Positions 1 through 40,992 of a stretch of DNA of 40,992 nt are shown here, piece after piece; positions within the stretch are counted from its first letter, which is position 1, and each line of letters starts with the position of its first letter. The notes below the pieces were generated by a model that searched no databases, was not told where the DNA came from, and saw only the letters and a program-made list of their open reading frames with translations. Origin of the DNA: a virus. The stretch spans positions 1 through 40,992 of IMG/VR virus record IMGVR_UViG_3300031985_000009, one strand, 5' to 3'. Position numbers and translations under genes: made by a program.

Positions 1-262
1 AAATCCAACCCCGAGCTGTTCCATCGTGGGCCTTATGATCGTCCGGGATGTGACAGTTAGGCATCACAGCACGTGCCGCATTCATACCGCTCAAAAACAC
101 AGCTTGCAGTGCGTGCTGAAAGCTGTGACCGCTATTTACCACCGCCGTGAAAACCTCGATGGCCTCTTGCTGGATCATGGCGCTTGTCTCTGACTCAAGT
201 TGGCATTTGTCGAGTCCTCGCGGAATCTTTGCCGAGTTTGCGCGCCTCACGCTAATCTGCAT
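1..262 (-). CDS. Cassette-region hypothetical protein, runs off the left edge
   Basis: The ATG at 260-262 lies just inside the end of the preceding Cys-rich frame, and the frame stays open for 87 codons to the edge of the window. I recognise no family. Its end reads MPNCHIPDD across an attC-like site at 3-62, as expected for a cassette gene whose stop lies at or beyond its recombination site. If base 1 is joined to base 40992, the frame runs seven more codons and stops with TGA at 40970-40972, overlapping the ATG of the gene starting at 40973, giving 94 residues. Seen: the open frame and overlap. Inferred: the circular junction. Confidence 0.6.
   Translation of the reverse strand, partial: MQISVRRANSAKIPRGLDKCQLESETSAMIQQEAIEVFTAVVNSGHSFQHALQAVFLSGMNAARAVMPNCHIPDDHKAHDGTARGWI
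3..62 (-). other. attC-like recombination site 0
   Basis: Read on the minus strand, the site starts with GCCTAAC (fits RYYYAAC) and ends with GTTGGAT (fits GTTRRRY), 60 bp in all. Inside, TGTCACATC and GATGGAACA can pair at eight of nine positions. The site lies within the end of the gene at 1-262 and precedes the next gene across the presumed junction. Spacing, both 7-mers and the imperfect hairpin fit an integron attC site. It lies in a coding frame, so chance is less easily excluded than for the sites at 444-500 and 923-992. Confidence 0.45.
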
Positions 263-443
263 TTTTGTAGTCCTCGCATTTCCGTTTCCATCCCCACTCA
301 TAATCGTGGATGTGTCGCGGTTTGAAAAATCTCGGCTTGTGGCCGAGTGTGCACGTCAGCACGCAGGTTTTTCACTGCCTGCCAGTCAAGATCGCTTCTT
401 CTATGGTCTTGTGCTGGCAGGTGTCGCAGTGTTTTGCCTTCAC
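252..443 (-). pseudogene. Small Cys-rich protein with an in-frame TGA
   Basis: A GTG at 441-443, directly after the attC end GTTAGGC, opens a frame reading VKAKHCDTCQHKTIEEAI and then TGA at 372-374. The same frame continues as KTCVLTCTLGHKPRFF and further to TAG at 252-254. The joined 62-residue product has CxxC and C-x3-C pairs and the GHKPRF segment that I associate with a family of small phage zinc-ribbon-like proteins, so the halves belong together. The TGA sits where one base change would give TGG (Trp). This is most simply a nonsense mutation or sequencing error; readthrough is possible. An initiator GTG without a clear Shine-Dalgarno makes the start tentative. Confidence 0.6.
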
Positions 444-500
444 GCCTAACTCTTCAGTCCAGCGGACGCAGGGCCGGCGCCGCTGACTTCTGCGTTCGAC
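444..500 (-). other. attC site (integron cassette recombination site)
   Basis: On the minus strand it starts with GTCGAAC (R'') and ends with GTTAGGC (R'), 57 bp apart. Between them AGTCAGCGG pairs with CCGCTGGACT over nine base pairs, leaving one unpaired G on one arm, which is the extrahelical-base signature of attC sites. The stop codon TAG of the gene at 446-895 lies inside GTTAGGC. Positions 467-496 are repeated exactly at 39829-39858. This is the best-formed of the attC candidates in the window. Confidence 0.75.
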
Positions 501-895
501 GGCTTCCGCCATGCACACGCAACAGGTTCAGCCATGATCCACAGGTGCCGCATGTTCGCCACATTCACCACGTCCGTATCAGCCGGGAAAACTTCGATTG
601 CATCGGCATCGCCGTATCCGCACTCGCGTTTCAGCCGTTGCAGGTCGTCCCATGCAATCCCGTCTTGCCAGCGGTCGCCGTCCAATGATGTGCGGCAAAT
701 CGACAGTCGTACCACAGCCGGCGCGGTGGCGGCAAACTCCTGTACGAGAAAATCCCGCGAGCGCAGTACACGCAATTGCGAGGTCACTCTGGCTGCTGGC
801 CATTGCTCGCGTGGCACTTCGCGCAGCACAGCAGGTAGCTTCGCGTTGTCTCGCTCAAGCTGTCTGCGCTGCGCCCTTGTCGTTGAAATTCCCAT
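446..895 (-). CDS. Cassette-borne hypothetical protein (DUF7694-like)
   Basis: A 149-residue protein starting at ATG 893-895 behind GAAAGGAC; an in-frame ATG at 914-916 has no better signal. The N-terminus RRQLERDNAK and the central block with NRT/CRT, W-x-D-GI-x-WDDLQRLKRECG and DVVNVANMRHLW resemble a phage family I know as DUF7694, whose function is unknown. The last residues, SNAEVSGAGPASAGLKS, are translated from the attC site at 444-500 and are not family sequence; the stop is inside the attC end. The start lies about 28 bases after the upstream attC-like site (923-992), as in integron cassettes. Confidence 0.75.
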   Translation of the reverse strand: MGISTTRAQRRQLERDNAKLPAVLREVPREQWPAARVTSQLRVLRSRDFLVQEFAATAPAVVRLSICRTSLDGDRWQDGIAWDDLQRLKRECGYGDADAIEVFPADTDVVNVANMRHLWIMAEPVACAWRKPSNAEVSGAGPASAGLKS

Positions 896-922
896 CACTG
901 TCCTTTCTTCGATCAACCAGCC

Positions 923-992
923 ATCGAATCCGTCATTCCACGCGGACCTAGCGCATAAAGCCGCGCAAGGCCGGTGAATTCAGGCGTTGGGC
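923..992 (-). other. attC-like recombination site, degenerate right core
   Basis: On the minus strand it begins with GCCCAAC, a perfect R'' core, followed by GCCTGAATTCACCGG, typical of many attC left arms. It folds into a long imperfect hairpin: CAC, CGG, CCT and GCGC pair in order with GCGC, AGG, CCG and GTG, and ATT pairs with AAT. Single T, C and G bases are left unpaired on the same arm, with a TGA/GAC unpaired box. The final core is degenerate (ATTCGAT where GTTRRRY is expected). The gene at 980-1255 stops (TGA) just after the R'' core. Confidence 0.65.
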
Positions 993-1255
993 ATCATGCT
1001 CCCCGCCTTTTTCGCCGCCAGTGTTTTCAACAGCCTCTCAATTTCCGCCACATCAAAAACACTGCGCGCACTGGCGGCCAATGCATCTACCTGGAGGTTC
1101 CCCAGCCGTTCGAGTGCCGCGATGTACTCACGCTGGGCCGCAACAATCTGCCGCAACCCAATGATTTCGTCGCGCCCTTCAGCCATAGCCCACGACTCCG
1201 GCGTCTCGCCCTTGTGCAGCATGGCGTATCCGTGCAGCCGATCCACAATATCCAT
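980..1255 (-). CDS. Cassette-borne small hypothetical protein
   Basis: I place the start at ATG 1253-1255 (MDIVDRLHGYAML, 91 residues). An upstream in-frame ATG at 1328-1330 would add 25 residues but translates the attC-like site at 1270-1360. The body is helical, with GRDEIIGLRQIVAAQREYIA and VAEIERLLKTLAA, resembling small phage coiled-coil proteins that begin with an I-x-RL helix; no function is known to me. It ends KKAGSMMPNA and stops in the attC R'' core, the same way its neighbours end. The start lies about 15 bases after the preceding attC end. Confidence 0.65.
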   Translation of the reverse strand: MDIVDRLHGYAMLHKGETPESWAMAEGRDEIIGLRQIVAAQREYIAALERLGNLQVDALAASARSVFDVAEIERLLKTLAAKKAGSMMPNA

Positions 1256-1269
1256 ATCGGCCGCATCAA

Positions 1270-1360
1270 GCCCAACAAGCGGGTCAATCGGGACCGGCGA
1301 ACAGCCGGCTTTGGTCTTGGCTGAGATCATCGCGCCGGCCCCTTACCCTGGACGTTAGAC
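1270..1360 (-). other. attC-like recombination site
   Basis: On the minus strand it begins GTCTAAC (1354-1360) and ends GTTGGGC (1270-1276), both perfect core matches, 91 bp overall. GGGGCCGGCG pairs with CGCCGGTCCC over ten positions with one G-T wobble, and outside it GGGT pairs with ACCC. It separates the 21-codon remnant at 1327-1392 from the gene starting at 1255. Length, cores and hairpin fit an attC site. Overlap with a possible upstream start of the next gene is the main ambiguity. Confidence 0.55.
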
Positions 1361-1392
1361 GCCATCATCGCCAGTCGCAGCAGTTCGTCCAT
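1327..1392 (-). pseudogene. 21-codon remnant of a methyltransferase-like cassette gene tail
   Basis: The ATG at 1390-1392 sits behind GGAGAGTAATC, overlapping the end of the DUF1367 gene, and encodes MDELLRLAMMASNVQGKGP before TGA at 1327-1329. Its first half matches the C-terminus of the gene at 39796-40446 (RDELLRLAMMAHNAEVSG), and the two DNA stretches align at about 1362-1391 and 39860-39889. It therefore looks like the last residues of that gene family left with its attC core (GTCTAAC) after the body was lost, and then given a ribosome site by its neighbour. It may still be translated but is unlikely to be functional. Confidence 0.6.
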
Positions 1393-1394
1393 GA

Positions 1395-1865
1395 TTACTC
1401 TCCAAACTCCGCAAGAACCGTGTCCACTATGCCCATGGCCGCGTGATCGTCCAGGTGTGGCCAGAGGAACCGCGTGGCGTATTGGGTGCGCATAAAGCCG
1501 ATGATGGCGTGCGCCACAGGCTCGAAATCGGCCTGGTCCAGCGCCGAGAAATTGATGCTCTTCGGCAATGCCACGGGCTTACCCTTAGGGCCAGGCACCA
1601 GGTCCGCATGCCCGGCGCCGACCTTGAGCCAGGATAGCAGGTGCTCAACGTCCTGGAACTGTTCCTGCGCCGCCAGCAGGTGATCGAGCATGGCGAAGAA
1701 GCGTCGGTGATACGGCCCGCTGCGCGGTTCCTGCCACGAGAACAGGATCGATTCGTCGCCGAGGCTATCGACACGACGGCGGAACTTCGCATAGGCCTTC
1801 CGGTCGCGCTCGCTCAACCCCTCGAGCTTGCCGGTTTCGCCGCGGTGCAGGATAACGGTTGGCAT
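1395..1865 (-). CDS. DUF1367 family phage protein
   Basis: A 156-residue protein. I chose the ATG at 1863-1865 because GAGGAACCAAG precedes it; an ATG at 1907 would add 14 unrelated residues. Features matching DUF1367 (a phage family without an assigned activity, usually beside replication genes) are FRRRVDSLGDESILFSW, the GPYHRRFFAMLDHLL segment, the middle KPVALPKSINF and the terminal helix ending TVLAEFGE. It lies 48 bases after the helicase gene in the same operon and marks the boundary with the cassette-like region. Confidence 0.75.
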   Translation of the reverse strand: MPTVILHRGETGKLEGLSERDRKAYAKFRRRVDSLGDESILFSWQEPRSGPYHRRFFAMLDHLLAAQEQFQDVEHLLSWLKVGAGHADLVPGPKGKPVALPKSINFSALDQADFEPVAHAIIGFMRTQYATRFLWPHLDDHAAMGIVDTVLAEFGE

Positions 1866-1913
1866 CTTGGTTCCTCTAGCGCAGGCGGGCTGTGGCGCGT
1901 TCGGCATGGGCCG

Positions 1914-3221
1914 TCATGCCGCGACTCCATAGCCGGAATAGGTTGCCGGCGCGTGCTCGGCGAACCGCATGATTTCGGGCCGCCATACCAGCATGCAGGC
2001 GCCCGTTTCGCCATTGCGGTTTTTGTCGATGATGATTTCGGCCTCCTCTGCCGGCCGGCCGTCCGTGTCCTCGCGGTGTATCAGCATCACCACGTCGGCA
2101 TCCTGCTCCACGGCGCCGGACTCACGAATGTCCGACATTCGCGGCCTCCGGCCGGCCGCATCGCGGTTGAGTTGCGCCAGCACCACGACCGCGATGTCGA
2201 ATTCCTTGGCGATCGCCTTGAGGCCGGCAGACATGGCGGCGACCTGCTGCTCGCGGCTATCGACCTTCGGCGGCTGCATCAGTTGCAGGTAGTCCACCAC
2301 GATCATGTCCAGCCCCGTGGTGCGTTTCTGCCGGCTCACCATCGCCCGAAGCATCGGGATGGACACGGCCGACGCATCGGACAGATACAGCCCGCGCTCG
2401 CCGAGCCGGCCGAGCTGGGCCGTCATGGCCCGCCAATCGTGGTCCGACAATTCGGCGCGCAGCATGGACTGCGCCGATACGCCGCCCTCCATCGCCAGGA
2501 TGCGCAGGCCGATCTGCCACAGCGGCATCTCGATGCTGACGAAAGCGACCCGGTGATCATGGTGGACCGCACCCAGGGCAAGCGTCAGGCCCAGCGCCGT
2601 TTTGCCCTGGCTTGGGCGGGCCGCCACCACGTTCAGCGATCCGCGCAGGAAGCCACCGCCGGTCATGGAGTCCAGGCGCCGCAGCCCCGTCTGCACGGTC
2701 TTCACCGTGCCTGTCTGGCGCGCGTCGATGTAGTCGATTGCCTGCATCAGCGCGTCAGACACCGGCACCAGGTCGGCCGTCTGCCGTTTGGCGACCGAGA
2801 GCTTGTGGATGCGCGTTTCGGCTTCCAGGGCGAGTGTGTCCGCATCCGCGCCTGGCTGCTCGCATTTCTGCGCCACGTCGCGGCACAGGGCACCCAGGTG
2901 GCGGATGGATGCCCGATCCCGCACCAGCCCGGCATAGCGCTCGACGTTCGCAGCGCTTGGCGTGGACATCTGAATTTCGGTGATGGCGGCCAGCCCGCCG
3001 ACCGCATCGAGGCGTCCATCGCGCTCCAGCCGCTCGGCGACGGTCAGCGCATCGACCGGCTCACCGGCCTGCGCCATGGCGTCAATGGCCTGCCAGATGA
3101 GGCGATGGGCGCGGCTCTCGAAATCAATGGCGGCGATCCGATGAGCCACCCGGTCGTATGCCGCCGGCTCGATCAGACACGCGCCGATTACGGCGATTTC
3201 CCATTCACCACGCTGCGACAT
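1914..3221 (-). CDS. dnaB: Replicative DNA helicase, DnaB type
   Basis: A 435-residue hexameric helicase that would unwind the phage fork. The N-terminal domain (about 1-100) has the usual E-x-A-V-IGACL start; the RecA-like domain begins near residue 170. Visible motifs are the Walker A ARPSQGKTALGL, the VSIEMP motif, the Walker B region IVVDYLQLM, the LNR block and the DIRESGAVEQDADVV motif. The start at 3219-3221 is preceded by GGAGGTGCGCC and overlaps the end of the upstream replication gene by 17 bases. The pairing of an O-like initiator with its own helicase means the phage need not recruit the host DnaB through a loader such as lambda P. Confidence 0.95.
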   Translation of the reverse strand: MSQRGEWEIAVIGACLIEPAAYDRVAHRIAAIDFESRAHRLIWQAIDAMAQAGEPVDALTVAERLERDGRLDAVGGLAAITEIQMSTPSAANVERYAGLVRDRASIRHLGALCRDVAQKCEQPGADADTLALEAETRIHKLSVAKRQTADLVPVSDALMQAIDYIDARQTGTVKTVQTGLRRLDSMTGGGFLRGSLNVVAARPSQGKTALGLTLALGAVHHDHRVAFVSIEMPLWQIGLRILAMEGGVSAQSMLRAELSDHDWRAMTAQLGRLGERGLYLSDASAVSIPMLRAMVSRQKRTTGLDMIVVDYLQLMQPPKVDSREQQVAAMSAGLKAIAKEFDIAVVVLAQLNRDAAGRRPRMSDIRESGAVEQDADVVMLIHREDTDGRPAEEAEIIIDKNRNGETGACMLVWRPEIMRFAEHAPATYSGYGVAA

Positions 3222-3978
3222 GGCGCACCTCCATGGTTGTCTGTTGCGGCAGCGGCACGATGCGCGGCGCTTTGGGCTCGTGCTCGCCGCAGAACCATCG
3301 GCCGGCACGCATGACGACCCCCTGGGCGCCGCAGTGGCAGGTTTTCGGCGCGGTCGCCGCACCATGCTGCATGGTCTGGGCGGCGTGCTGAATTGCGGGT
3401 TTCTCCCGGCGTACCCAGTTGCGCCAGGTGGCGAACCAATCGAGCTTCACTGCCCCGCTTCCGGCTTTTGCCCGCCAGTAATCGGCAAACGAGTCGGCGA
3501 CCTTGCCGGCATGTTCCGGCCCCCATGTTGGTTGCTCGCGCATTGCCCACGCCCTCCATTCGGTTGGCAATTCCCAGTCGCTCGGCAGGCGCGTGCCGCG
3601 CACATCGCGCGCTCTCTGACGGTTAACTGACGGTTCAACTGATGGTTCACTTACGGTTATGGGTGAACATGGTTCGGGGGGGTGGTGAACATGGTTCGGG
3701 GGTGCATCCTGTTCGGGGGTGAACATGGTTCGGTGGTTTACGTGGTAAACCGTGCTTCGTCCGACACGCATGTCGCGTGTCAGAAGGCCCATTTTTTCCA
3801 GAGCGCTGACCTGTTTCTGGACGCCGCGCTCTGTCATGCTGCTTTTCCTGGCGAGCGTCGGAATGGACGGGTAGCACTCGCCCTGGTCATTGGCGCTGTC
3901 GCACAACGCAAGCAACACAATCTTCTGCGCATGGCCGATTTCGAGGCCCCATGCCAATGTCGTCAAAGCAATGCTCAT
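3205..3978 (-). CDS. Winged-helix phage replication protein (O-like)
   Basis: A 257-residue protein. The N-terminal third is a winged-helix DNA-binding domain (KIVLLALCDSAND, YPSIPTLARKSSM, QKQVSALEKMGLL), as in phage replication initiators. Residues 80-120 form a low-complexity linker encoded by tandem repeats (3663-3733) that look like origin iterons. The middle resembles helicase-recruiting proteins (WPTEW-like helix, DYWRAKAGSGAVKLDWFATW), and the C-terminus has a CHCG...C-G-EH zinc-type cluster. An ATGA overlap links it to the gene upstream and a 17-base overlap to dnaB. The role as initiator is inferred from context plus fold. Confidence 0.75.
   Translation of the reverse strand: MSIALTTLAWGLEIGHAQKIVLLALCDSANDQGECYPSIPTLARKSSMTERGVQKQVSALEKMGLLTRDMRVGRSTVYHVNHRTMFTPEQDAPPNHVHHPPEPCSPITVSEPSVEPSVNRQRARDVRGTRLPSDWELPTEWRAWAMREQPTWGPEHAGKVADSFADYWRAKAGSGAVKLDWFATWRNWVRREKPAIQHAAQTMQHGAATAPKTCHCGAQGVVMRAGRWFCGEHEPKAPRIVPLPQQTTMEVRHVAAW
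3663..3733. repeat. Iteron-like direct repeats, candidate replication origin
   Basis: Three exact copies of GTGAACATGGTTCGG occur at 3663-3677, 3685-3699 and 3719-3733, with a fourth degenerate copy (10 of 15 identical) at 3702-3716. Copy starts are spaced 22, 17 and 17 bases. They lie inside the O-like replication gene between its winged-helix domain and its C-terminal part, as the iterons of lambda lie inside gene O. The role as origin is inferred. Confidence 0.65.
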
Positions 3979-4154
3979 GAGGCTCTCCGTTTCAACTGTT
4001 CCATCATCTCCACCATTTCCCGGCTGCGGCCACGGATCAGGCCTGTCATGACGCGACAGTGGAACCGCGCCTCGGCTCGGTTGCCGGCGGCCCAGGCATC
4101 GCGCATGAGCGCGCTGTAGCGCTCAATCTCACGTTCGCGGTCTGCGTCGTTCAT
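3975..4154 (-). CDS. Small hypothetical protein of the replication operon
   Basis: A 59-residue frame starting at ATG 4152-4154 (MNDADREREIERYSALMRD) and ending in an ATGA overlap with the O-like gene. Its own start overlaps the stop of the preceding gene by ATGA. The sequence is charged and helical (AGNRAEARFHCRVMTGLIRG); no family recognised. The double overlap and the absence of any other frame here make it a probable gene, translated by coupling between its neighbours. Confidence 0.7.
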   Translation of the reverse strand: MNDADREREIERYSALMRDAWAAGNRAEARFHCRVMTGLIRGRSREMVEMMEQLKRRAS

Positions 4155-4381
4155 TCGTTATCCCTTACCGGCGCAAGGCCGGTTACGTTAGTGTTCTCCC
4201 ACTGGCGCCGCATCTCATTCTCCAGCGCCGCCCTACGCCGCACCCTGGCCGGCACTGCCAGTTCCTGGCGCCGTTGCGCCAGCGGCATGCGCAGCAGCAT
4301 CGCCGCCTCGCAGGCCAGGCGGTATTCCGGCCCCCAGGTCGGATCGCCCTCGTTCTCGCGGCCGACCGAGCAGTGGTTCAT
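4151..4381 (-). CDS. Small hypothetical protein
   Basis: A 76-residue protein. The helical segment CEAAMLLRMPLAQRRQEL followed by a basic RVRRRAALENEMRRQW resembles small phage proteins in which the same C-E-x-R/A helix precedes a Q-R-R turn; function unknown. It overlaps both neighbours by ATGA and belongs to the leftward replication operon. Confidence 0.65.
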   Translation of the reverse strand: MNHCSVGRENEGDPTWGPEYRLACEAAMLLRMPLAQRRQELAVPARVRRRAALENEMRRQWENTNVTGLAPVRDNE

Positions 4382-4839
4382 GGCTTTTTGGGCCGCCGCC
4401 GATAGACCGTCTTGCCGTCCAGCACAAGCGTTTCAGCGCCGCCACTGTTACGGGAGGCATGCACGCGCCAGGCATGGTGGCCGAAGACGATCCTGAGGTG
4501 CTCGCAGCGGCGAGCCTGCCTTTGCGCATTCGTCAGAGGCGCCGGCGGCAAAGCGTCGCGCGCGTCGTCAGTACGGAACCAGTACAACGCTTGTGGTATT
4601 GCGCCAGTCCTGCGGTATCCGGCAATTCGCAGGATGCCGGCGGCATGCAGTTTGTTGAGCGCGCCCTTGGCCACGCCACGGGCGCAGAAGCAGGCCGCGG
4701 AAAGTTCCGCGTCGCTATACCGGCCGGGGTTGGCCTCCAGGTATTCGAGGATGCGCCGCATCGCCGGGGCCATGCGTTGGCGGATGCGCCAGTCGATGCG
4801 CCAGCCTTCTGCCGTGCGGAAGTGTGTGTGTTCGGCCAT
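4378..4839 (-). CDS. Winged-helix hypothetical protein
   Basis: A 153-residue protein with a probable winged-helix DNA-binding fold in its first 90 residues: MRRILEYLEANPGRYSDAE, then ACFCARGVAKGALNKLHAAG (recognition region) and a wing reading AGYRRTGAIPQALYWF. The C-terminal part is basic (QRQARRCEHLRIVFGHHAW, RRRPKKP). It lies between the Cro-like gene and the replication genes, so it could be a second regulator or an accessory replication protein; the sequence does not decide which. Confidence 0.65.
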   Translation of the reverse strand: MAEHTHFRTAEGWRIDWRIRQRMAPAMRRILEYLEANPGRYSDAELSAACFCARGVAKGALNKLHAAGILRIAGYRRTGAIPQALYWFRTDDARDALPPAPLTNAQRQARRCEHLRIVFGHHAWRVHASRNSGGAETLVLDGKTVYRRRPKKP

Positions 4840-4842
4840 GGG

Positions 4843-5058
4843 CTATTTGGCTTTGGCAGCCATCGGCCGACACCAGCCGCGCGGGATGCCACGGTCGGCA
4901 CGCAGGACGCCGAGCGTAGCCTCCTCGATGCGCAGCTGGGAGAGCGCCGGGATGCGGTTCGCGGTGAACCACAGGGACACCGACGGCTCGGACACGCCGA
5001 TTGCGCGGGCAAGAGCCCGCTGTGAGCCGAAATGGTGGAGGCATTGGAGTGGGGTCAT
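4843..5058 (-). CDS. Cro/YdaS-like HTH regulator
   Basis: A 71-residue protein that is mostly one helix-turn-helix domain: QRALARAIGVSEPSVSLWF, followed by NRIPALSQLRIEEAT, the arrangement of Cro and YdaS proteins. It is the first gene of the leftward replication operon and faces the rightward early operon, the position of Cro in lambdoid phages. Its ATG (5056-5058) lies six bases after a TAATCT -10 element, so the mRNA probably begins at or next to the start codon. No CI partner is present in the window. Confidence 0.8.
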   Translation of the reverse strand: MTPLQCLHHFGSQRALARAIGVSEPSVSLWFTANRIPALSQLRIEEATLGVLRADRGIPRGWCRPMAAKAK

Positions 5059-5064
5059 GCGGCC

Positions 5065-5093
5065 AGATTAGGCACACAAAACCGACGTGTCAA
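5065..5093 (-). promoter_or_regulatory. Leftward early promoter, leaderless for the Cro-like gene
   Basis: On the minus strand TTGACA (5088-5093), a 17-base spacer and TAATCT (5065-5070) form a near-consensus sigma70 promoter. Transcription would start about at the A of the ATG at 5058, so the message would lack a ribosome binding site. The element overlaps a TTAGGCA half-site shared with the operator of the rightward promoter. Confidence 0.75.
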
Positions 5094-5130
5094 GTATCCC
5101 AGCGTCGAAAAAAATTTTTTCGCAAACCCA

Positions 5131-5158
5131 TTGACTTCCGCTTTAGGCATCCTAAAAT
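5131..5158 (+). promoter_or_regulatory. Rightward early promoter with palindromic operator
   Basis: TTGACT (5131-5136), a 16-base spacer and TAAAAT (5153-5158) form a sigma70 promoter for the rightward early genes. A perfect palindrome, TTTAGG-CAT-CCTAAA (5142-5156), lies across the spacer and the -10 element and is the likely operator for the Cro-like regulator. Just upstream (5106-5121) an A-tract meets a T-tract, which would bend the DNA between the divergent promoters. Confidence 0.7.
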
Positions 5159-5331
5159 TGAGTCATCCGTCAGATGGACGGGCGGGTTGACAGGACCACC
5201 GGAAAGACGGGGGCCTGGGTCACTTACAGCCGAGCGTAGCGGTAGGCGTCATGGAACCCAGGAAGCGAGGACGCCGGGCGAACTAACAGGCGTGACAGCC
5301 GGAGAGACGGCCCCAACCAAAGGAGCAGGCA
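5159..5331 (+). other. Untranslated leader of the rightward early operon
   Basis: About 170 bases without a convincing gene. It holds a distant perfect dyad, CCTGGGT (5214-5220) with ACCCAGG (5256-5262), that could close a stem in the RNA. Two very short frames (5174-5239 and 5251-5286) lack ribosome sites. The leader ends in AAAGGAGCAGGCA ahead of the first gene. An antitermination or attenuation role is possible but not shown. Confidence 0.4.
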
Positions 5332-5523
5332 ATGTCGGAAATCATCAACGCGATCTGGGAATTGAGGACCATCTTCGTGTTCCTCGTCGGCGTCACTGCC
5401 GGCCTGGTGATCGCCACCATTCTGGTGGCGGCCCGGAAAAACGAGGAGGAAGACGGCCCGCCAACCATCCTCATTCTCCCGCCGGATGAGGCGCACCAGG
5501 CGGAAGTTCGGAGGCAGCCATGA
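5332..5523 (+). CDS. Small single-span membrane protein
   Basis: A 63-residue protein with a strong ribosome site (AAAGGAG). After a short N-terminal helix it has one hydrophobic span, IFVFLVGVTAGLVIATILV, followed by an acidic stretch (ARKNEEEDGPP) and a Pro-rich tail. It is the first gene after the rightward promoter. Function not recognised. The stop overlaps the next ATG by ATGA. Confidence 0.65.
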   Translation: MSEIINAIWELRTIFVFLVGVTAGLVIATILVAARKNEEEDGPPTILILPPDEAHQAEVRRQP

Positions 5524-5687
5524 ACTCGAACTGGACGTTGAGGTTCCCGCGCACCGGGCGCGAGGCATTTGGGCACGAGGTACGTTTTGAGCGCCGGCGC
5601 AGCCCTGAGTGGTTGGTGGGCGCGTGCGTCGCCATGCTGTATGCGTTCGTCGCCGGCCTGGTGGTGGGTGGGGCGATCCCATGGTAA
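5520..5687 (+). CDS. Small membrane protein
   Basis: A 55-residue frame starting in an ATGA overlap at 5520. A basic N-terminal half (FRRRSPEW-like, with VRFERRRSPEW) is followed by a single hydrophobic span, LVGACVAMLYAFVAGLVVGG. No family recognised. Coupled starts on both sides and a position between two early genes support it as real. Confidence 0.55.
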   Translation: MNSNWTLRFPRTGREAFGHEVRFERRRSPEWLVGACVAMLYAFVAGLVVGGAIPW

Positions 5688-5887
5688 GAATCCCCTACCC
5701 CATCCCGGAGCCGGACCGGAGCCAGCTCATGGAGGCCGGCAACGCCGCCGTCGAGGCGCTGAATCGCGACAGGCCTGCCTTGTGGCAGAAGCGGCACTCC
5801 GTCGTCGAGGAAGTGCTGAGCGTCATACAGGCCAAGCACGGAGTCGTCGAGCCGGACGGGCCGGAGACGAGAGAAGAACATGAGTGA
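5681..5887 (+). CDS. Small hypothetical early protein
   Basis: A 68-residue soluble protein beginning MVRIPYPIPEPDRSQLMEAG at 5681, overlapping the end of the previous gene by seven bases behind a GGTGGGG purine stretch. It is mostly helical (LWQKRHSVVEEVLSVIQAKH) with an acidic tail. An upstream in-frame GTG-region extension is rejected because it translates the opposite coding frame. No function recognised. Confidence 0.6.
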   Translation: MVRIPYPIPEPDRSQLMEAGNAAVEALNRDRPALWQKRHSVVEEVLSVIQAKHGVVEPDGPETREEHE

Positions 5888-5948
5888 CGACGATCGCGGC
5901 ATGCGGTACTGGGCCGAGGTCGGCCAGTACCAACAACAGGAGAGCATC

Positions 5949-6800
5949 ATGGAAACGAAGGAAACCAGTCACCACGCCGTCCCGCGCGTCTATGCGGCCA
6001 TCAACGCCGTGCAGCGCGCCCTGGCCCGCGAGGGCATTGAGAAGGGGCGGAAGAACGAGCAACAAGGATACCGGTTCCGCGGCATCGATGACATTTACAA
6101 CGCCGTGTCGCCGTTGCTGGGCGAGCACGGGCTGTGCATTTTGCCGCGCGTGTTGGCCCGCGCGTGCACCGAGCGCGCCACGGCAAACGGGCGTGCGCTG
6201 TTTTACGTGACGGTCGAGGTCGAGTTCGACTTCGTCTCATCCGAGGATGGGAGCCGGCACGTGGTCAAGACCTGGGGCGAGGCGATGGACAGCGCCGACA
6301 AGGCGACCAACAAGGCCATGAGCGCCGCGTACAAATACGCGGTCATGCAGGCGTTTGCGATCCCGACGGAGGGTGACAACGACGCGGACGCCAAGACGCA
6401 CGAAGTCGCCAAACTGGAGACCTACACCGCCGAGAAGCTGGCCAAGACCTATGCGGTCATGCCGGTATTTGCGATCCCGACGGAGGGTGACAGCACGCAC
6501 AAGGTCGCGCCGCATACCGCCGCTGCCAAGCCCGCCCAGTCTGCCCAACTGCAACCCTACCCCGCCGAGCAGATGGCCAAGAACATGCCCGTGTGGACGG
6601 AGATGATGCGCGCCGGCCGTAAAACCGCCGAGCAGATCGTCGCCATGGTGCGCAGCAGGTACACGCTCACGCCCGCCCAGGTGGAGGCGATCAAGGACGC
6701 CGGGACCCAGGCGCACGCTCATGAAGTCGACCCGTTCGTGGCCGAGATGGAAGCGGCGGAGCTGCGCGAACTCGAAGCTGATCAGCGGGGTGCGAAATGA
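5949..6800 (+). CDS. erf: ERF family single-strand annealing protein
   Basis: A 283-residue recombinase of the P22 Erf family, which anneals complementary single strands during phage recombination. Signature blocks are VYAAINAVQRALAREGIEK, QGYRFRGIDDIYNAVSPLL and KATNKAMSAAYKYAVMQAF. I chose the ATG at 5949 behind AGGAGAG; an ATG at 5880 in an overlap with the previous gene would add 23 residues. A segment of 38 residues is duplicated (near 6336-6378 and 6450-6492, YAVM-x-x-FAIPTEGD), lengthening the linker to the C-terminal helix. The next gene is its likely exonuclease partner. Confidence 0.88.
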   Translation: METKETSHHAVPRVYAAINAVQRALAREGIEKGRKNEQQGYRFRGIDDIYNAVSPLLGEHGLCILPRVLARACTERATANGRALFYVTVEVEFDFVSSEDGSRHVVKTWGEAMDSADKATNKAMSAAYKYAVMQAFAIPTEGDNDADAKTHEVAKLETYTAEKLAKTYAVMPVFAIPTEGDSTHKVAPHTAAAKPAQSAQLQPYPAEQMAKNMPVWTEMMRAGRKTAEQIVAMVRSRYTLTPAQVEAIKDAGTQAHAHEVDPFVAEMEAAELRELEADQRGAK

Positions 6801-8365
6801 AAGCCGAAACCATGCAACTCCAACAGGGTGCTCCCGAATGGCACGCCCATCGGGTGCGCCACTACAACGCCTCGGAAGCCGCCGCCATGCTGGGCATCTC
6901 GCCGTACAAAACCCGCGCCGCCCTGCTGCGCGAGAAGGCCACCGGCATTACTCCCGGAGTGGACGCCGCTACCCAGGCCCGCTTTGACCGTGGACATGCC
7001 ATCGAGGCGCTGGCCCGCCCGCTCGCCGAGGTACTAATCGGCGAGGAACTGTTTCCGGTCGTGCTCGCCGCCGAGGTGGACGGACTGCCACTGTCGGCCA
7101 GCCTCGACGGGCTGACCATGGGCGAGGACACGGCCTGGGAGTGCAAGACCGTGAACGCCGAGCTCAGCGCGTCGCTGGCGGACGGCATCATCCCCATGCA
7201 GTACTGGCCGCAGATGGAGCAGGGCCTGCTGCTCTCTGGCGCCGAGCGCTGTCTGTTCACGGCCAGCGACGGCACGGACCCCATGCATGCCTGGTACGAG
7301 AGCAAGCCTGAGCTGCGCCGGCAGATCATCGCCGGCTGGAAGCAGTTTGCCGCCGACCTCGCCGCCTACCGGCCCGAGGATGATGTGATCCCCGCGCCGG
7401 CCGTAGCCGCCTCCCATGAGGGGCTGCCCGCCGTCACCATCCAGGCGTTCGGTGCCATCGACATCCGCGACAACCTCGTCGCATTCGGCGATGCGCTCAC
7501 CGCCTACCTCGGCCGGTTGCCGAAATCGCCGGAAACCGATGATGATTTTGCCACCCTGGAGGATGCCTGCAAGCGGCTGAAGGCGGCCGAGGATGCCCTG
7601 GACGCCGCCGAGAACGGCGCCCTGGCCCAGGCATCCAGCATCGACGACATGCGCCGCCAGGTCGAGCGCTGGCGCAGTCTGGCCCGAGACAACCGGCTGG
7701 CCTTCGAGAAGCTGGTGAGGACGGAAAAAGAGAACCGGAAAGCCGCGCTGGTCACCGCAGCGCGTGAGGCGCTGAGCCAGCACATCGCCGCACTGAACCA
7801 GTCGGTCGGTGGCTGCATGCCATCCGTTGCTGGTGACTGGGCGGGAGTGATCAAGGGCCTCAAGACCATGTCCAGCATCAAGGACGCGCTGGACGGCGAA
7901 CTCACCCGCGTCAAGATCGCGGTGAACCAGATCGCCGAAACCATCCGGCAAAACCGCCTCCTTCTGATCGCCGACGGCCAGGACTGGACTTACCTGTTCC
8001 CCGATTTCCGGCTCGTGTGCGAGAAGGCGCCGGACGACTTCGGCCGCCTGCTGCGGGACAGGATCGCCGAGCACACGGCCCGCGAAGCCGCCAGACAGGC
8101 CGCCTTGGCCGAGCACACGGCCCGCGATGCCGCTCGGCAGGCCGCAGTGGCCGGGCAAGCCCGCCAGCAGGAGGAGGCGGCGAAACCGGAGCAGCCGCGC
8201 ACCGAGCAGGACAACCAGGCCGATCGCGAGCAGCCGGTCGTGCTGGCGCAGGATGACATCCGGGCGTTCCTCGATACACTCGATGTGTCCACCCGCAAAC
8301 GTAATGAGCTGCGCGCCGTGCTGGTCGAGTTCGTCAAATTCCAGGCCGCGCACAAAATCAAGTAA
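6797..8365 (+). CDS. YqaJ-type recombination exonuclease with long C-terminal extension
   Basis: A 522-residue protein. The first 200 residues are a YqaJ/lambda-exonuclease-type nuclease: RHYNASEAAAMLGISPYKTR, FDRGHAIEALARP, the metal-binding pair SASLDGL and WECKTVN, and the QYWPQMEQGLL block. The exonuclease would resect double-stranded ends for the ERF protein encoded just upstream (ATGA overlap). The remaining 300 residues form a helical, coiled-coil-rich region (KRLKAAEDALDAAENGALA) like the DUF1351-type proteins often found beside annealing proteins, then an Ala/Gln-rich linker with a 13-residue repeat (AEHTARxAARQAA). It may be a natural fusion of two usually separate proteins. Confidence 0.82.
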   Translation: MKAETMQLQQGAPEWHAHRVRHYNASEAAAMLGISPYKTRAALLREKATGITPGVDAATQARFDRGHAIEALARPLAEVLIGEELFPVVLAAEVDGLPLSASLDGLTMGEDTAWECKTVNAELSASLADGIIPMQYWPQMEQGLLLSGAERCLFTASDGTDPMHAWYESKPELRRQIIAGWKQFAADLAAYRPEDDVIPAPAVAASHEGLPAVTIQAFGAIDIRDNLVAFGDALTAYLGRLPKSPETDDDFATLEDACKRLKAAEDALDAAENGALAQASSIDDMRRQVERWRSLARDNRLAFEKLVRTEKENRKAALVTAAREALSQHIAALNQSVGGCMPSVAGDWAGVIKGLKTMSSIKDALDGELTRVKIAVNQIAETIRQNRLLLIADGQDWTYLFPDFRLVCEKAPDDFGRLLRDRIAEHTAREAARQAALAEHTARDAARQAAVAGQARQQEEAAKPEQPRTEQDNQADREQPVVLAQDDIRAFLDTLDVSTRKRNELRAVLVEFVKFQAAHKIK

Positions 8366-8381
8366 CCATAGGAGATCGAAA

Positions 8382-9206
8382 ATGAGTGAAATGGCGATGG
8401 CATTTGGGAGGCAATCGAAGACAAGCACCAAAATTGAGCGATATGGTTGGACGCTTAAAGACTCTCCGGGAGAAATGAGGCGTCTAAACAAGAACGTGCT
8501 GCAAGTGCATCCGGCCTACCAGCGCCATGCTGTTGAGACGAAAATCAAGATGATTGCGGCGGCGTGGTCGTGGGTTGCCTGTGGCGCCATTATAGTGGGC
8601 AATCGTGGCGGAGAATACTGGGTCATTGATGGGCAGCACAGGGTTCTTGCGGCGAGGCGGCGGGCTGATATTGATTCGATGCCGTGTCTTGTTTTTGAGA
8701 CAGAAAGCGTCGAACAGGAAGCACAGGGTTTTCTGGATGCAAATACGGGCCGCAAGCCCGTGTCAAGCATTGACAAATTCCGGGCAAGCATTGCCTCCGG
8801 AGATGAGACCGCGAAATATGTTGATGCACTATTCAGCGAACTTGGTATCACGCCGCGCGCAACGGCCAGCAAGCCTCTGGAAATAAAGAGTATGGCATGG
8901 GCGCTCGCGCGGGCGCGTGAAAACCGCGAGGCGTTTGATGTTGTTGTCCGTATGGCGGCTGATCTGTGCAAAGAGACCATCGTGCACGAGATGTTACTCG
9001 ATGGCCTGTATTACCTGCATACGAACTCGGAGACGAATTTGGGCGACAAACGCATGCGCGATCGGCTGAAGAAGATCGGGGCCGGGCGTCTCATGGAAGC
9101 AGCGAAACGGGCGTCAGCTTACTTTGCGCGCGGCGGGGCCAAGGTGTGGGCAGATGGCATGTTATCCGAGTTGAACAAAGGGCTGCGCAACAAGATTGAG
9201 GTGTGA
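8382..9206 (+). CDS. ParB-like nuclease-fold protein (DUF6551-like)
   Basis: A 274-residue protein. The N-terminal half is ParB/sulfiredoxin-like: VHPAYQRH (a QR motif), VVGNRGGEYWVIDGQHRVLA (the DGQHR motif) and MPCLVFE. The rest is helical. Related phage proteins are annotated DUF6551; a function in DNA binding, nicking or NTP-dependent regulation is plausible but undecided. It starts at 8382 after TAGGAGATCGAA and overlaps the next gene by TGATG. Its codons look AT-richer than those of the flanking genes, suggesting later acquisition. Confidence 0.75.
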   Translation: MSEMAMAFGRQSKTSTKIERYGWTLKDSPGEMRRLNKNVLQVHPAYQRHAVETKIKMIAAAWSWVACGAIIVGNRGGEYWVIDGQHRVLAARRRADIDSMPCLVFETESVEQEAQGFLDANTGRKPVSSIDKFRASIASGDETAKYVDALFSELGITPRATASKPLEIKSMAWALARARENREAFDVVVRMAADLCKETIVHEMLLDGLYYLHTNSETNLGDKRMRDRLKKIGAGRLMEAAKRASAYFARGGAKVWADGMLSELNKGLRNKIEV

Positions 9207-9379
9207 TGGAACAATTGATCGAGGAGTGCCTGTACAGCATCAGGGCCGTGGCCGATGACTGCGAAGCCGAATGCGAGCCTGACCGCGCCAGGTTGCTGCG
9301 CGCCTGCGCGCAGCTGCTGGAGGACGAAATTCGGCGACTTGGGTCAGTAAATCCAGACAGGAAGGAAGAAACGACATGA
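9206..9379 (+). CDS. Small Cys-containing hypothetical protein
   Basis: A 57-residue acidic helical protein (MEQLIEECLYSIRAVADDCE) linked to the ParB-like gene by a TGATG overlap and to the SSB gene by ATGA. Five cysteines fall in the first 36 residues. No family recognised; the tight coupling on both sides is the main evidence. Confidence 0.6.
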   Translation: MEQLIEECLYSIRAVADDCEAECEPDRARLLRACAQLLEDEIRRLGSVNPDRKEETT

Positions 9380-9789
9380 AACTGATCGGAATTGCCCGTC
9401 TGGGCAGGGATGTCGATGTGCGCCACACCGCGAACGGCAAAGCCGTCGCGAGCCTGTGGATGGCGTATGACTACGGCCTCAAGGATGAGTCCGGCGCCCG
9501 CAAAACGCAGTGGGTGGCTGCGACGCTGTGGGGCGAGCAGGCCACGCGGTTGCAGCCGTATTTGCTCAAGGGCACGGCCCTCAACGTCGTGTGCCGGGAC
9601 GTCCACATCGAGGTGTACGACGGCGGCAGGGGCGCGGAACCCAAGCTGGTCGGCACGATCGCCGACATCGAGTTCGTGCCCAGGCAGCGCGAGCGCGACG
9701 AAGCGCAGCAGCCTGCGCAGAGAGCCGCCGCGATGCCGGCGGCCACGTCCGGCAGCTTTGCCGACATGGACGACGACATTCCGTTCTAG
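9376..9789 (+). CDS. ssb: Single-stranded DNA-binding protein
   Basis: A 137-residue OB-fold SSB: MKLIGIARLGRDVDVRHT, then VASLWMAYDYG, WVAATLWGEQATRLQPYLLK, the LVGTIADIEFV strand, and an acidic tail ending DMDDDIPF. The tail is the tip by which SSBs bind partner proteins. It covers single strands produced by the YqaJ-type nuclease and at the replication fork. The start overlaps the preceding gene by ATGA. Confidence 0.93.
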   Translation: MKLIGIARLGRDVDVRHTANGKAVASLWMAYDYGLKDESGARKTQWVAATLWGEQATRLQPYLLKGTALNVVCRDVHIEVYDGGRGAEPKLVGTIADIEFVPRQRERDEAQQPAQRAAAMPAATSGSFADMDDDIPF

Positions 9790-9793
9790 GACC

Positions 9794-10228
9794 ATGGCCA
9801 TCGATAGTTTCCTGCTGGTATTCACGGTGCCCGGCACGCCGGTGGCAAAGGGTCGCGCCCGGTCCGTCCTGCGTGGTGGCACGGTCGGACACTACACGCC
9901 GGAGCGGACTGCGCGTTACGAGCGCCATGTCCGGGACGAGTGCCAGTTGGCCATGGATGGGCGGCGGCCATATGACGGCGCCGTGGACCTGACGCTCCGC
10001 ATTTACATGCCGATCCCGGTGAGTTGGCCGAAGGACAAGCGGGAGGATGCGGCAGCTGGAGTGGTCTTGCCGGCGACGCGCCCGGACCTGGACAATGTCA
10101 TCAAGGCCGTCACCGACGGGATGACCGGCGTGGCGTGGCTGGACGACGCGCAGATCGTCCGCATCCTCGCCCGCAAATTGTATGACCTGGACCCGCGTGT
10201 CGAGATACATGTGCGCGAAGCCGCATGA
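9794..10228 (+). CDS. rusA: RusA-family Holliday junction resolvase
   Basis: A 144-residue endonuclease. Family features are FTVPGTPVAKGRARSV at the start, YTPERTARYE, and the catalytic-site block TRPDLDNVIKAVTDGMTGV with AWLDDAQIV, carrying the conserved aspartates. It would resolve branched recombination or replication intermediates before packaging. The ATG at 9794 follows the SSB gene by four bases. Confidence 0.92.
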   Translation: MAIDSFLLVFTVPGTPVAKGRARSVLRGGTVGHYTPERTARYERHVRDECQLAMDGRRPYDGAVDLTLRIYMPIPVSWPKDKREDAAAGVVLPATRPDLDNVIKAVTDGMTGVAWLDDAQIVRILARKLYDLDPRVEIHVREAA

Positions 10229-10239
10229 GAGGAGAAATG

Positions 10240-10467
10240 ATGCCGAAGTGGCAGCCGGAAACGAAAGCACCGAAACGACGCGGCTGGTATTTGCGTGACT
10301 ACCGCTCCTGCCGGGTGGCGTGCCCGGAATGCCCGCCGTACAGCGTCGATCTGTACGAGCCCGGTCGTGACACTGTTCGGTCTCCGGGTTTCTGGTACGT
10401 GCAGGATGGGGCCAGCGTAAACGATGCGGCCTACCAGGCCCTGCCATGGCGGAGGATCAAGCCATGA
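10240..10467 (+). CDS. Small hypothetical protein
   Basis: A 75-residue protein beginning MPKWQPETKAPKRRGWYLRD. Three ATGs lie in frame (10225, 10237, 10240); the last has AGGAG at a suitable distance. Two cysteines (CRVACPEC) and the ending GFWYVQD...ALPWRRIKP resemble small phage proteins with a W-x-P fold, function unknown. The stop overlaps the next start by ATGA. Confidence 0.65.
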   Translation: MPKWQPETKAPKRRGWYLRDYRSCRVACPECPPYSVDLYEPGRDTVRSPGFWYVQDGASVNDAAYQALPWRRIKP

Positions 10468-10700
10468 GACGCGCTGGACGACCCGCGCCGCTCTCGGACG
10501 ATATCCGGGCCGCGCGCAAACATGCCGGGCTGACGCAGACCGCCGCTGCCAGGACGGTACACGTCGGCCTGCGCACATGGCAGGACTGGGAGAGCGGGTC
10601 GCGCAGGATGCACCCAGGGCTATGGGAGCTGTTCCGGATCAAGGTCTGCGTGTTGCCGGGCGATGTGCGGGAGGCGAACGCCGATGCCGGCTGCGACTGA
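10464..10700 (+). CDS. XRE-type helix-turn-helix protein
   Basis: A 78-residue protein beginning MRRAGRPAPLSDDIRAARK. The helix-turn-helix reads AGLTQTAAARTVHVGLRTWQ, followed by DWESGSRRM, the standard XRE arrangement. The ATG at 10464 is chosen over one at 10446 because it overlaps the previous stop and has GGAGGATCAAGCC upstream. It is a candidate regulator of the late genes or of the opposing leftward operon. Confidence 0.75.
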   Translation: MRRAGRPAPLSDDIRAARKHAGLTQTAAARTVHVGLRTWQDWESGSRRMHPGLWELFRIKVCVLPGDVREANADAGCD

Positions 10701-10974
10701 AATCATTGGGGCCGCAACCCTATACCTTGCGGACTGTAGAGACGTGCTTCCGTACCTGCGCGCGGATGCTGTCATAACCGACCCGCCCGGCGACGTCCTC
10801 GTCTGTGATCGGGAGTGCGCGCAGCGGTCATGCTACTGGCCCCGGCCGGACCCTGGTGTGTTTACCCAGGGGCGCGGGTATCGCACACGGGCCGGTGGCG
10901 GTCGCGGCTGGCTCTGCGGCACGCGCGAGATACATGGCTGCCCGGCGCCGGCGGAACCCAAGGAGCGGGCATAA
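10684..10974 (+). pseudogene. Truncated DNA methyltransferase remnant
   Basis: A 96-residue frame. The start matches phage site-specific adenine methyltransferases: IIGAATLYLADCRDVLPYL then ADAVITDPPG, where a functional enzyme has DPPY and about 200 more residues with the AdoMet-binding block. After DPP the sequence becomes low-complexity and Arg/Gly-rich, and no methyltransferase motif follows in any frame I read. It is the 5' end of a methyltransferase gene cut by deletion, ending close to the terminator at 10973-10997. Confidence 0.6.
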
Positions 10975-10997
10975 AAAAGGCGGCACGATGGCCGCCT
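10973..10997 (-). terminator. Intrinsic terminator of the leftward 11-14 kb operon
   Basis: On the minus strand AGGCGGC pairs with GCCGCCT around a six-base loop and is followed by TTTTTT (complement of 10973-10978). It lies directly after the leftward DUF1874 gene and stops that operon from running into the opposing early genes. On the plus strand the hairpin has no U-run after it. Confidence 0.8.
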
Positions 10998-11016
10998 CGT
11001 TGTGCGCCACGTGGCG

Positions 11017-11358
11017 CTAAACAGCGCGCTCGACGCTGACCCGCATCCAGCGGATGGATGCGCCCTCCGGGAGGGCGGTGGCGCCCTCCGGTAGCCGCGG
11101 GCCGGAATATTGGCCCAGCAGCGCCACATCGCCGTCACGGAGCGTGACGGACACCCGGTTAGGCTGGACCGGGTAGTCCAGCGCGGCGCTGAACACCTCC
11201 GCCGTGTCGGCATGGCCGACGGCGGACTCGATGGTGTCGCCGGCGCCTTCCCTGCGGGCGATCAGGAATTTAGCGCCGGGCGCGGAAAGCTCCGTGAAGG
11301 TCACGGAGCACGGCAGTTCGGCCAGCATACTGGCCGAGAACGCATTGATGATGAACAT
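11017..11358 (-). CDS. DUF1874 / AcrIII-1-like protein, candidate viral ring nuclease
   Basis: A 113-residue protein of the STIV B116/DUF1874 family: MFIINAFSASMLAEL, the ESAVGHADTAEV block and GPRLPEGATAL. In this family the viral member AcrIII-1 degrades cyclic tetra-adenylate, the signal of type III CRISPR systems, using a conserved histidine of the S-x-x-GH motif. Here that histidine is about residue 49, with a glutamate near 91 in RLPEG. Length equals the family norm. The start is set by AGGAGAAAGCG. It is the last gene of the leftward operon, before the terminator. Family membership is clear; the anti-CRISPR role is inferred. Confidence 0.78.
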   Translation of the reverse strand: MFIINAFSASMLAELPCSVTFTELSAPGAKFLIARREGAGDTIESAVGHADTAEVFSAALDYPVQPNRVSVTLRDGDVALLGQYSGPRLPEGATALPEGASIRWMRVSVERAV

Positions 11359-11397
11359 CGCTTTCTCCTTTCTCGCCCTCTCGGGCATGGGTGATCG

Positions 11398-11416
11398 GCA
11401 TGGCAGAGTGCCATGC
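11398..11416. promoter_or_regulatory. Perfect palindrome ahead of the DUF1874 gene
   Basis: GCATGGCA-GAG-TGCCATGC is an 8-3-8 perfect palindrome 40 bases upstream of the DUF1874 start, in the 100-base gap after the large leftward gene. It has the same arm-spacer layout as the operators at 14333-14406. There is no U-run, so it is not an intrinsic terminator; it may be an operator or an RNA hairpin. I do not see a convincing promoter next to it. Confidence 0.4.
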
Positions 11417-11458
11417 AGCGTGGTCTGTGTGTTGGCCTGCAAGCTTGCGGCCTCCGGA

Positions 11459-13129
11459 TCACGCACGGGCGATCTCGATGACGCGCTCGGCATCCGTGTA
11501 GCCGAGCGGGAATGTGCATGCAGGGCGCGCAGTGTGCTCCTTGACGCCGGCCAGTCTGCGTAGCAGACCGGTCGCGCCGTAGCTGTTTTTGCCGACGAGC
11601 ACGGCTGGCACGCCGAGGCGGCCGACGACAATGCGAGCGGCGTGCAGCATGAGTTCGGCGATCGGCTGTTGGAGATCGCCCTTGCACTCGGCCGAGTCGA
11701 TGACCAGACGACCATCGACGGCACGCCAGACGAACGCCTGGCCGACCATGATCTCGCCGGTGAACACCGCCCAGATGGCCGCGTCGCCCTCGGTCCACGA
11801 GGCCCGAGCGCATGCCGCGGCGGCACCGTGCAGGTGCTGGCAGCAATTCACCAGCCGGCCGGCGAGCGGTTGCAGAGGATCGGCAGCGTCGAGCTGACGC
11901 AGCGTGTAGCCACCCCTGGACACGCCCACTGCGCCACCGGGAGCCGGCACGCCGACGTGAGTTTTTCCGGGACCGGCGAACAGCGCCATGTAGTCACGCG
12001 CGGCCCAGTCGGCCATGCCGGTCTGGCGTTGCCAGATGGCGACCTGGGTCTCGGTCGGCAGGGCCGACAACGCGGCGCGGAATTCCGCGCCGGTCTCTGG
12101 CGCACGGCCCAGGGCCGCCTGAATATCGAGCGCGTGTTCGATCAGATAGAGCACACCTGGCGCCCGAGCGACCAGCGCGCCCCAGCCAGGCATCAGATCG
12201 CCGGGCGGGAGGGTGAACTGTCCGGCGTCATGGACGGACCGGCCGCCAACGAACCTGGTGAGCGCGGCATGGTCGGCGCCAAACAGGCGCACCAGATTGA
12301 CGGCCGGCAGGATGTCCTCGGTCGGAGAGCCGACCGGCAGCAGGCGGCGCAGCACGCCCAGCCGGAGAGCCGCCGGATTCGCCGGCAGCGTCGCAAACAC
12401 GACCGCCTGCGTGTCCCATGCCAGGACGCCCGGCAGAGCGCGCACCCAGCGGATGCGCCTGAGCGTCGGCTCGGGGATGTACGGCGCGGCCGCATGCAGG
12501 CCGGCCTGGGCGACACGGACGGCCGCCCAGTTGAGATCGCGAATGCGGATGCGCCCGTTGCGCCGCGGCACGGCAACGTCGTGGATTGCCGCCCAGCGGC
12601 AATACCACGGCAGACGGCCGAGAGCCGCGATGGTGTTCCTGGCCATATACCGCGCCAGGTAGCGATTCGCCCGCTGCGCCCAGCGGTTACCGCGCGCCAA
12701 GTTGCGCACGAACGGGAGCGTGTCGCCCTTGCGAGCGACGACGCCGCCGCGCAGCTGCGCCCGGAATTTGCCGCCATCGCGGCACCCGGCCGCGAACCAG
12801 GCGCGCGCGACGAACTCCGGCGGCCGGCCGTAGTGGCCCCAGGAATCCCATGGGCCATGCCCGCCATCGATCCCCCATGTGCCCGTGTCCGGTGTGGTCA
12901 GCACCCGCTCGGCCGTGGCATAGGCGTGCGGGTCGATTCTCGGCCCGTAGGCGATGGCAGGCCAGTACGCCAGCCCGACCCGCTCGGCGATCCGCCTGGC
13001 GCGGGCGCGCCGGAAAAACTCCTCGCGCGTCCGCCCGGACGCGGCGATGCGGCGCGCCAGTGCGTCGCGGAGTTGGTCGCGTTCCGCGAGGTCGGCCAGA
13101 CCCTCGCGGATGGCTAGGTTGTGAGTCAT
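11459..13129 (-). CDS. Large hypothetical protein, PcfJ-like C-terminal region
   Basis: A 556-residue protein starting MTHNLAIREGLADLAERD in an ATGA overlap with the gene before it. The first 400 residues are Ala/Arg-rich helices with no motif I recognise. The C-terminal 170 contain LVNCCQHLHG, AIWAVFTGEIMVGQAFVWR and VIDSAECKGDLQQPIAELML, which recall a domain found in PcfJ-like plasmid and phage proteins and have a GNAT-like feel (V-G-Q strand). It sits in an operon with a candidate anti-CRISPR, so a role in takeover or counter-defence is conceivable, but no activity can be assigned. Confidence 0.6.
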   Translation of the reverse strand: MTHNLAIREGLADLAERDQLRDALARRIAASGRTREEFFRRARARRIAERVGLAYWPAIAYGPRIDPHAYATAERVLTTPDTGTWGIDGGHGPWDSWGHYGRPPEFVARAWFAAGCRDGGKFRAQLRGGVVARKGDTLPFVRNLARGNRWAQRANRYLARYMARNTIAALGRLPWYCRWAAIHDVAVPRRNGRIRIRDLNWAAVRVAQAGLHAAAPYIPEPTLRRIRWVRALPGVLAWDTQAVVFATLPANPAALRLGVLRRLLPVGSPTEDILPAVNLVRLFGADHAALTRFVGGRSVHDAGQFTLPPGDLMPGWGALVARAPGVLYLIEHALDIQAALGRAPETGAEFRAALSALPTETQVAIWQRQTGMADWAARDYMALFAGPGKTHVGVPAPGGAVGVSRGGYTLRQLDAADPLQPLAGRLVNCCQHLHGAAAACARASWTEGDAAIWAVFTGEIMVGQAFVWRAVDGRLVIDSAECKGDLQQPIAELMLHAARIVVGRLGVPAVLVGKNSYGATGLLRRLAGVKEHTARPACTFPLGYTDAERVIEIARA

Positions 13130-13704
13130 GATTCCGTCGCGCGGCGGCAATATGCGTCCCACTCCGCCTCCATCGAGGCGATCGCCGCAGCCGGCTCGGC
13201 GCCGGCCTCGATGGCATCCATCGCCCGCTGGCCGGCGGCGGCCTTGATGTAATTGGCCGCCTCGGAAAAGGCCTCCGCCCTGGCGTACAGGGCGGCGAGC
13301 GGGTACGTGGCGCGCGCCTCATCCAGTGCGGCGAGCGCGCGCCGCAGCGCGGCGGACTCGCGTGCCGGGTAGCCGTACTCGCTGGCGCGGTCGTACTCGT
13401 GCTTGGCGTTGTGGGCCAGACGCTGGGCGGCCTGATACGCGGGCCAACCGAGGGAGGCGAGCATGGTCTCCTTCGCGGAGATGTCCGCTTTGTGGGCAGC
13501 GAGCGCCGCCTCGAGCTCCGGCTTGCCGGCGATCAGGGCCACGACCTGGCGGCCGTTAATGCGGAGGTCGAACCGCACGGCGTCCGGCTCGCCGCAGGTC
13601 TTGTGGTCAGCGCGGCAGAACACGCCGCCGTGGCAGGTGATGCCACGGAGTTCGGGGACCCGGCAGTCTGCCGGGAAGGTGTAAGTTACCGATCCGGATT
13701 TCAT
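13126..13704 (-). CDS. Hypothetical protein with N-terminal Cys/His region
   Basis: A 192-residue protein. The ATG at 13704 is set by AGGAGCACGCC. Residues 1-60 carry cysteines and histidines (ADCRVPEL, TCHGGVFCRADHKTCGEPD) before a strand-rich RFDLRINGRQVVALI; the rest is a helical Ala/Glu region (MLASLGWPAYQAAQRLAH). It resembles phage proteins encoded beside PcfJ-like genes, but I know no function. The end overlaps the large gene by ATGA. Confidence 0.6.
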   Translation of the reverse strand: MKSGSVTYTFPADCRVPELRGITCHGGVFCRADHKTCGEPDAVRFDLRINGRQVVALIAGKPELEAALAAHKADISAKETMLASLGWPAYQAAQRLAHNAKHEYDRASEYGYPARESAALRRALAALDEARATYPLAALYARAEAFSEAANYIKAAAGQRAMDAIEAGAEPAAAIASMEAEWDAYCRRATES

Positions 13705-13753
13705 GGCGTGCTCCTCTGGTGGCGGTCGCGATCTGTGATGGGCTGTGGGGGGC

Positions 13754-14008
13754 CTAGACACGCTCGGCGTAGGCGACCATCCCGCCGTCGTGGGCGTTCT
13801 CCCACTGGTAGAATCCATCAACATCCGATGGGATGGCGTGGCCGCACCGCTCGGCGGCGGCGCGCAGCTGGCGCCAGCCGATGGCCAGGTATTCCTGGCC
13901 GGTCGGGGAGCGCCGGACGGCGGCGCGCACGGTGGTGCTGGCGCCGCCGTAGAGGCTGTGGAGGGTGACGGTCACCCTCTTGGGTGAGGAGGTGTTGTGG
14001 GTGGACAT
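13754..14008 (-). CDS. Small hypothetical protein of the leftward operon
   Basis: An 84-residue protein with strands VTVTLHSLYGGASTTVRAAV and a helix YLAIGWRQLRAAAERCG, then FYQWENAHDGG. The start has the same leader (CACCAGGAGCACGCC) as the next gene upstream. No family recognised. Confidence 0.6.
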   Translation of the reverse strand: MSTHNTSSPKRVTVTLHSLYGGASTTVRAAVRRSPTGQEYLAIGWRQLRAAAERCGHAIPSDVDGFYQWENAHDGGMVAYAERV

Positions 14009-14040
14009 GGCGTGCTCCTGGTGGTGGTGGGTGGGGCGCT

Positions 14041-14286
14041 TTACGCTCTGCGATAAACGCAGAGGTATGGGCCACTTTCATCATGCCCGAACCGGGCGAC
14101 GCCGCCGCATGAGGCCAGGTCCGCCTCCGCGTCCCGCATGTCGATGCGGGGGTCGGCCGCGAGCTCGCGGACGACGCGAGGGTTGACCTCGGCATACCAC
14201 CCATTCAGGGAGGCATTCGACTCCCAGTTCAGCCGGCAACGCCGGCCGAGGATGAGCGCGGTTTTGGGGAGGTGGACAACTTTCAT
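14041..14286 (-). CDS. Small hypothetical protein, first gene of the leftward operon
   Basis: An 81-residue protein, MKVVHLPKTALILGRRCRLN, with NWESNASLNGWYAEVNPRVV and a C-terminal GHDESGPYLCVYRRA. It is the promoter-proximal gene, so if the operon is an early counter-defence or takeover unit this is its most expressed product. No family recognised. It shares its ribosome-site leader with the two following genes. Confidence 0.6.
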   Translation of the reverse strand: MKVVHLPKTALILGRRCRLNWESNASLNGWYAEVNPRVVRELAADPRIDMRDAEADLASCGGVARFGHDESGPYLCVYRRA

Positions 14287-14329
14287 GGCGTGCTCCTGGT
14301 GGTGGTGGGCGGAAGCTCTGTGTACTGTC

Positions 14330-14357
14330 AGTATATGCGACTCTCGCATATTTCCAA
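14330..14357 (-). promoter_or_regulatory. Promoter of the leftward 11-14 kb operon
   Basis: On the minus strand TTGGAA (14352-14357), a 16-base spacer and TATACT (14330-14335) form a sigma70-type promoter 44 bases before the first gene. The spacer is filled by the palindrome at 14333-14351, so a protein bound there would block RNA polymerase. Confidence 0.65.
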
Positions 14358-14406
14358 ATGAAATGTTTTTATGGCGCGATAAGCGGCGCTTATGCGGATG
14401 CCGCAT
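14333..14406. promoter_or_regulatory. Cluster of three palindromic operator-like sites
   Basis: Three perfect 6-3-6 palindromes lie within 75 bases: ATGCGA-CTC-TCGCAT (14335-14349, extended to 8-bp arms from 14333 to 14351), ATAAGC-GGC-GCTTAT (14379-14393) and ATGCGG-ATG-CCGCAT (14392-14406). The second and third overlap by two bases. The first lies inside the leftward promoter, and the third ends 23 bases before the -35 of the rightward late promoter, so one regulator could set both directions. Confidence 0.65.
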
Positions 14407-14428
14407 GGGTCGGTGTCGGCACGCTGGG

Positions 14429-14456
14429 TTGCCATGGCGCCATCTGGTGCTATGAT
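14429..14456 (+). promoter_or_regulatory. Rightward promoter of the late operon
   Basis: TTGCCA (14429-14434), a 16-base spacer and TATGAT (14451-14456) with an upstream TG (extended -10) face the late genes. The first start codon with a ribosome site follows at 14483. It lies next to the operator cluster at 14333-14406. Confidence 0.6.
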
Positions 14457-14482
14457 GGGCACATCCGCCGATGGAGTGGATC

Positions 14483-14569
14483 ATGAGAGCCAGCGCCCGC
14501 ATCCCGACCCGCACATCCCGCCCGCCGCACACCCGCATCGCGTCGCCTGCCGCGCGGAGTGCCGAATGA
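14483..14569 (+). CDS. Short Arg/Pro-rich leader peptide
   Basis: A 28-codon frame (MRASARIPTRTSRPPHTRIA) behind TGGAG at a good distance; it is the first frame after the late promoter and overlaps the next gene by ATGA. Its composition is unusual. It may serve mainly to couple translation of the downstream membrane protein. It could be non-coding. Confidence 0.35.
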   Translation: MRASARIPTRTSRPPHTRIASPAARSAE

Positions 14570-14784
14570 TCGGTATGCTCATCCTGGTGGCGATCGTGCT
14601 GGGCCTCGCCTGGCTCATCTGGCATCTGCTGGCATGGGCATGGCCCGTACTGCTCGCCCTGCTCGCCCTGCTGCTGGCAGGCACGATCGCAGTCGGGATC
14701 ATCCTGCTGCTGCACGACGGTTACCGCGCCGCGCTCGCATCGGTCCGCGATCATGCCAGGCGGTGGCGCCAGGGGCGGACATGA
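14566..14784 (+). CDS. Small membrane protein with two spans
   Basis: A 72-residue protein whose first 50 residues are almost entirely hydrophobic (LILVAIVLGLAWLIWHLL, then WPVLLALLALLLAGTIAV), making one long or two short spans, with a basic cytoplasmic tail (DHARRWRQGRT). It sits at the head of the late operon before the small terminase. It could be a holin-like protein; the lysis genes further on have another holin candidate. Confidence 0.6.
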   Translation: MIGMLILVAIVLGLAWLIWHLLAWAWPVLLALLALLLAGTIAVGIILLLHDGYRAALASVRDHARRWRQGRT

Positions 14785-14821
14785 CGCCCTACCAGCAACC
14801 CACCATCGCATCGAGGCCCAC

Positions 14822-15337
14822 ATGCCCAGACTGACATCCACGCAATGGCTCGAGGCCAGACAGGCCTGGGAGGCCGACCCGACGCGCTCGATGAGTGATA
14901 TCGCCAGGGACACCGGAGTGTCCATCGAGGCGGTCAGCCGGATGAGCAAACGGCAGGGATGGGTCCGTGTCACCAACATGCCCAGCATCAATCGTGCTGC
15001 GCAGGTGCGAGCCGATAGCGATGGAGGAGGCAACCTCAACGTCGACGTTGAGGGCGATGTTGAGGCATCAACGCCGAAAAAGCCGTTGCTGGCTAGTATT
15101 GAGGCCAGCACAGAGCTGCGCGCGAAGCTGATTCAGGCGCATCGTGCCGAGTGGCGCAAACACGCCAGCATGTACACGCTGGATGCGATCCGGGACGATT
15201 TCGACGTCGGCAAGAGCGCCAAGATCAGCGCCGAGATGCTCGCGATCCGGCAGAAAGGCGAGCGCGTGGCATGGGGCATGGACGATAGCGAGGCGCAGAC
15301 GCCCGCATATGTAATAGAGCGCACCTTCGGCAAATGA
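14822..15337 (+). CDS. terS: Terminase small subunit
   Basis: A 171-residue DNA-recognition subunit of the packaging motor. The N-terminal helix-turn-helix reads WEADPTRSMSDIARDTGVSI, then EAVSRMSKRQGW; the middle has a short acidic, strand-rich linker (LNVDVEGDVEAS) and the C-terminal part is helical. The ATG at 14822 is chosen because the frame upstream translates the preceding membrane gene out of frame. It lies directly before terL. Confidence 0.82.
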   Translation: MPRLTSTQWLEARQAWEADPTRSMSDIARDTGVSIEAVSRMSKRQGWVRVTNMPSINRAAQVRADSDGGGNLNVDVEGDVEASTPKKPLLASIEASTELRAKLIQAHRAEWRKHASMYTLDAIRDDFDVGKSAKISAEMLAIRQKGERVAWGMDDSEAQTPAYVIERTFGK

Positions 15338-15447
15338 GAGTCGATCTGCTGAGAGTCGATCTGCTGCCGATCGGCGACCTGGTCCAGTCGAGGCGCGAAT
15401 CCGCCGGCACACCGTTCCCATGCCGCGTATCGTCGTCCCACCGCTAG
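15334..15447 (+). pseudogene. Short frame between terS and terL, possible ParB-domain remnant
   Basis: A 37-codon frame overlapping terS by ATGA: MRVDLLRVDLLPIGDLVQSR. VDLLPIGDLVQSRR resembles the first strand and helix of ParB-type domains (V-x-x-P-I-x-x-L), which are often encoded beside terminase genes, but nothing after it fits. The doubled RVDLL comes from a 15-base tandem repeat. It ends inside terL. Because terL lacks its own ribosome site, translation of this frame may feed terL. Confidence 0.4.
15335..15364 (+). repeat. 15-bp perfect tandem repeat between terS and terL
   Basis: TGAGAGTCGATCTGC occurs twice without a gap (15335-15349 and 15350-15364), starting on the stop codon of terS. 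Repeats beside terminase genes sometimes mark packaging sites; here a simple slippage duplication is equally likely. Confidence 0.6.
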
Positions 15448-16721
15448 GCCTGCATCCGGGCCAGCAGGCCATCATGGCCGGGCCGACCCGCTTCAAGGTC
15501 ATCTCCGCCGGCCGCCGCTTCGGCAAGACCATGCTGGCCATCGAGTGGCTGGCGCTGGCAGAGGGCGGCGCTATCGACGGGCTGCCCGTGGCATTTTTCG
15601 CGCCGACCTACAAGCTCTTGCTGGACGTATGGGTGGACATGGAGCGGACTTTGGCGCCGGTTACCCGCAAGGCCAACAAAACGGAAATGCGCATCGAGCT
15701 GGTCACGGGCGGGATCATCGATTTCTGGACGCTCGAGGACGCCGACGCCGGCCGTGGCCGCAAATACGCGCGTCTGGTCATTGACGAGGCCGCGCATGCC
15801 AGGTATCTGCAAGAGGCATGGGAGCGGGCTATCGCCCCGACACTGACGGACTACCGTGGTGAGGCGTGGTTCATCAGCACGCCCAACGGCCGCAACTATT
15901 TCGAGGTGCTCTACCAGCGCGGCCAGGACCCGGCGCTGACGGATTGGGCGTCATGGTGCATGCCGACGACGGTTAATCCGCACATCGATGCGGCCGAGGT
16001 CGAGCGCTACCGCGCCGAATTGCCGGAGATGGTGTTCCGGCAGGAATACATGGCCGAGTTCGTCGTGTTCGGCGCTGGCGACTATTTCCGGCGCGACTGG
16101 TTCCGGCGCTATGAGGTGCGGCCGGAGTATCTGCGCGTCTATGGCGCCTCGGATTACGCGGTCACGGATGGAGGCGGCGATTACACCGAGCACGGGGTGT
16201 TCGGGGTGTGCCCCGAGGGCAATCTCTATCTGCTGGACTGGTGGAGCGGCCAGACGGCGGCGGATGTCTGGATCGAGACGCAGCTGGACCTGGTCGACAA
16301 ATGGCGACCGGAGTGCTGGATAGGAGAGGCCGGGCCGATCCGGCGGGCGGTCGAGCCGTTCCTGGTCCGTCGCATGCGCGAGCGGCGCAGCCTGTGCAGA
16401 CTGGAGTGGCTGGCGTCCGTCACGGACAAGGCGAGCCGAGCACGGGCGTTCCAGGCCATGGCGTCGTCCGGGATGATCTACATGCCGACCCATGCGGCAT
16501 GGCCGGACCGGCTGCTGACGCAGTGCGTGACGTTCCCGGTCGGGGTCAACGACGATATGATCGACACGTGCAGCCTGATCGGGCGCTACATCGACCAGAT
16601 GCGCGGTGCGCGGATACCGCCGCCGGAGCCGACCAAGCCGAAGCCCGGTACGTTCGCGCACCTGCTGGAACTGACCGATGAGCCGGATCGAGTGAGCCAA
16701 TACAGGAGCGTCAGGCCATGA
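15420..16721 (+). CDS. terL: Terminase large subunit (packaging ATPase/nuclease)
   Basis: A 433-residue packaging motor. The ATPase domain has Walker A SAGRRFGKT (29-37) and Walker B RLVIDEAAH (about 118-126), with the coupling motif in FISTPNGRNYF. The nuclease domain starts near residue 240 with YGASDYAVTDGGGDYTEHG, whose aspartates bind metal, and continues to NDDMIDTC near 375. No Shine-Dalgarno precedes the ATG at 15420, so the start probably depends on translation of the short frame that overlaps it. The end overlaps the next gene by ATGA. Confidence 0.93.
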   Translation: MPRIVVPPLGLHPGQQAIMAGPTRFKVISAGRRFGKTMLAIEWLALAEGGAIDGLPVAFFAPTYKLLLDVWVDMERTLAPVTRKANKTEMRIELVTGGIIDFWTLEDADAGRGRKYARLVIDEAAHARYLQEAWERAIAPTLTDYRGEAWFISTPNGRNYFEVLYQRGQDPALTDWASWCMPTTVNPHIDAAEVERYRAELPEMVFRQEYMAEFVVFGAGDYFRRDWFRRYEVRPEYLRVYGASDYAVTDGGGDYTEHGVFGVCPEGNLYLLDWWSGQTAADVWIETQLDLVDKWRPECWIGEAGPIRRAVEPFLVRRMRERRSLCRLEWLASVTDKASRARAFQAMASSGMIYMPTHAAWPDRLLTQCVTFPVGVNDDMIDTCSLIGRYIDQMRGARIPPPEPTKPKPGTFAHLLELTDEPDRVSQYRSVRP

Positions 16722-17101
16722 AAAGGGACGTTGAGCGCTACCAATTGGCACTATCGATGCGCAGGGCGGGCCACCGGCTGCGCGAAATTGGCGACCGGCT
16801 GGGGGTGAGTGCCGCGCGTGCGCGCGGCATGGTCATCGAGGCCGAGCGGATGGAGACGCAGGCGCGAGACAATCCCGCCCGCGAAGAGGCGTTGCGCCAC
16901 ATGGATGTTCGCGCCTGGAACCTTCTGGTCGCGTTCTGCGACGGCGGCGATGTGTCGCCGGTTCTGATTCGGCAGGCGTTGCACAGCGGCACGTTGAGCC
17001 GACTACCCAATCTCGGCCCTGTCTCCGAGCGTCAAATCGCGGCATGGCTGGAGCACACATTGCGATGCCAGTGCGCATGTGCTACAAGGCCCCAAACCTG
17101 A
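16718..17101 (+). CDS. Helix-turn-helix hypothetical protein
   Basis: A 127-residue protein beginning MKRDVERYQLALSMRRAG. The N-terminal part has a sigma-region-4-like or terS-like helix-turn-helix (HRLREIGDRLGVSAARARGM). The middle shows DVRAWNLLVAF and a second domain, SRLPNLGPVSERQIAAWL, reminiscent of helix-hairpin-helix folds of RNA polymerase alpha-like proteins. It lies between terL and the portal gene; a DNA-binding role is likely, its target unknown. Confidence 0.6.
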   Translation: MKRDVERYQLALSMRRAGHRLREIGDRLGVSAARARGMVIEAERMETQARDNPAREEALRHMDVRAWNLLVAFCDGGDVSPVLIRQALHSGTLSRLPNLGPVSERQIAAWLEHTLRCQCACATRPQT

Positions 17102-17112
17102 CGGAGGGCGGT

Positions 17113-17448
17113 ATGGACGATGTGGCACGGATACTGGACGGGCTGCGGGTAACCCGCCCTTCGCTCACGGTGGAGCAGCTGCTGGCGCTGGATGCGCCGC
17201 GTGCCGAGTTCGAGGCGCACGTCCCGATGAATGGCGGCCTGGACGTCTGGATTTACACCGTCAACGGCAGCACGCTGGACGGCGATGCCATGGTGGTGCG
17301 CGCCGCGCTGGTTCAGCAGGCCGAGCGGCTGGCCCAGGAAGGCCTGCGCCACACCATCCAGTACTGGCGCGACTACGCCGACACGGACGGCGACGATGCC
17401 AGCGCGGGGTTACAGGCGACCGTTGAGGTCATGAGGTCGACGCCATGA
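17113..17448 (+). CDS. Hypothetical protein before the portal gene
   Basis: A 111-residue protein starting MDDVARILDGLRVTRPSLTV behind GGAGGGCGGT. It has an alpha/beta pattern (FEAHVPMNGGLDVWIYTVN, then a long helix GDAMVVRAALVQQAERLA). No family recognised. Its end overlaps the portal gene by ATGA, so it may be made in proportion to it. Confidence 0.65.
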   Translation: MDDVARILDGLRVTRPSLTVEQLLALDAPRAEFEAHVPMNGGLDVWIYTVNGSTLDGDAMVVRAALVQQAERLAQEGLRHTIQYWRDYADTDGDDASAGLQATVEVMRSTP

Positions 17449-19847
17449 GAGACGAGCACGAGGATCAGGCAACCGATCAGGACAAGGCCCTGGCCCGGCG
17501 CTGGGGCGCACGGCTGGATCGGGCGCTGCGCGAGCAACGAGCCGCCAAGACGGAGTCGCGCGTCAAGCAGCTGCGCCGCTACGTGCGCGGCGACGTGGGC
17601 GATGACGGCAAGCCCGGTTTGGTGCGGACCAACATCGTGCATGCCAATTTCGCGGCCATCCTGCCGCAAATCTACGCCAAAAACCCCGAAATCGCGGTAA
17701 CGCCCAGTGACGCGGCGGATGAGCGCGTGTACGGCTGGCTGGACGGGTTTTGTCAGACACTGGAGGCCGTGCTCAACCGCGTGTTGATTGTCGATGCGCG
17801 GATGAAAAAACGCGCCAAATCCGCAATCCGCTCGGCGATGACGACGTCGGTCGGCTGGGTCAAGCTCACCTGGCAAAAGGACCTGCGCCGCGACCCGTTG
17901 ATCGACAGCCGCATCGCCGATACGCAGGACAACCTGCAACGCATGCGCAGCCTGCTGGCCGACCTGGACGCGCAAGACGAGTCACGTGGCGAACTCGAAG
18001 CCAAGGAGGCCGAGCTTGCGCAGCAAATCGCTGCCCTGCGGGAGCAGGCCGAGGTCACGATGGCGTCCGGCGTGGTGCTGGACAGGGTGCTGACCGAGGA
18101 CATTTTCCTGCTGGACGACACCCTGTTCGACTTCGACGGCTACGAGCAGGCGGACGCGATCGCCCATCGTGTCTGGATGACGACGGACCGATACCGCGAC
18201 GTATTCGGCCGCGACGCGCCGAAGTCGGCGAATCGGTATGGCAAGGATCGCCGGGAGACAGGACAGAGCGTCTTGCCAGGGGATGACAGCAGGGTCGAGC
18301 TGGTCGCGGTGTTCGAGGTCTGGGATCGGACGTCGGGCACGGTCTACACGCTGTGCGCCGGCACGGAAACGGATGCCTGGGCGCGCGAGCCGTACCGGCC
18401 GGAAGTGTCTGGCGAACGGTTTTACCCGTTTTTCGCGCTGGCGTTCAATCCTATCGATGGCAGCCCGCAACCTCTCGCGGATGCCGAGCTGCTGACGGAG
18501 CTGCAGGACGAGTACAACACCACGCGGACCAATTTCGCCGAGCACCGCAAGGAGAACCTTCCGGTGCGATGCTATCGGCGCGGCGGAGACCTGACGGACG
18601 CCGATGTCACGCGCCTGGTCAATCGCAAATCCAACACGTGGATCGGCCTCGAGGGCGATCCATCGCAGCCGCTGACGCATGACATCGCGATCCTGCAAAA
18701 CCCGCCTGTAGACCCGGGCACCTACGATGTATCGCCGATCCTGCGCGACGCCGAAATGGTTCTGGGCGCCGGCGATGCGGCCAAGGGCACGATCAACAAG
18801 GCCAAGACCGCGACGGAAGCCGAGATCATGGCGATGGGCCTGCAATCGCGCATCGCCGAGCGCCAGGACGCCGTGGAGGACTGGATATCGGAGATGGCGC
18901 AGTATGCCGCCGAAATGTGTCTGCTGGAGCTGACGCTGCCGCAGGTGCAGCGGATCGCCGGGCCGGAGGCGGTCTGGCCGCAGATGCGCAAGGAGGAGGT
19001 GTTCGGCCTGGTCAACATCGGCATCCGCGCCGGCTCGACGGGCAAGCCCAACAAAAACCGCGAGCGCGAGCAGTGGGCGCAGATGCTCCCGCAGATTCAG
19101 CAGGCTGTCCTGCAAATATCGCAGATGCGCCAGGCCGGGCACGACGACATGGCCGAAACGATGCTGAAGTTGCTGGAAGAGACGCTGCGACGTTTCGATG
19201 AGCGCATCGACATCGAGCAGTTCATCCCGGCACGCACGACCGACGAAGAGGCCGCGCCGGCAGAACCGCAGATGCCGCCGGAGCTTGTGCAGCAGATACA
19301 GCAGATGCAGTTGGCCGTGCAGCAACTGCAGGCCGAGAACGAGAAGCTCAAGGCGGTCGCGCAGGGCAAGGCCGAGGAATCTGCGCTGGCCAGGGAACGT
19401 CTGGCCTTCGACCAGACGCGCGCCAGCGAGGAGATTGCCATGCGCCGCGAGGACTCCGAGCGCCAAGCCGCCGCACGCATCGAGGAGGCCCGCATCCGTG
19501 CCGAGATGCAGGCGCATACCGCTGCCGAAACCGAGCGCATGCGCGCCGAGACGGAAGCGGCCCGGCTCGCCAGCGAGGAGCGGATCGCATTGGCCCGCGA
19601 AATGCTGGGCCTGGCCGGCAGACAGCAGGCGCAGCAGGACGGCGCACAGAATGCCCAGGTGGTCGCGCAATCCACCGAGCAACTGGCGGCCATGCTTCAG
19701 CAGATGCAGCAGGCGTTGCTTTGCATGGGCGAGCAGTTCGCCGCCGCGATCAGCAGCATGCAGGCGCAGGCATCTGCGCCGCGGCGCGTGATCCGCGATG
19801 AGAATGGCGAAATGGTCGGCGTCGAGACGGTGATGAGGCTGCAATGA
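17445..19847 (+). CDS. Portal protein
   Basis: An 800-residue protein in the size range of podovirus portals. The first 350 residues carry the portal core (RTNIVHANFAAILPQIYAKN, WVKLTWQKDL, DTLFDFDGYEQADAIAHRVW). The region near 350-480 has the crown/stem features (DEYNTTRTNFAEHRKENLPV). The last 250 residues form a very long Gln/Glu/Ala coiled coil (QQIQQMQLAVQQLQAENEKL) that could line the barrel reaching into the head. Position right after terL supports the call. Confidence 0.88.
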   Translation: MRDEHEDQATDQDKALARRWGARLDRALREQRAAKTESRVKQLRRYVRGDVGDDGKPGLVRTNIVHANFAAILPQIYAKNPEIAVTPSDAADERVYGWLDGFCQTLEAVLNRVLIVDARMKKRAKSAIRSAMTTSVGWVKLTWQKDLRRDPLIDSRIADTQDNLQRMRSLLADLDAQDESRGELEAKEAELAQQIAALREQAEVTMASGVVLDRVLTEDIFLLDDTLFDFDGYEQADAIAHRVWMTTDRYRDVFGRDAPKSANRYGKDRRETGQSVLPGDDSRVELVAVFEVWDRTSGTVYTLCAGTETDAWAREPYRPEVSGERFYPFFALAFNPIDGSPQPLADAELLTELQDEYNTTRTNFAEHRKENLPVRCYRRGGDLTDADVTRLVNRKSNTWIGLEGDPSQPLTHDIAILQNPPVDPGTYDVSPILRDAEMVLGAGDAAKGTINKAKTATEAEIMAMGLQSRIAERQDAVEDWISEMAQYAAEMCLLELTLPQVQRIAGPEAVWPQMRKEEVFGLVNIGIRAGSTGKPNKNREREQWAQMLPQIQQAVLQISQMRQAGHDDMAETMLKLLEETLRRFDERIDIEQFIPARTTDEEAAPAEPQMPPELVQQIQQMQLAVQQLQAENEKLKAVAQGKAEESALARERLAFDQTRASEEIAMRREDSERQAAARIEEARIRAEMQAHTAAETERMRAETEAARLASEERIALAREMLGLAGRQQAQQDGAQNAQVVAQSTEQLAAMLQQMQQALLCMGEQFAAAISSMQAQASAPRRVIRDENGEMVGVETVMRLQ

Positions 19848-20200
19848 GCCTGCGCCGTGACGAACGACTCGCCGGCGTGGATGCCCGCCTGGCGGATGTC
19901 GTGCGACGCGCGACACGCTACGTGGAGTTCGACCTGCTGGTTGTCGAGGGGCTGCGAACGCCTGAGCGCCAGAAACAGCTGGTGGCGCAGGGTGCATCCC
20001 GCACACTCAACAGCCGGCACCTGACCGGCCGGGCTGTGGACCTCGCGCCGGTGCTGGATGGCGAGGTGCGCTGGGATTGGCCGCTGTTCCATCGGATCAA
20101 CGCGGCCATGCAACGCGCGGCAGGGGAGCTTGATGTGGCCCTGGTCTGGGGCGGGAACTGGCGATCCTTCCGGGATGGCCCGCACTGGGAGCTGAAATGA
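19844..20200 (+). CDS. Endolysin, M15 peptidase type
   Basis: A 118-residue D-alanyl/L-alanyl-D-glutamate peptidase of the VanY/M15 type, which cleaves peptide bonds in peptidoglycan. The zinc-site motifs SRHLTGRAVDLAP (His and Asp) and GPHWEL (Glu-side His) are present, with the N-terminal VEGLRTPERQKQLVAQG. It lacks a signal peptide, so it needs a holin. It overlaps the portal gene by ATGA and begins the lysis cassette. Confidence 0.88.
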   Translation: MSLRRDERLAGVDARLADVVRRATRYVEFDLLVVEGLRTPERQKQLVAQGASRTLNSRHLTGRAVDLAPVLDGEVRWDWPLFHRINAAMQRAAGELDVALVWGGNWRSFRDGPHWELK

Positions 20201-20436
20201 TCCCCGTCGACATGCTCACCGCCGTCGAAGCCGAGCATCCGGACATCGCCGCCCGGATCGCGGCGATATGGGGCGATCCGGAGTGCGAGGCCTACCTTGC
20301 GCGCCTGTGCACTCGGAATCGCGATGCACGCACCGGCGTCAGTATGCCGGTGTCCTCCGCCCTGTGCGGGTTGCAGGTACTGCACGTGTTGCTGTTTCCG
20401 TCCTTGGAGATGAGACATGAATATTCGCACTCGTAG
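20197..20436 (+). CDS. Small hypothetical protein in the lysis region
   Basis: A 79-residue protein, MIPVDMLTAVEAEHPDIAAR, with two cysteines (CEAYLARLC) and a hydrophobic C-terminal helix (CGLQVLHVLLF). No family recognised. It overlaps the endolysin by ATGA and the following holin candidate by 20 bases. Confidence 0.6.
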   Translation: MIPVDMLTAVEAEHPDIAARIAAIWGDPECEAYLARLCTRNRDARTGVSMPVSSALCGLQVLHVLLFPSLEMRHEYSHS

Positions 20437-20641
20437 GAAATTGCGCGGCTTCGTCCGTTCGTGGACCGCCCATGCTGGCGTGTACCTCGCGGTACTGGGG
20501 TACTTGCAGACGCAGGGCGAGGTGCTCACCGAACTGCTCGGACCGTCTGGCACGGGACTGCTGATGATGCTGATTGGGGCGGCGGTCGTTGCGCTCCGGG
20601 TGAAAACCAAGGAGAGCCTGGAAGACAAGGGGGCGCGGTGA
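20417..20641 (+). CDS. Holin candidate, two membrane spans
   Basis: A 74-residue protein: a basic N-terminus (MNIRTRRKLRGFVRSW), one span AHAGVYLAVLGYLQTQG, a short loop, a second span LLMMLIGAAVVALRV, and a charged tail. Length, two spans and position between the endolysin and the spanin genes fit a class II-type holin, which permeabilises the inner membrane. The sequence alone does not prove it. Confidence 0.65.
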   Translation: MNIRTRRKLRGFVRSWTAHAGVYLAVLGYLQTQGEVLTELLGPSGTGLLMMLIGAAVVALRVKTKESLEDKGAR

Positions 20642-21126
20642 TCGCACCCATCGTTCTGCGGTATGTGCCGCATGCCCTGGCCGCGCTCGCCGTGGCAGGG
20701 GCTGCATGGTGGGCGTACTCAACTGTCTGGGAGCGCGGATATGCGCGTTGCGAATCGGCCAATGCCACAGTCATCGCTCAAGCGACTGCTCAAGCGCATC
20801 AGGACTATCTGGATGCCGTTGCCCGTGGGGACCAGATTTCCGCGCGCCTGGCCACCGCGCAAACCGAAAACAGGAGGCTGAGGAATGAACTCGCGAACGA
20901 TATTGAGCGTCTGCGCGGCCTGTGTCCTGCCGGCCTGCGCATCATCCACGATGCAGCCGCCACCGGTCGTGACGTGTCCGACGCCGCCCGCGCATCTCTT
21001 GGTGCGCCCGCAACCGTTGATGCCCGTGCTGTCGCCCAGGCTGTCGCCAGCAACTACGCCGACTGCCGTGGATACATCGACCAGCTCAATGCCCTGATCG
21101 ACTGGCACGAAGGGACTGCGAAATGA
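20638..21126 (+). CDS. Rz: Rz-like inner-membrane spanin subunit
   Basis: A 162-residue protein starting at GTG 20638 in a GTGA overlap. One N-terminal span (PHALAALAVAGAAWWAYSTV) is followed by a long periplasmic helix (ESANATVIAQATAQAHQDYL, ARLATAQTENRRLRNELAND) and a C-terminal Cys pair, the layout of i-spanins that join the outer-membrane lipoprotein to disrupt the envelope. A second gene for the partner lies in another frame inside it (20885-21097). Confidence 0.8.
   Translation: MIAPIVLRYVPHALAALAVAGAAWWAYSTVWERGYARCESANATVIAQATAQAHQDYLDAVARGDQISARLATAQTENRRLRNELANDIERLRGLCPAGLRIIHDAAATGRDVSDAARASLGAPATVDARAVAQAVASNYADCRGYIDQLNALIDWHEGTAK
20885..21097 (+). CDS. Rz1: Rz1-like outer-membrane lipoprotein spanin, nested in Rz
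   Basis: A 70-residue frame inside the Rz gene. It begins MNSRTILSVCAACVLPACAS; the lipobox LPAC places the lipidated cysteine near residue 18. The mature part is rich in proline (QPPPVVTCPTPPAH, then PLMPVLSPRL), as is typical of Rz1. Its start is preceded by GGCTGAGG. Nesting of Rz1 in a different frame within Rz is the classical arrangement. Confidence 0.85.
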   Translation: MNSRTILSVCAACVLPACASSTMQPPPVVTCPTPPAHLLVRPQPLMPVLSPRLSPATTPTAVDTSTSSMP

Positions 21127-21380
21127 AAACCAGACCGTCATGGATTTGGCGACTCGCCGACGCCACGAGCCAATGGGTCAATGTAGCCCTGCTCGATGGC
21201 TGCGCAAACGAGTCGATTTCCGGCCGCGCCTACAGGCAGGGCGTGGTGGAGGAGTCAATGGCCTGGCTGCGCGTGATGCGGCTCATCGACAGGCTGTTTT
21301 TCTGGCAGCAGCGCCATTGCGAACAGGCATTTCTCGCCGACCTGTGGCGGGCGCGGCGATTGGTGGGGCTGCCGGAATGA
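21123..21380 (+). CDS. Hypothetical protein after the lysis cassette
   Basis: An 85-residue protein, MKTRPSWIWRLADATSQWVN, Trp-rich and helical with DGCANESISGRAYRQG and a C-terminal QQRHCEQAFLADLWRARRL. It overlaps both neighbours by ATGA. Small proteins with this N-terminus (S-x-S-x-R-Y) occur beside lysis genes in other phages, function unknown. Confidence 0.65.
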   Translation: MKTRPSWIWRLADATSQWVNVALLDGCANESISGRAYRQGVVEESMAWLRVMRLIDRLFFWQQRHCEQAFLADLWRARRLVGLPE

Positions 21381-21514
21381 GGATCGTTTTTGGGCGAATC
21401 TACTGGGTCTGGCGCTGCTACGGGCTGAAGGCGCGGGATTGGTTCCTGGGCTTCGCTCGTTGGCGGCGCCCCGATGATGTGATTGTACGAGACCGCAATG
21501 ATCCGCAGAACTGA
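21377..21514 (+). CDS. Very small hypothetical protein
   Basis: A 45-residue basic, aromatic frame (MRIVFGRIYWVWRCYGLKAR) opening in an ATGA overlap at 21377. It resembles amphipathic short proteins but has no recognised family. Its end overlaps the next gene, and translational coupling is its main support. Confidence 0.5.
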   Translation: MRIVFGRIYWVWRCYGLKARDWFLGFARWRRPDDVIVRDRNDPQN

Positions 21515-21914
21515 CGAAGCCGAGGCCGACGCACTCCGCACCCGCATCATGCAGGGGATCGAGGAGTGCGAGGACCGGAACACGAAGGTCGTGCTGCTGA
21601 TGCTGCTGGAAGTGCTGGACAGCATCGGCCGCAAGATTGACGCCGTGATGCGCGACGAAGAGACGCTGCGCGAGCTGGTGCTCAACGGCGACTCGCACAC
21701 GCACGTCGAGGAGCACCGGCGGCTGCGCGAGGTGCTGACGCAATGGCCTGACGTGCAGGCGGCAGCGACATACACGGCGCGCAAGATGGACGAGGAACGC
21801 AGCGGCGCCGCGTCGCGCCGGGCTGTGCGGGATGGATGGCTTGTGCATGTGTCCTGGGCGGTGACGGTGCTGATCGTCGCGGCCATGGCCGGTAAATACC
21901 TGGGAGGTGGCTGA
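21498..21914 (+). CDS. Membrane-anchored coiled-coil protein
   Basis: A 138-residue protein starting at ATG 21498. Helices MIRRTDEAEADALRTRIMQG and VVLLMLLEVLDSIGRKID lead to a C-terminal span, VSWAVTVLIVAAMAGKYLGG. The shape (cytoplasmic coil, membrane tail) recalls phage proteins encoded between lysis and tail genes. No clear ribosome site; translation is probably coupled to the preceding frame. The stop overlaps the fibre gene start by one base. Confidence 0.6.
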   Translation: MIRRTDEAEADALRTRIMQGIEECEDRNTKVVLLMLLEVLDSIGRKIDAVMRDEETLRELVLNGDSHTHVEEHRRLREVLTQWPDVQAAATYTARKMDEERSGAASRRAVRDGWLVHVSWAVTVLIVAAMAGKYLGGG

Positions 21915-23878
21915 TGATCTACAAAGATCGGTGTGCGGAGCTGAGCGCGAATGTGCCGGGCACGACCGGCACGGTCACGGTGAACCTGTCTGGTCAGGGG
22001 CATGACGGCAACCGCGCTTTCTCGGCGGCCGGCTACGCCAACAACGACATGGTCGTCGCGCACGTCTATCAGGCCGGTGCGCCGCAGGTCTGGTGCGTGG
22101 CGCCGGTGACGTACCGTACCGGCCCGGCGCGGATCGAGTACGCGGTTGCGAATATCCTCGACGGCATCGCCGGCGCAGGCGTGTCGCCGGCCTGGTCATC
22201 TCATGTTGTCATCAGCGTGGAGCCAACGTCCTGGCTGACGCGGCATGAGGCGCTGACCGGCCTGTCCGCCGACGATCATCCCCAATACCACAACAACGCC
22301 CGTGGTGATGCGCGCTACGCGCCTGTGGCGCATGTGACATCCACGGCCGACCATGCGGGCCTGGTGGCCGCACAGACCGCCGCCTCTGCCAGCAAAACCA
22401 CGCCGGTCAACGCGGACGAGGTGCCGCTGCTGGACTCGCAAGCCAGTGGTGTGCTGCGCCGATTGTCGTGGGCCAATCTGTGGGCCGGGGTGCGCGACGC
22501 ACTTGCCGCAGCCGGGCGCCTTCTGCCGACCGGCACACTCGGGCAAATGGTGCGGCATGACGGCACGCAATGGGCCGCCACGTCAAATCTGTTCTGGGAC
22601 GAGGCGAACCGACGGCTGGGCGTCAATACCGCCTCTCCGACCTCGCGTATCGACGTGCGCGGCGACGCGCTGGCGGATGTAATCGCCACGGAGGTCGGCA
22701 TCAATATCCGACCTGTCACGTCGCCGGGTTCGCCGGCGGTCGCGCTGGTCTCCACGCCTGGCAACATCGACAACGGCACGCAATGGTATTTCGTCACATA
22801 CGTCACGGCGCTGGGTGAGACCGGCGTCGTGCCGACAACGCCGATCAGCATCACTATCGCGGATCGGCTGGTGGCGGGGCAGGTCAATGTCACCCTGCCC
22901 GTGTCCACGGACCCGCGTGTCACCGGCCGGCGCGTGTATCGCTCGGGCGCTGCGGGCAACCAATGGACGGCGCGACTGCTGGCCACCATCCACAACAACA
23001 CGGACACGTCGTTCGTTGACAACCTTGCCGATACAGCACTCGCCACGCCCAACAGCTATTGGCGCGAGAACACGACCAGCCGACAGATACAGTTGAACGG
23101 CCTGCCGGCGATGTTCGTCGGCAGCGGCATCGAGGCGAGTGTGTGTCTGGGCCGCAATGCCGGGACGACTCTCGCCAATGGTACTGCGACGGGCGGGTCC
23201 TGCGTGTTCGTTGGGGATGTAGCCGGCCAGTCGGTGACTACAGGGTCAAAAAACACCGGGGTGGGGTTTGCCGCCCTGCGCGACGTTTCCACGGGCGTGT
23301 CCAATACGGCACTCGGCTGGGGGGCGTGGCAATTCCTGACGATCGGCAGCCACAATATCGCCATGGGCGATCAGGCCGGTCGATTCAACGTAACCGGATC
23401 GCATAACACCTGCCTCGGCACCTCTGCCGGCCAGGGCGTGAGCGGTAACAGCTACACCGAAAACGTTTTCGTCGGGCGCAGTGCTGGCCTTACGGTCACT
23501 ACCGGCAGCCGCAACACGTTCCTCGGCTCGTTCAACGGCGATACGGTGACCACGGGCAACAACAACCTGCTGCTGGGTTACAACCTCGACCTGCCTGCGG
23601 CGACGACCAGCAATTTCATGTCGGTTGGCAATCTGCTGTTCAGCGAGGGTATCAACGGCACGGGCGCCACGGCCTCGACCGGCAACCTGGGGGTGGGTAT
23701 CGCGACCCCCACTGCGCGGCTGGACGTCAACGGCGACACGTTGCGCCTGCGCACCGCCCGCACACCAGCATCCGCCACTGCCGCCGGCAACCCAGGCGAC
23801 ATCTGCTGGGACGCGACCCATATCTACATCTGCATCGCCACCAATACCTGGCGGCGCGCAGCCCACGCCACCTGGTAA
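21914..23878 (+). CDS. Fibre protein with adhesin-like head repeats
   Basis: A 654-residue protein. The N-terminal 130 residues (VTVNLSGQGHDGNRAFSAAG, SADDHPQYHNNARGDARY) match attachment segments of phage fibres, where DDHPQY is common. Residues about 390-580 hold repeats of the G-x-x-N-T-x-x-G type (GSKNTGVGFAALRDVSTGVS, SHNIAMGDQAGRFNVTG), the left-handed beta-roll seen in trimeric autotransporter heads. The end (LGVGIATPTARLDVNGDTL) is a typical trimer tip. It would be a receptor-binding fibre. It lies between lysis and capsid genes, away from the other fibre at 36708-38369. Confidence 0.75.
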   Translation: MIYKDRCAELSANVPGTTGTVTVNLSGQGHDGNRAFSAAGYANNDMVVAHVYQAGAPQVWCVAPVTYRTGPARIEYAVANILDGIAGAGVSPAWSSHVVISVEPTSWLTRHEALTGLSADDHPQYHNNARGDARYAPVAHVTSTADHAGLVAAQTAASASKTTPVNADEVPLLDSQASGVLRRLSWANLWAGVRDALAAAGRLLPTGTLGQMVRHDGTQWAATSNLFWDEANRRLGVNTASPTSRIDVRGDALADVIATEVGINIRPVTSPGSPAVALVSTPGNIDNGTQWYFVTYVTALGETGVVPTTPISITIADRLVAGQVNVTLPVSTDPRVTGRRVYRSGAAGNQWTARLLATIHNNTDTSFVDNLADTALATPNSYWRENTTSRQIQLNGLPAMFVGSGIEASVCLGRNAGTTLANGTATGGSCVFVGDVAGQSVTTGSKNTGVGFAALRDVSTGVSNTALGWGAWQFLTIGSHNIAMGDQAGRFNVTGSHNTCLGTSAGQGVSGNSYTENVFVGRSAGLTVTTGSRNTFLGSFNGDTVTTGNNNLLLGYNLDLPAATTSNFMSVGNLLFSEGINGTGATASTGNLGVGIATPTARLDVNGDTLRLRTARTPASATAAGNPGDICWDATHIYICIATNTWRRAAHATW

Positions 23879-23891
23879 TCCGGAGACCCAC

Positions 23892-24281
23892 ATGCCCTAC
23901 ACCCTCAACTTCAGCCCCATTCAGGAAACCGCGCTGGCCCGTGTCTGCGCCGCGCACAACCATAACCTGCCCGCCAATGCGCACATCGACCCGGAGCAGT
24001 TTCTGCACATGATCCTGGTACCGATCCTGGACGGCTACGTGACGCAGTACGCCAAACCCGTGGTGTCGCGCACAGAGTTCCTGCGCCGCATTCCGCAGGC
24101 CAAGCGTGTGGCGATCCGAGCCGCTGCCGCGAACTCTGCCGTGCTGGCGGATTACCTGGCGCTGCTGGATGCCTCGCCGGAGGTGGACCTGCTCGACCCG
24201 GACACGACCGGCGGCATGCAGGCCATGGTGTCCGCCGGCCTGCTCACCCGGGCCGAGGCGGATGCGGTGCTGGCGGTATGA
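23892..24281 (+). CDS. Hypothetical protein after the first fibre gene
   Basis: A 129-residue protein starting MPYTLNFSPIQETALARVCA. It is mostly helical (DPEQFLHMILVPILDGYV, RIPQAKRVAIRAAAANSAV). Proteins of this kind, about 120 residues, follow fibre genes in several phages and may assist fibre assembly or attach it. I know no established function. Confidence 0.6.
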   Translation: MPYTLNFSPIQETALARVCAAHNHNLPANAHIDPEQFLHMILVPILDGYVTQYAKPVVSRTEFLRRIPQAKRVAIRAAAANSAVLADYLALLDASPEVDLLDPDTTGGMQAMVSAGLLTRAEADAVLAV

Positions 24282-24481
24282 GCTTCGCTCACGGCAAACC
24301 GTTTTGCGCCGGCGAGACTCTGCTTGATACGCCGGATACTACGATCTGCGCCAGCGCGCAGAGCATCGCCAGTGCGGTCTTGTCGGCGGCGCAGGCGGCG
24401 CCGATTCATGCGGATGTGCGCAGGGTGCTAGGCCAGACCGTGCAGGGCAGCGGCACGGAAAGCAACCCGTGGGGCCCGTAA
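24278..24481 (+). CDS. Small hypothetical protein
   Basis: A 67-residue protein linked to the previous gene by ATGA. The sequence (MSFAHGKPFCAGETLLDTPD, then SAVLSAAQAAPIHADVRRVL) is neutral, with two cysteines; no family recognised. It ends one base before the next start. Confidence 0.55.
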   Translation: MSFAHGKPFCAGETLLDTPDTTICASAQSIASAVLSAAQAAPIHADVRRVLGQTVQGSGTESNPWGP

Positions 24482-24754
24482 ATGGCGAGCGCCTGGGGCA
24501 AGGCATGGGGTTTGGCATGGGGCAACGCCTGGGGAGCGCCGCATGCGATACTGCCCGCTTCGCTCGGCGCGGGCATCGAGCCCGGGCGGCGGCGCAAGCG
24601 CAAACCGGATGACGACGCCCCGCTGGTCGGGCCACTGCCGCACGAGACTGTCTCGCGGCTGCGCAGCGAAATGCTGTCGGCCAGCCTCGATGCCGATGAC
24701 ATCCGGCGCGCTCGCCGGCGGTCCGAGGAAGCTGTACTTTTGCTGATGATCTGA
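24482..24754 (+). CDS. Small hypothetical protein with W-G repeats
   Basis: A 90-residue protein. The N-terminus repeats W-G-x-A (ASAWGKAWGLAWGNAWGA), a pattern seen in small phage and cassette proteins. The second half is charged (GRRRKRKPDDDAPLVG, then SRLRSEMLSASLDADDIRR) and helical. Function unknown. It precedes the scaffold gene. Confidence 0.6.
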   Translation: MASAWGKAWGLAWGNAWGAPHAILPASLGAGIEPGRRRKRKPDDDAPLVGPLPHETVSRLRSEMLSASLDADDIRRARRRSEEAVLLLMI

Positions 24755-24767
24755 TGTGGAGATGACC

Positions 24768-25769
24768 ATGAACGACGAAACCGATGTCACGCAGCAGGCG
24801 CCGGAAGGCGTTGAATCGCAGCAAACCACTGAGCAGGCCGCACCGGAAACGCTGCTCGATGCCCTGACGGACGGCCTGGGCGTCAAGGACGACGGCTACG
24901 TGCGTGACGAGGCCGGGCGCTTCGCGCGCAAGCCGGAGGACGATGCCGCGCCGCCGGAAACCGGCGTGAAGCCGCCGGATGCCACGCAAGAGAAGAAGCC
25001 GCCTGAGGCCGACGAGTTCTCGATGCCGGAAGGCCTGTCGCAGAAGAGCCAGGACCGCTTCCGGAGTCTGGTGTCGCGTGTGCAGGAAAAACAGGCCATC
25101 GTCGATCGCATGCAGGCCGATATCGAAGGCTTCCGCCAGGTGATCTCGGAAACCGGCGCGTCGGCCCAGGAATTCGCCCAGGCCCTCGATTACATGAAGA
25201 TGGTCAAGCATGGTGATCTGGACGGCGCCCTGCGCATACTGGACGACCAGCGCCGCCAGATTTCGCTTGCCCTGGGCCGTCCGCTGCCTGGCGCCGACCC
25301 GCTCCAGGCGTTCCCCGACCTGCGGCAGCGCGTCGATGCCTACCAGATGGACGAACACGCGGCGCTGGAAATTGCGCGCATGCGCGCCTATCAGCAGCAG
25401 CTGCATGACAGCCAGCAACATCAGCGCGCCTTCCAACAGCAACAGGCCGAGGCGGCGCAATCGCGCAATCAGGCGATCAGCCAGATCGACCGCATGGGCA
25501 TGACCTGGGCCAAGACCGACCCGGACTATGCGACGAAGGAAGCGGTGATCCTCAAGCAACTGCCGGTAATCGCGCAGAACTACCCGCCCCAAATGTGGGC
25601 GCAGCAGGTCGGCCTGCTGTACGAGACGCTGTCCTCGATGCCGATGCCGGCATCCACCCGGGCTGCTGGCCCGGCGCCGCTGCGGCCATCCGGCCAGTCC
25701 GCCGGCGCCCGCCAGCCCACGTCGATGCTGGAAGCGCTGGAAGCGGGGCTCGGTTACAGCAACGGTTGA
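24768..25769 (+). CDS. Scaffold protein candidate
   Basis: A 333-residue acidic protein immediately before the major capsid gene, the usual place for a scaffold that shapes the procapsid and then leaves. It is Gln/Glu/Ala-rich with predicted coils (SRVQEKQAIVDRMQADIEGF, AYQQQLHDSQQHQRAFQQQQ) and a charged disordered N-terminus. The C-terminus ends LEALEAGLGY, a short helix like those with which scaffolds touch the coat. Start options at 24756 (GTG) and 24762 exist; ATG 24768 has a GGAG upstream. The assignment is mainly by position and composition. Confidence 0.75.
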   Translation: MNDETDVTQQAPEGVESQQTTEQAAPETLLDALTDGLGVKDDGYVRDEAGRFARKPEDDAAPPETGVKPPDATQEKKPPEADEFSMPEGLSQKSQDRFRSLVSRVQEKQAIVDRMQADIEGFRQVISETGASAQEFAQALDYMKMVKHGDLDGALRILDDQRRQISLALGRPLPGADPLQAFPDLRQRVDAYQMDEHAALEIARMRAYQQQLHDSQQHQRAFQQQQAEAAQSRNQAISQIDRMGMTWAKTDPDYATKEAVILKQLPVIAQNYPPQMWAQQVGLLYETLSSMPMPASTRAAGPAPLRPSGQSAGARQPTSMLEALEAGLGYSNG

Positions 25770-25794
25770 CGGGCCGCGCCGTCTGGCCTATAAC
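25766..25794 (+). promoter_or_regulatory. Strong promoter for the major capsid gene
   Basis: TTGACG (25766-25771), a 17-base spacer and TATAAC (25789-25794) form a near-consensus sigma70 promoter across the stop of the scaffold gene, with a 147-base leader before the capsid start. Extra transcription of the coat gene would fit its high copy number. Confidence 0.65.
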
Positions 25795-25940
25795 GCCGGC
25801 AGGTCGTATCGGAGCGGCGGTCACGCCGTTCCAGGTTGTATGCAGGGTTCGCCGCCTGCGTGTTTGGTTGATTCCAGGTTCGCCGCTGGGATGCCCGGAT
25901 ACCCGGGATTCATGTCCATTCACGCATACAGGAGGCTCAA

Positions 25941-26136
25941 ATGCCCTTTTCATCCCAAGAGCTTCAGGACGCGGGCAAGATCGCCCTCGATTTCTTCCTG
26001 AAGAACAACCCGATCGACCAGGTCGGCGTCGAGCGCCCGCTCATGAAGGCGCTGATGGCGAAGAAGAAGTCGTTCCCCGGCGGACGCCAGTTCGTCGTCG
26101 AACAACTGCGCTATCGCTATCAATCGAACTTCCAGT
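25941..26136 (+). CDS. Major capsid protein, exon 1
   Basis: The N-terminal 65 residues of the coat protein, starting MPFSSQELQDAGKIALDFFL behind AGGAGGCTCAA and reading through FPGGRQFVVEQLRYRY to SNFQ. The exon ends at T26136, the first base of a Trp codon completed by GG at 26543-26544. Without splicing the frame would stop at 26160-26162. The split protein joins to 355 residues, the usual size for this coat family, and the boundary restores QWYGFNGASVVTYNK, so I infer splicing. Confidence 0.85.
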
Positions 26137-26542
26137 TAATCAATAGCTGCCTTGCCTGGTAACAGGTAAGTGAAAACCGGTTGAATTGCTGGGAACCCCT
26201 TAGAGCCATGAACGCCACAACGCAGGTCGCAAGATCAAACGTGATGGCCAAAAAGCATCATGGATTGGGCAATCAGCAGGGAAGCCAGACGATGACGCAA
26301 GCAGAACTACATCGGCTCGTGAGATACCACCCGGAAACCGGCGCCTTTGTGCGGCTGGTTTTTGGCTCATTCGCTCGCCTGGAACCTTCAACGACTATCC
26401 CTTCGGGGAGTACGCCCAAGCGGGCGGAAGTGGCCGGCACCCATGAAAATGGGTGAAGATATAGTCTCGTCTGCCGTGAAAGCGGCAGCTGCCATCGCGC
26501 TGGTTGCGATGAGCGGGCCTGGCGTAGCGAACCAGGCTGAAG
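26137..26542 (+). ncRNA. Group I self-splicing intron in the major capsid gene
   Basis: About 406 nt. Conserved core elements are GAATTGCTGGGAACCCC (26183-26199) continuing into TTAGAGCC, GATTGGGCAATCAGCAG (26263-26279), an ACCCAT-GAAA-ATGGGT tetraloop hairpin just before GAAGATATAGTC (26455-26466, the P7-side motif), and three hairpins after it (CTGCCG/CGGCAG, CATCGC/GCGATG, CCTGG/CCAGG). P1 can form between CAGT at 26133-26136 and GCTG at 26146-26149, with the required terminal U-G pair. The intron ends in G26542. These features match phage group I introns. Confidence 0.88.
26292..26360 (+). pseudogene. Decayed HNH homing endonuclease start inside the intron
   Basis: Inside the group I intron a frame opens MTQAELHRLVRYHPETGAFV, which is the usual N-terminus of HNH homing endonucleases (helix, then Y-x-PETG). 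The HNH motif and DNA-binding repeats are missing. A short AHSLAW in another frame right after recalls the AHRLAW segment of these enzymes, suggesting an internal deletion. With no endonuclease the intron should splice but can no longer home on its own. Confidence 0.7.
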
Positions 26543-27414
26543 GGTACGGGTTCAACGGCGCTTCGGTCGTCACCTACAACAAGCGCGTCACCATCGAACA
26601 GGCCCAGTTCACCTGGACCTCTGCGCATGACGGCTTTTCGCTCGACGAAGATCGTCTGGCGCAAAGCGGCATCTCGATCGATGACTCCGGCAACACCGGC
26701 AGCGCCTCGCGGGCCGAAATGGTGCAGCTCAACAACCTGCTGACCGAGCAGGTCGAGGCGCTGCGCCTGGGCTTCGAGGAGCGCTTCTCGATGTTCCTGC
26801 ACCTGAGCGGCGCCAGCTCTCCTGATGCCATCGTCGGTCTGGATACGATCGTGGCCAGCAACCCGGCGACCGGCTCCATGGGCGGCATCAACCGCTTGAC
26901 GAACGTCTGGTGGCGCAACCATGCCGTGACCGGCCTTGTGGTCCCGACCACGCAAGCGCAGGCCGTGACGTTCCTGACTGCCATGGAAGCCGCCTGGCGC
27001 GCCTGCGTGCGCAATGGCGGGCGTCCCGATCTGATCCTGGCGGGCGCGCAGTTCATCGATGCCTACATCGCCGCGATGGGCCTGTCCGGCCAGCAAATTC
27101 AGTACGCTGGCGGTGCGGCGCGCAAGCTGGACGGCGGTGTGGCTGGCGTGTTCTTCAAGGGCGTCGAGATCCAATGGTGTCCGGAGTTCGATGACAACTT
27201 CGGGGGTTTCGAGTCGCCGGCAATTCACTGGACGAAGCGCTGCTACTTCGTGAACACGAAGCACCTGTCGCTGCGGCCGATGGAAGGTCAGGACATGGTG
27301 AGCCGCAAGCCGCCGAGGGTCTACGACAAGTATGTGTACTACTGGGCGTTGACCTGGCGCGGTGCGCTGACCACGAACCGCGCCAACGCGCATGCTTTCA
27401 TTTCGATCGTGTAA
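26543..27414 (+). CDS. Major capsid protein, exon 2
   Basis: The C-terminal 290 residues of the coat protein, from YGFNGASVVTYNKRVTIEQA to HAFISIV. Typical blocks include AHDGFSLDEDRLAQSGISID, LGFEERFSMFLHLSG, WWRNHAVTGLVV and the end WALTWRGALTTNRANAHAF. Fold is presumably HK97-like by analogy with other tailed-phage coats; the sequence does not prove it. A start at 26347 in the same frame would translate intron sequence and is not used. The gene is followed by a small structural gene. Confidence 0.88.
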
Positions 27415-27431
27415 ACGGAAAGGAGACAGAC

Positions 27432-27776
27432 ATGAGTGACATTTCCGGCGTTGCTCTCGGGACTCTGACGGGCAACGGCCAAACCACCAGCCTGTTCCCG
27501 GAGAACACCAACAGCAAGTTCCTGCGCGGCAGCAACGTGCTGGCCGTCATCCAGCCCACCAACGGCGCGTTCGTCGGCACCGCGGTGATCGAGGGCACCA
27601 ACGATCTCGATTCCGTGGCCGATGGCTCTGCGGCCTGGACGGCGCTGTTGACGTTCGCCGCACCGGCCGGTAACAGCGGCAGCAAGCAGGGTGTGGCGGT
27701 GTCCATGCGGCGGATGCGGCTGCGTGTGCATACGTTCACCTCCGGCTCTGTGGACGGCCTGCTGTTGTCGTCCTGA
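27432..27776 (+). CDS. Small structural protein, possible capsid decoration
   Basis: A 114-residue strand-rich protein (VALGTLTGNGQTTSLFPENT, then VAVSMRRMRLRVHTFTSGSV) directly after the coat gene with ribosome site AAAGGAGAC. Its size, position and beta content fit capsid decoration or stabilising proteins. No motif makes it certain. Confidence 0.6.
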   Translation: MSDISGVALGTLTGNGQTTSLFPENTNSKFLRGSNVLAVIQPTNGAFVGTAVIEGTNDLDSVADGSAAWTALLTFAAPAGNSGSKQGVAVSMRRMRLRVHTFTSGSVDGLLLSS

Positions 27777-27783
27777 CCCACAC

Positions 27784-27803
27784 GCCCCGGCTTCGGCCGG
27801 GGC
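27784..27803 (+). terminator. GC-rich hairpin after the capsid genes (attenuator)
   Basis: GCCCCGGC pairs with GCCGGGGC around a TTCG tetraloop (27784-27803), followed only by ATTCCC, not a U-run. It may pause or partly stop transcription, or protect the 3' end of the coat mRNA made from the promoter at 25766. Confidence 0.5.
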
Positions 27804-27823
27804 ATTCCCATGAAGGAGAGATG

Positions 27824-28144
27824 ATGCAAGCGCGATATGTCGATGTGCTGTTGCGGCGCAACATGGCCGAGACCCTCGCCCTGACTGTGTACGAACATGA
27901 AGTGGAAGTGCTCAAGGACGTGCATGGCGATGCGGCCGTGGAGGTCGTCGGCCGGGCGGATTACCCGCCGGTCGAGCTCGACGCGGCTGACGAATACAAC
28001 CGCCTGAAAACCCGCTTTGGCGCGAATGATGCCGGTCAGGCGTATGTTGAGCGCGTGTTTGGGATTTCCGCGCGCAGCCTGGAAGACCATGCCGCAAAAC
28101 ACGCCCGCAGGGGCAGGCGCGCGGCTGAAGAAGAGGCTGCATGA
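27824..28144 (+). CDS. Hypothetical structural-region protein
   Basis: A 106-residue protein starting MQARYVDVLLRRNMAETLAL (ATG 27824, with AAGGAG at best distance; 27821 is also ATG). It has a strand-rich first half and an acidic-basic C-terminal helix (SLEDHAAKHARRGRRAAEEE). It overlaps the adaptor gene by ATGA. Possibly a head completion protein; not recognised. Confidence 0.6.
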   Translation: MQARYVDVLLRRNMAETLALTVYEHEVEVLKDVHGDAAVEVVGRADYPPVELDAADEYNRLKTRFGANDAGQAYVERVFGISARSLEDHAAKHARRGRRAAEEEAA

Positions 28145-28779
28145 TGGTGTACCGGACGCTCGGCGATCTGCGCAGTGAGTTGTCGCGCCGCCTTGGGTTC
28201 GGGGCCACGGGAAGCGCCGGCATCAACGCCGGCCTCCTCGACTCATTCCTTCAGGGGGCGCAGGCCCAGTTGTATGCCCAATTCGACTGGCGCCACCTGA
28301 TCAAGCATGACCTGAAGGACACCGGCGTCGGCCAAGCCGCCTACGATTGGGCGGCGGACTGCGAACCGACGCGCATTCTATCGATCGCCGTGCATGATGG
28401 CGCACGCTGGGTGCCGATGCATGAGGGGATCGTCTGGGCCATGCGCTCGGATACCACGCAAGGCATGCCGTTGCGCTACGAGCGCTATGCGCAGATGGAA
28501 GTCTGGCCCGTGCCGGATGGCATTTACACGATGCGGCGCGACTACGTGCAGGCCCTGGGCCGGTTCACCCAGGACAACGACCGCGCCAGCCTGGATGACG
28601 ACATGATCCTGCTGCACGCCCTGACCAACGCCAAGGCGCACTACCGGCAGCCCGATCATGCCTTGTACTCCGGCCAGTTGAACGCGCTGCTGTTGCGCCT
28701 CAAGGGCCAGAACCGCGGCGCGTCGGTGCATGGACGCGAGCCGGATGACGTCTACCTGCAACGCCCGAGGGATGTCTGA
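28141..28779 (+). CDS. Head-to-tail adaptor (T7 gp11-like)
   Basis: A 212-residue protein. The start MMVYRTLGDLRSELSRRLGF, the DSFLQGAQAQLYAQFDWRHL helix, TRILSIAVHDG and the DDDMILLHALTNAKAHYRQ helix match podovirus adaptor proteins that join portal and tail nozzle. The next large gene is the nozzle-like protein, as gp12 follows gp11 in T7. Assignment rests on pattern plus order. Confidence 0.72.
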   Translation: MMVYRTLGDLRSELSRRLGFGATGSAGINAGLLDSFLQGAQAQLYAQFDWRHLIKHDLKDTGVGQAAYDWAADCEPTRILSIAVHDGARWVPMHEGIVWAMRSDTTQGMPLRYERYAQMEVWPVPDGIYTMRRDYVQALGRFTQDNDRASLDDDMILLHALTNAKAHYRQPDHALYSGQLNALLLRLKGQNRGASVHGREPDDVYLQRPRDV

Positions 28780-28788
28780 GGAGGACAC

Positions 28789-29001
28789 ATGCGAATCACG
28801 CCACCTTTTCCGCCGATGATCGTCGGCACAGCCGTGGGCGATCGGCTCGGCCTGCCGAACCTGCCGGCGCCGATGCCGGCATTGCCCCTGCCGATGCGCA
28901 TGATGTTGCACGGCGCCCACCAAGCCACCCAAACGCCGCAAACGGCCTTGGCCCGCGCCCTGCTGGCTGCCGCGGCGGGTAATGCCCATGAGCCTCGCTG
29001 A
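28789..29001 (+). CDS. Small Pro-rich hypothetical protein
   Basis: A 70-residue protein rich in proline, methionine and alanine (MRITPPFPPMIVGTAVGDRL, then PNLPAPMPALPLPMRMML), preceded by GAGGAGG. No family recognised; it may be a flexible structural or anchoring peptide. Its end overlaps the next gene. Confidence 0.5.
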   Translation: MRITPPFPPMIVGTAVGDRLGLPNLPAPMPALPLPMRMMLHGAHQATQTPQTALARALLAAAAGNAHEPR

Positions 29002-29470
29002 CGCGCTCAGGCAGTACCTGCGCGACGCCATGCCGGGCGGCGCACTGAACCGCGAGATATCACGTGAGCGCCTGAGCGGCCTTGGAAAGGCGATGATGGG
29101 GTTTACGCCTGTTGTTGGCGGGGTGGTTGGCGCACAGGCGGAATGGCAGGCCGGGAATCCTGGCATGGCGGCGATCAATGCGGCGACTGTGCCACTGGAT
29201 GCGGCGACGATGGGCATTGCCGGCATGGCTGCCCGCAGCGGCACGAAGCTGTTACGCGCAAAGCACAAGACAGACAACCTGTTGCCTGGAATGAACAAAA
29301 CAGCTGTCGCCAGACGGCTCACCCCGTTTTTGGATGCGACCGGCAAGGTCCCGCCGGGTGACATAGTTCCCTTGGCGGAGAGCGCTGTTGGCAGGATACC
29401 GCAGAATTATCGTGATTGGTTGTATGCGGACGAGATGCGCCCGATTCGAGGCGCTGAGCCAGGTACATGA
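28988..29470 (+). CDS. Hypothetical virion-region protein, possibly extended past a TGA
   Basis: A 160-residue protein starting MSLADALRQYLRDAMPGGAL with a Gly/Ala hydrophobic middle (KAMMGFTPVVGGVVGAQA), like the ends of phage internal proteins. It stops at TGA 29468-29470, but the same frame continues as QPPARYDNQTSQTIRVELDI with PPYINGRPCAQQGKHYGN, protein-like sequence that reaches 29725 and overlaps the next gene. The TGA is followed by C. It may be a premature stop in a longer gene or a leaky stop. The shorter product is what the sequence certainly encodes. Confidence 0.55.
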   Translation: MSLADALRQYLRDAMPGGALNREISRERLSGLGKAMMGFTPVVGGVVGAQAEWQAGNPGMAAINAATVPLDAATMGIAGMAARSGTKLLRAKHKTDNLLPGMNKTAVARRLTPFLDATGKVPPGDIVPLAESAVGRIPQNYRDWLYADEMRPIRGAEPGT

Positions 29471-29619
29471 CAACCTCCGGCCCGGTATGATAACCAAACA
29501 AGCCAAACGATTCGTGTCGAACTGGATATTCCGCCATATATCAATGGTAGGCCATGCGCTCAGCAAGGCAAGCACTATGGTAACGGCCGCACGGCGCTGC
29601 CGCCTGGCGAGTTTGAGAA

Positions 29620-31008
29620 ATGCCGACCATCACGTTTGATCGCTTTGACTCCGGCCTTGACCTGCGCAAGGGCGCATCGGTGTCGGATGCGAACCGCCTG
29701 CGGGTGCTGGACAACTGCTATGTGACGACCGGGCGCACGATCCGCAAACGCCCGGGGCTCGTGCATGTCACCACGCTGGAGCCCGGCACGGTAGGTTTGC
29801 GCGCCGCCGGCGGGCGGCTCAACACGTTCTACGCGACCGGCAGCATCACGCACGCCAACCAGGCCTTTCTGGCGAACAAGATAGTTCATCCGACGCAACC
29901 GACAATGGAACTCGCAGGGATCCATTTCGCCGACTCTTTCAACGGTTTTCTGTACGTTTCGGCCGAGTATTTCAACGGCGATGTGCGGCATCACTACCTG
30001 GACGGGGCCAACCCGACGCATGTCGCCGACGTGAATTGCCCGCACACGGCGGCGGTAGTGAAAAAGGCGAGCAAGATTTTTGCTGTCGGGAATGACGTGG
30101 TGCGATTCAGTCGAACCAACATGCCGCGCGATTGGACGACTGCGAACGATGCCGGCTTCCTAGGTGTCGGTGTGCAGCAGTCCGGCTCGGTGAACCCGAC
30201 CGCGCTGGGCGAGTATGGCGGGAATCTCGTGGTGTTTTTCACGGATTCCGCGCAGGTGTGGGAGGTGGACCCGAATCCGGCCTTGATGCGGTTTGTACAG
30301 CGCGTCGATGTTGGATGCCCGTACCCGTTTGGTGCGGCGAACATGGCAGGTGACGTGTTCTTTGCGTCCTATGACGGAGTGCGCTCCATCACGACGCAAA
30401 CGACGACCGGCAATCTGATTGACGTGGATGTCGGCTCGCCCATCGATCCGGCGCTTAAGCCGCTCATGACGCCGGCCGCGAAAGTGCGATCGTTCTATTT
30501 CCGTGGCGGCGGCCAATTCTGGACGATGATCGGCCAGACAGCCTATGTGTACTCGTTCTCGCGCACATCGAAGATCGCCGCCTGGTCTCGCTATGCATTC
30601 CCGTTTCCAATTGCCGACGTGACGGAACAGAACGGCGATCTGTTTTTCCGCAGCGGGAATTCGGTCTACCGGTTCGACGAAGCCGCCATGGACGATGCCG
30701 GGGTCCCCATCCCGGTTGCGATCGAGTTCCCGTTCCTGGATTTCCAATCGCCCGGCCTGCTCAAGCAGATCATGGGCCTGGACGCGGTCATTCTCGGCGC
30801 CGCCGGGATCGCGCACCGCTTCGACGCGCGCGACCCCAGCATGGTCACGCCTGAGGTTGAGATCGCTGGCGACACCAGGCCCGGCGCAATGACGCCCGTC
30901 GAGATTTGTGCCGTGGGGATAGCGCCCGTGCTTGCACATCGCGCAGCGGAGACCTTCGAGTTGCATGCGTTGACCTATCATTTTGCGGCCATGGGGAGCA
31001 TGTCGTGA
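29620..31008 (+). CDS. Tail tube/nozzle protein (T7 gp12-like, DNA stabilisation)
   Basis: A 462-residue protein. Features are FDRFDSGLDLRKGASVSDAN (start of many podovirus nozzle or packaged-DNA stabilising proteins), RIKRPGLVHV-type RKRPGLV, and beta-propeller-like strands throughout (FAVGNDVVRFSRTNMPRDW, VVFFTDSAQVWEVD). It would form the short tail tube beneath the adaptor. It is followed by a GNAT-like gene, as gp13 follows gp12 in T7. No strong ribosome site at the ATG 29620. Confidence 0.78.
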   Translation: MPTITFDRFDSGLDLRKGASVSDANRLRVLDNCYVTTGRTIRKRPGLVHVTTLEPGTVGLRAAGGRLNTFYATGSITHANQAFLANKIVHPTQPTMELAGIHFADSFNGFLYVSAEYFNGDVRHHYLDGANPTHVADVNCPHTAAVVKKASKIFAVGNDVVRFSRTNMPRDWTTANDAGFLGVGVQQSGSVNPTALGEYGGNLVVFFTDSAQVWEVDPNPALMRFVQRVDVGCPYPFGAANMAGDVFFASYDGVRSITTQTTTGNLIDVDVGSPIDPALKPLMTPAAKVRSFYFRGGGQFWTMIGQTAYVYSFSRTSKIAAWSRYAFPFPIADVTEQNGDLFFRSGNSVYRFDEAAMDDAGVPIPVAIEFPFLDFQSPGLLKQIMGLDAVILGAAGIAHRFDARDPSMVTPEVEIAGDTRPGAMTPVEICAVGIAPVLAHRAAETFELHALTYHFAAMGSMS

Positions 31009-31469
31009 TTGCGACACTGGACTGGCCGAGCGCACTGCACATCGCGACGCACATGCGCGCGTCGGACCGCGCCGAGGTCATGGCCACGCGCTGGAACGAC
31101 TCGTCACACGACTTCGCGGCCGAGTGCATGCACCTGTCCGGGCCGAAATTGGCGGCGATGTTGCCGGATGGGGAACCAGTGGCGATGGGCGGGGTAGCGC
31201 CCAATCATCCGGGCGTTGGACAGGCATGGATGGTCGGCACGGACCGGATTGGCGAGATGGGCATCCAGATCGCGCACACGTGTCGCCGAGCCGTCCGGGC
31301 GTTGTTCGCCGATGGCGGACTGCATCGGATACAGGCGCACTCCATCGCCTCGCATGACTGGGCGCATCGCTGGCTGCGGAGCATCGGCTTCAGCGAGGAG
31401 GCTCGCTTGCCGGCTTATGGCAAGGGTGGCGAGGATTTTTTGGTGTTCGGGATTACGAAAGGGGTTTGA
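31005..31469 (+). CDS. GNAT-like acetyltransferase (T7 gp13-like)
   Basis: A 154-residue protein from GTG 31005, overlapping the nozzle gene by GTGA. Fold features of GNAT/DUF2833 proteins are HIATHMRASDRAEVMA, a middle strand EPVAMGGVAPNHPG, the acceptor segment HTCRRAVRALFADGGLHRIQ and the end WLRSIGFSEEARLPAYGKGG. In T7 the relative is gp13, needed for internal virion assembly. No target is known here. Confidence 0.75.
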   Translation: MIATLDWPSALHIATHMRASDRAEVMATRWNDSSHDFAAECMHLSGPKLAAMLPDGEPVAMGGVAPNHPGVGQAWMVGTDRIGEMGIQIAHTCRRAVRALFADGGLHRIQAHSIASHDWAHRWLRSIGFSEEARLPAYGKGGEDFLVFGITKGV

Positions 31470-31470
31470 T

Positions 31471-32136
31471 ATGTGCAGGAGTCGTAGTCGTGGCGGTGAC
31501 GGCGGGGCAGCGCAGCGCGAGGCAGAAAGGCAGGCGCGGATTGCTGCGGCAACAGCGGCGATCAACAATATCTTCGGCGCCGGAAGCGGGGCCGAGAGCG
31601 ACCAGGCACGGCAGGCGAGAGACCGGATGTACGCGACGGTCGGCGGCGATACGCGCAATTTTTTCGCGAACCAGCTGGAGGAAGACCGGGCCGCGGCACG
31701 GCGCGATCTGGACTTCTACAAGGCGCGGCACGGTCTGGTTGGAAGCTCGCAGGGCATCGATCTGAACACCGAGTTCCAGCGACGCTATGACCGCGGCCTG
31801 CTGGATATTGCCAACCGCGCCGATGCCGCGTCGAGCGGCATGCGCACCTCCGACGAGCGGACGCGGCTGAACCTGATCAACAACATCGTCGCCGGCATGG
31901 ACCAGGGCACGGCCATGTCCTCCGCGCTCACTCAGTTGCAGAACAACGCAGAAAACGCGCGCCAACAGGCGATGCAGGGACGCATCGCGAACGTGTTCGC
32001 CGATCTGCTCGGCGGTTTTACCACAGCCCGGCACAATGCCGGCATGCAGGCGGCGCTGCAACAGCAGCAGCGCGACAATCTCGGCAACGCCTTTGCCGAT
32101 ACCGGCAAGACGTACGGCGGCACGATCACGCGCTGA
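31471..32136 (+). CDS. Internal virion protein candidate
   Basis: A 221-residue Ala/Arg-rich helical protein starting MCRSRSRGGDGGAAQREAER, with FFANQLEEDRAAARRDLDFY and AMQGRIANVFADLLGGFTTA. Similar proteins follow the gp13-like gene in podoviruses and are ejected into the cell. The weak ribosome site GGGGTTTGAT supports the ATG. Confidence 0.62.
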   Translation: MCRSRSRGGDGGAAQREAERQARIAAATAAINNIFGAGSGAESDQARQARDRMYATVGGDTRNFFANQLEEDRAAARRDLDFYKARHGLVGSSQGIDLNTEFQRRYDRGLLDIANRADAASSGMRTSDERTRLNLINNIVAGMDQGTAMSSALTQLQNNAENARQQAMQGRIANVFADLLGGFTTARHNAGMQAALQQQQRDNLGNAFADTGKTYGGTITR

Positions 32137-32148
32137 AGGAGAACGACG

Positions 32149-32868
32149 ATGTGCTCCCCACAATTGGCTGCCTACGCGGCGGTGTCACTGATCGGTGCAC
32201 GAATGCAGGCTGACGCGCAGGAAGAGGCGGCGGACCGCCAGCAACGGGCGATCAACGACGCCCTGGAGCAGCAGGACCGTTACACCCGGCAAGCGGAGGC
32301 CCAGGCCATGGCGAACGCCAACGAGTACGGCATGGACACCCGTCTGGCGCGCCTCAATGAAGCGCGAACCTCTGCTGGCCGCTCGCTGGCGCAACATCTG
32401 ACCCAGGCGCGCGAGGCCGCGCCGACCATCGAACGGGCAGCGGGCCGCATGAGCCAGGACTACATGGCCGACAGCGCTGAACGCGCAGCGGACCAGTTCG
32501 CGAAGTCGCTGGAAATGGCAACGCTCATGGGCAACATGCAAGGCGCCGGCAACATGCTGACGAACGAGAGCCTGGCCAATGCCGATCATGCCGCGCAGTT
32601 GGCACAGATCAGCCGCAACGCACGCGGCGCATACGGTGCCGCGCAACCCGGCATCAATGCTGCCGGCCGGATGAACAGCGGGCAGATGGCGCTGGGCGCC
32701 GGCCTGCAAACCATCGGCATGAGCGGGCTTGGGGAAGGGCTGCAAAGCGGCCTGGGCAAGGGCATGGACAGCCTCACCGGCAATCTTGGCACGGCGATAC
32801 GCTACAACACGATACCGTTCCGTGAGCAGACGCGGATGCTTGCTCGGCAGGACAGCGGTCTTTTCTGA
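32149..32868 (+). CDS. Internal virion protein candidate (gp14-like)
   Basis: A 239-residue protein with a helical Ala/Gln body (QEEAADRQQRAINDALEQQD, SGQMALGAGLQTIGMSGLGE). The N-terminus MCSPQLAAYAAVSLIG is hydrophobic, as in T7 gp14, which inserts into the outer membrane during ejection. Ribosome site GAAGGAGAACGACG. Confidence 0.65.
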   Translation: MCSPQLAAYAAVSLIGARMQADAQEEAADRQQRAINDALEQQDRYTRQAEAQAMANANEYGMDTRLARLNEARTSAGRSLAQHLTQAREAAPTIERAAGRMSQDYMADSAERAADQFAKSLEMATLMGNMQGAGNMLTNESLANADHAAQLAQISRNARGAYGAAQPGINAAGRMNSGQMALGAGLQTIGMSGLGEGLQSGLGKGMDSLTGNLGTAIRYNTIPFREQTRMLARQDSGLF

Positions 32869-32878
32869 GGAGACCTGG

Positions 32879-34630
32879 ATGCGAGACTATTTCGACGGCG
32901 CGGCCTTTGGCGCACAGATTGGCCGGCAACTGATGCAGGGGATGGGCGCGTTCGAGGAAGGCAAGACCAAAATGGGCCAGATGCTGGCGCAGCAGGACGC
33001 CGCGCGCGCCAAGGCCCGCCAGCATGACGAGCAGGCGGCGCAATTGCGCCAGGCCGGGAAGTACCGCACGCCGGAGTTCGGCAACCAGATTGCCGCCGCA
33101 CTGTCCGGCCTGGTGGGCGACCAGCCGGCGCAGATGGAACAATTCCAGCGCACGGGCAACTGGGGCACACGGGAGTTCGTGCCAAGCGCGTTCGACGCGC
33201 AGGACCTGGGCAGCATGGCGGGGCAGAACAAGGTTGTGGAAGACACCCCGGCCTGGGCCACGCCGGAGAAGATCGGCGCCTACCAACAGGCGCTCGGCGC
33301 GCACTATTTGAATCTGGCCGGCACCGGCGACAGCAACGCCCGCAACATTGCCGACGCCTATGACAGCCTGCGCACGCGGGCAGGGGCGGACCGTGCCATC
33401 ACGGAACCCGGTTTCGCCCCGCGCTTCGCCATGGCCCAGGCGGCGGCGGCCGGCAAGCCGCTGTACGACAATGCTGGCGGCGATGCGGTGTTCAACCAGT
33501 TCACGGGCGGTGACATTATCAGCACCAAAGCCGAGGCGGAGGCTGTTGCGCCCCTTCTGAGTGACCTATTCGGTGGGCAACAGTATCAGGCGGAAGGCGA
33601 CGACGCCTCAGGCTGGCGGCTGATGCCTGTATCCGGCGCTGTGTACCTGGATGACCAGGGCAACCCCGTTGCGGAGCCGCGCAAGACATCCATCAATTCC
33701 GAGATGGCACGTGCACTCGGCATCGATGAACAACGGCTTGCCGTGCTCGCGCGTTTGGCCGAGACAAGCCCGAAACATGCGGCGCAGATCGCGCAGGGGC
33801 TGATCCGCCACGCACTGCGGCCGCCGCCAGCGGAGAGGCTGCCGGCTGGCTTGCAGGAATTTCGCGCCTACATGGCGATGCCGGCGCACGAACGAACCGC
33901 CTACAAGGCATGGAACGAGTCGCGCCGCCCGAGCAGCGCGGTCACGGTTGTAAACGATGCCATGAAAACCCACGCGAAGGGCTACGGCACGCTCGCGATC
34001 GAAGCTTTGCAGAGTGCCCAGACCGCGTTCGACCAAGCCGAGGACGTGGACATGATCGTGGATGGGCTGCGCGGCATGGGGGGTGGGCCTTTAGCAGAGT
34101 TTCAGGCATTTATCGGCAAGCTCATGCCGGCCACCAGCGATTGGGGAAAGATGGCGTCCATGTCCGAGCTTGCGCGTACCATCCAGGCAAAGCTGGCCCC
34201 CACGCTGCGCGTGGTCGGCAGTGGCGCCACGACAGACTTCGAGATGCGCTTGTTCATGTCGGCCATCCCGACGCTTGCCACTACTGAAAATGGCCGCGAA
34301 CTGATGGCCAAGTATATGCGCCGGGTAGCCGAACGCGCCCAAATACGCGCCGAGATCGTCAACGACATAGAGCAATCCGGCAGCCTGCCAACGCCCAAAC
34401 TGATCGCCGCCGAAATGCGCCGGCGCCTGCCGGGTCGGTTTTTCGATGCCCAGGACAGGGCATTCTTTGGGCTCAAAGATCGACCCGCGACTCAGTCAAT
34501 GTCGCCGGGAACGGCCGCTGCGCCAGCAGACCAAGCGCGGCCGCCATTACAGCGCGGCCAAGTGCGCGACGGGTATCGCTTCAAGGGCGGCGACCCCGCC
34601 GACCCGAAGAACTGGGAGAAATTGAAATGA
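32879..34630 (+). CDS. Internal virion protein (gp15-like)
   Basis: A 583-residue protein starting MRDYFDGAAFGAQIGRQLMQ behind TGAGGAGACC. It is helical and Gln/Ala-rich with coil (MLAQQDAARAKARQHDEQAA) and a globular part near 380-520 (AVTVVNDAMKTHAKGYGTLA, FEMRLFMSAIPTLATTENGR). It ends in a C-terminal tail GYRFKGGDPADPKNWEKL that resembles a phage capsid-targeting or cleaved tail. Position after gp14-like genes and size fit a DNA-ejection protein. Confidence 0.65.
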   Translation: MRDYFDGAAFGAQIGRQLMQGMGAFEEGKTKMGQMLAQQDAARAKARQHDEQAAQLRQAGKYRTPEFGNQIAAALSGLVGDQPAQMEQFQRTGNWGTREFVPSAFDAQDLGSMAGQNKVVEDTPAWATPEKIGAYQQALGAHYLNLAGTGDSNARNIADAYDSLRTRAGADRAITEPGFAPRFAMAQAAAAGKPLYDNAGGDAVFNQFTGGDIISTKAEAEAVAPLLSDLFGGQQYQAEGDDASGWRLMPVSGAVYLDDQGNPVAEPRKTSINSEMARALGIDEQRLAVLARLAETSPKHAAQIAQGLIRHALRPPPAERLPAGLQEFRAYMAMPAHERTAYKAWNESRRPSSAVTVVNDAMKTHAKGYGTLAIEALQSAQTAFDQAEDVDMIVDGLRGMGGGPLAEFQAFIGKLMPATSDWGKMASMSELARTIQAKLAPTLRVVGSGATTDFEMRLFMSAIPTLATTENGRELMAKYMRRVAERAQIRAEIVNDIEQSGSLPTPKLIAAEMRRRLPGRFFDAQDRAFFGLKDRPATQSMSPGTAAAPADQARPPLQRGQVRDGYRFKGGDPADPKNWEKLK

Positions 34631-36255
34631 GCGGCCCATGGGAAGCCTACCAACGCAAGGAAATCGAGCCAGAGCCTGGGCCGGGGCCATGGACGGCCTA
34701 CCAGCAAGGCATCGCCGGCCAGCTCCACGCCGCACAGGACGCCCAATCCATCGCGCAGATGTCGCACCCAATACCAGCAGGGCGCCCGAGTGATCTCTAT
34801 ACCAGGCAGGCCGACAAGCAGAGTTTCCTGCAAAACCTTGCCGCCGGTGCGGGCGGCGTCGCCTACGGGCTTGGATACCTGGGGCCAAAGACACTGGTCG
34901 GCAAGGCGCAGCCTGGCGAAGTGGCCGACTGGAAGGCCAGCATGTCGGGGCTTGGCAACACGGCTGGTGGCACGTTGGGGCAGGTGCTTGGCTATGCCGC
35001 GCCGGCAGCCATAGCCGCGCCCTTTGTCGGGGCTTCTGTCCCGCTGGCTGCGGCAGTAGGGGCGGGCGAAGGCTTGCTGGCGCCAGCCGAAAGCATGAAC
35101 GAGAGGCTGCTCAATACTGCACTCACCACCGGCGGCGCGGTGCTCGGGCAAGCCGGCGGCAATGCCCTGGGGCGCCGCGCAACTGAGCGACTGGCGAAAA
35201 AGAGCGAGGAAGTTGCACAAGATGCCCGCCTCAATGCGGTGCGTGACGAAACCATGCGACGCGGCCGCGCTGTTGGGTATGTGCTGCCTCCTTCGGCGGC
35301 CGGCAAGCCGTCCATGCTGGAAACATTGGGCGGCCAAATCAAGACCCAGCAGCAAAGCGCATGGCAGAACCAGAAAGTATCCAACGTCCTTGCACGTCGT
35401 GCCCTTGGCCTTGCTGATGATGCACCGCTCACCGCCGACACCATGCGCCATGTGCGCGATGTCGCCGGCAAGGAATATGCCAGGCTGCGGAAGATGGGGC
35501 GCTTGCGCGTGCAGGACGCTTCGCTACCTGGCGTCAAAATGGATCACAGCCTTGGCATGCGTCACACTTACCTAGATGCCGACCAAGCACTGGAAAGCAT
35601 CAAGCAACTTCGCCACGACGGCCACGATCTGCTCAACGCCTCGCGCCTGACTGGAGACCCGGCGCAGCGCGCCGAGGCAGTCAAGATGCTGGGGCAGGCT
35701 TCCGCCCTGGAGGATGTGTTCGAGCAGAACCTGAAGGCCCATGGCAGTCTTGACCAGCTCAATGCCTTCCGTGGGGCGCGTCAGCAGATCGCCAAATCCT
35801 ACACCATCGAGGATGCCATCCACAGCGGCAGCGGCGACGTGGAGGCCCGCCTGATCGGCCGGGCCTATGATGAGGGCGAGAAGCGCATGGGGCCGCGCCT
35901 TACCGGCGACCTGGAAACCATTGGTCGCTTCGCCAACACGTTCCCGCAACAGTCGGCGTGGCGAAGCTTCAAGCCATTGCCGAACTCGGCGCTGGATGCC
36001 GGCACCGCGACCATCGTCGCCGCTGCGGCAGCACATCCTTCCGCGCTGGCCCTGGCTGCCGTGCCTTACACACGCAACCCTGTGCGGAATTTCCTCCTGC
36101 GCGAGGCGAAGCAAAACGCGCTAATGAACCAGACGTATCGTCCTGGGTTGTTGACCCGCGTCATGCCGCCCGCGCTCAATTCTCCGCTGGCGAAGGCGCT
36201 TGCGCAGGGCGCGGGAATATACGGGTATGGGGTGGAGCCGCATCATGAGCAATGA
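34627..36255 (+). CDS. Internal virion protein (gp16-like, ejection)
   Basis: A 542-residue protein overlapping the previous gene by ATGA. The N-terminus GPWEAYQRKEIEPEPGPGPW repeats G-P-W-x-A-Y-Q (again at residues 19-25). A glycine/alanine-rich hydrophobic stretch (LGQVLGYAAPAAIAAPFVGA, then VPLAAAVGAGEGLLAP) may interact with the membrane during ejection. The rest is helical (IGRAYDEGEKRMGPRLTGDL). No lytic transglycosylase motif is seen, so it is shorter than T7 gp16. Confidence 0.62.
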   Translation: MSGPWEAYQRKEIEPEPGPGPWTAYQQGIAGQLHAAQDAQSIAQMSHPIPAGRPSDLYTRQADKQSFLQNLAAGAGGVAYGLGYLGPKTLVGKAQPGEVADWKASMSGLGNTAGGTLGQVLGYAAPAAIAAPFVGASVPLAAAVGAGEGLLAPAESMNERLLNTALTTGGAVLGQAGGNALGRRATERLAKKSEEVAQDARLNAVRDETMRRGRAVGYVLPPSAAGKPSMLETLGGQIKTQQQSAWQNQKVSNVLARRALGLADDAPLTADTMRHVRDVAGKEYARLRKMGRLRVQDASLPGVKMDHSLGMRHTYLDADQALESIKQLRHDGHDLLNASRLTGDPAQRAEAVKMLGQASALEDVFEQNLKAHGSLDQLNAFRGARQQIAKSYTIEDAIHSGSGDVEARLIGRAYDEGEKRMGPRLTGDLETIGRFANTFPQQSAWRSFKPLPNSALDAGTATIVAAAAAHPSALALAAVPYTRNPVRNFLLREAKQNALMNQTYRPGLLTRVMPPALNSPLAKALAQGAGIYGYGVEPHHEQ

Positions 36256-36369
36256 TTTCACACGCCCGGCCGGTGCCAGCAACATCACGCGGTCAGCCAG
36301 CCAAGCGGCAACCGCCCATAGCAGTACAGCCAGAAACGGTGCGATCAATAAGCCGAGAAGCTTTTCCAT
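36121..36369 (-). CDS. Small membrane protein on the opposite strand
   Basis: An 82-codon minus-strand frame. Its first 45 residues look like a real small membrane protein: MEKLLGLLIAPFLAVLLWAV, a charged AWLADRVMLL and PAGRVKSLL. The rest is the mirror of the gp16-like gene's 3' end (135 bases overlap) and is Arg-rich. It may be a decayed or shorter gene whose stop was lost. A plus-strand 45-codon frame occupies the same place and is less convincing. Confidence 0.4.
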   Translation of the reverse strand: MEKLLGLLIAPFLAVLLWAVAAWLADRVMLLAPAGRVKSLLMMRLHPIPVYSRALRKRLRQRRIERGRHDAGQQPRTIRLVH

Positions 36370-36399
36370 CCATCCACTATAGACCATTCGGAGAGCGCG

Positions 36400-36708
36400 A
36401 TGAAACTTGCCCAAAACCTGCCACTGCACCAGGAACTTGTCCCTGGCTCCCCAGGCCTTGGCCACATTCGCCGCGCCATGACGCCGCAGGATATGACCGA
36501 TGGCGGCATCGCCGAGCGCATCCACTCCGCTGTGCAGCAGGGCATGATCTCGCCCGAAGCCGCCGGCTACCTGCTCGATGACATGCTCGGCGATGGCGGT
36601 CAGACAAAGCTGGCCCGCCAACTTCGCCGCATGAGCATGCCGAAGGCTATGCCGGCGGTCTCGGATACCATTCCATATGGCTGGAACCTGCCTATGGGGA
36701 GTGAGTGA
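36400..36708 (+). CDS. Hypothetical protein before the tail fibre
   Basis: A 102-residue protein starting MKLAQNLPLHQELVPGSPGL after CGGAGAGCGCG. A helical middle (TDGGIAERIHSAVQQGMISP, EAAGYLLDDMLG) and a Gly/Pro-containing end; the stop shares a base with the fibre ATG. No family recognised. It may be a fibre-linked structural protein. Confidence 0.6.
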   Translation: MKLAQNLPLHQELVPGSPGLGHIRRAMTPQDMTDGGIAERIHSAVQQGMISPEAAGYLLDDMLGDGGQTKLARQLRRMSMPKAMPAVSDTIPYGWNLPMGSE

Positions 36709-38369
36709 TGCCGCAGCCGACCCCATACACCCCGACGACGGACTTCTCGCAGCAGGAAGCCAATAACGCCTCGGGCCGCAGCACGGTCAACACGACAGCG
36801 CTCGATGCGGAGTTTGCCAACATCGAACATACCGTGGATGGCGTTTGCGCCAATCTGGCGCTGCTTCAGCGCGACGACGGGCGGCTGAAAGACCTCGCTT
36901 GCGAGTTGCACACGCTTTCGCCGGAAGTGCTGAATCTGATGGGCGGGTTCAACCTGCGCGGGTTGTGGGCGCCAGCAACGGCCTATGCGGTTAATGACAT
37001 TGCTTCAAGCGGCCCCTATACTTATGTTTGCACGTCTGCGCATACATCGGGCGGGTCGTTCAACGCTCAGTTCTGGATACAGTTCGGCTTCACGTCTGGC
37101 GCGGATGCAGCGCAAGCTGCGGCAGCGGCGCAGGTGAGCGCGACGAATGCGGCGGCGAGTGCGACATCTGCCAGCGAATCGGCAACGACCGCGACCACGC
37201 AAGCGACGAATGCGGCGGCGAGTGCGACATCTGCCAGCGGATCGGCAACGACCGCGTCAACGCAGGCGGGCAATGCCTCCACCAGCGCGACGAACGCCGC
37301 CAATAGCGCAAGTGCGGCGGCAGCAAGCGCGGCGAACCTGCCCAATGCGACAACGGCTGGCAGCGAGCGCTTTCTGCGCACGAACACCGCCGGCAATGCC
37401 TGGGAATACCAGACTGTATCGCAGGCAAGAGCCGCACTTGGCCTTGTAATCGGCACGGACGTGCAAGCCTTCGCGGCCTCGGCCACTCAAGCCGAAATGG
37501 AAGCAGGCACCGAAACGGCCATCCGTGCCATGACCCCGCAGCGGGTGGCGCAGGCAATTGCGGCGCGGGCGCTCATCGGCAGCACCACGGCGCATACCGG
37601 GGCTTATACCGTAGTAGCTACTGACCGGGGCAGGTTGATCGACGCAACGAGCGGGACATGGACGCTTACCCTGACGGCAGCGGCGACACTCGGCGCGGGA
37701 TTTGCTTTCGCGGTGCGCAACAGCGGGGCAGGCACGATCACCATCGACCCGAACGCCTCGGAACTGATTGACGGAGCGTCAACGCTGGCGCTGACGGCGG
37801 GGCAGTCGTGCTTGCTCGTCTGCAATGGCACCGCGTGGCGGACGGTGGGGTTGGCAGCCGCACCACCCAGTAACGGTCGTCTCCTCCGCATTACTCGGTA
37901 CACCACAGCGGGCAGTGGCACCTGGACACGCCCAGGAGATACGGTTTCTGTGCTGATCCGGGCAATTGGCGGCGGCGGCGGCGGCGGCGGCGTCGCCGGC
38001 GGCGGCAGCGGCGGCTATGGTGAATCATTTATCGCTTCGGCGGCGGCGTCGTATGCTTATGTAGTTGGAAGCGGCGGGGCTGTTGGCGCTAATGGCGGTA
38101 ACACGACCATTGCTGGTATTACAGCCGGCGGCGGCGGCGGCGCCGCCGGCGGCGGTGCGGGCGGCGGCACCACTGGTGCACAGTTAAACATTAGAGGTGG
38201 CGGCGGCAGCGAAAACAGCGGCGGCGGCGCGGGCGTATTTGGCGGCGGCGGCAGCGGCAGCACCAGCGGTGCGGGCGGCGCGGGCGTATTTGGCGGCGGC
38301 GGCGGCGCCGGCGGCGCCGGCGGCGGTGCGGGCGGCGCAGGTTATATCGAAATCTGGGAGTTCGCATAA
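36708..38369 (+). CDS. Tail fibre protein with Ala/Ser/Thr repeats and glycine-rich tip
   Basis: A 553-residue protein. The N-terminal 110 residues include TDFSQQEANNASGRSTVNTT and a carbohydrate-binding-like GLWAPATAYAVNDIA motif (tail attachment). Residues 125-230 are Ala/Ser/Thr repeats (ATSASESATTATTQATNAAA) forming a triple-stranded shaft. A strand-rich domain around 300-400 follows (GAYTVVATDRGRLIDATSGT, then TWTLTLTAAA). The last 130 residues are glycine-rich (GGGGGAAGGGAGGGTTG) and end GYIEIWEFA, the tip seen in receptor-binding fibres. It is followed by a DUF4376 gene. ATG 36708 overlaps the preceding TGA. Confidence 0.85.
   Translation: MPQPTPYTPTTDFSQQEANNASGRSTVNTTALDAEFANIEHTVDGVCANLALLQRDDGRLKDLACELHTLSPEVLNLMGGFNLRGLWAPATAYAVNDIASSGPYTYVCTSAHTSGGSFNAQFWIQFGFTSGADAAQAAAAAQVSATNAAASATSASESATTATTQATNAAASATSASGSATTASTQAGNASTSATNAANSASAAAASAANLPNATTAGSERFLRTNTAGNAWEYQTVSQARAALGLVIGTDVQAFAASATQAEMEAGTETAIRAMTPQRVAQAIAARALIGSTTAHTGAYTVVATDRGRLIDATSGTWTLTLTAAATLGAGFAFAVRNSGAGTITIDPNASELIDGASTLALTAGQSCLLVCNGTAWRTVGLAAAPPSNGRLLRITRYTTAGSGTWTRPGDTVSVLIRAIGGGGGGGGVAGGGSGGYGESFIASAAASYAYVVGSGGAVGANGGNTTIAGITAGGGGGAAGGGAGGGTTGAQLNIRGGGGSENSGGGAGVFGGGGSGSTSGAGGAGVFGGGGGAGGAGGGAGGAGYIEIWEFA
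37141..37256 (+). repeat. 63-bp tandem repeat in the fibre shaft
   Basis: Positions 37141-37203 and 37204-37256 repeat with a 63-base period and nearly identical sequence (one difference, A to G, in the compared part), encoding a 21-residue shaft unit. Such in-frame repeats can expand or contract and alter shaft length. Confidence 0.75.
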
Positions 38370-38833
38370 TGAGAGCAGCGAGAATCGAAAACGGCCTTGT
38401 GGTCGATCTGTGGGAAGTGCCGTCGCTGGTCTGCTACGGCAGCCTGTATGTGCTGGCGGCCGCACCTGACGACGTGCAGATGGGTGCGAGTTACGCGGAC
38501 GGTGTCTTCACGAATCCGCCTCCACCCCCAAAAACCCGCGAACAACGCATCGCCGAAATCAACGCGCAACGTGACGCGGCTTTCGCTGCTGGCTTAACTT
38601 TCAACGACCAGCTTTACCACACCGACGCGTTGTTTCAATCGCAATTGCAAGCGTTTGTGCTTGCGTGGCAGGTCGGAGTTCTTGCGCCTACGGCTACTGT
38701 TGCCATTCGGCTCAAGGATAACGTGACAGTGCAGATGACGCGGGGCGAAGTAACGGCACTAGCCGCTGCGCTTATGCAGTTTGTGCAGGACACCTATGCG
38801 GCGAGTTGGGCGGCGAAGGACGCACTGACGTAG
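38369..38833 (+). CDS. Tail fibre assembly/chaperone protein, DUF4376 type
   Basis: A 154-residue protein, start overlapping the fibre stop by TAATG. The N-terminus (MRAARIENGLVVDLWEVPSL) and a DUF4376 C-terminal domain (TREQRIAEINAQRDAAFAAG, then FNDQLYHTDALFQSQLQAFV) match proteins that follow fibre genes and help attach or fold them. It is the last gene of the late operon. Confidence 0.78.
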   Translation: MRAARIENGLVVDLWEVPSLVCYGSLYVLAAAPDDVQMGASYADGVFTNPPPPPKTREQRIAEINAQRDAAFAAGLTFNDQLYHTDALFQSQLQAFVLAWQVGVLAPTATVAIRLKDNVTVQMTRGEVTALAAALMQFVQDTYAASWAAKDALT

Positions 38834-38847
38834 GAATCATCTCCCAC

Positions 38848-38866
38848 TGGCGCAGCAACTGCGCCA
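38848..38866 (+). other. Hairpin preceding the late terminator
   Basis: TGGCGCAG pairs with CTGCGCCA around CAA (38848-38866), six bases before the intrinsic terminator. It may strengthen termination or protect the mRNA 3' end. There is no U-run of its own. Confidence 0.6.
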
Positions 38867-38871
38867 TTTCC

Positions 38872-38901
38872 ACGCCGGCCCGCAGTGCCGGCGTTTTTTT
38901 T
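38872..38901 (+). terminator. Intrinsic terminator of the late operon
   Basis: ACGCCGGC (38872-38879) pairs with GCCGGCGT (38887-38894) around a seven-base loop, followed by eight T residues (38894-38901). It ends rightward transcription just before the leftward cassette-like genes. Confidence 0.9.
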
Positions 38902-38961
38902 GTTACGGCCCTGGGCTGCCGGTCTCCACGCGCATCCGCACGTCTGGGTTTACCGCGGTGC

Positions 38962-39006
38962 GTTCAACATTGGCTAGGCCCGTTTTTCAGACCTTCGGCG
39001 TTATGC
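38962..39006 (-). other. attC-like site ending the methyltransferase-like gene
   Basis: On the minus strand the site starts GCATAAC (39000-39006) and ends GTTGAAC (38962-38968), 45 bp. A weak stem (AGGTC with GGCCT) forms inside. The gene's TGA stop lies in GTTGAAC. Most of the site, from GCCGAAG to TGTTGAACG, is repeated at 39740-39787 on the other side of the gene. It is short for attC, so the match is partly inference from the paired repeat. Confidence 0.5.
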
Positions 39007-39749
39007 GCCTGCCGTGCTATCGAAAGCAGCAGGTCGCGGAAAGGCTCTGGCGTCGCGTTGCGGATCGCGGTCTTGTTCGCCCCGCCCACCATCGCCACTA
39101 CTCCGATGCGCCTGGCCTTCTCGTATCCGTAGCGCTCGATCATCCATTCCGGCAGGCGTTGCTTGCCCTTAGTCCAATTCAGATCCGGCAGGTCTTCGCG
39201 GCCCACGCCGAACACCAACAGCCACGTCGGCTTTCTGCTCGCGTGGCCATAGTGACCCTGCTCCACGTAGCAGGTGCGCAGACCGAGGTCGTCGGCATCC
39301 TGCCAGCCCGCCCCGCGCTTCGGCGCCCTCAGGCCGAAGAAGGCCCATGCCCTCGAATCGGCTGGGTGCTCCAGCACGCCGCCGTATCTGCGCACGGCCG
39401 TCAGCGCCGCGGCAAAGCAACCCCCGTCGTCACCCAGTTTGTACTGGTGCGGCTTGCGCGTGCTGCCATGCCAGAACCGCCCCCATCGCTGGTATGGCGG
39501 GTGTGCCACCACGGGGTGCGGGCCATCGTAGGCGCGTGCGTCGCGGGCCTCGTCCCATGGGTCAACGCATGGCACGCCCACATAACAGCCCTTCGGCTCC
39601 ACGAACAGCGCTGCCACTGTTCGTAGTCCAGCCTGTGGCATTGCCCGTTTGTCGATCGGAATGCCATCGGCGGGCGGCGCCGTGCCGTCGGCCATGGCCA
39701 GCGAGTCAAGATGATCATGCGTCATGGTGTCCAGCAGATCGTTCAACAT
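38964..39749 (-). CDS. Methyltransferase-like paralogue, motif Cys replaced by Tyr
   Basis: A 261-residue frame starting at ATG 39749 inside the upstream attC-like repeat; starts at 39725 or later are possible. It shares with the gene at 39796-40446 the blocks ALFVEPKGCYVG, DPWDEARDARAY, PVVAHPP, GGCFAAALTAVRRYGGVLEH and HASRKPTWL. In related phage proteins the HPPC segment and the later EHP resemble the PCQ and ENV motifs of cytosine-C5 methyltransferases. Here the sequence is HPPYQRWG, so the catalytic-type cysteine is absent. The last residues (HNAEGLKNGPSQC) are attC-derived. Activity is doubtful. Confidence 0.7.
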   Translation of the reverse strand: MLNDLLDTMTHDHLDSLAMADGTAPPADGIPIDKRAMPQAGLRTVAALFVEPKGCYVGVPCVDPWDEARDARAYDGPHPVVAHPPYQRWGRFWHGSTRKPHQYKLGDDGGCFAAALTAVRRYGGVLEHPADSRAWAFFGLRAPKRGAGWQDADDLGLRTCYVEQGHYGHASRKPTWLLVFGVGREDLPDLNWTKGKQRLPEWMIERYGYEKARRIGVVAMVGGANKTAIRNATPEPFRDLLLSIARQAHNAEGLKNGPSQC

Positions 39750-39862
39750 TGGCTAGGCCCAGTTTTTCCGGCGCTGGTTACTTCGGCGTTGAGATTCACA
39801 TGCCGCCGCATCTGCGCTGTTCAGTAGTCGCAGGGCCGGCGCCGCTGACTTCTGCGTTATGT
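39741..39862 (-). other. Double attC-like region between the two paralogues
   Basis: Two attC-like elements lie end to end. The first begins at 39862 with ACATAAC and the 30 bases shared exactly with 467-496 of the attC at 444-500. The second begins TCTCAAC (39788-39794) and ends GTTGAAC (39741-39747), with an inner CCAG/CTGG stem; it shares its right half with 38962-39006. The arrangement suggests fusion of two cassette ends. The first lacks a clear final core. Confidence 0.5.
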
Positions 39863-40446
39863 GCCATCATCGCCAAGCGCAGCAGTTCGTCCCGAAATTC
39901 CAAAGGCGTGGCGTTCGCCTCTCTCCTGCCGAGTGTCGGCTTGTTCGCGGCCTTCCCGCGCCGATCGTGAAAACCGATCTGGTGCGTTCCTTCCGGCCGA
40001 TCCCACCGAAGTCCAAACGGCTGGTTCGTGCCGTGGTAGTACAGCCACGTAGCCTTGTTCGCTCGGTGGCCGTAGGCGCTTTGCCAAACCTCGCACACCC
40101 ACCCTCCATCTATGGTGCGCTGCCAGCCAATTGCAGCCGGTTGCGCCAGTCCGTGCGCTGCCCATGCTTTCGTTTTCGCCGGGTGTTCGAGCACACCGCC
40201 AAAACGCCGCACGCTATCCAGTGCCGCTGCAAAACACCCGCCGTCGTTGCCAGGCTTGTTGTGCTCGCCGCCCCATCGGGCATGGTTCACATCCGCCATC
40301 GCGCCCCACAATTGGCACGGCGGGTGCGCCACCACCGGCAGCGGCCCGGTGTATTTCCTTGCGTCCCGCGCTTCCGGCCAAGCATCAACGTCCGGCAATC
40401 CCGCGTAGCATCCGTCCGGCTGCACAAACAGTGCGGCTAGTCGCAT
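39796..40446 (-). CDS. Methyltransferase-like cassette protein
   Basis: A 216-residue protein starting MRLAALFVQPDGCYAGLPDV at 40446 (a longer start at 40491 adds unrelated residues). PVVAHPPCQLWG resembles the PCQ loop of C5-cytosine methyltransferases, and GGVLEHPAKTKAW the ENV region; I regard the assignment as tentative because the AdoMet glycine motif is weak (QPDGCYAG). The family is common in phages and gene cassettes and lacks a proven activity. It ends RDELLRLAMMAHNAEVSG and runs through the attC-like core. It shares its tail with the remnant at 1327-1392. Confidence 0.7.
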   Translation of the reverse strand: MRLAALFVQPDGCYAGLPDVDAWPEARDARKYTGPLPVVAHPPCQLWGAMADVNHARWGGEHNKPGNDGGCFAAALDSVRRFGGVLEHPAKTKAWAAHGLAQPAAIGWQRTIDGGWVCEVWQSAYGHRANKATWLYYHGTNQPFGLRWDRPEGTHQIGFHDRRGKAANKPTLGRREANATPLEFRDELLRLAMMAHNAEVSGAGPATTEQRRCGGM

Positions 40447-40456
40447 AGCACGGCGG

Positions 40457-40771
40457 TCAACACAGCCGCCTGCCAGCGGCGATTCGTGCATTCATTCCGC
40501 TCACGCTGATGTCGACTTCCCCCCCCCCGGCCTGCTCAAACGTCTGGCACGGCGATGTGTCGTCCCACCAGACCCTGTGACATTCTGGCAGGCGAACACT
40601 CTTTGCCCGCACGCCCCAACTCACCTCGTAGTAGGCTTTGGGCATTTTCTCGGGCCAGGTAATCGGATATGCGCAATGCCCAGGCTGACTGCGCGGTAAG
40701 GCCCGACCGGTTTTGGGGTTACGATCTGGCCGATAGTGCTTGCAGTCGATGCAGAGAGTGTTGCCGGTCAT
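40457..40771 (-). CDS. Cys-rich small protein of the accessory block
   Basis: A 104-residue protein starting MTGNTLCIDCKHYRPDRNPK behind GAGGCACCC. Cysteines C7, C10, C33 and others (PGHCAYPITW, LPECHRVW, SPCQTFE) suggest a zinc-binding fold common to small phage proteins. After QTFEQ the DNA has a run of ten G bases and the protein becomes unrelated (GGGEVDISVSG), so the natural end is probably near the run and a shift in its length would change the tail. The 20-residue upstream extension to 40831 is not used. Confidence 0.65.
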   Translation of the reverse strand: MTGNTLCIDCKHYRPDRNPKTGRALPRSQPGHCAYPITWPEKMPKAYYEVSWGVRAKSVRLPECHRVWWDDTSPCQTFEQAGGGEVDISVSGMNARIAAGRRLC

Positions 40772-40790
40772 GTGGGTGCCTCTTGTGTGT

Positions 40791-40973
40791 TTACTTTGCA
40801 TTAGCCGCCGCCTTGATTCGCTCGTCGTCATACAGCGCCAATGCGTGCGCGATGTTCAGGCAAAGCCCGGCGAGCTTGTCGCTCTCGTCCTGTTCTTCGC
40901 CTTCGACGGTTTTCAGAACCCCGTAAGCCTCGCGCAACAAATCGGCCAACAGCAGGCATTCACCCTTCATCAT
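40791..40973 (-). CDS. Small acidic hypothetical protein
   Basis: A 60-residue helical protein, MMKGECLLLADLLREAYGVL, with EGEEQDESDKLAGLCLNIAH. It ends AANAK. Its start at 40973 would overlap the stop of the frame entering from the other end of the window. No family recognised. It precedes the Cys-rich gene by about 20 bases. Confidence 0.6.
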   Translation of the reverse strand: MMKGECLLLADLLREAYGVLKTVEGEEQDESDKLAGLCLNIAHALALYDDERIKAAANAK

Positions 40974-40992
40974 GGCTTCGCGCTGGTGGCTG

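Follow-up and report, generated by a model that had tools for sequence, protein, structure and literature searches.

Inverted attC cassettes in a phage contig and a candidate integron system of betaproteobacterial phages

attC sites and genes of the window

The window analysed here is the whole 40,992-bp contig of an IMG/VR virus, which carries terminase and portal genes and has minus-strand genes at both ends. A sequence-only reading had proposed six attC sites on its minus strand. These were examined with R1, a directional covariance model built independently from 54 attC sites of intI-bearing betaproteobacterial integrons. The source of R1 was a set of 150 genomes sampled from a single betaproteobacterial order, with intI present in 63; the arrays beside 20 intI genes were fetched, and a rule-based scan of those arrays and of two earlier loci gave 85 sites, from which the 54 were taken. 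All E-values come from this shortened in-house model and not from IntegronFinder's own. R1 matched three of the candidates at exactly the proposed coordinates, 444-500 (52.7 bits, E 5e-11), 923-992 (34.2 bits, E 2e-6) and 1270-1360 (25.9 bits, E 2e-4), and missed the other three (3-62, 38962-39006 and 39741-39862, with 5.9, 2.8 and at most 6.3 bits). Nothing else in the window rose above the noise of R1, the next match having 12.2 bits (E 0.55). A first hand-made scanner, superseded by the covariance model, found only 444-500 at its threshold. Rfam at gathering thresholds returned no attC, its sole find being a group I intron, and folding energies compared with shuffles were uninformative for the sites. 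The three sites matched by R1 are real attC sites.

All three matches lie on the plus strand and the cassette genes on the minus strand. The extrahelical base, which 82 of the 85 sites of true arrays carry on the top strand (the strand of the array), is located in L'' on the plus strand (GTcCAGCGG in 444-500, GTcAATCGG in 1270-1360), so that the window sites are plus-strand attCs and their earlier assignment to the minus strand is wrong. The L''/L' stem with its extrahelical base and the unpaired central spacers are present (the bottom-strand fold was computed for 444-500). Site 1270-1360 fits the consensus RYYYAAC/GTTRRRY in both boxes (R'' GCCCAAC, then GTcAATCGG../..CCCCTTAC, and R' GTTAGAC at 1354-1360). 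Site 444-500 reads GCCTAAC TCTTCA GTcCAGCGG..CCGCTGAC TTCTGC GTTCGAC, the last box being the cleavage core R' (494-500). Site 923-992 combines a decayed R'' (ATCGAAT, 923-929) with a perfect R' (GTTGGGC, 986-992), and is similar to two host sites (L207:2937 and L216:2376). Site 444-500 has counterparts over about 51 nt, with 82-90% identity, at several further phage loci and in one chromosomal integron.

With three attC sites within 917 bp (by R1, not by IntegronFinder's model) and no integron integrase, the window array corresponds to a CALIN. The absence of an integrase, already observed by the sequence-only reading, is confirmed: TIGR02249 has no match in the contig, which is not marked complete. 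No attI was found in the window either, and the intI and attI that define a complete integron are thus both missing. The remaining candidates are all on the plus strand. Site 3-62 (5.9 bits) shows a core-like GCCTAAC on the minus strand and no visible attC stem, and is possibly cut by the contig end. Positions 39819-39862 form a half attC, in which 30 nt are identical to 467-496 and the other half is lost (4.0 bits). Two degenerate attC-like repeats with weak stems, 38962-39006 (2.8 bits) and 39741-39790 (at most 6.3 bits), have 20 nt in common, at 39741-39760 in the second; relatives carry the attC of a phrog_12600 cassette at the position of 39741-39790. The 18-mer GCCTAGCCAATGTTGAAC of these repeats has one match, in an unrelated AT-rich contig, and the repeats are therefore without known relatives.

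The first cassette gene (980-1330, minus strand, 116 aa) has its ATG (1330) within the loop of attC 1270-1360, with an in-frame alternative ATG at 1255; gene and attC together form the unit 987-1354. Its protein ends in ..MMPNA and its TGA (980-982) immediately follows the core GCCCAAC. The second gene (446-916, minus strand; unit 495-986) belongs to DUF7694 / phrog_7839 (Pfam 3.3e-17, PHROG 5.2e-22); its C-terminus SNAEVSGAGPASAGLKS is translated attC and its TAG (446-448) lies inside GTTAGGC. Both gene boundaries had been read correctly from the sequence, as had the protein ends SNAEVSG, HNAEVSG, HNAEGLK and MMPNA, which are translated attC or attC-like sequence. Behind attC 444-500 lies a small Cys-rich reading frame (251-440, minus strand) whose translation is interrupted by an in-frame TGA; it is possibly decayed or made of two genes.

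Two phrog_12600 genes are located at the other end of the contig, both on the minus strand. The first (39796-40491, 231 aa) shares 82% identity over 40450-39856 with the cassette nearest to attI in another phage (L266). The identity stops at the core 39856-39862 (..CATAAC on the minus strand), beyond which the window continues into the attC-like half-site (GCAGAAGTCAGCGG) and L266 into attI (TTAAATTCAACGACACC). Since the similarity ends exactly at the AAC of this core, the comparison shows the 231-aa gene to be a cassette of the phage pool, though its own site has decayed. Candidate 39741-39862 is not supported as an attC by its score, although its end 39856-39862 is a genuine cassette boundary. 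The second gene (38964-39749, 261 aa) has the C-terminus HNAEGLKNGPSQC, read from site 38962-39006, and its relatives are located behind attC sites in large phage arrays. The family phrog_12600 has no Pfam match and no solved structure matching by sequence. With its AlphaFold model (pLDDT 75.6), Foldseek returned nothing but weak matches, the foremost being to C5-cytosine DNA methyltransferases (E 0.06 and above), so a methyltransferase-like role is a lead and not a result. The window also encodes, near 6000-6400, a homologue of the ERF-type annealing proteins.

Polarity of genes and attC sites in phage and chromosomal arrays

With attC sites on the plus strand and genes on the minus strand, the window genes are antisense to their own attCs, which is the reverse of the classic layout that the sequence-only reading had described. 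A classic gene cassette has its ORF on the attC top strand; in the window every gene is on the bottom strand, in units that run from AA|C to AA|C. The polarity of the 444-500 type of site was fixed with a betaproteobacterial integron (L195, VGIF01000130; intI 4702-5646 on the minus strand, attI core 5818), whose attC at 6324-6380 is about 90% identical to 444-500 and has its top strand directed away from intI, as expected.

Dozens of IMG/VR contigs show this inverted layout, with up to 18 attCs per contig. The contig with the largest array (G164) also carries genes for a terminase (TerL), a portal, a tape-measure and a tail-fibre protein; searches with two or three terminase families had matches on only about 15 of the 40 contigs examined, and some viral labels therefore rest on IMG/VR. 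The 18-mer AACGCAGAAGTCAGCGGC of site 444-500 was detected in ten other viral contigs, nine of which have the same site, mostly beside different genes; an 18-mer match in L168 is apparently due to chance. Around 80 relatives of the window phrog_12600 gene, R1 detected 94 sites, 93 of them on the strand opposite to the gene. As a negative control, 746 kb around 80 unrelated DnaB relatives were scanned and a single contig with an array was obtained by R1; none of the DnaB relatives is closely related to the window (at most 38% identity).

When the longest ORF contained in each unit was considered, chromosomal arrays gave 55 ORFs on the attC strand and 2 on the opposite strand (n=57), whereas phage arrays gave 19 and 55, respectively (n=74; host versus phage, Fisher 6e-18). 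A count of longest ORFs that ignored the limits of the units did not separate the strands (44:30), GC-rich antisense frames being long; the separation came from confining ORFs to units and from family matches. Many of 48 opposite-strand phage ORFs match known families (7 Pfam and 47 PHROG families), including DNA methyltransferases, RNA ligase, HNH and PAPS reductase, and none of 48 same-strand phage ORFs has a Pfam or PHROG match. From these counts and matches, we conclude that the cassettes are inverted, with the attC at the 5' end of its own gene. The ORF starts inside the attC in 32 of 75 units, and the stop codon of many cassette genes is the TAA of the core itself.

Phage integrases, attI and cassette turnover

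Of 24 array contigs in the set described above, none contains an IntI above the family cut-off. A search of bacterial genomes with phrog_12600 recovered a locus (L240, G111:C13) with an array of eight attCs whose recognisable genes are inverted, directly followed by intI, an excisionase-like gene and a phage-type tyrosine integrase. We read this locus as a prophage. Its IntI has 60 relatives in IMG/VR, and arrays are present on 36 of those contigs. The strand of the array relative to intI is the same for 128 of 130 attC matches (prophage included). ORFs in the units of the intI contigs lie on the opposite strand in 55 cases and on the same strand in 21; in a sample of them, a phage family was matched by 4 of 5 opposite-strand ORFs and by 0 of 5 same-strand ORFs. 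With a phage set seeded with one IntI and a chromosomal set drawn mainly from one order, a single clade unites 40 phage IntIs (ultrafast bootstrap 99, SH-aLRT 98), which are 55-69% identical to the nearest sampled chromosomal IntI. Outside this clade are L271, which pairs with a Thiobacillus MAG, and three long-branch sequences.

At 21 loci, the variable gene ends in ..AAC and is followed by the conserved attI sequence TTAAATTCNNCGACACC... and then, in the intI-oriented loci, by intI; the switch from variable to conserved sequence falls exactly after AAC. Neither an IntI of the phage clade nor an attI of the TTAAATTC type is present in the window, both being found in relatives.

Phages that are otherwise almost identical differ in whole cassettes. 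In three intI-bearing pairs (L257/L260, L263/L264 and L267/L268), the intI region is the same or nearly so and the cassettes differ, with junctions at cores (e.g. TGCTAAC|GCAGAG versus TGCTAAC|GTTCGAG, and GTCGGCCAAC|TTAAATTC versus TTGGCTTAAC|TTAAATTC). The contigs L087 and L088 match at 99.97% identity over 7.1 kb (12.7 kb when fuller contigs are compared) and diverge exactly after GGGCCTAAC. Of 15 breakpoints, 14 lie no more than 15 nt from a core, against 0.97 expected; the breakpoints are partly paired and not independent, and the p-value is indicative only. The outlier (L264:6628) is 544 nt from an R1 match because its own attC was not detected, yet its sequence is TCTCAAC|GCATG. One cassette is common to L087 and L167 (92.7% identity), each of its ends lying 10-12 nt from a core. 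In L234/L235 the left divergence falls away from any core, and not every difference among these phages is therefore a cassette event. Boundaries in the relatives thus do fall at the cores, and the exchange of cassettes that the sequence-only reading had suggested is supported more strongly than could be known from the window.

Interpretation, known integrons and exchange with hosts

The block in the window very probably represents a phage integron system that mirrors the bacterial one, in the form of a short array that has partly decayed. Each cassette of this system consists of an attC and a single gene encoded on the bottom strand of that attC, and extends from the AA|C of one core box to the next AA|C, the stop codon TAA often lying at the cut itself. 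In the intI-bearing relatives, the array adjoins a conserved attI immediately upstream of intI, cassette genes and intI being co-directional, so that it could be transcribed from the upstream phage operon toward intI, and translation may start from the attC loop; bacterial integrons are read outward from Pc. The integron integrase would fold the bottom strand of attC, cut it at the core, and insert, excise or swap cassettes at attI or attC. Without intI on the contig, the window cassettes would be movable only by an integrase in the same cell, encoded by the host, a prophage or a co-infecting phage. The recognisable cargo consists mostly of genes for DNA modification and nucleotide metabolism, and the likely benefit would be a quick reshuffling of counter-defence genes.

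The window copy itself may be a fossil, since it has no intI or attI, a mutated R'' (923-929), an R' of GTTCGAC in place of GTTRRRY in another site, three further candidates that do not score as attC and a stop-carrying frame behind 444-500. A non-functional remnant of this kind, with intI and attI lost and the sites decaying (half-site 39819-39862, weak repeats at 38962 and 39741), is compatible with the phage integron at the level of the family and is quite possible, though we lean against it: site 444-500 equals the sites of true arrays in score, the core is intact even in the half-site, and intI could lie beyond the ends of the contig. It is improbable that the phage took normal cassettes from a host chromosomal integron and carries them passively. 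Phage CALINs have been published (PMC9892861), the attC sequences are closely like betaproteobacterial ones and the MAGs with the exact 444-500 type of site encode IntI in 5 of 5 cases versus 63 of 150 (42%) in the order; but gene and attC are parallel in normal cassettes and antiparallel in the window and its relatives, and a phage-specific IntI clade and attI exist. Host integrons, from which the sequence-only reading had the cassettes captured, are probably the wrong source, because normal host cassettes would arrive with the opposite gene polarity and because these inverted cassettes make up a pool among phages that has an IntI clade and a conserved attI of its own and carries phage cargo. 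The presence of integron-like cassettes in a phage, which that reading had recognised, stands.

Recombination between short shared repeats, by homology or annealing, could account for the turnover itself instead of site-specific integration. The ERF homologue in the window and the similarity that attCs can have within one array would agree with this; however, junctions such as TGCTAAC|GCAGAG and TGCTAAC|GTTCGAG have only the core box in common, attI and the incoming attC have nothing in common beyond AAC, and intI is present in these phages, which makes such an origin hardly probable. Hairpins that merely resemble attC and serve phage operons as RNA elements (leaders, terminators or translational control) are most improbable. 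The attCs do lie between consecutive genes, and the ORF starts inside them make an additional regulatory role plausible; but the sites are recognised by a model of genuine integron recombination sites, extrahelical base included, they border directly on a conserved attI next to intI, and gain and loss of cassettes exactly at the core contradict RNA elements as the sole explanation. An artefact, in which integron contigs of bacteria were wrongly labelled as viral or repeats were misassembled, has an equally remote chance. The contigs are metagenomic and several are short, but terminase, portal and tail genes are found on the same contigs, separate assemblies agree (L088/L089, L267/L269) and chromosomal arrays almost never show the inverted polarity.

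The phage integron system shares several traits with betaproteobacterial sedentary chromosomal integrons, namely the attC type, an attI adjoining intI and an array directed away from the intI start. It differs from them in that their genes are parallel to attC (55 of 57 units) and their intI is divergent, whereas the phage genes run against attC and toward intI. In 'reverse' integrons (Treponema type), intI is flipped and gene and attC are still parallel; they share with the phage system an unusual orientation of intI and cassettes, but in the phages gene and attC are antiparallel. The class 1 integron (IntI1, attI1, Pc) has the core cut G|TTRRRY and the bottom-strand attC logic (PMC8946536), both shared with the phage system; its Pc reads outward from intI, and inverted cassettes would be antisense to it. 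Bottom-strand selectivity of attC is required for the correct orientation of cassettes (PMC8946536). Qi et al. 2023 described phage attC clusters without integrase and with DNA methyltransferase cassettes, in which 5 of 6 tested sites were recombined by IntI1 (PMC9892861). TJE1 and PH101 were described there as having the typical bacterial layout, and the complete integrons are host-type or class 1 (PMC9892861), which differ from the present ones by having no phage IntI clade with its own attI. By R1, their phage MW202573 has the same inverted layout as the window, and a text search of PMC9892861 gave no mention of inverted gene polarity. Among open-licence PMC papers, we found no report of the inverted polarity, the phage IntI clade or the phage attI. 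The mirrored geometry, the integrase clade and the cassette turnover appear new; what had been published before are CALINs of phages, cassettes with methyltransferases and the action of IntI1 on phage attCs (PMC9892861).

We consider it likely that betaproteobacterial phages own a separate integron lineage, with its integrase clade, conserved attI and inverted cassettes, which would serve as a live and shared stock of genes for DNA modification and other counter-defence; polarity would act as an expression barrier between the phage and bacterial pools, with occasional crossings such as that in L195. The usual view of integrons is that of bacterial devices in which a single promoter reads the cassettes outward. 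If true, a phage lineage with the same chemistry but every gene flipped would be a system rebuilt for the viral operon. It would make testable the reshuffling by phages of DNA-modification genes against host defence, the origin of inverted cassettes in bacterial integrons and a possible separation of two cassette pools by polarity; near-identical phages that differ by whole cassettes provide clean natural experiments on turnover.

The clearest host case is the integron L195, in which an inverted phage-type methyltransferase cassette is the first of a bacterial array; the direction of transfer is not proven. This cassette carries an N6-adenine methyltransferase-like gene on the minus strand with a phage-type attC at its 5' end, and its stop codon is the TAA of the attI-side core; the later cassettes of L195 are normal. 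Relatives of the methyltransferase (67-88% identity) are found in three phage contigs (L204-L206) directly behind attC-like sites, two of which are scored by R1.

Integrons in bacterial genomes

The locus L240, from a betaproteobacterial genome (contig G111:C13:1-6000), corresponds to a likely prophage with a complete mirrored integron, in which the recognisable genes are antiparallel to their attC sites. This integron is composed of eight attC sites and intI; its neighbours are an excisionase-like gene and the gene of a phage-type integrase. Two more integrons, of the ordinary type, are present in this genome. In the betaproteobacterial contig VGIF01000130 (L195), the first cassette of the chromosomal integron (5818-6380) is inverted, of phage type, and encodes a DNA methyltransferase.

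Other attC loci

The loci L170 and L271 belong to one 43-kb phage contig, IMGVR_UViG_3300048837_002364, one end of which displays phage-type attC, the other intI with an array. The IntI of this contig (L271) is almost identical to the one encoded by a Thiobacillus MAG and falls outside the phage clade. In the locus L206 (2953-3200), a methyltransferase cassette is reduced to its C-terminal third, yet lies directly behind an attC. Among 80 DnaB relatives, used as negative controls, the sole array met by chance contains three attCs (L024, 1-1027).

Genes and repeats of the window

Two members of the uncharacterised family phrog_12600, frequent in phage cassettes, are encoded on the minus strand (38964-39749 and 39796-40491). 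The motifs HPPC and EHP are conserved in this family, whose predicted fold may weakly resemble that of C5-cytosine methyltransferases. A Cys-rich reading frame (251-440, minus strand) is interrupted by one in-frame TGA and could represent two genes, a sequencing error or a decayed gene.

A Group I intron (26127-26488, plus strand; Rfam RF00028, 84.4 bits) is localized inside the structural gene region. A tail-region gene contains a 63-nt tandem repeat and long GGC repeats coding for Gly/Ala (37140-37265 and 37957-38346).
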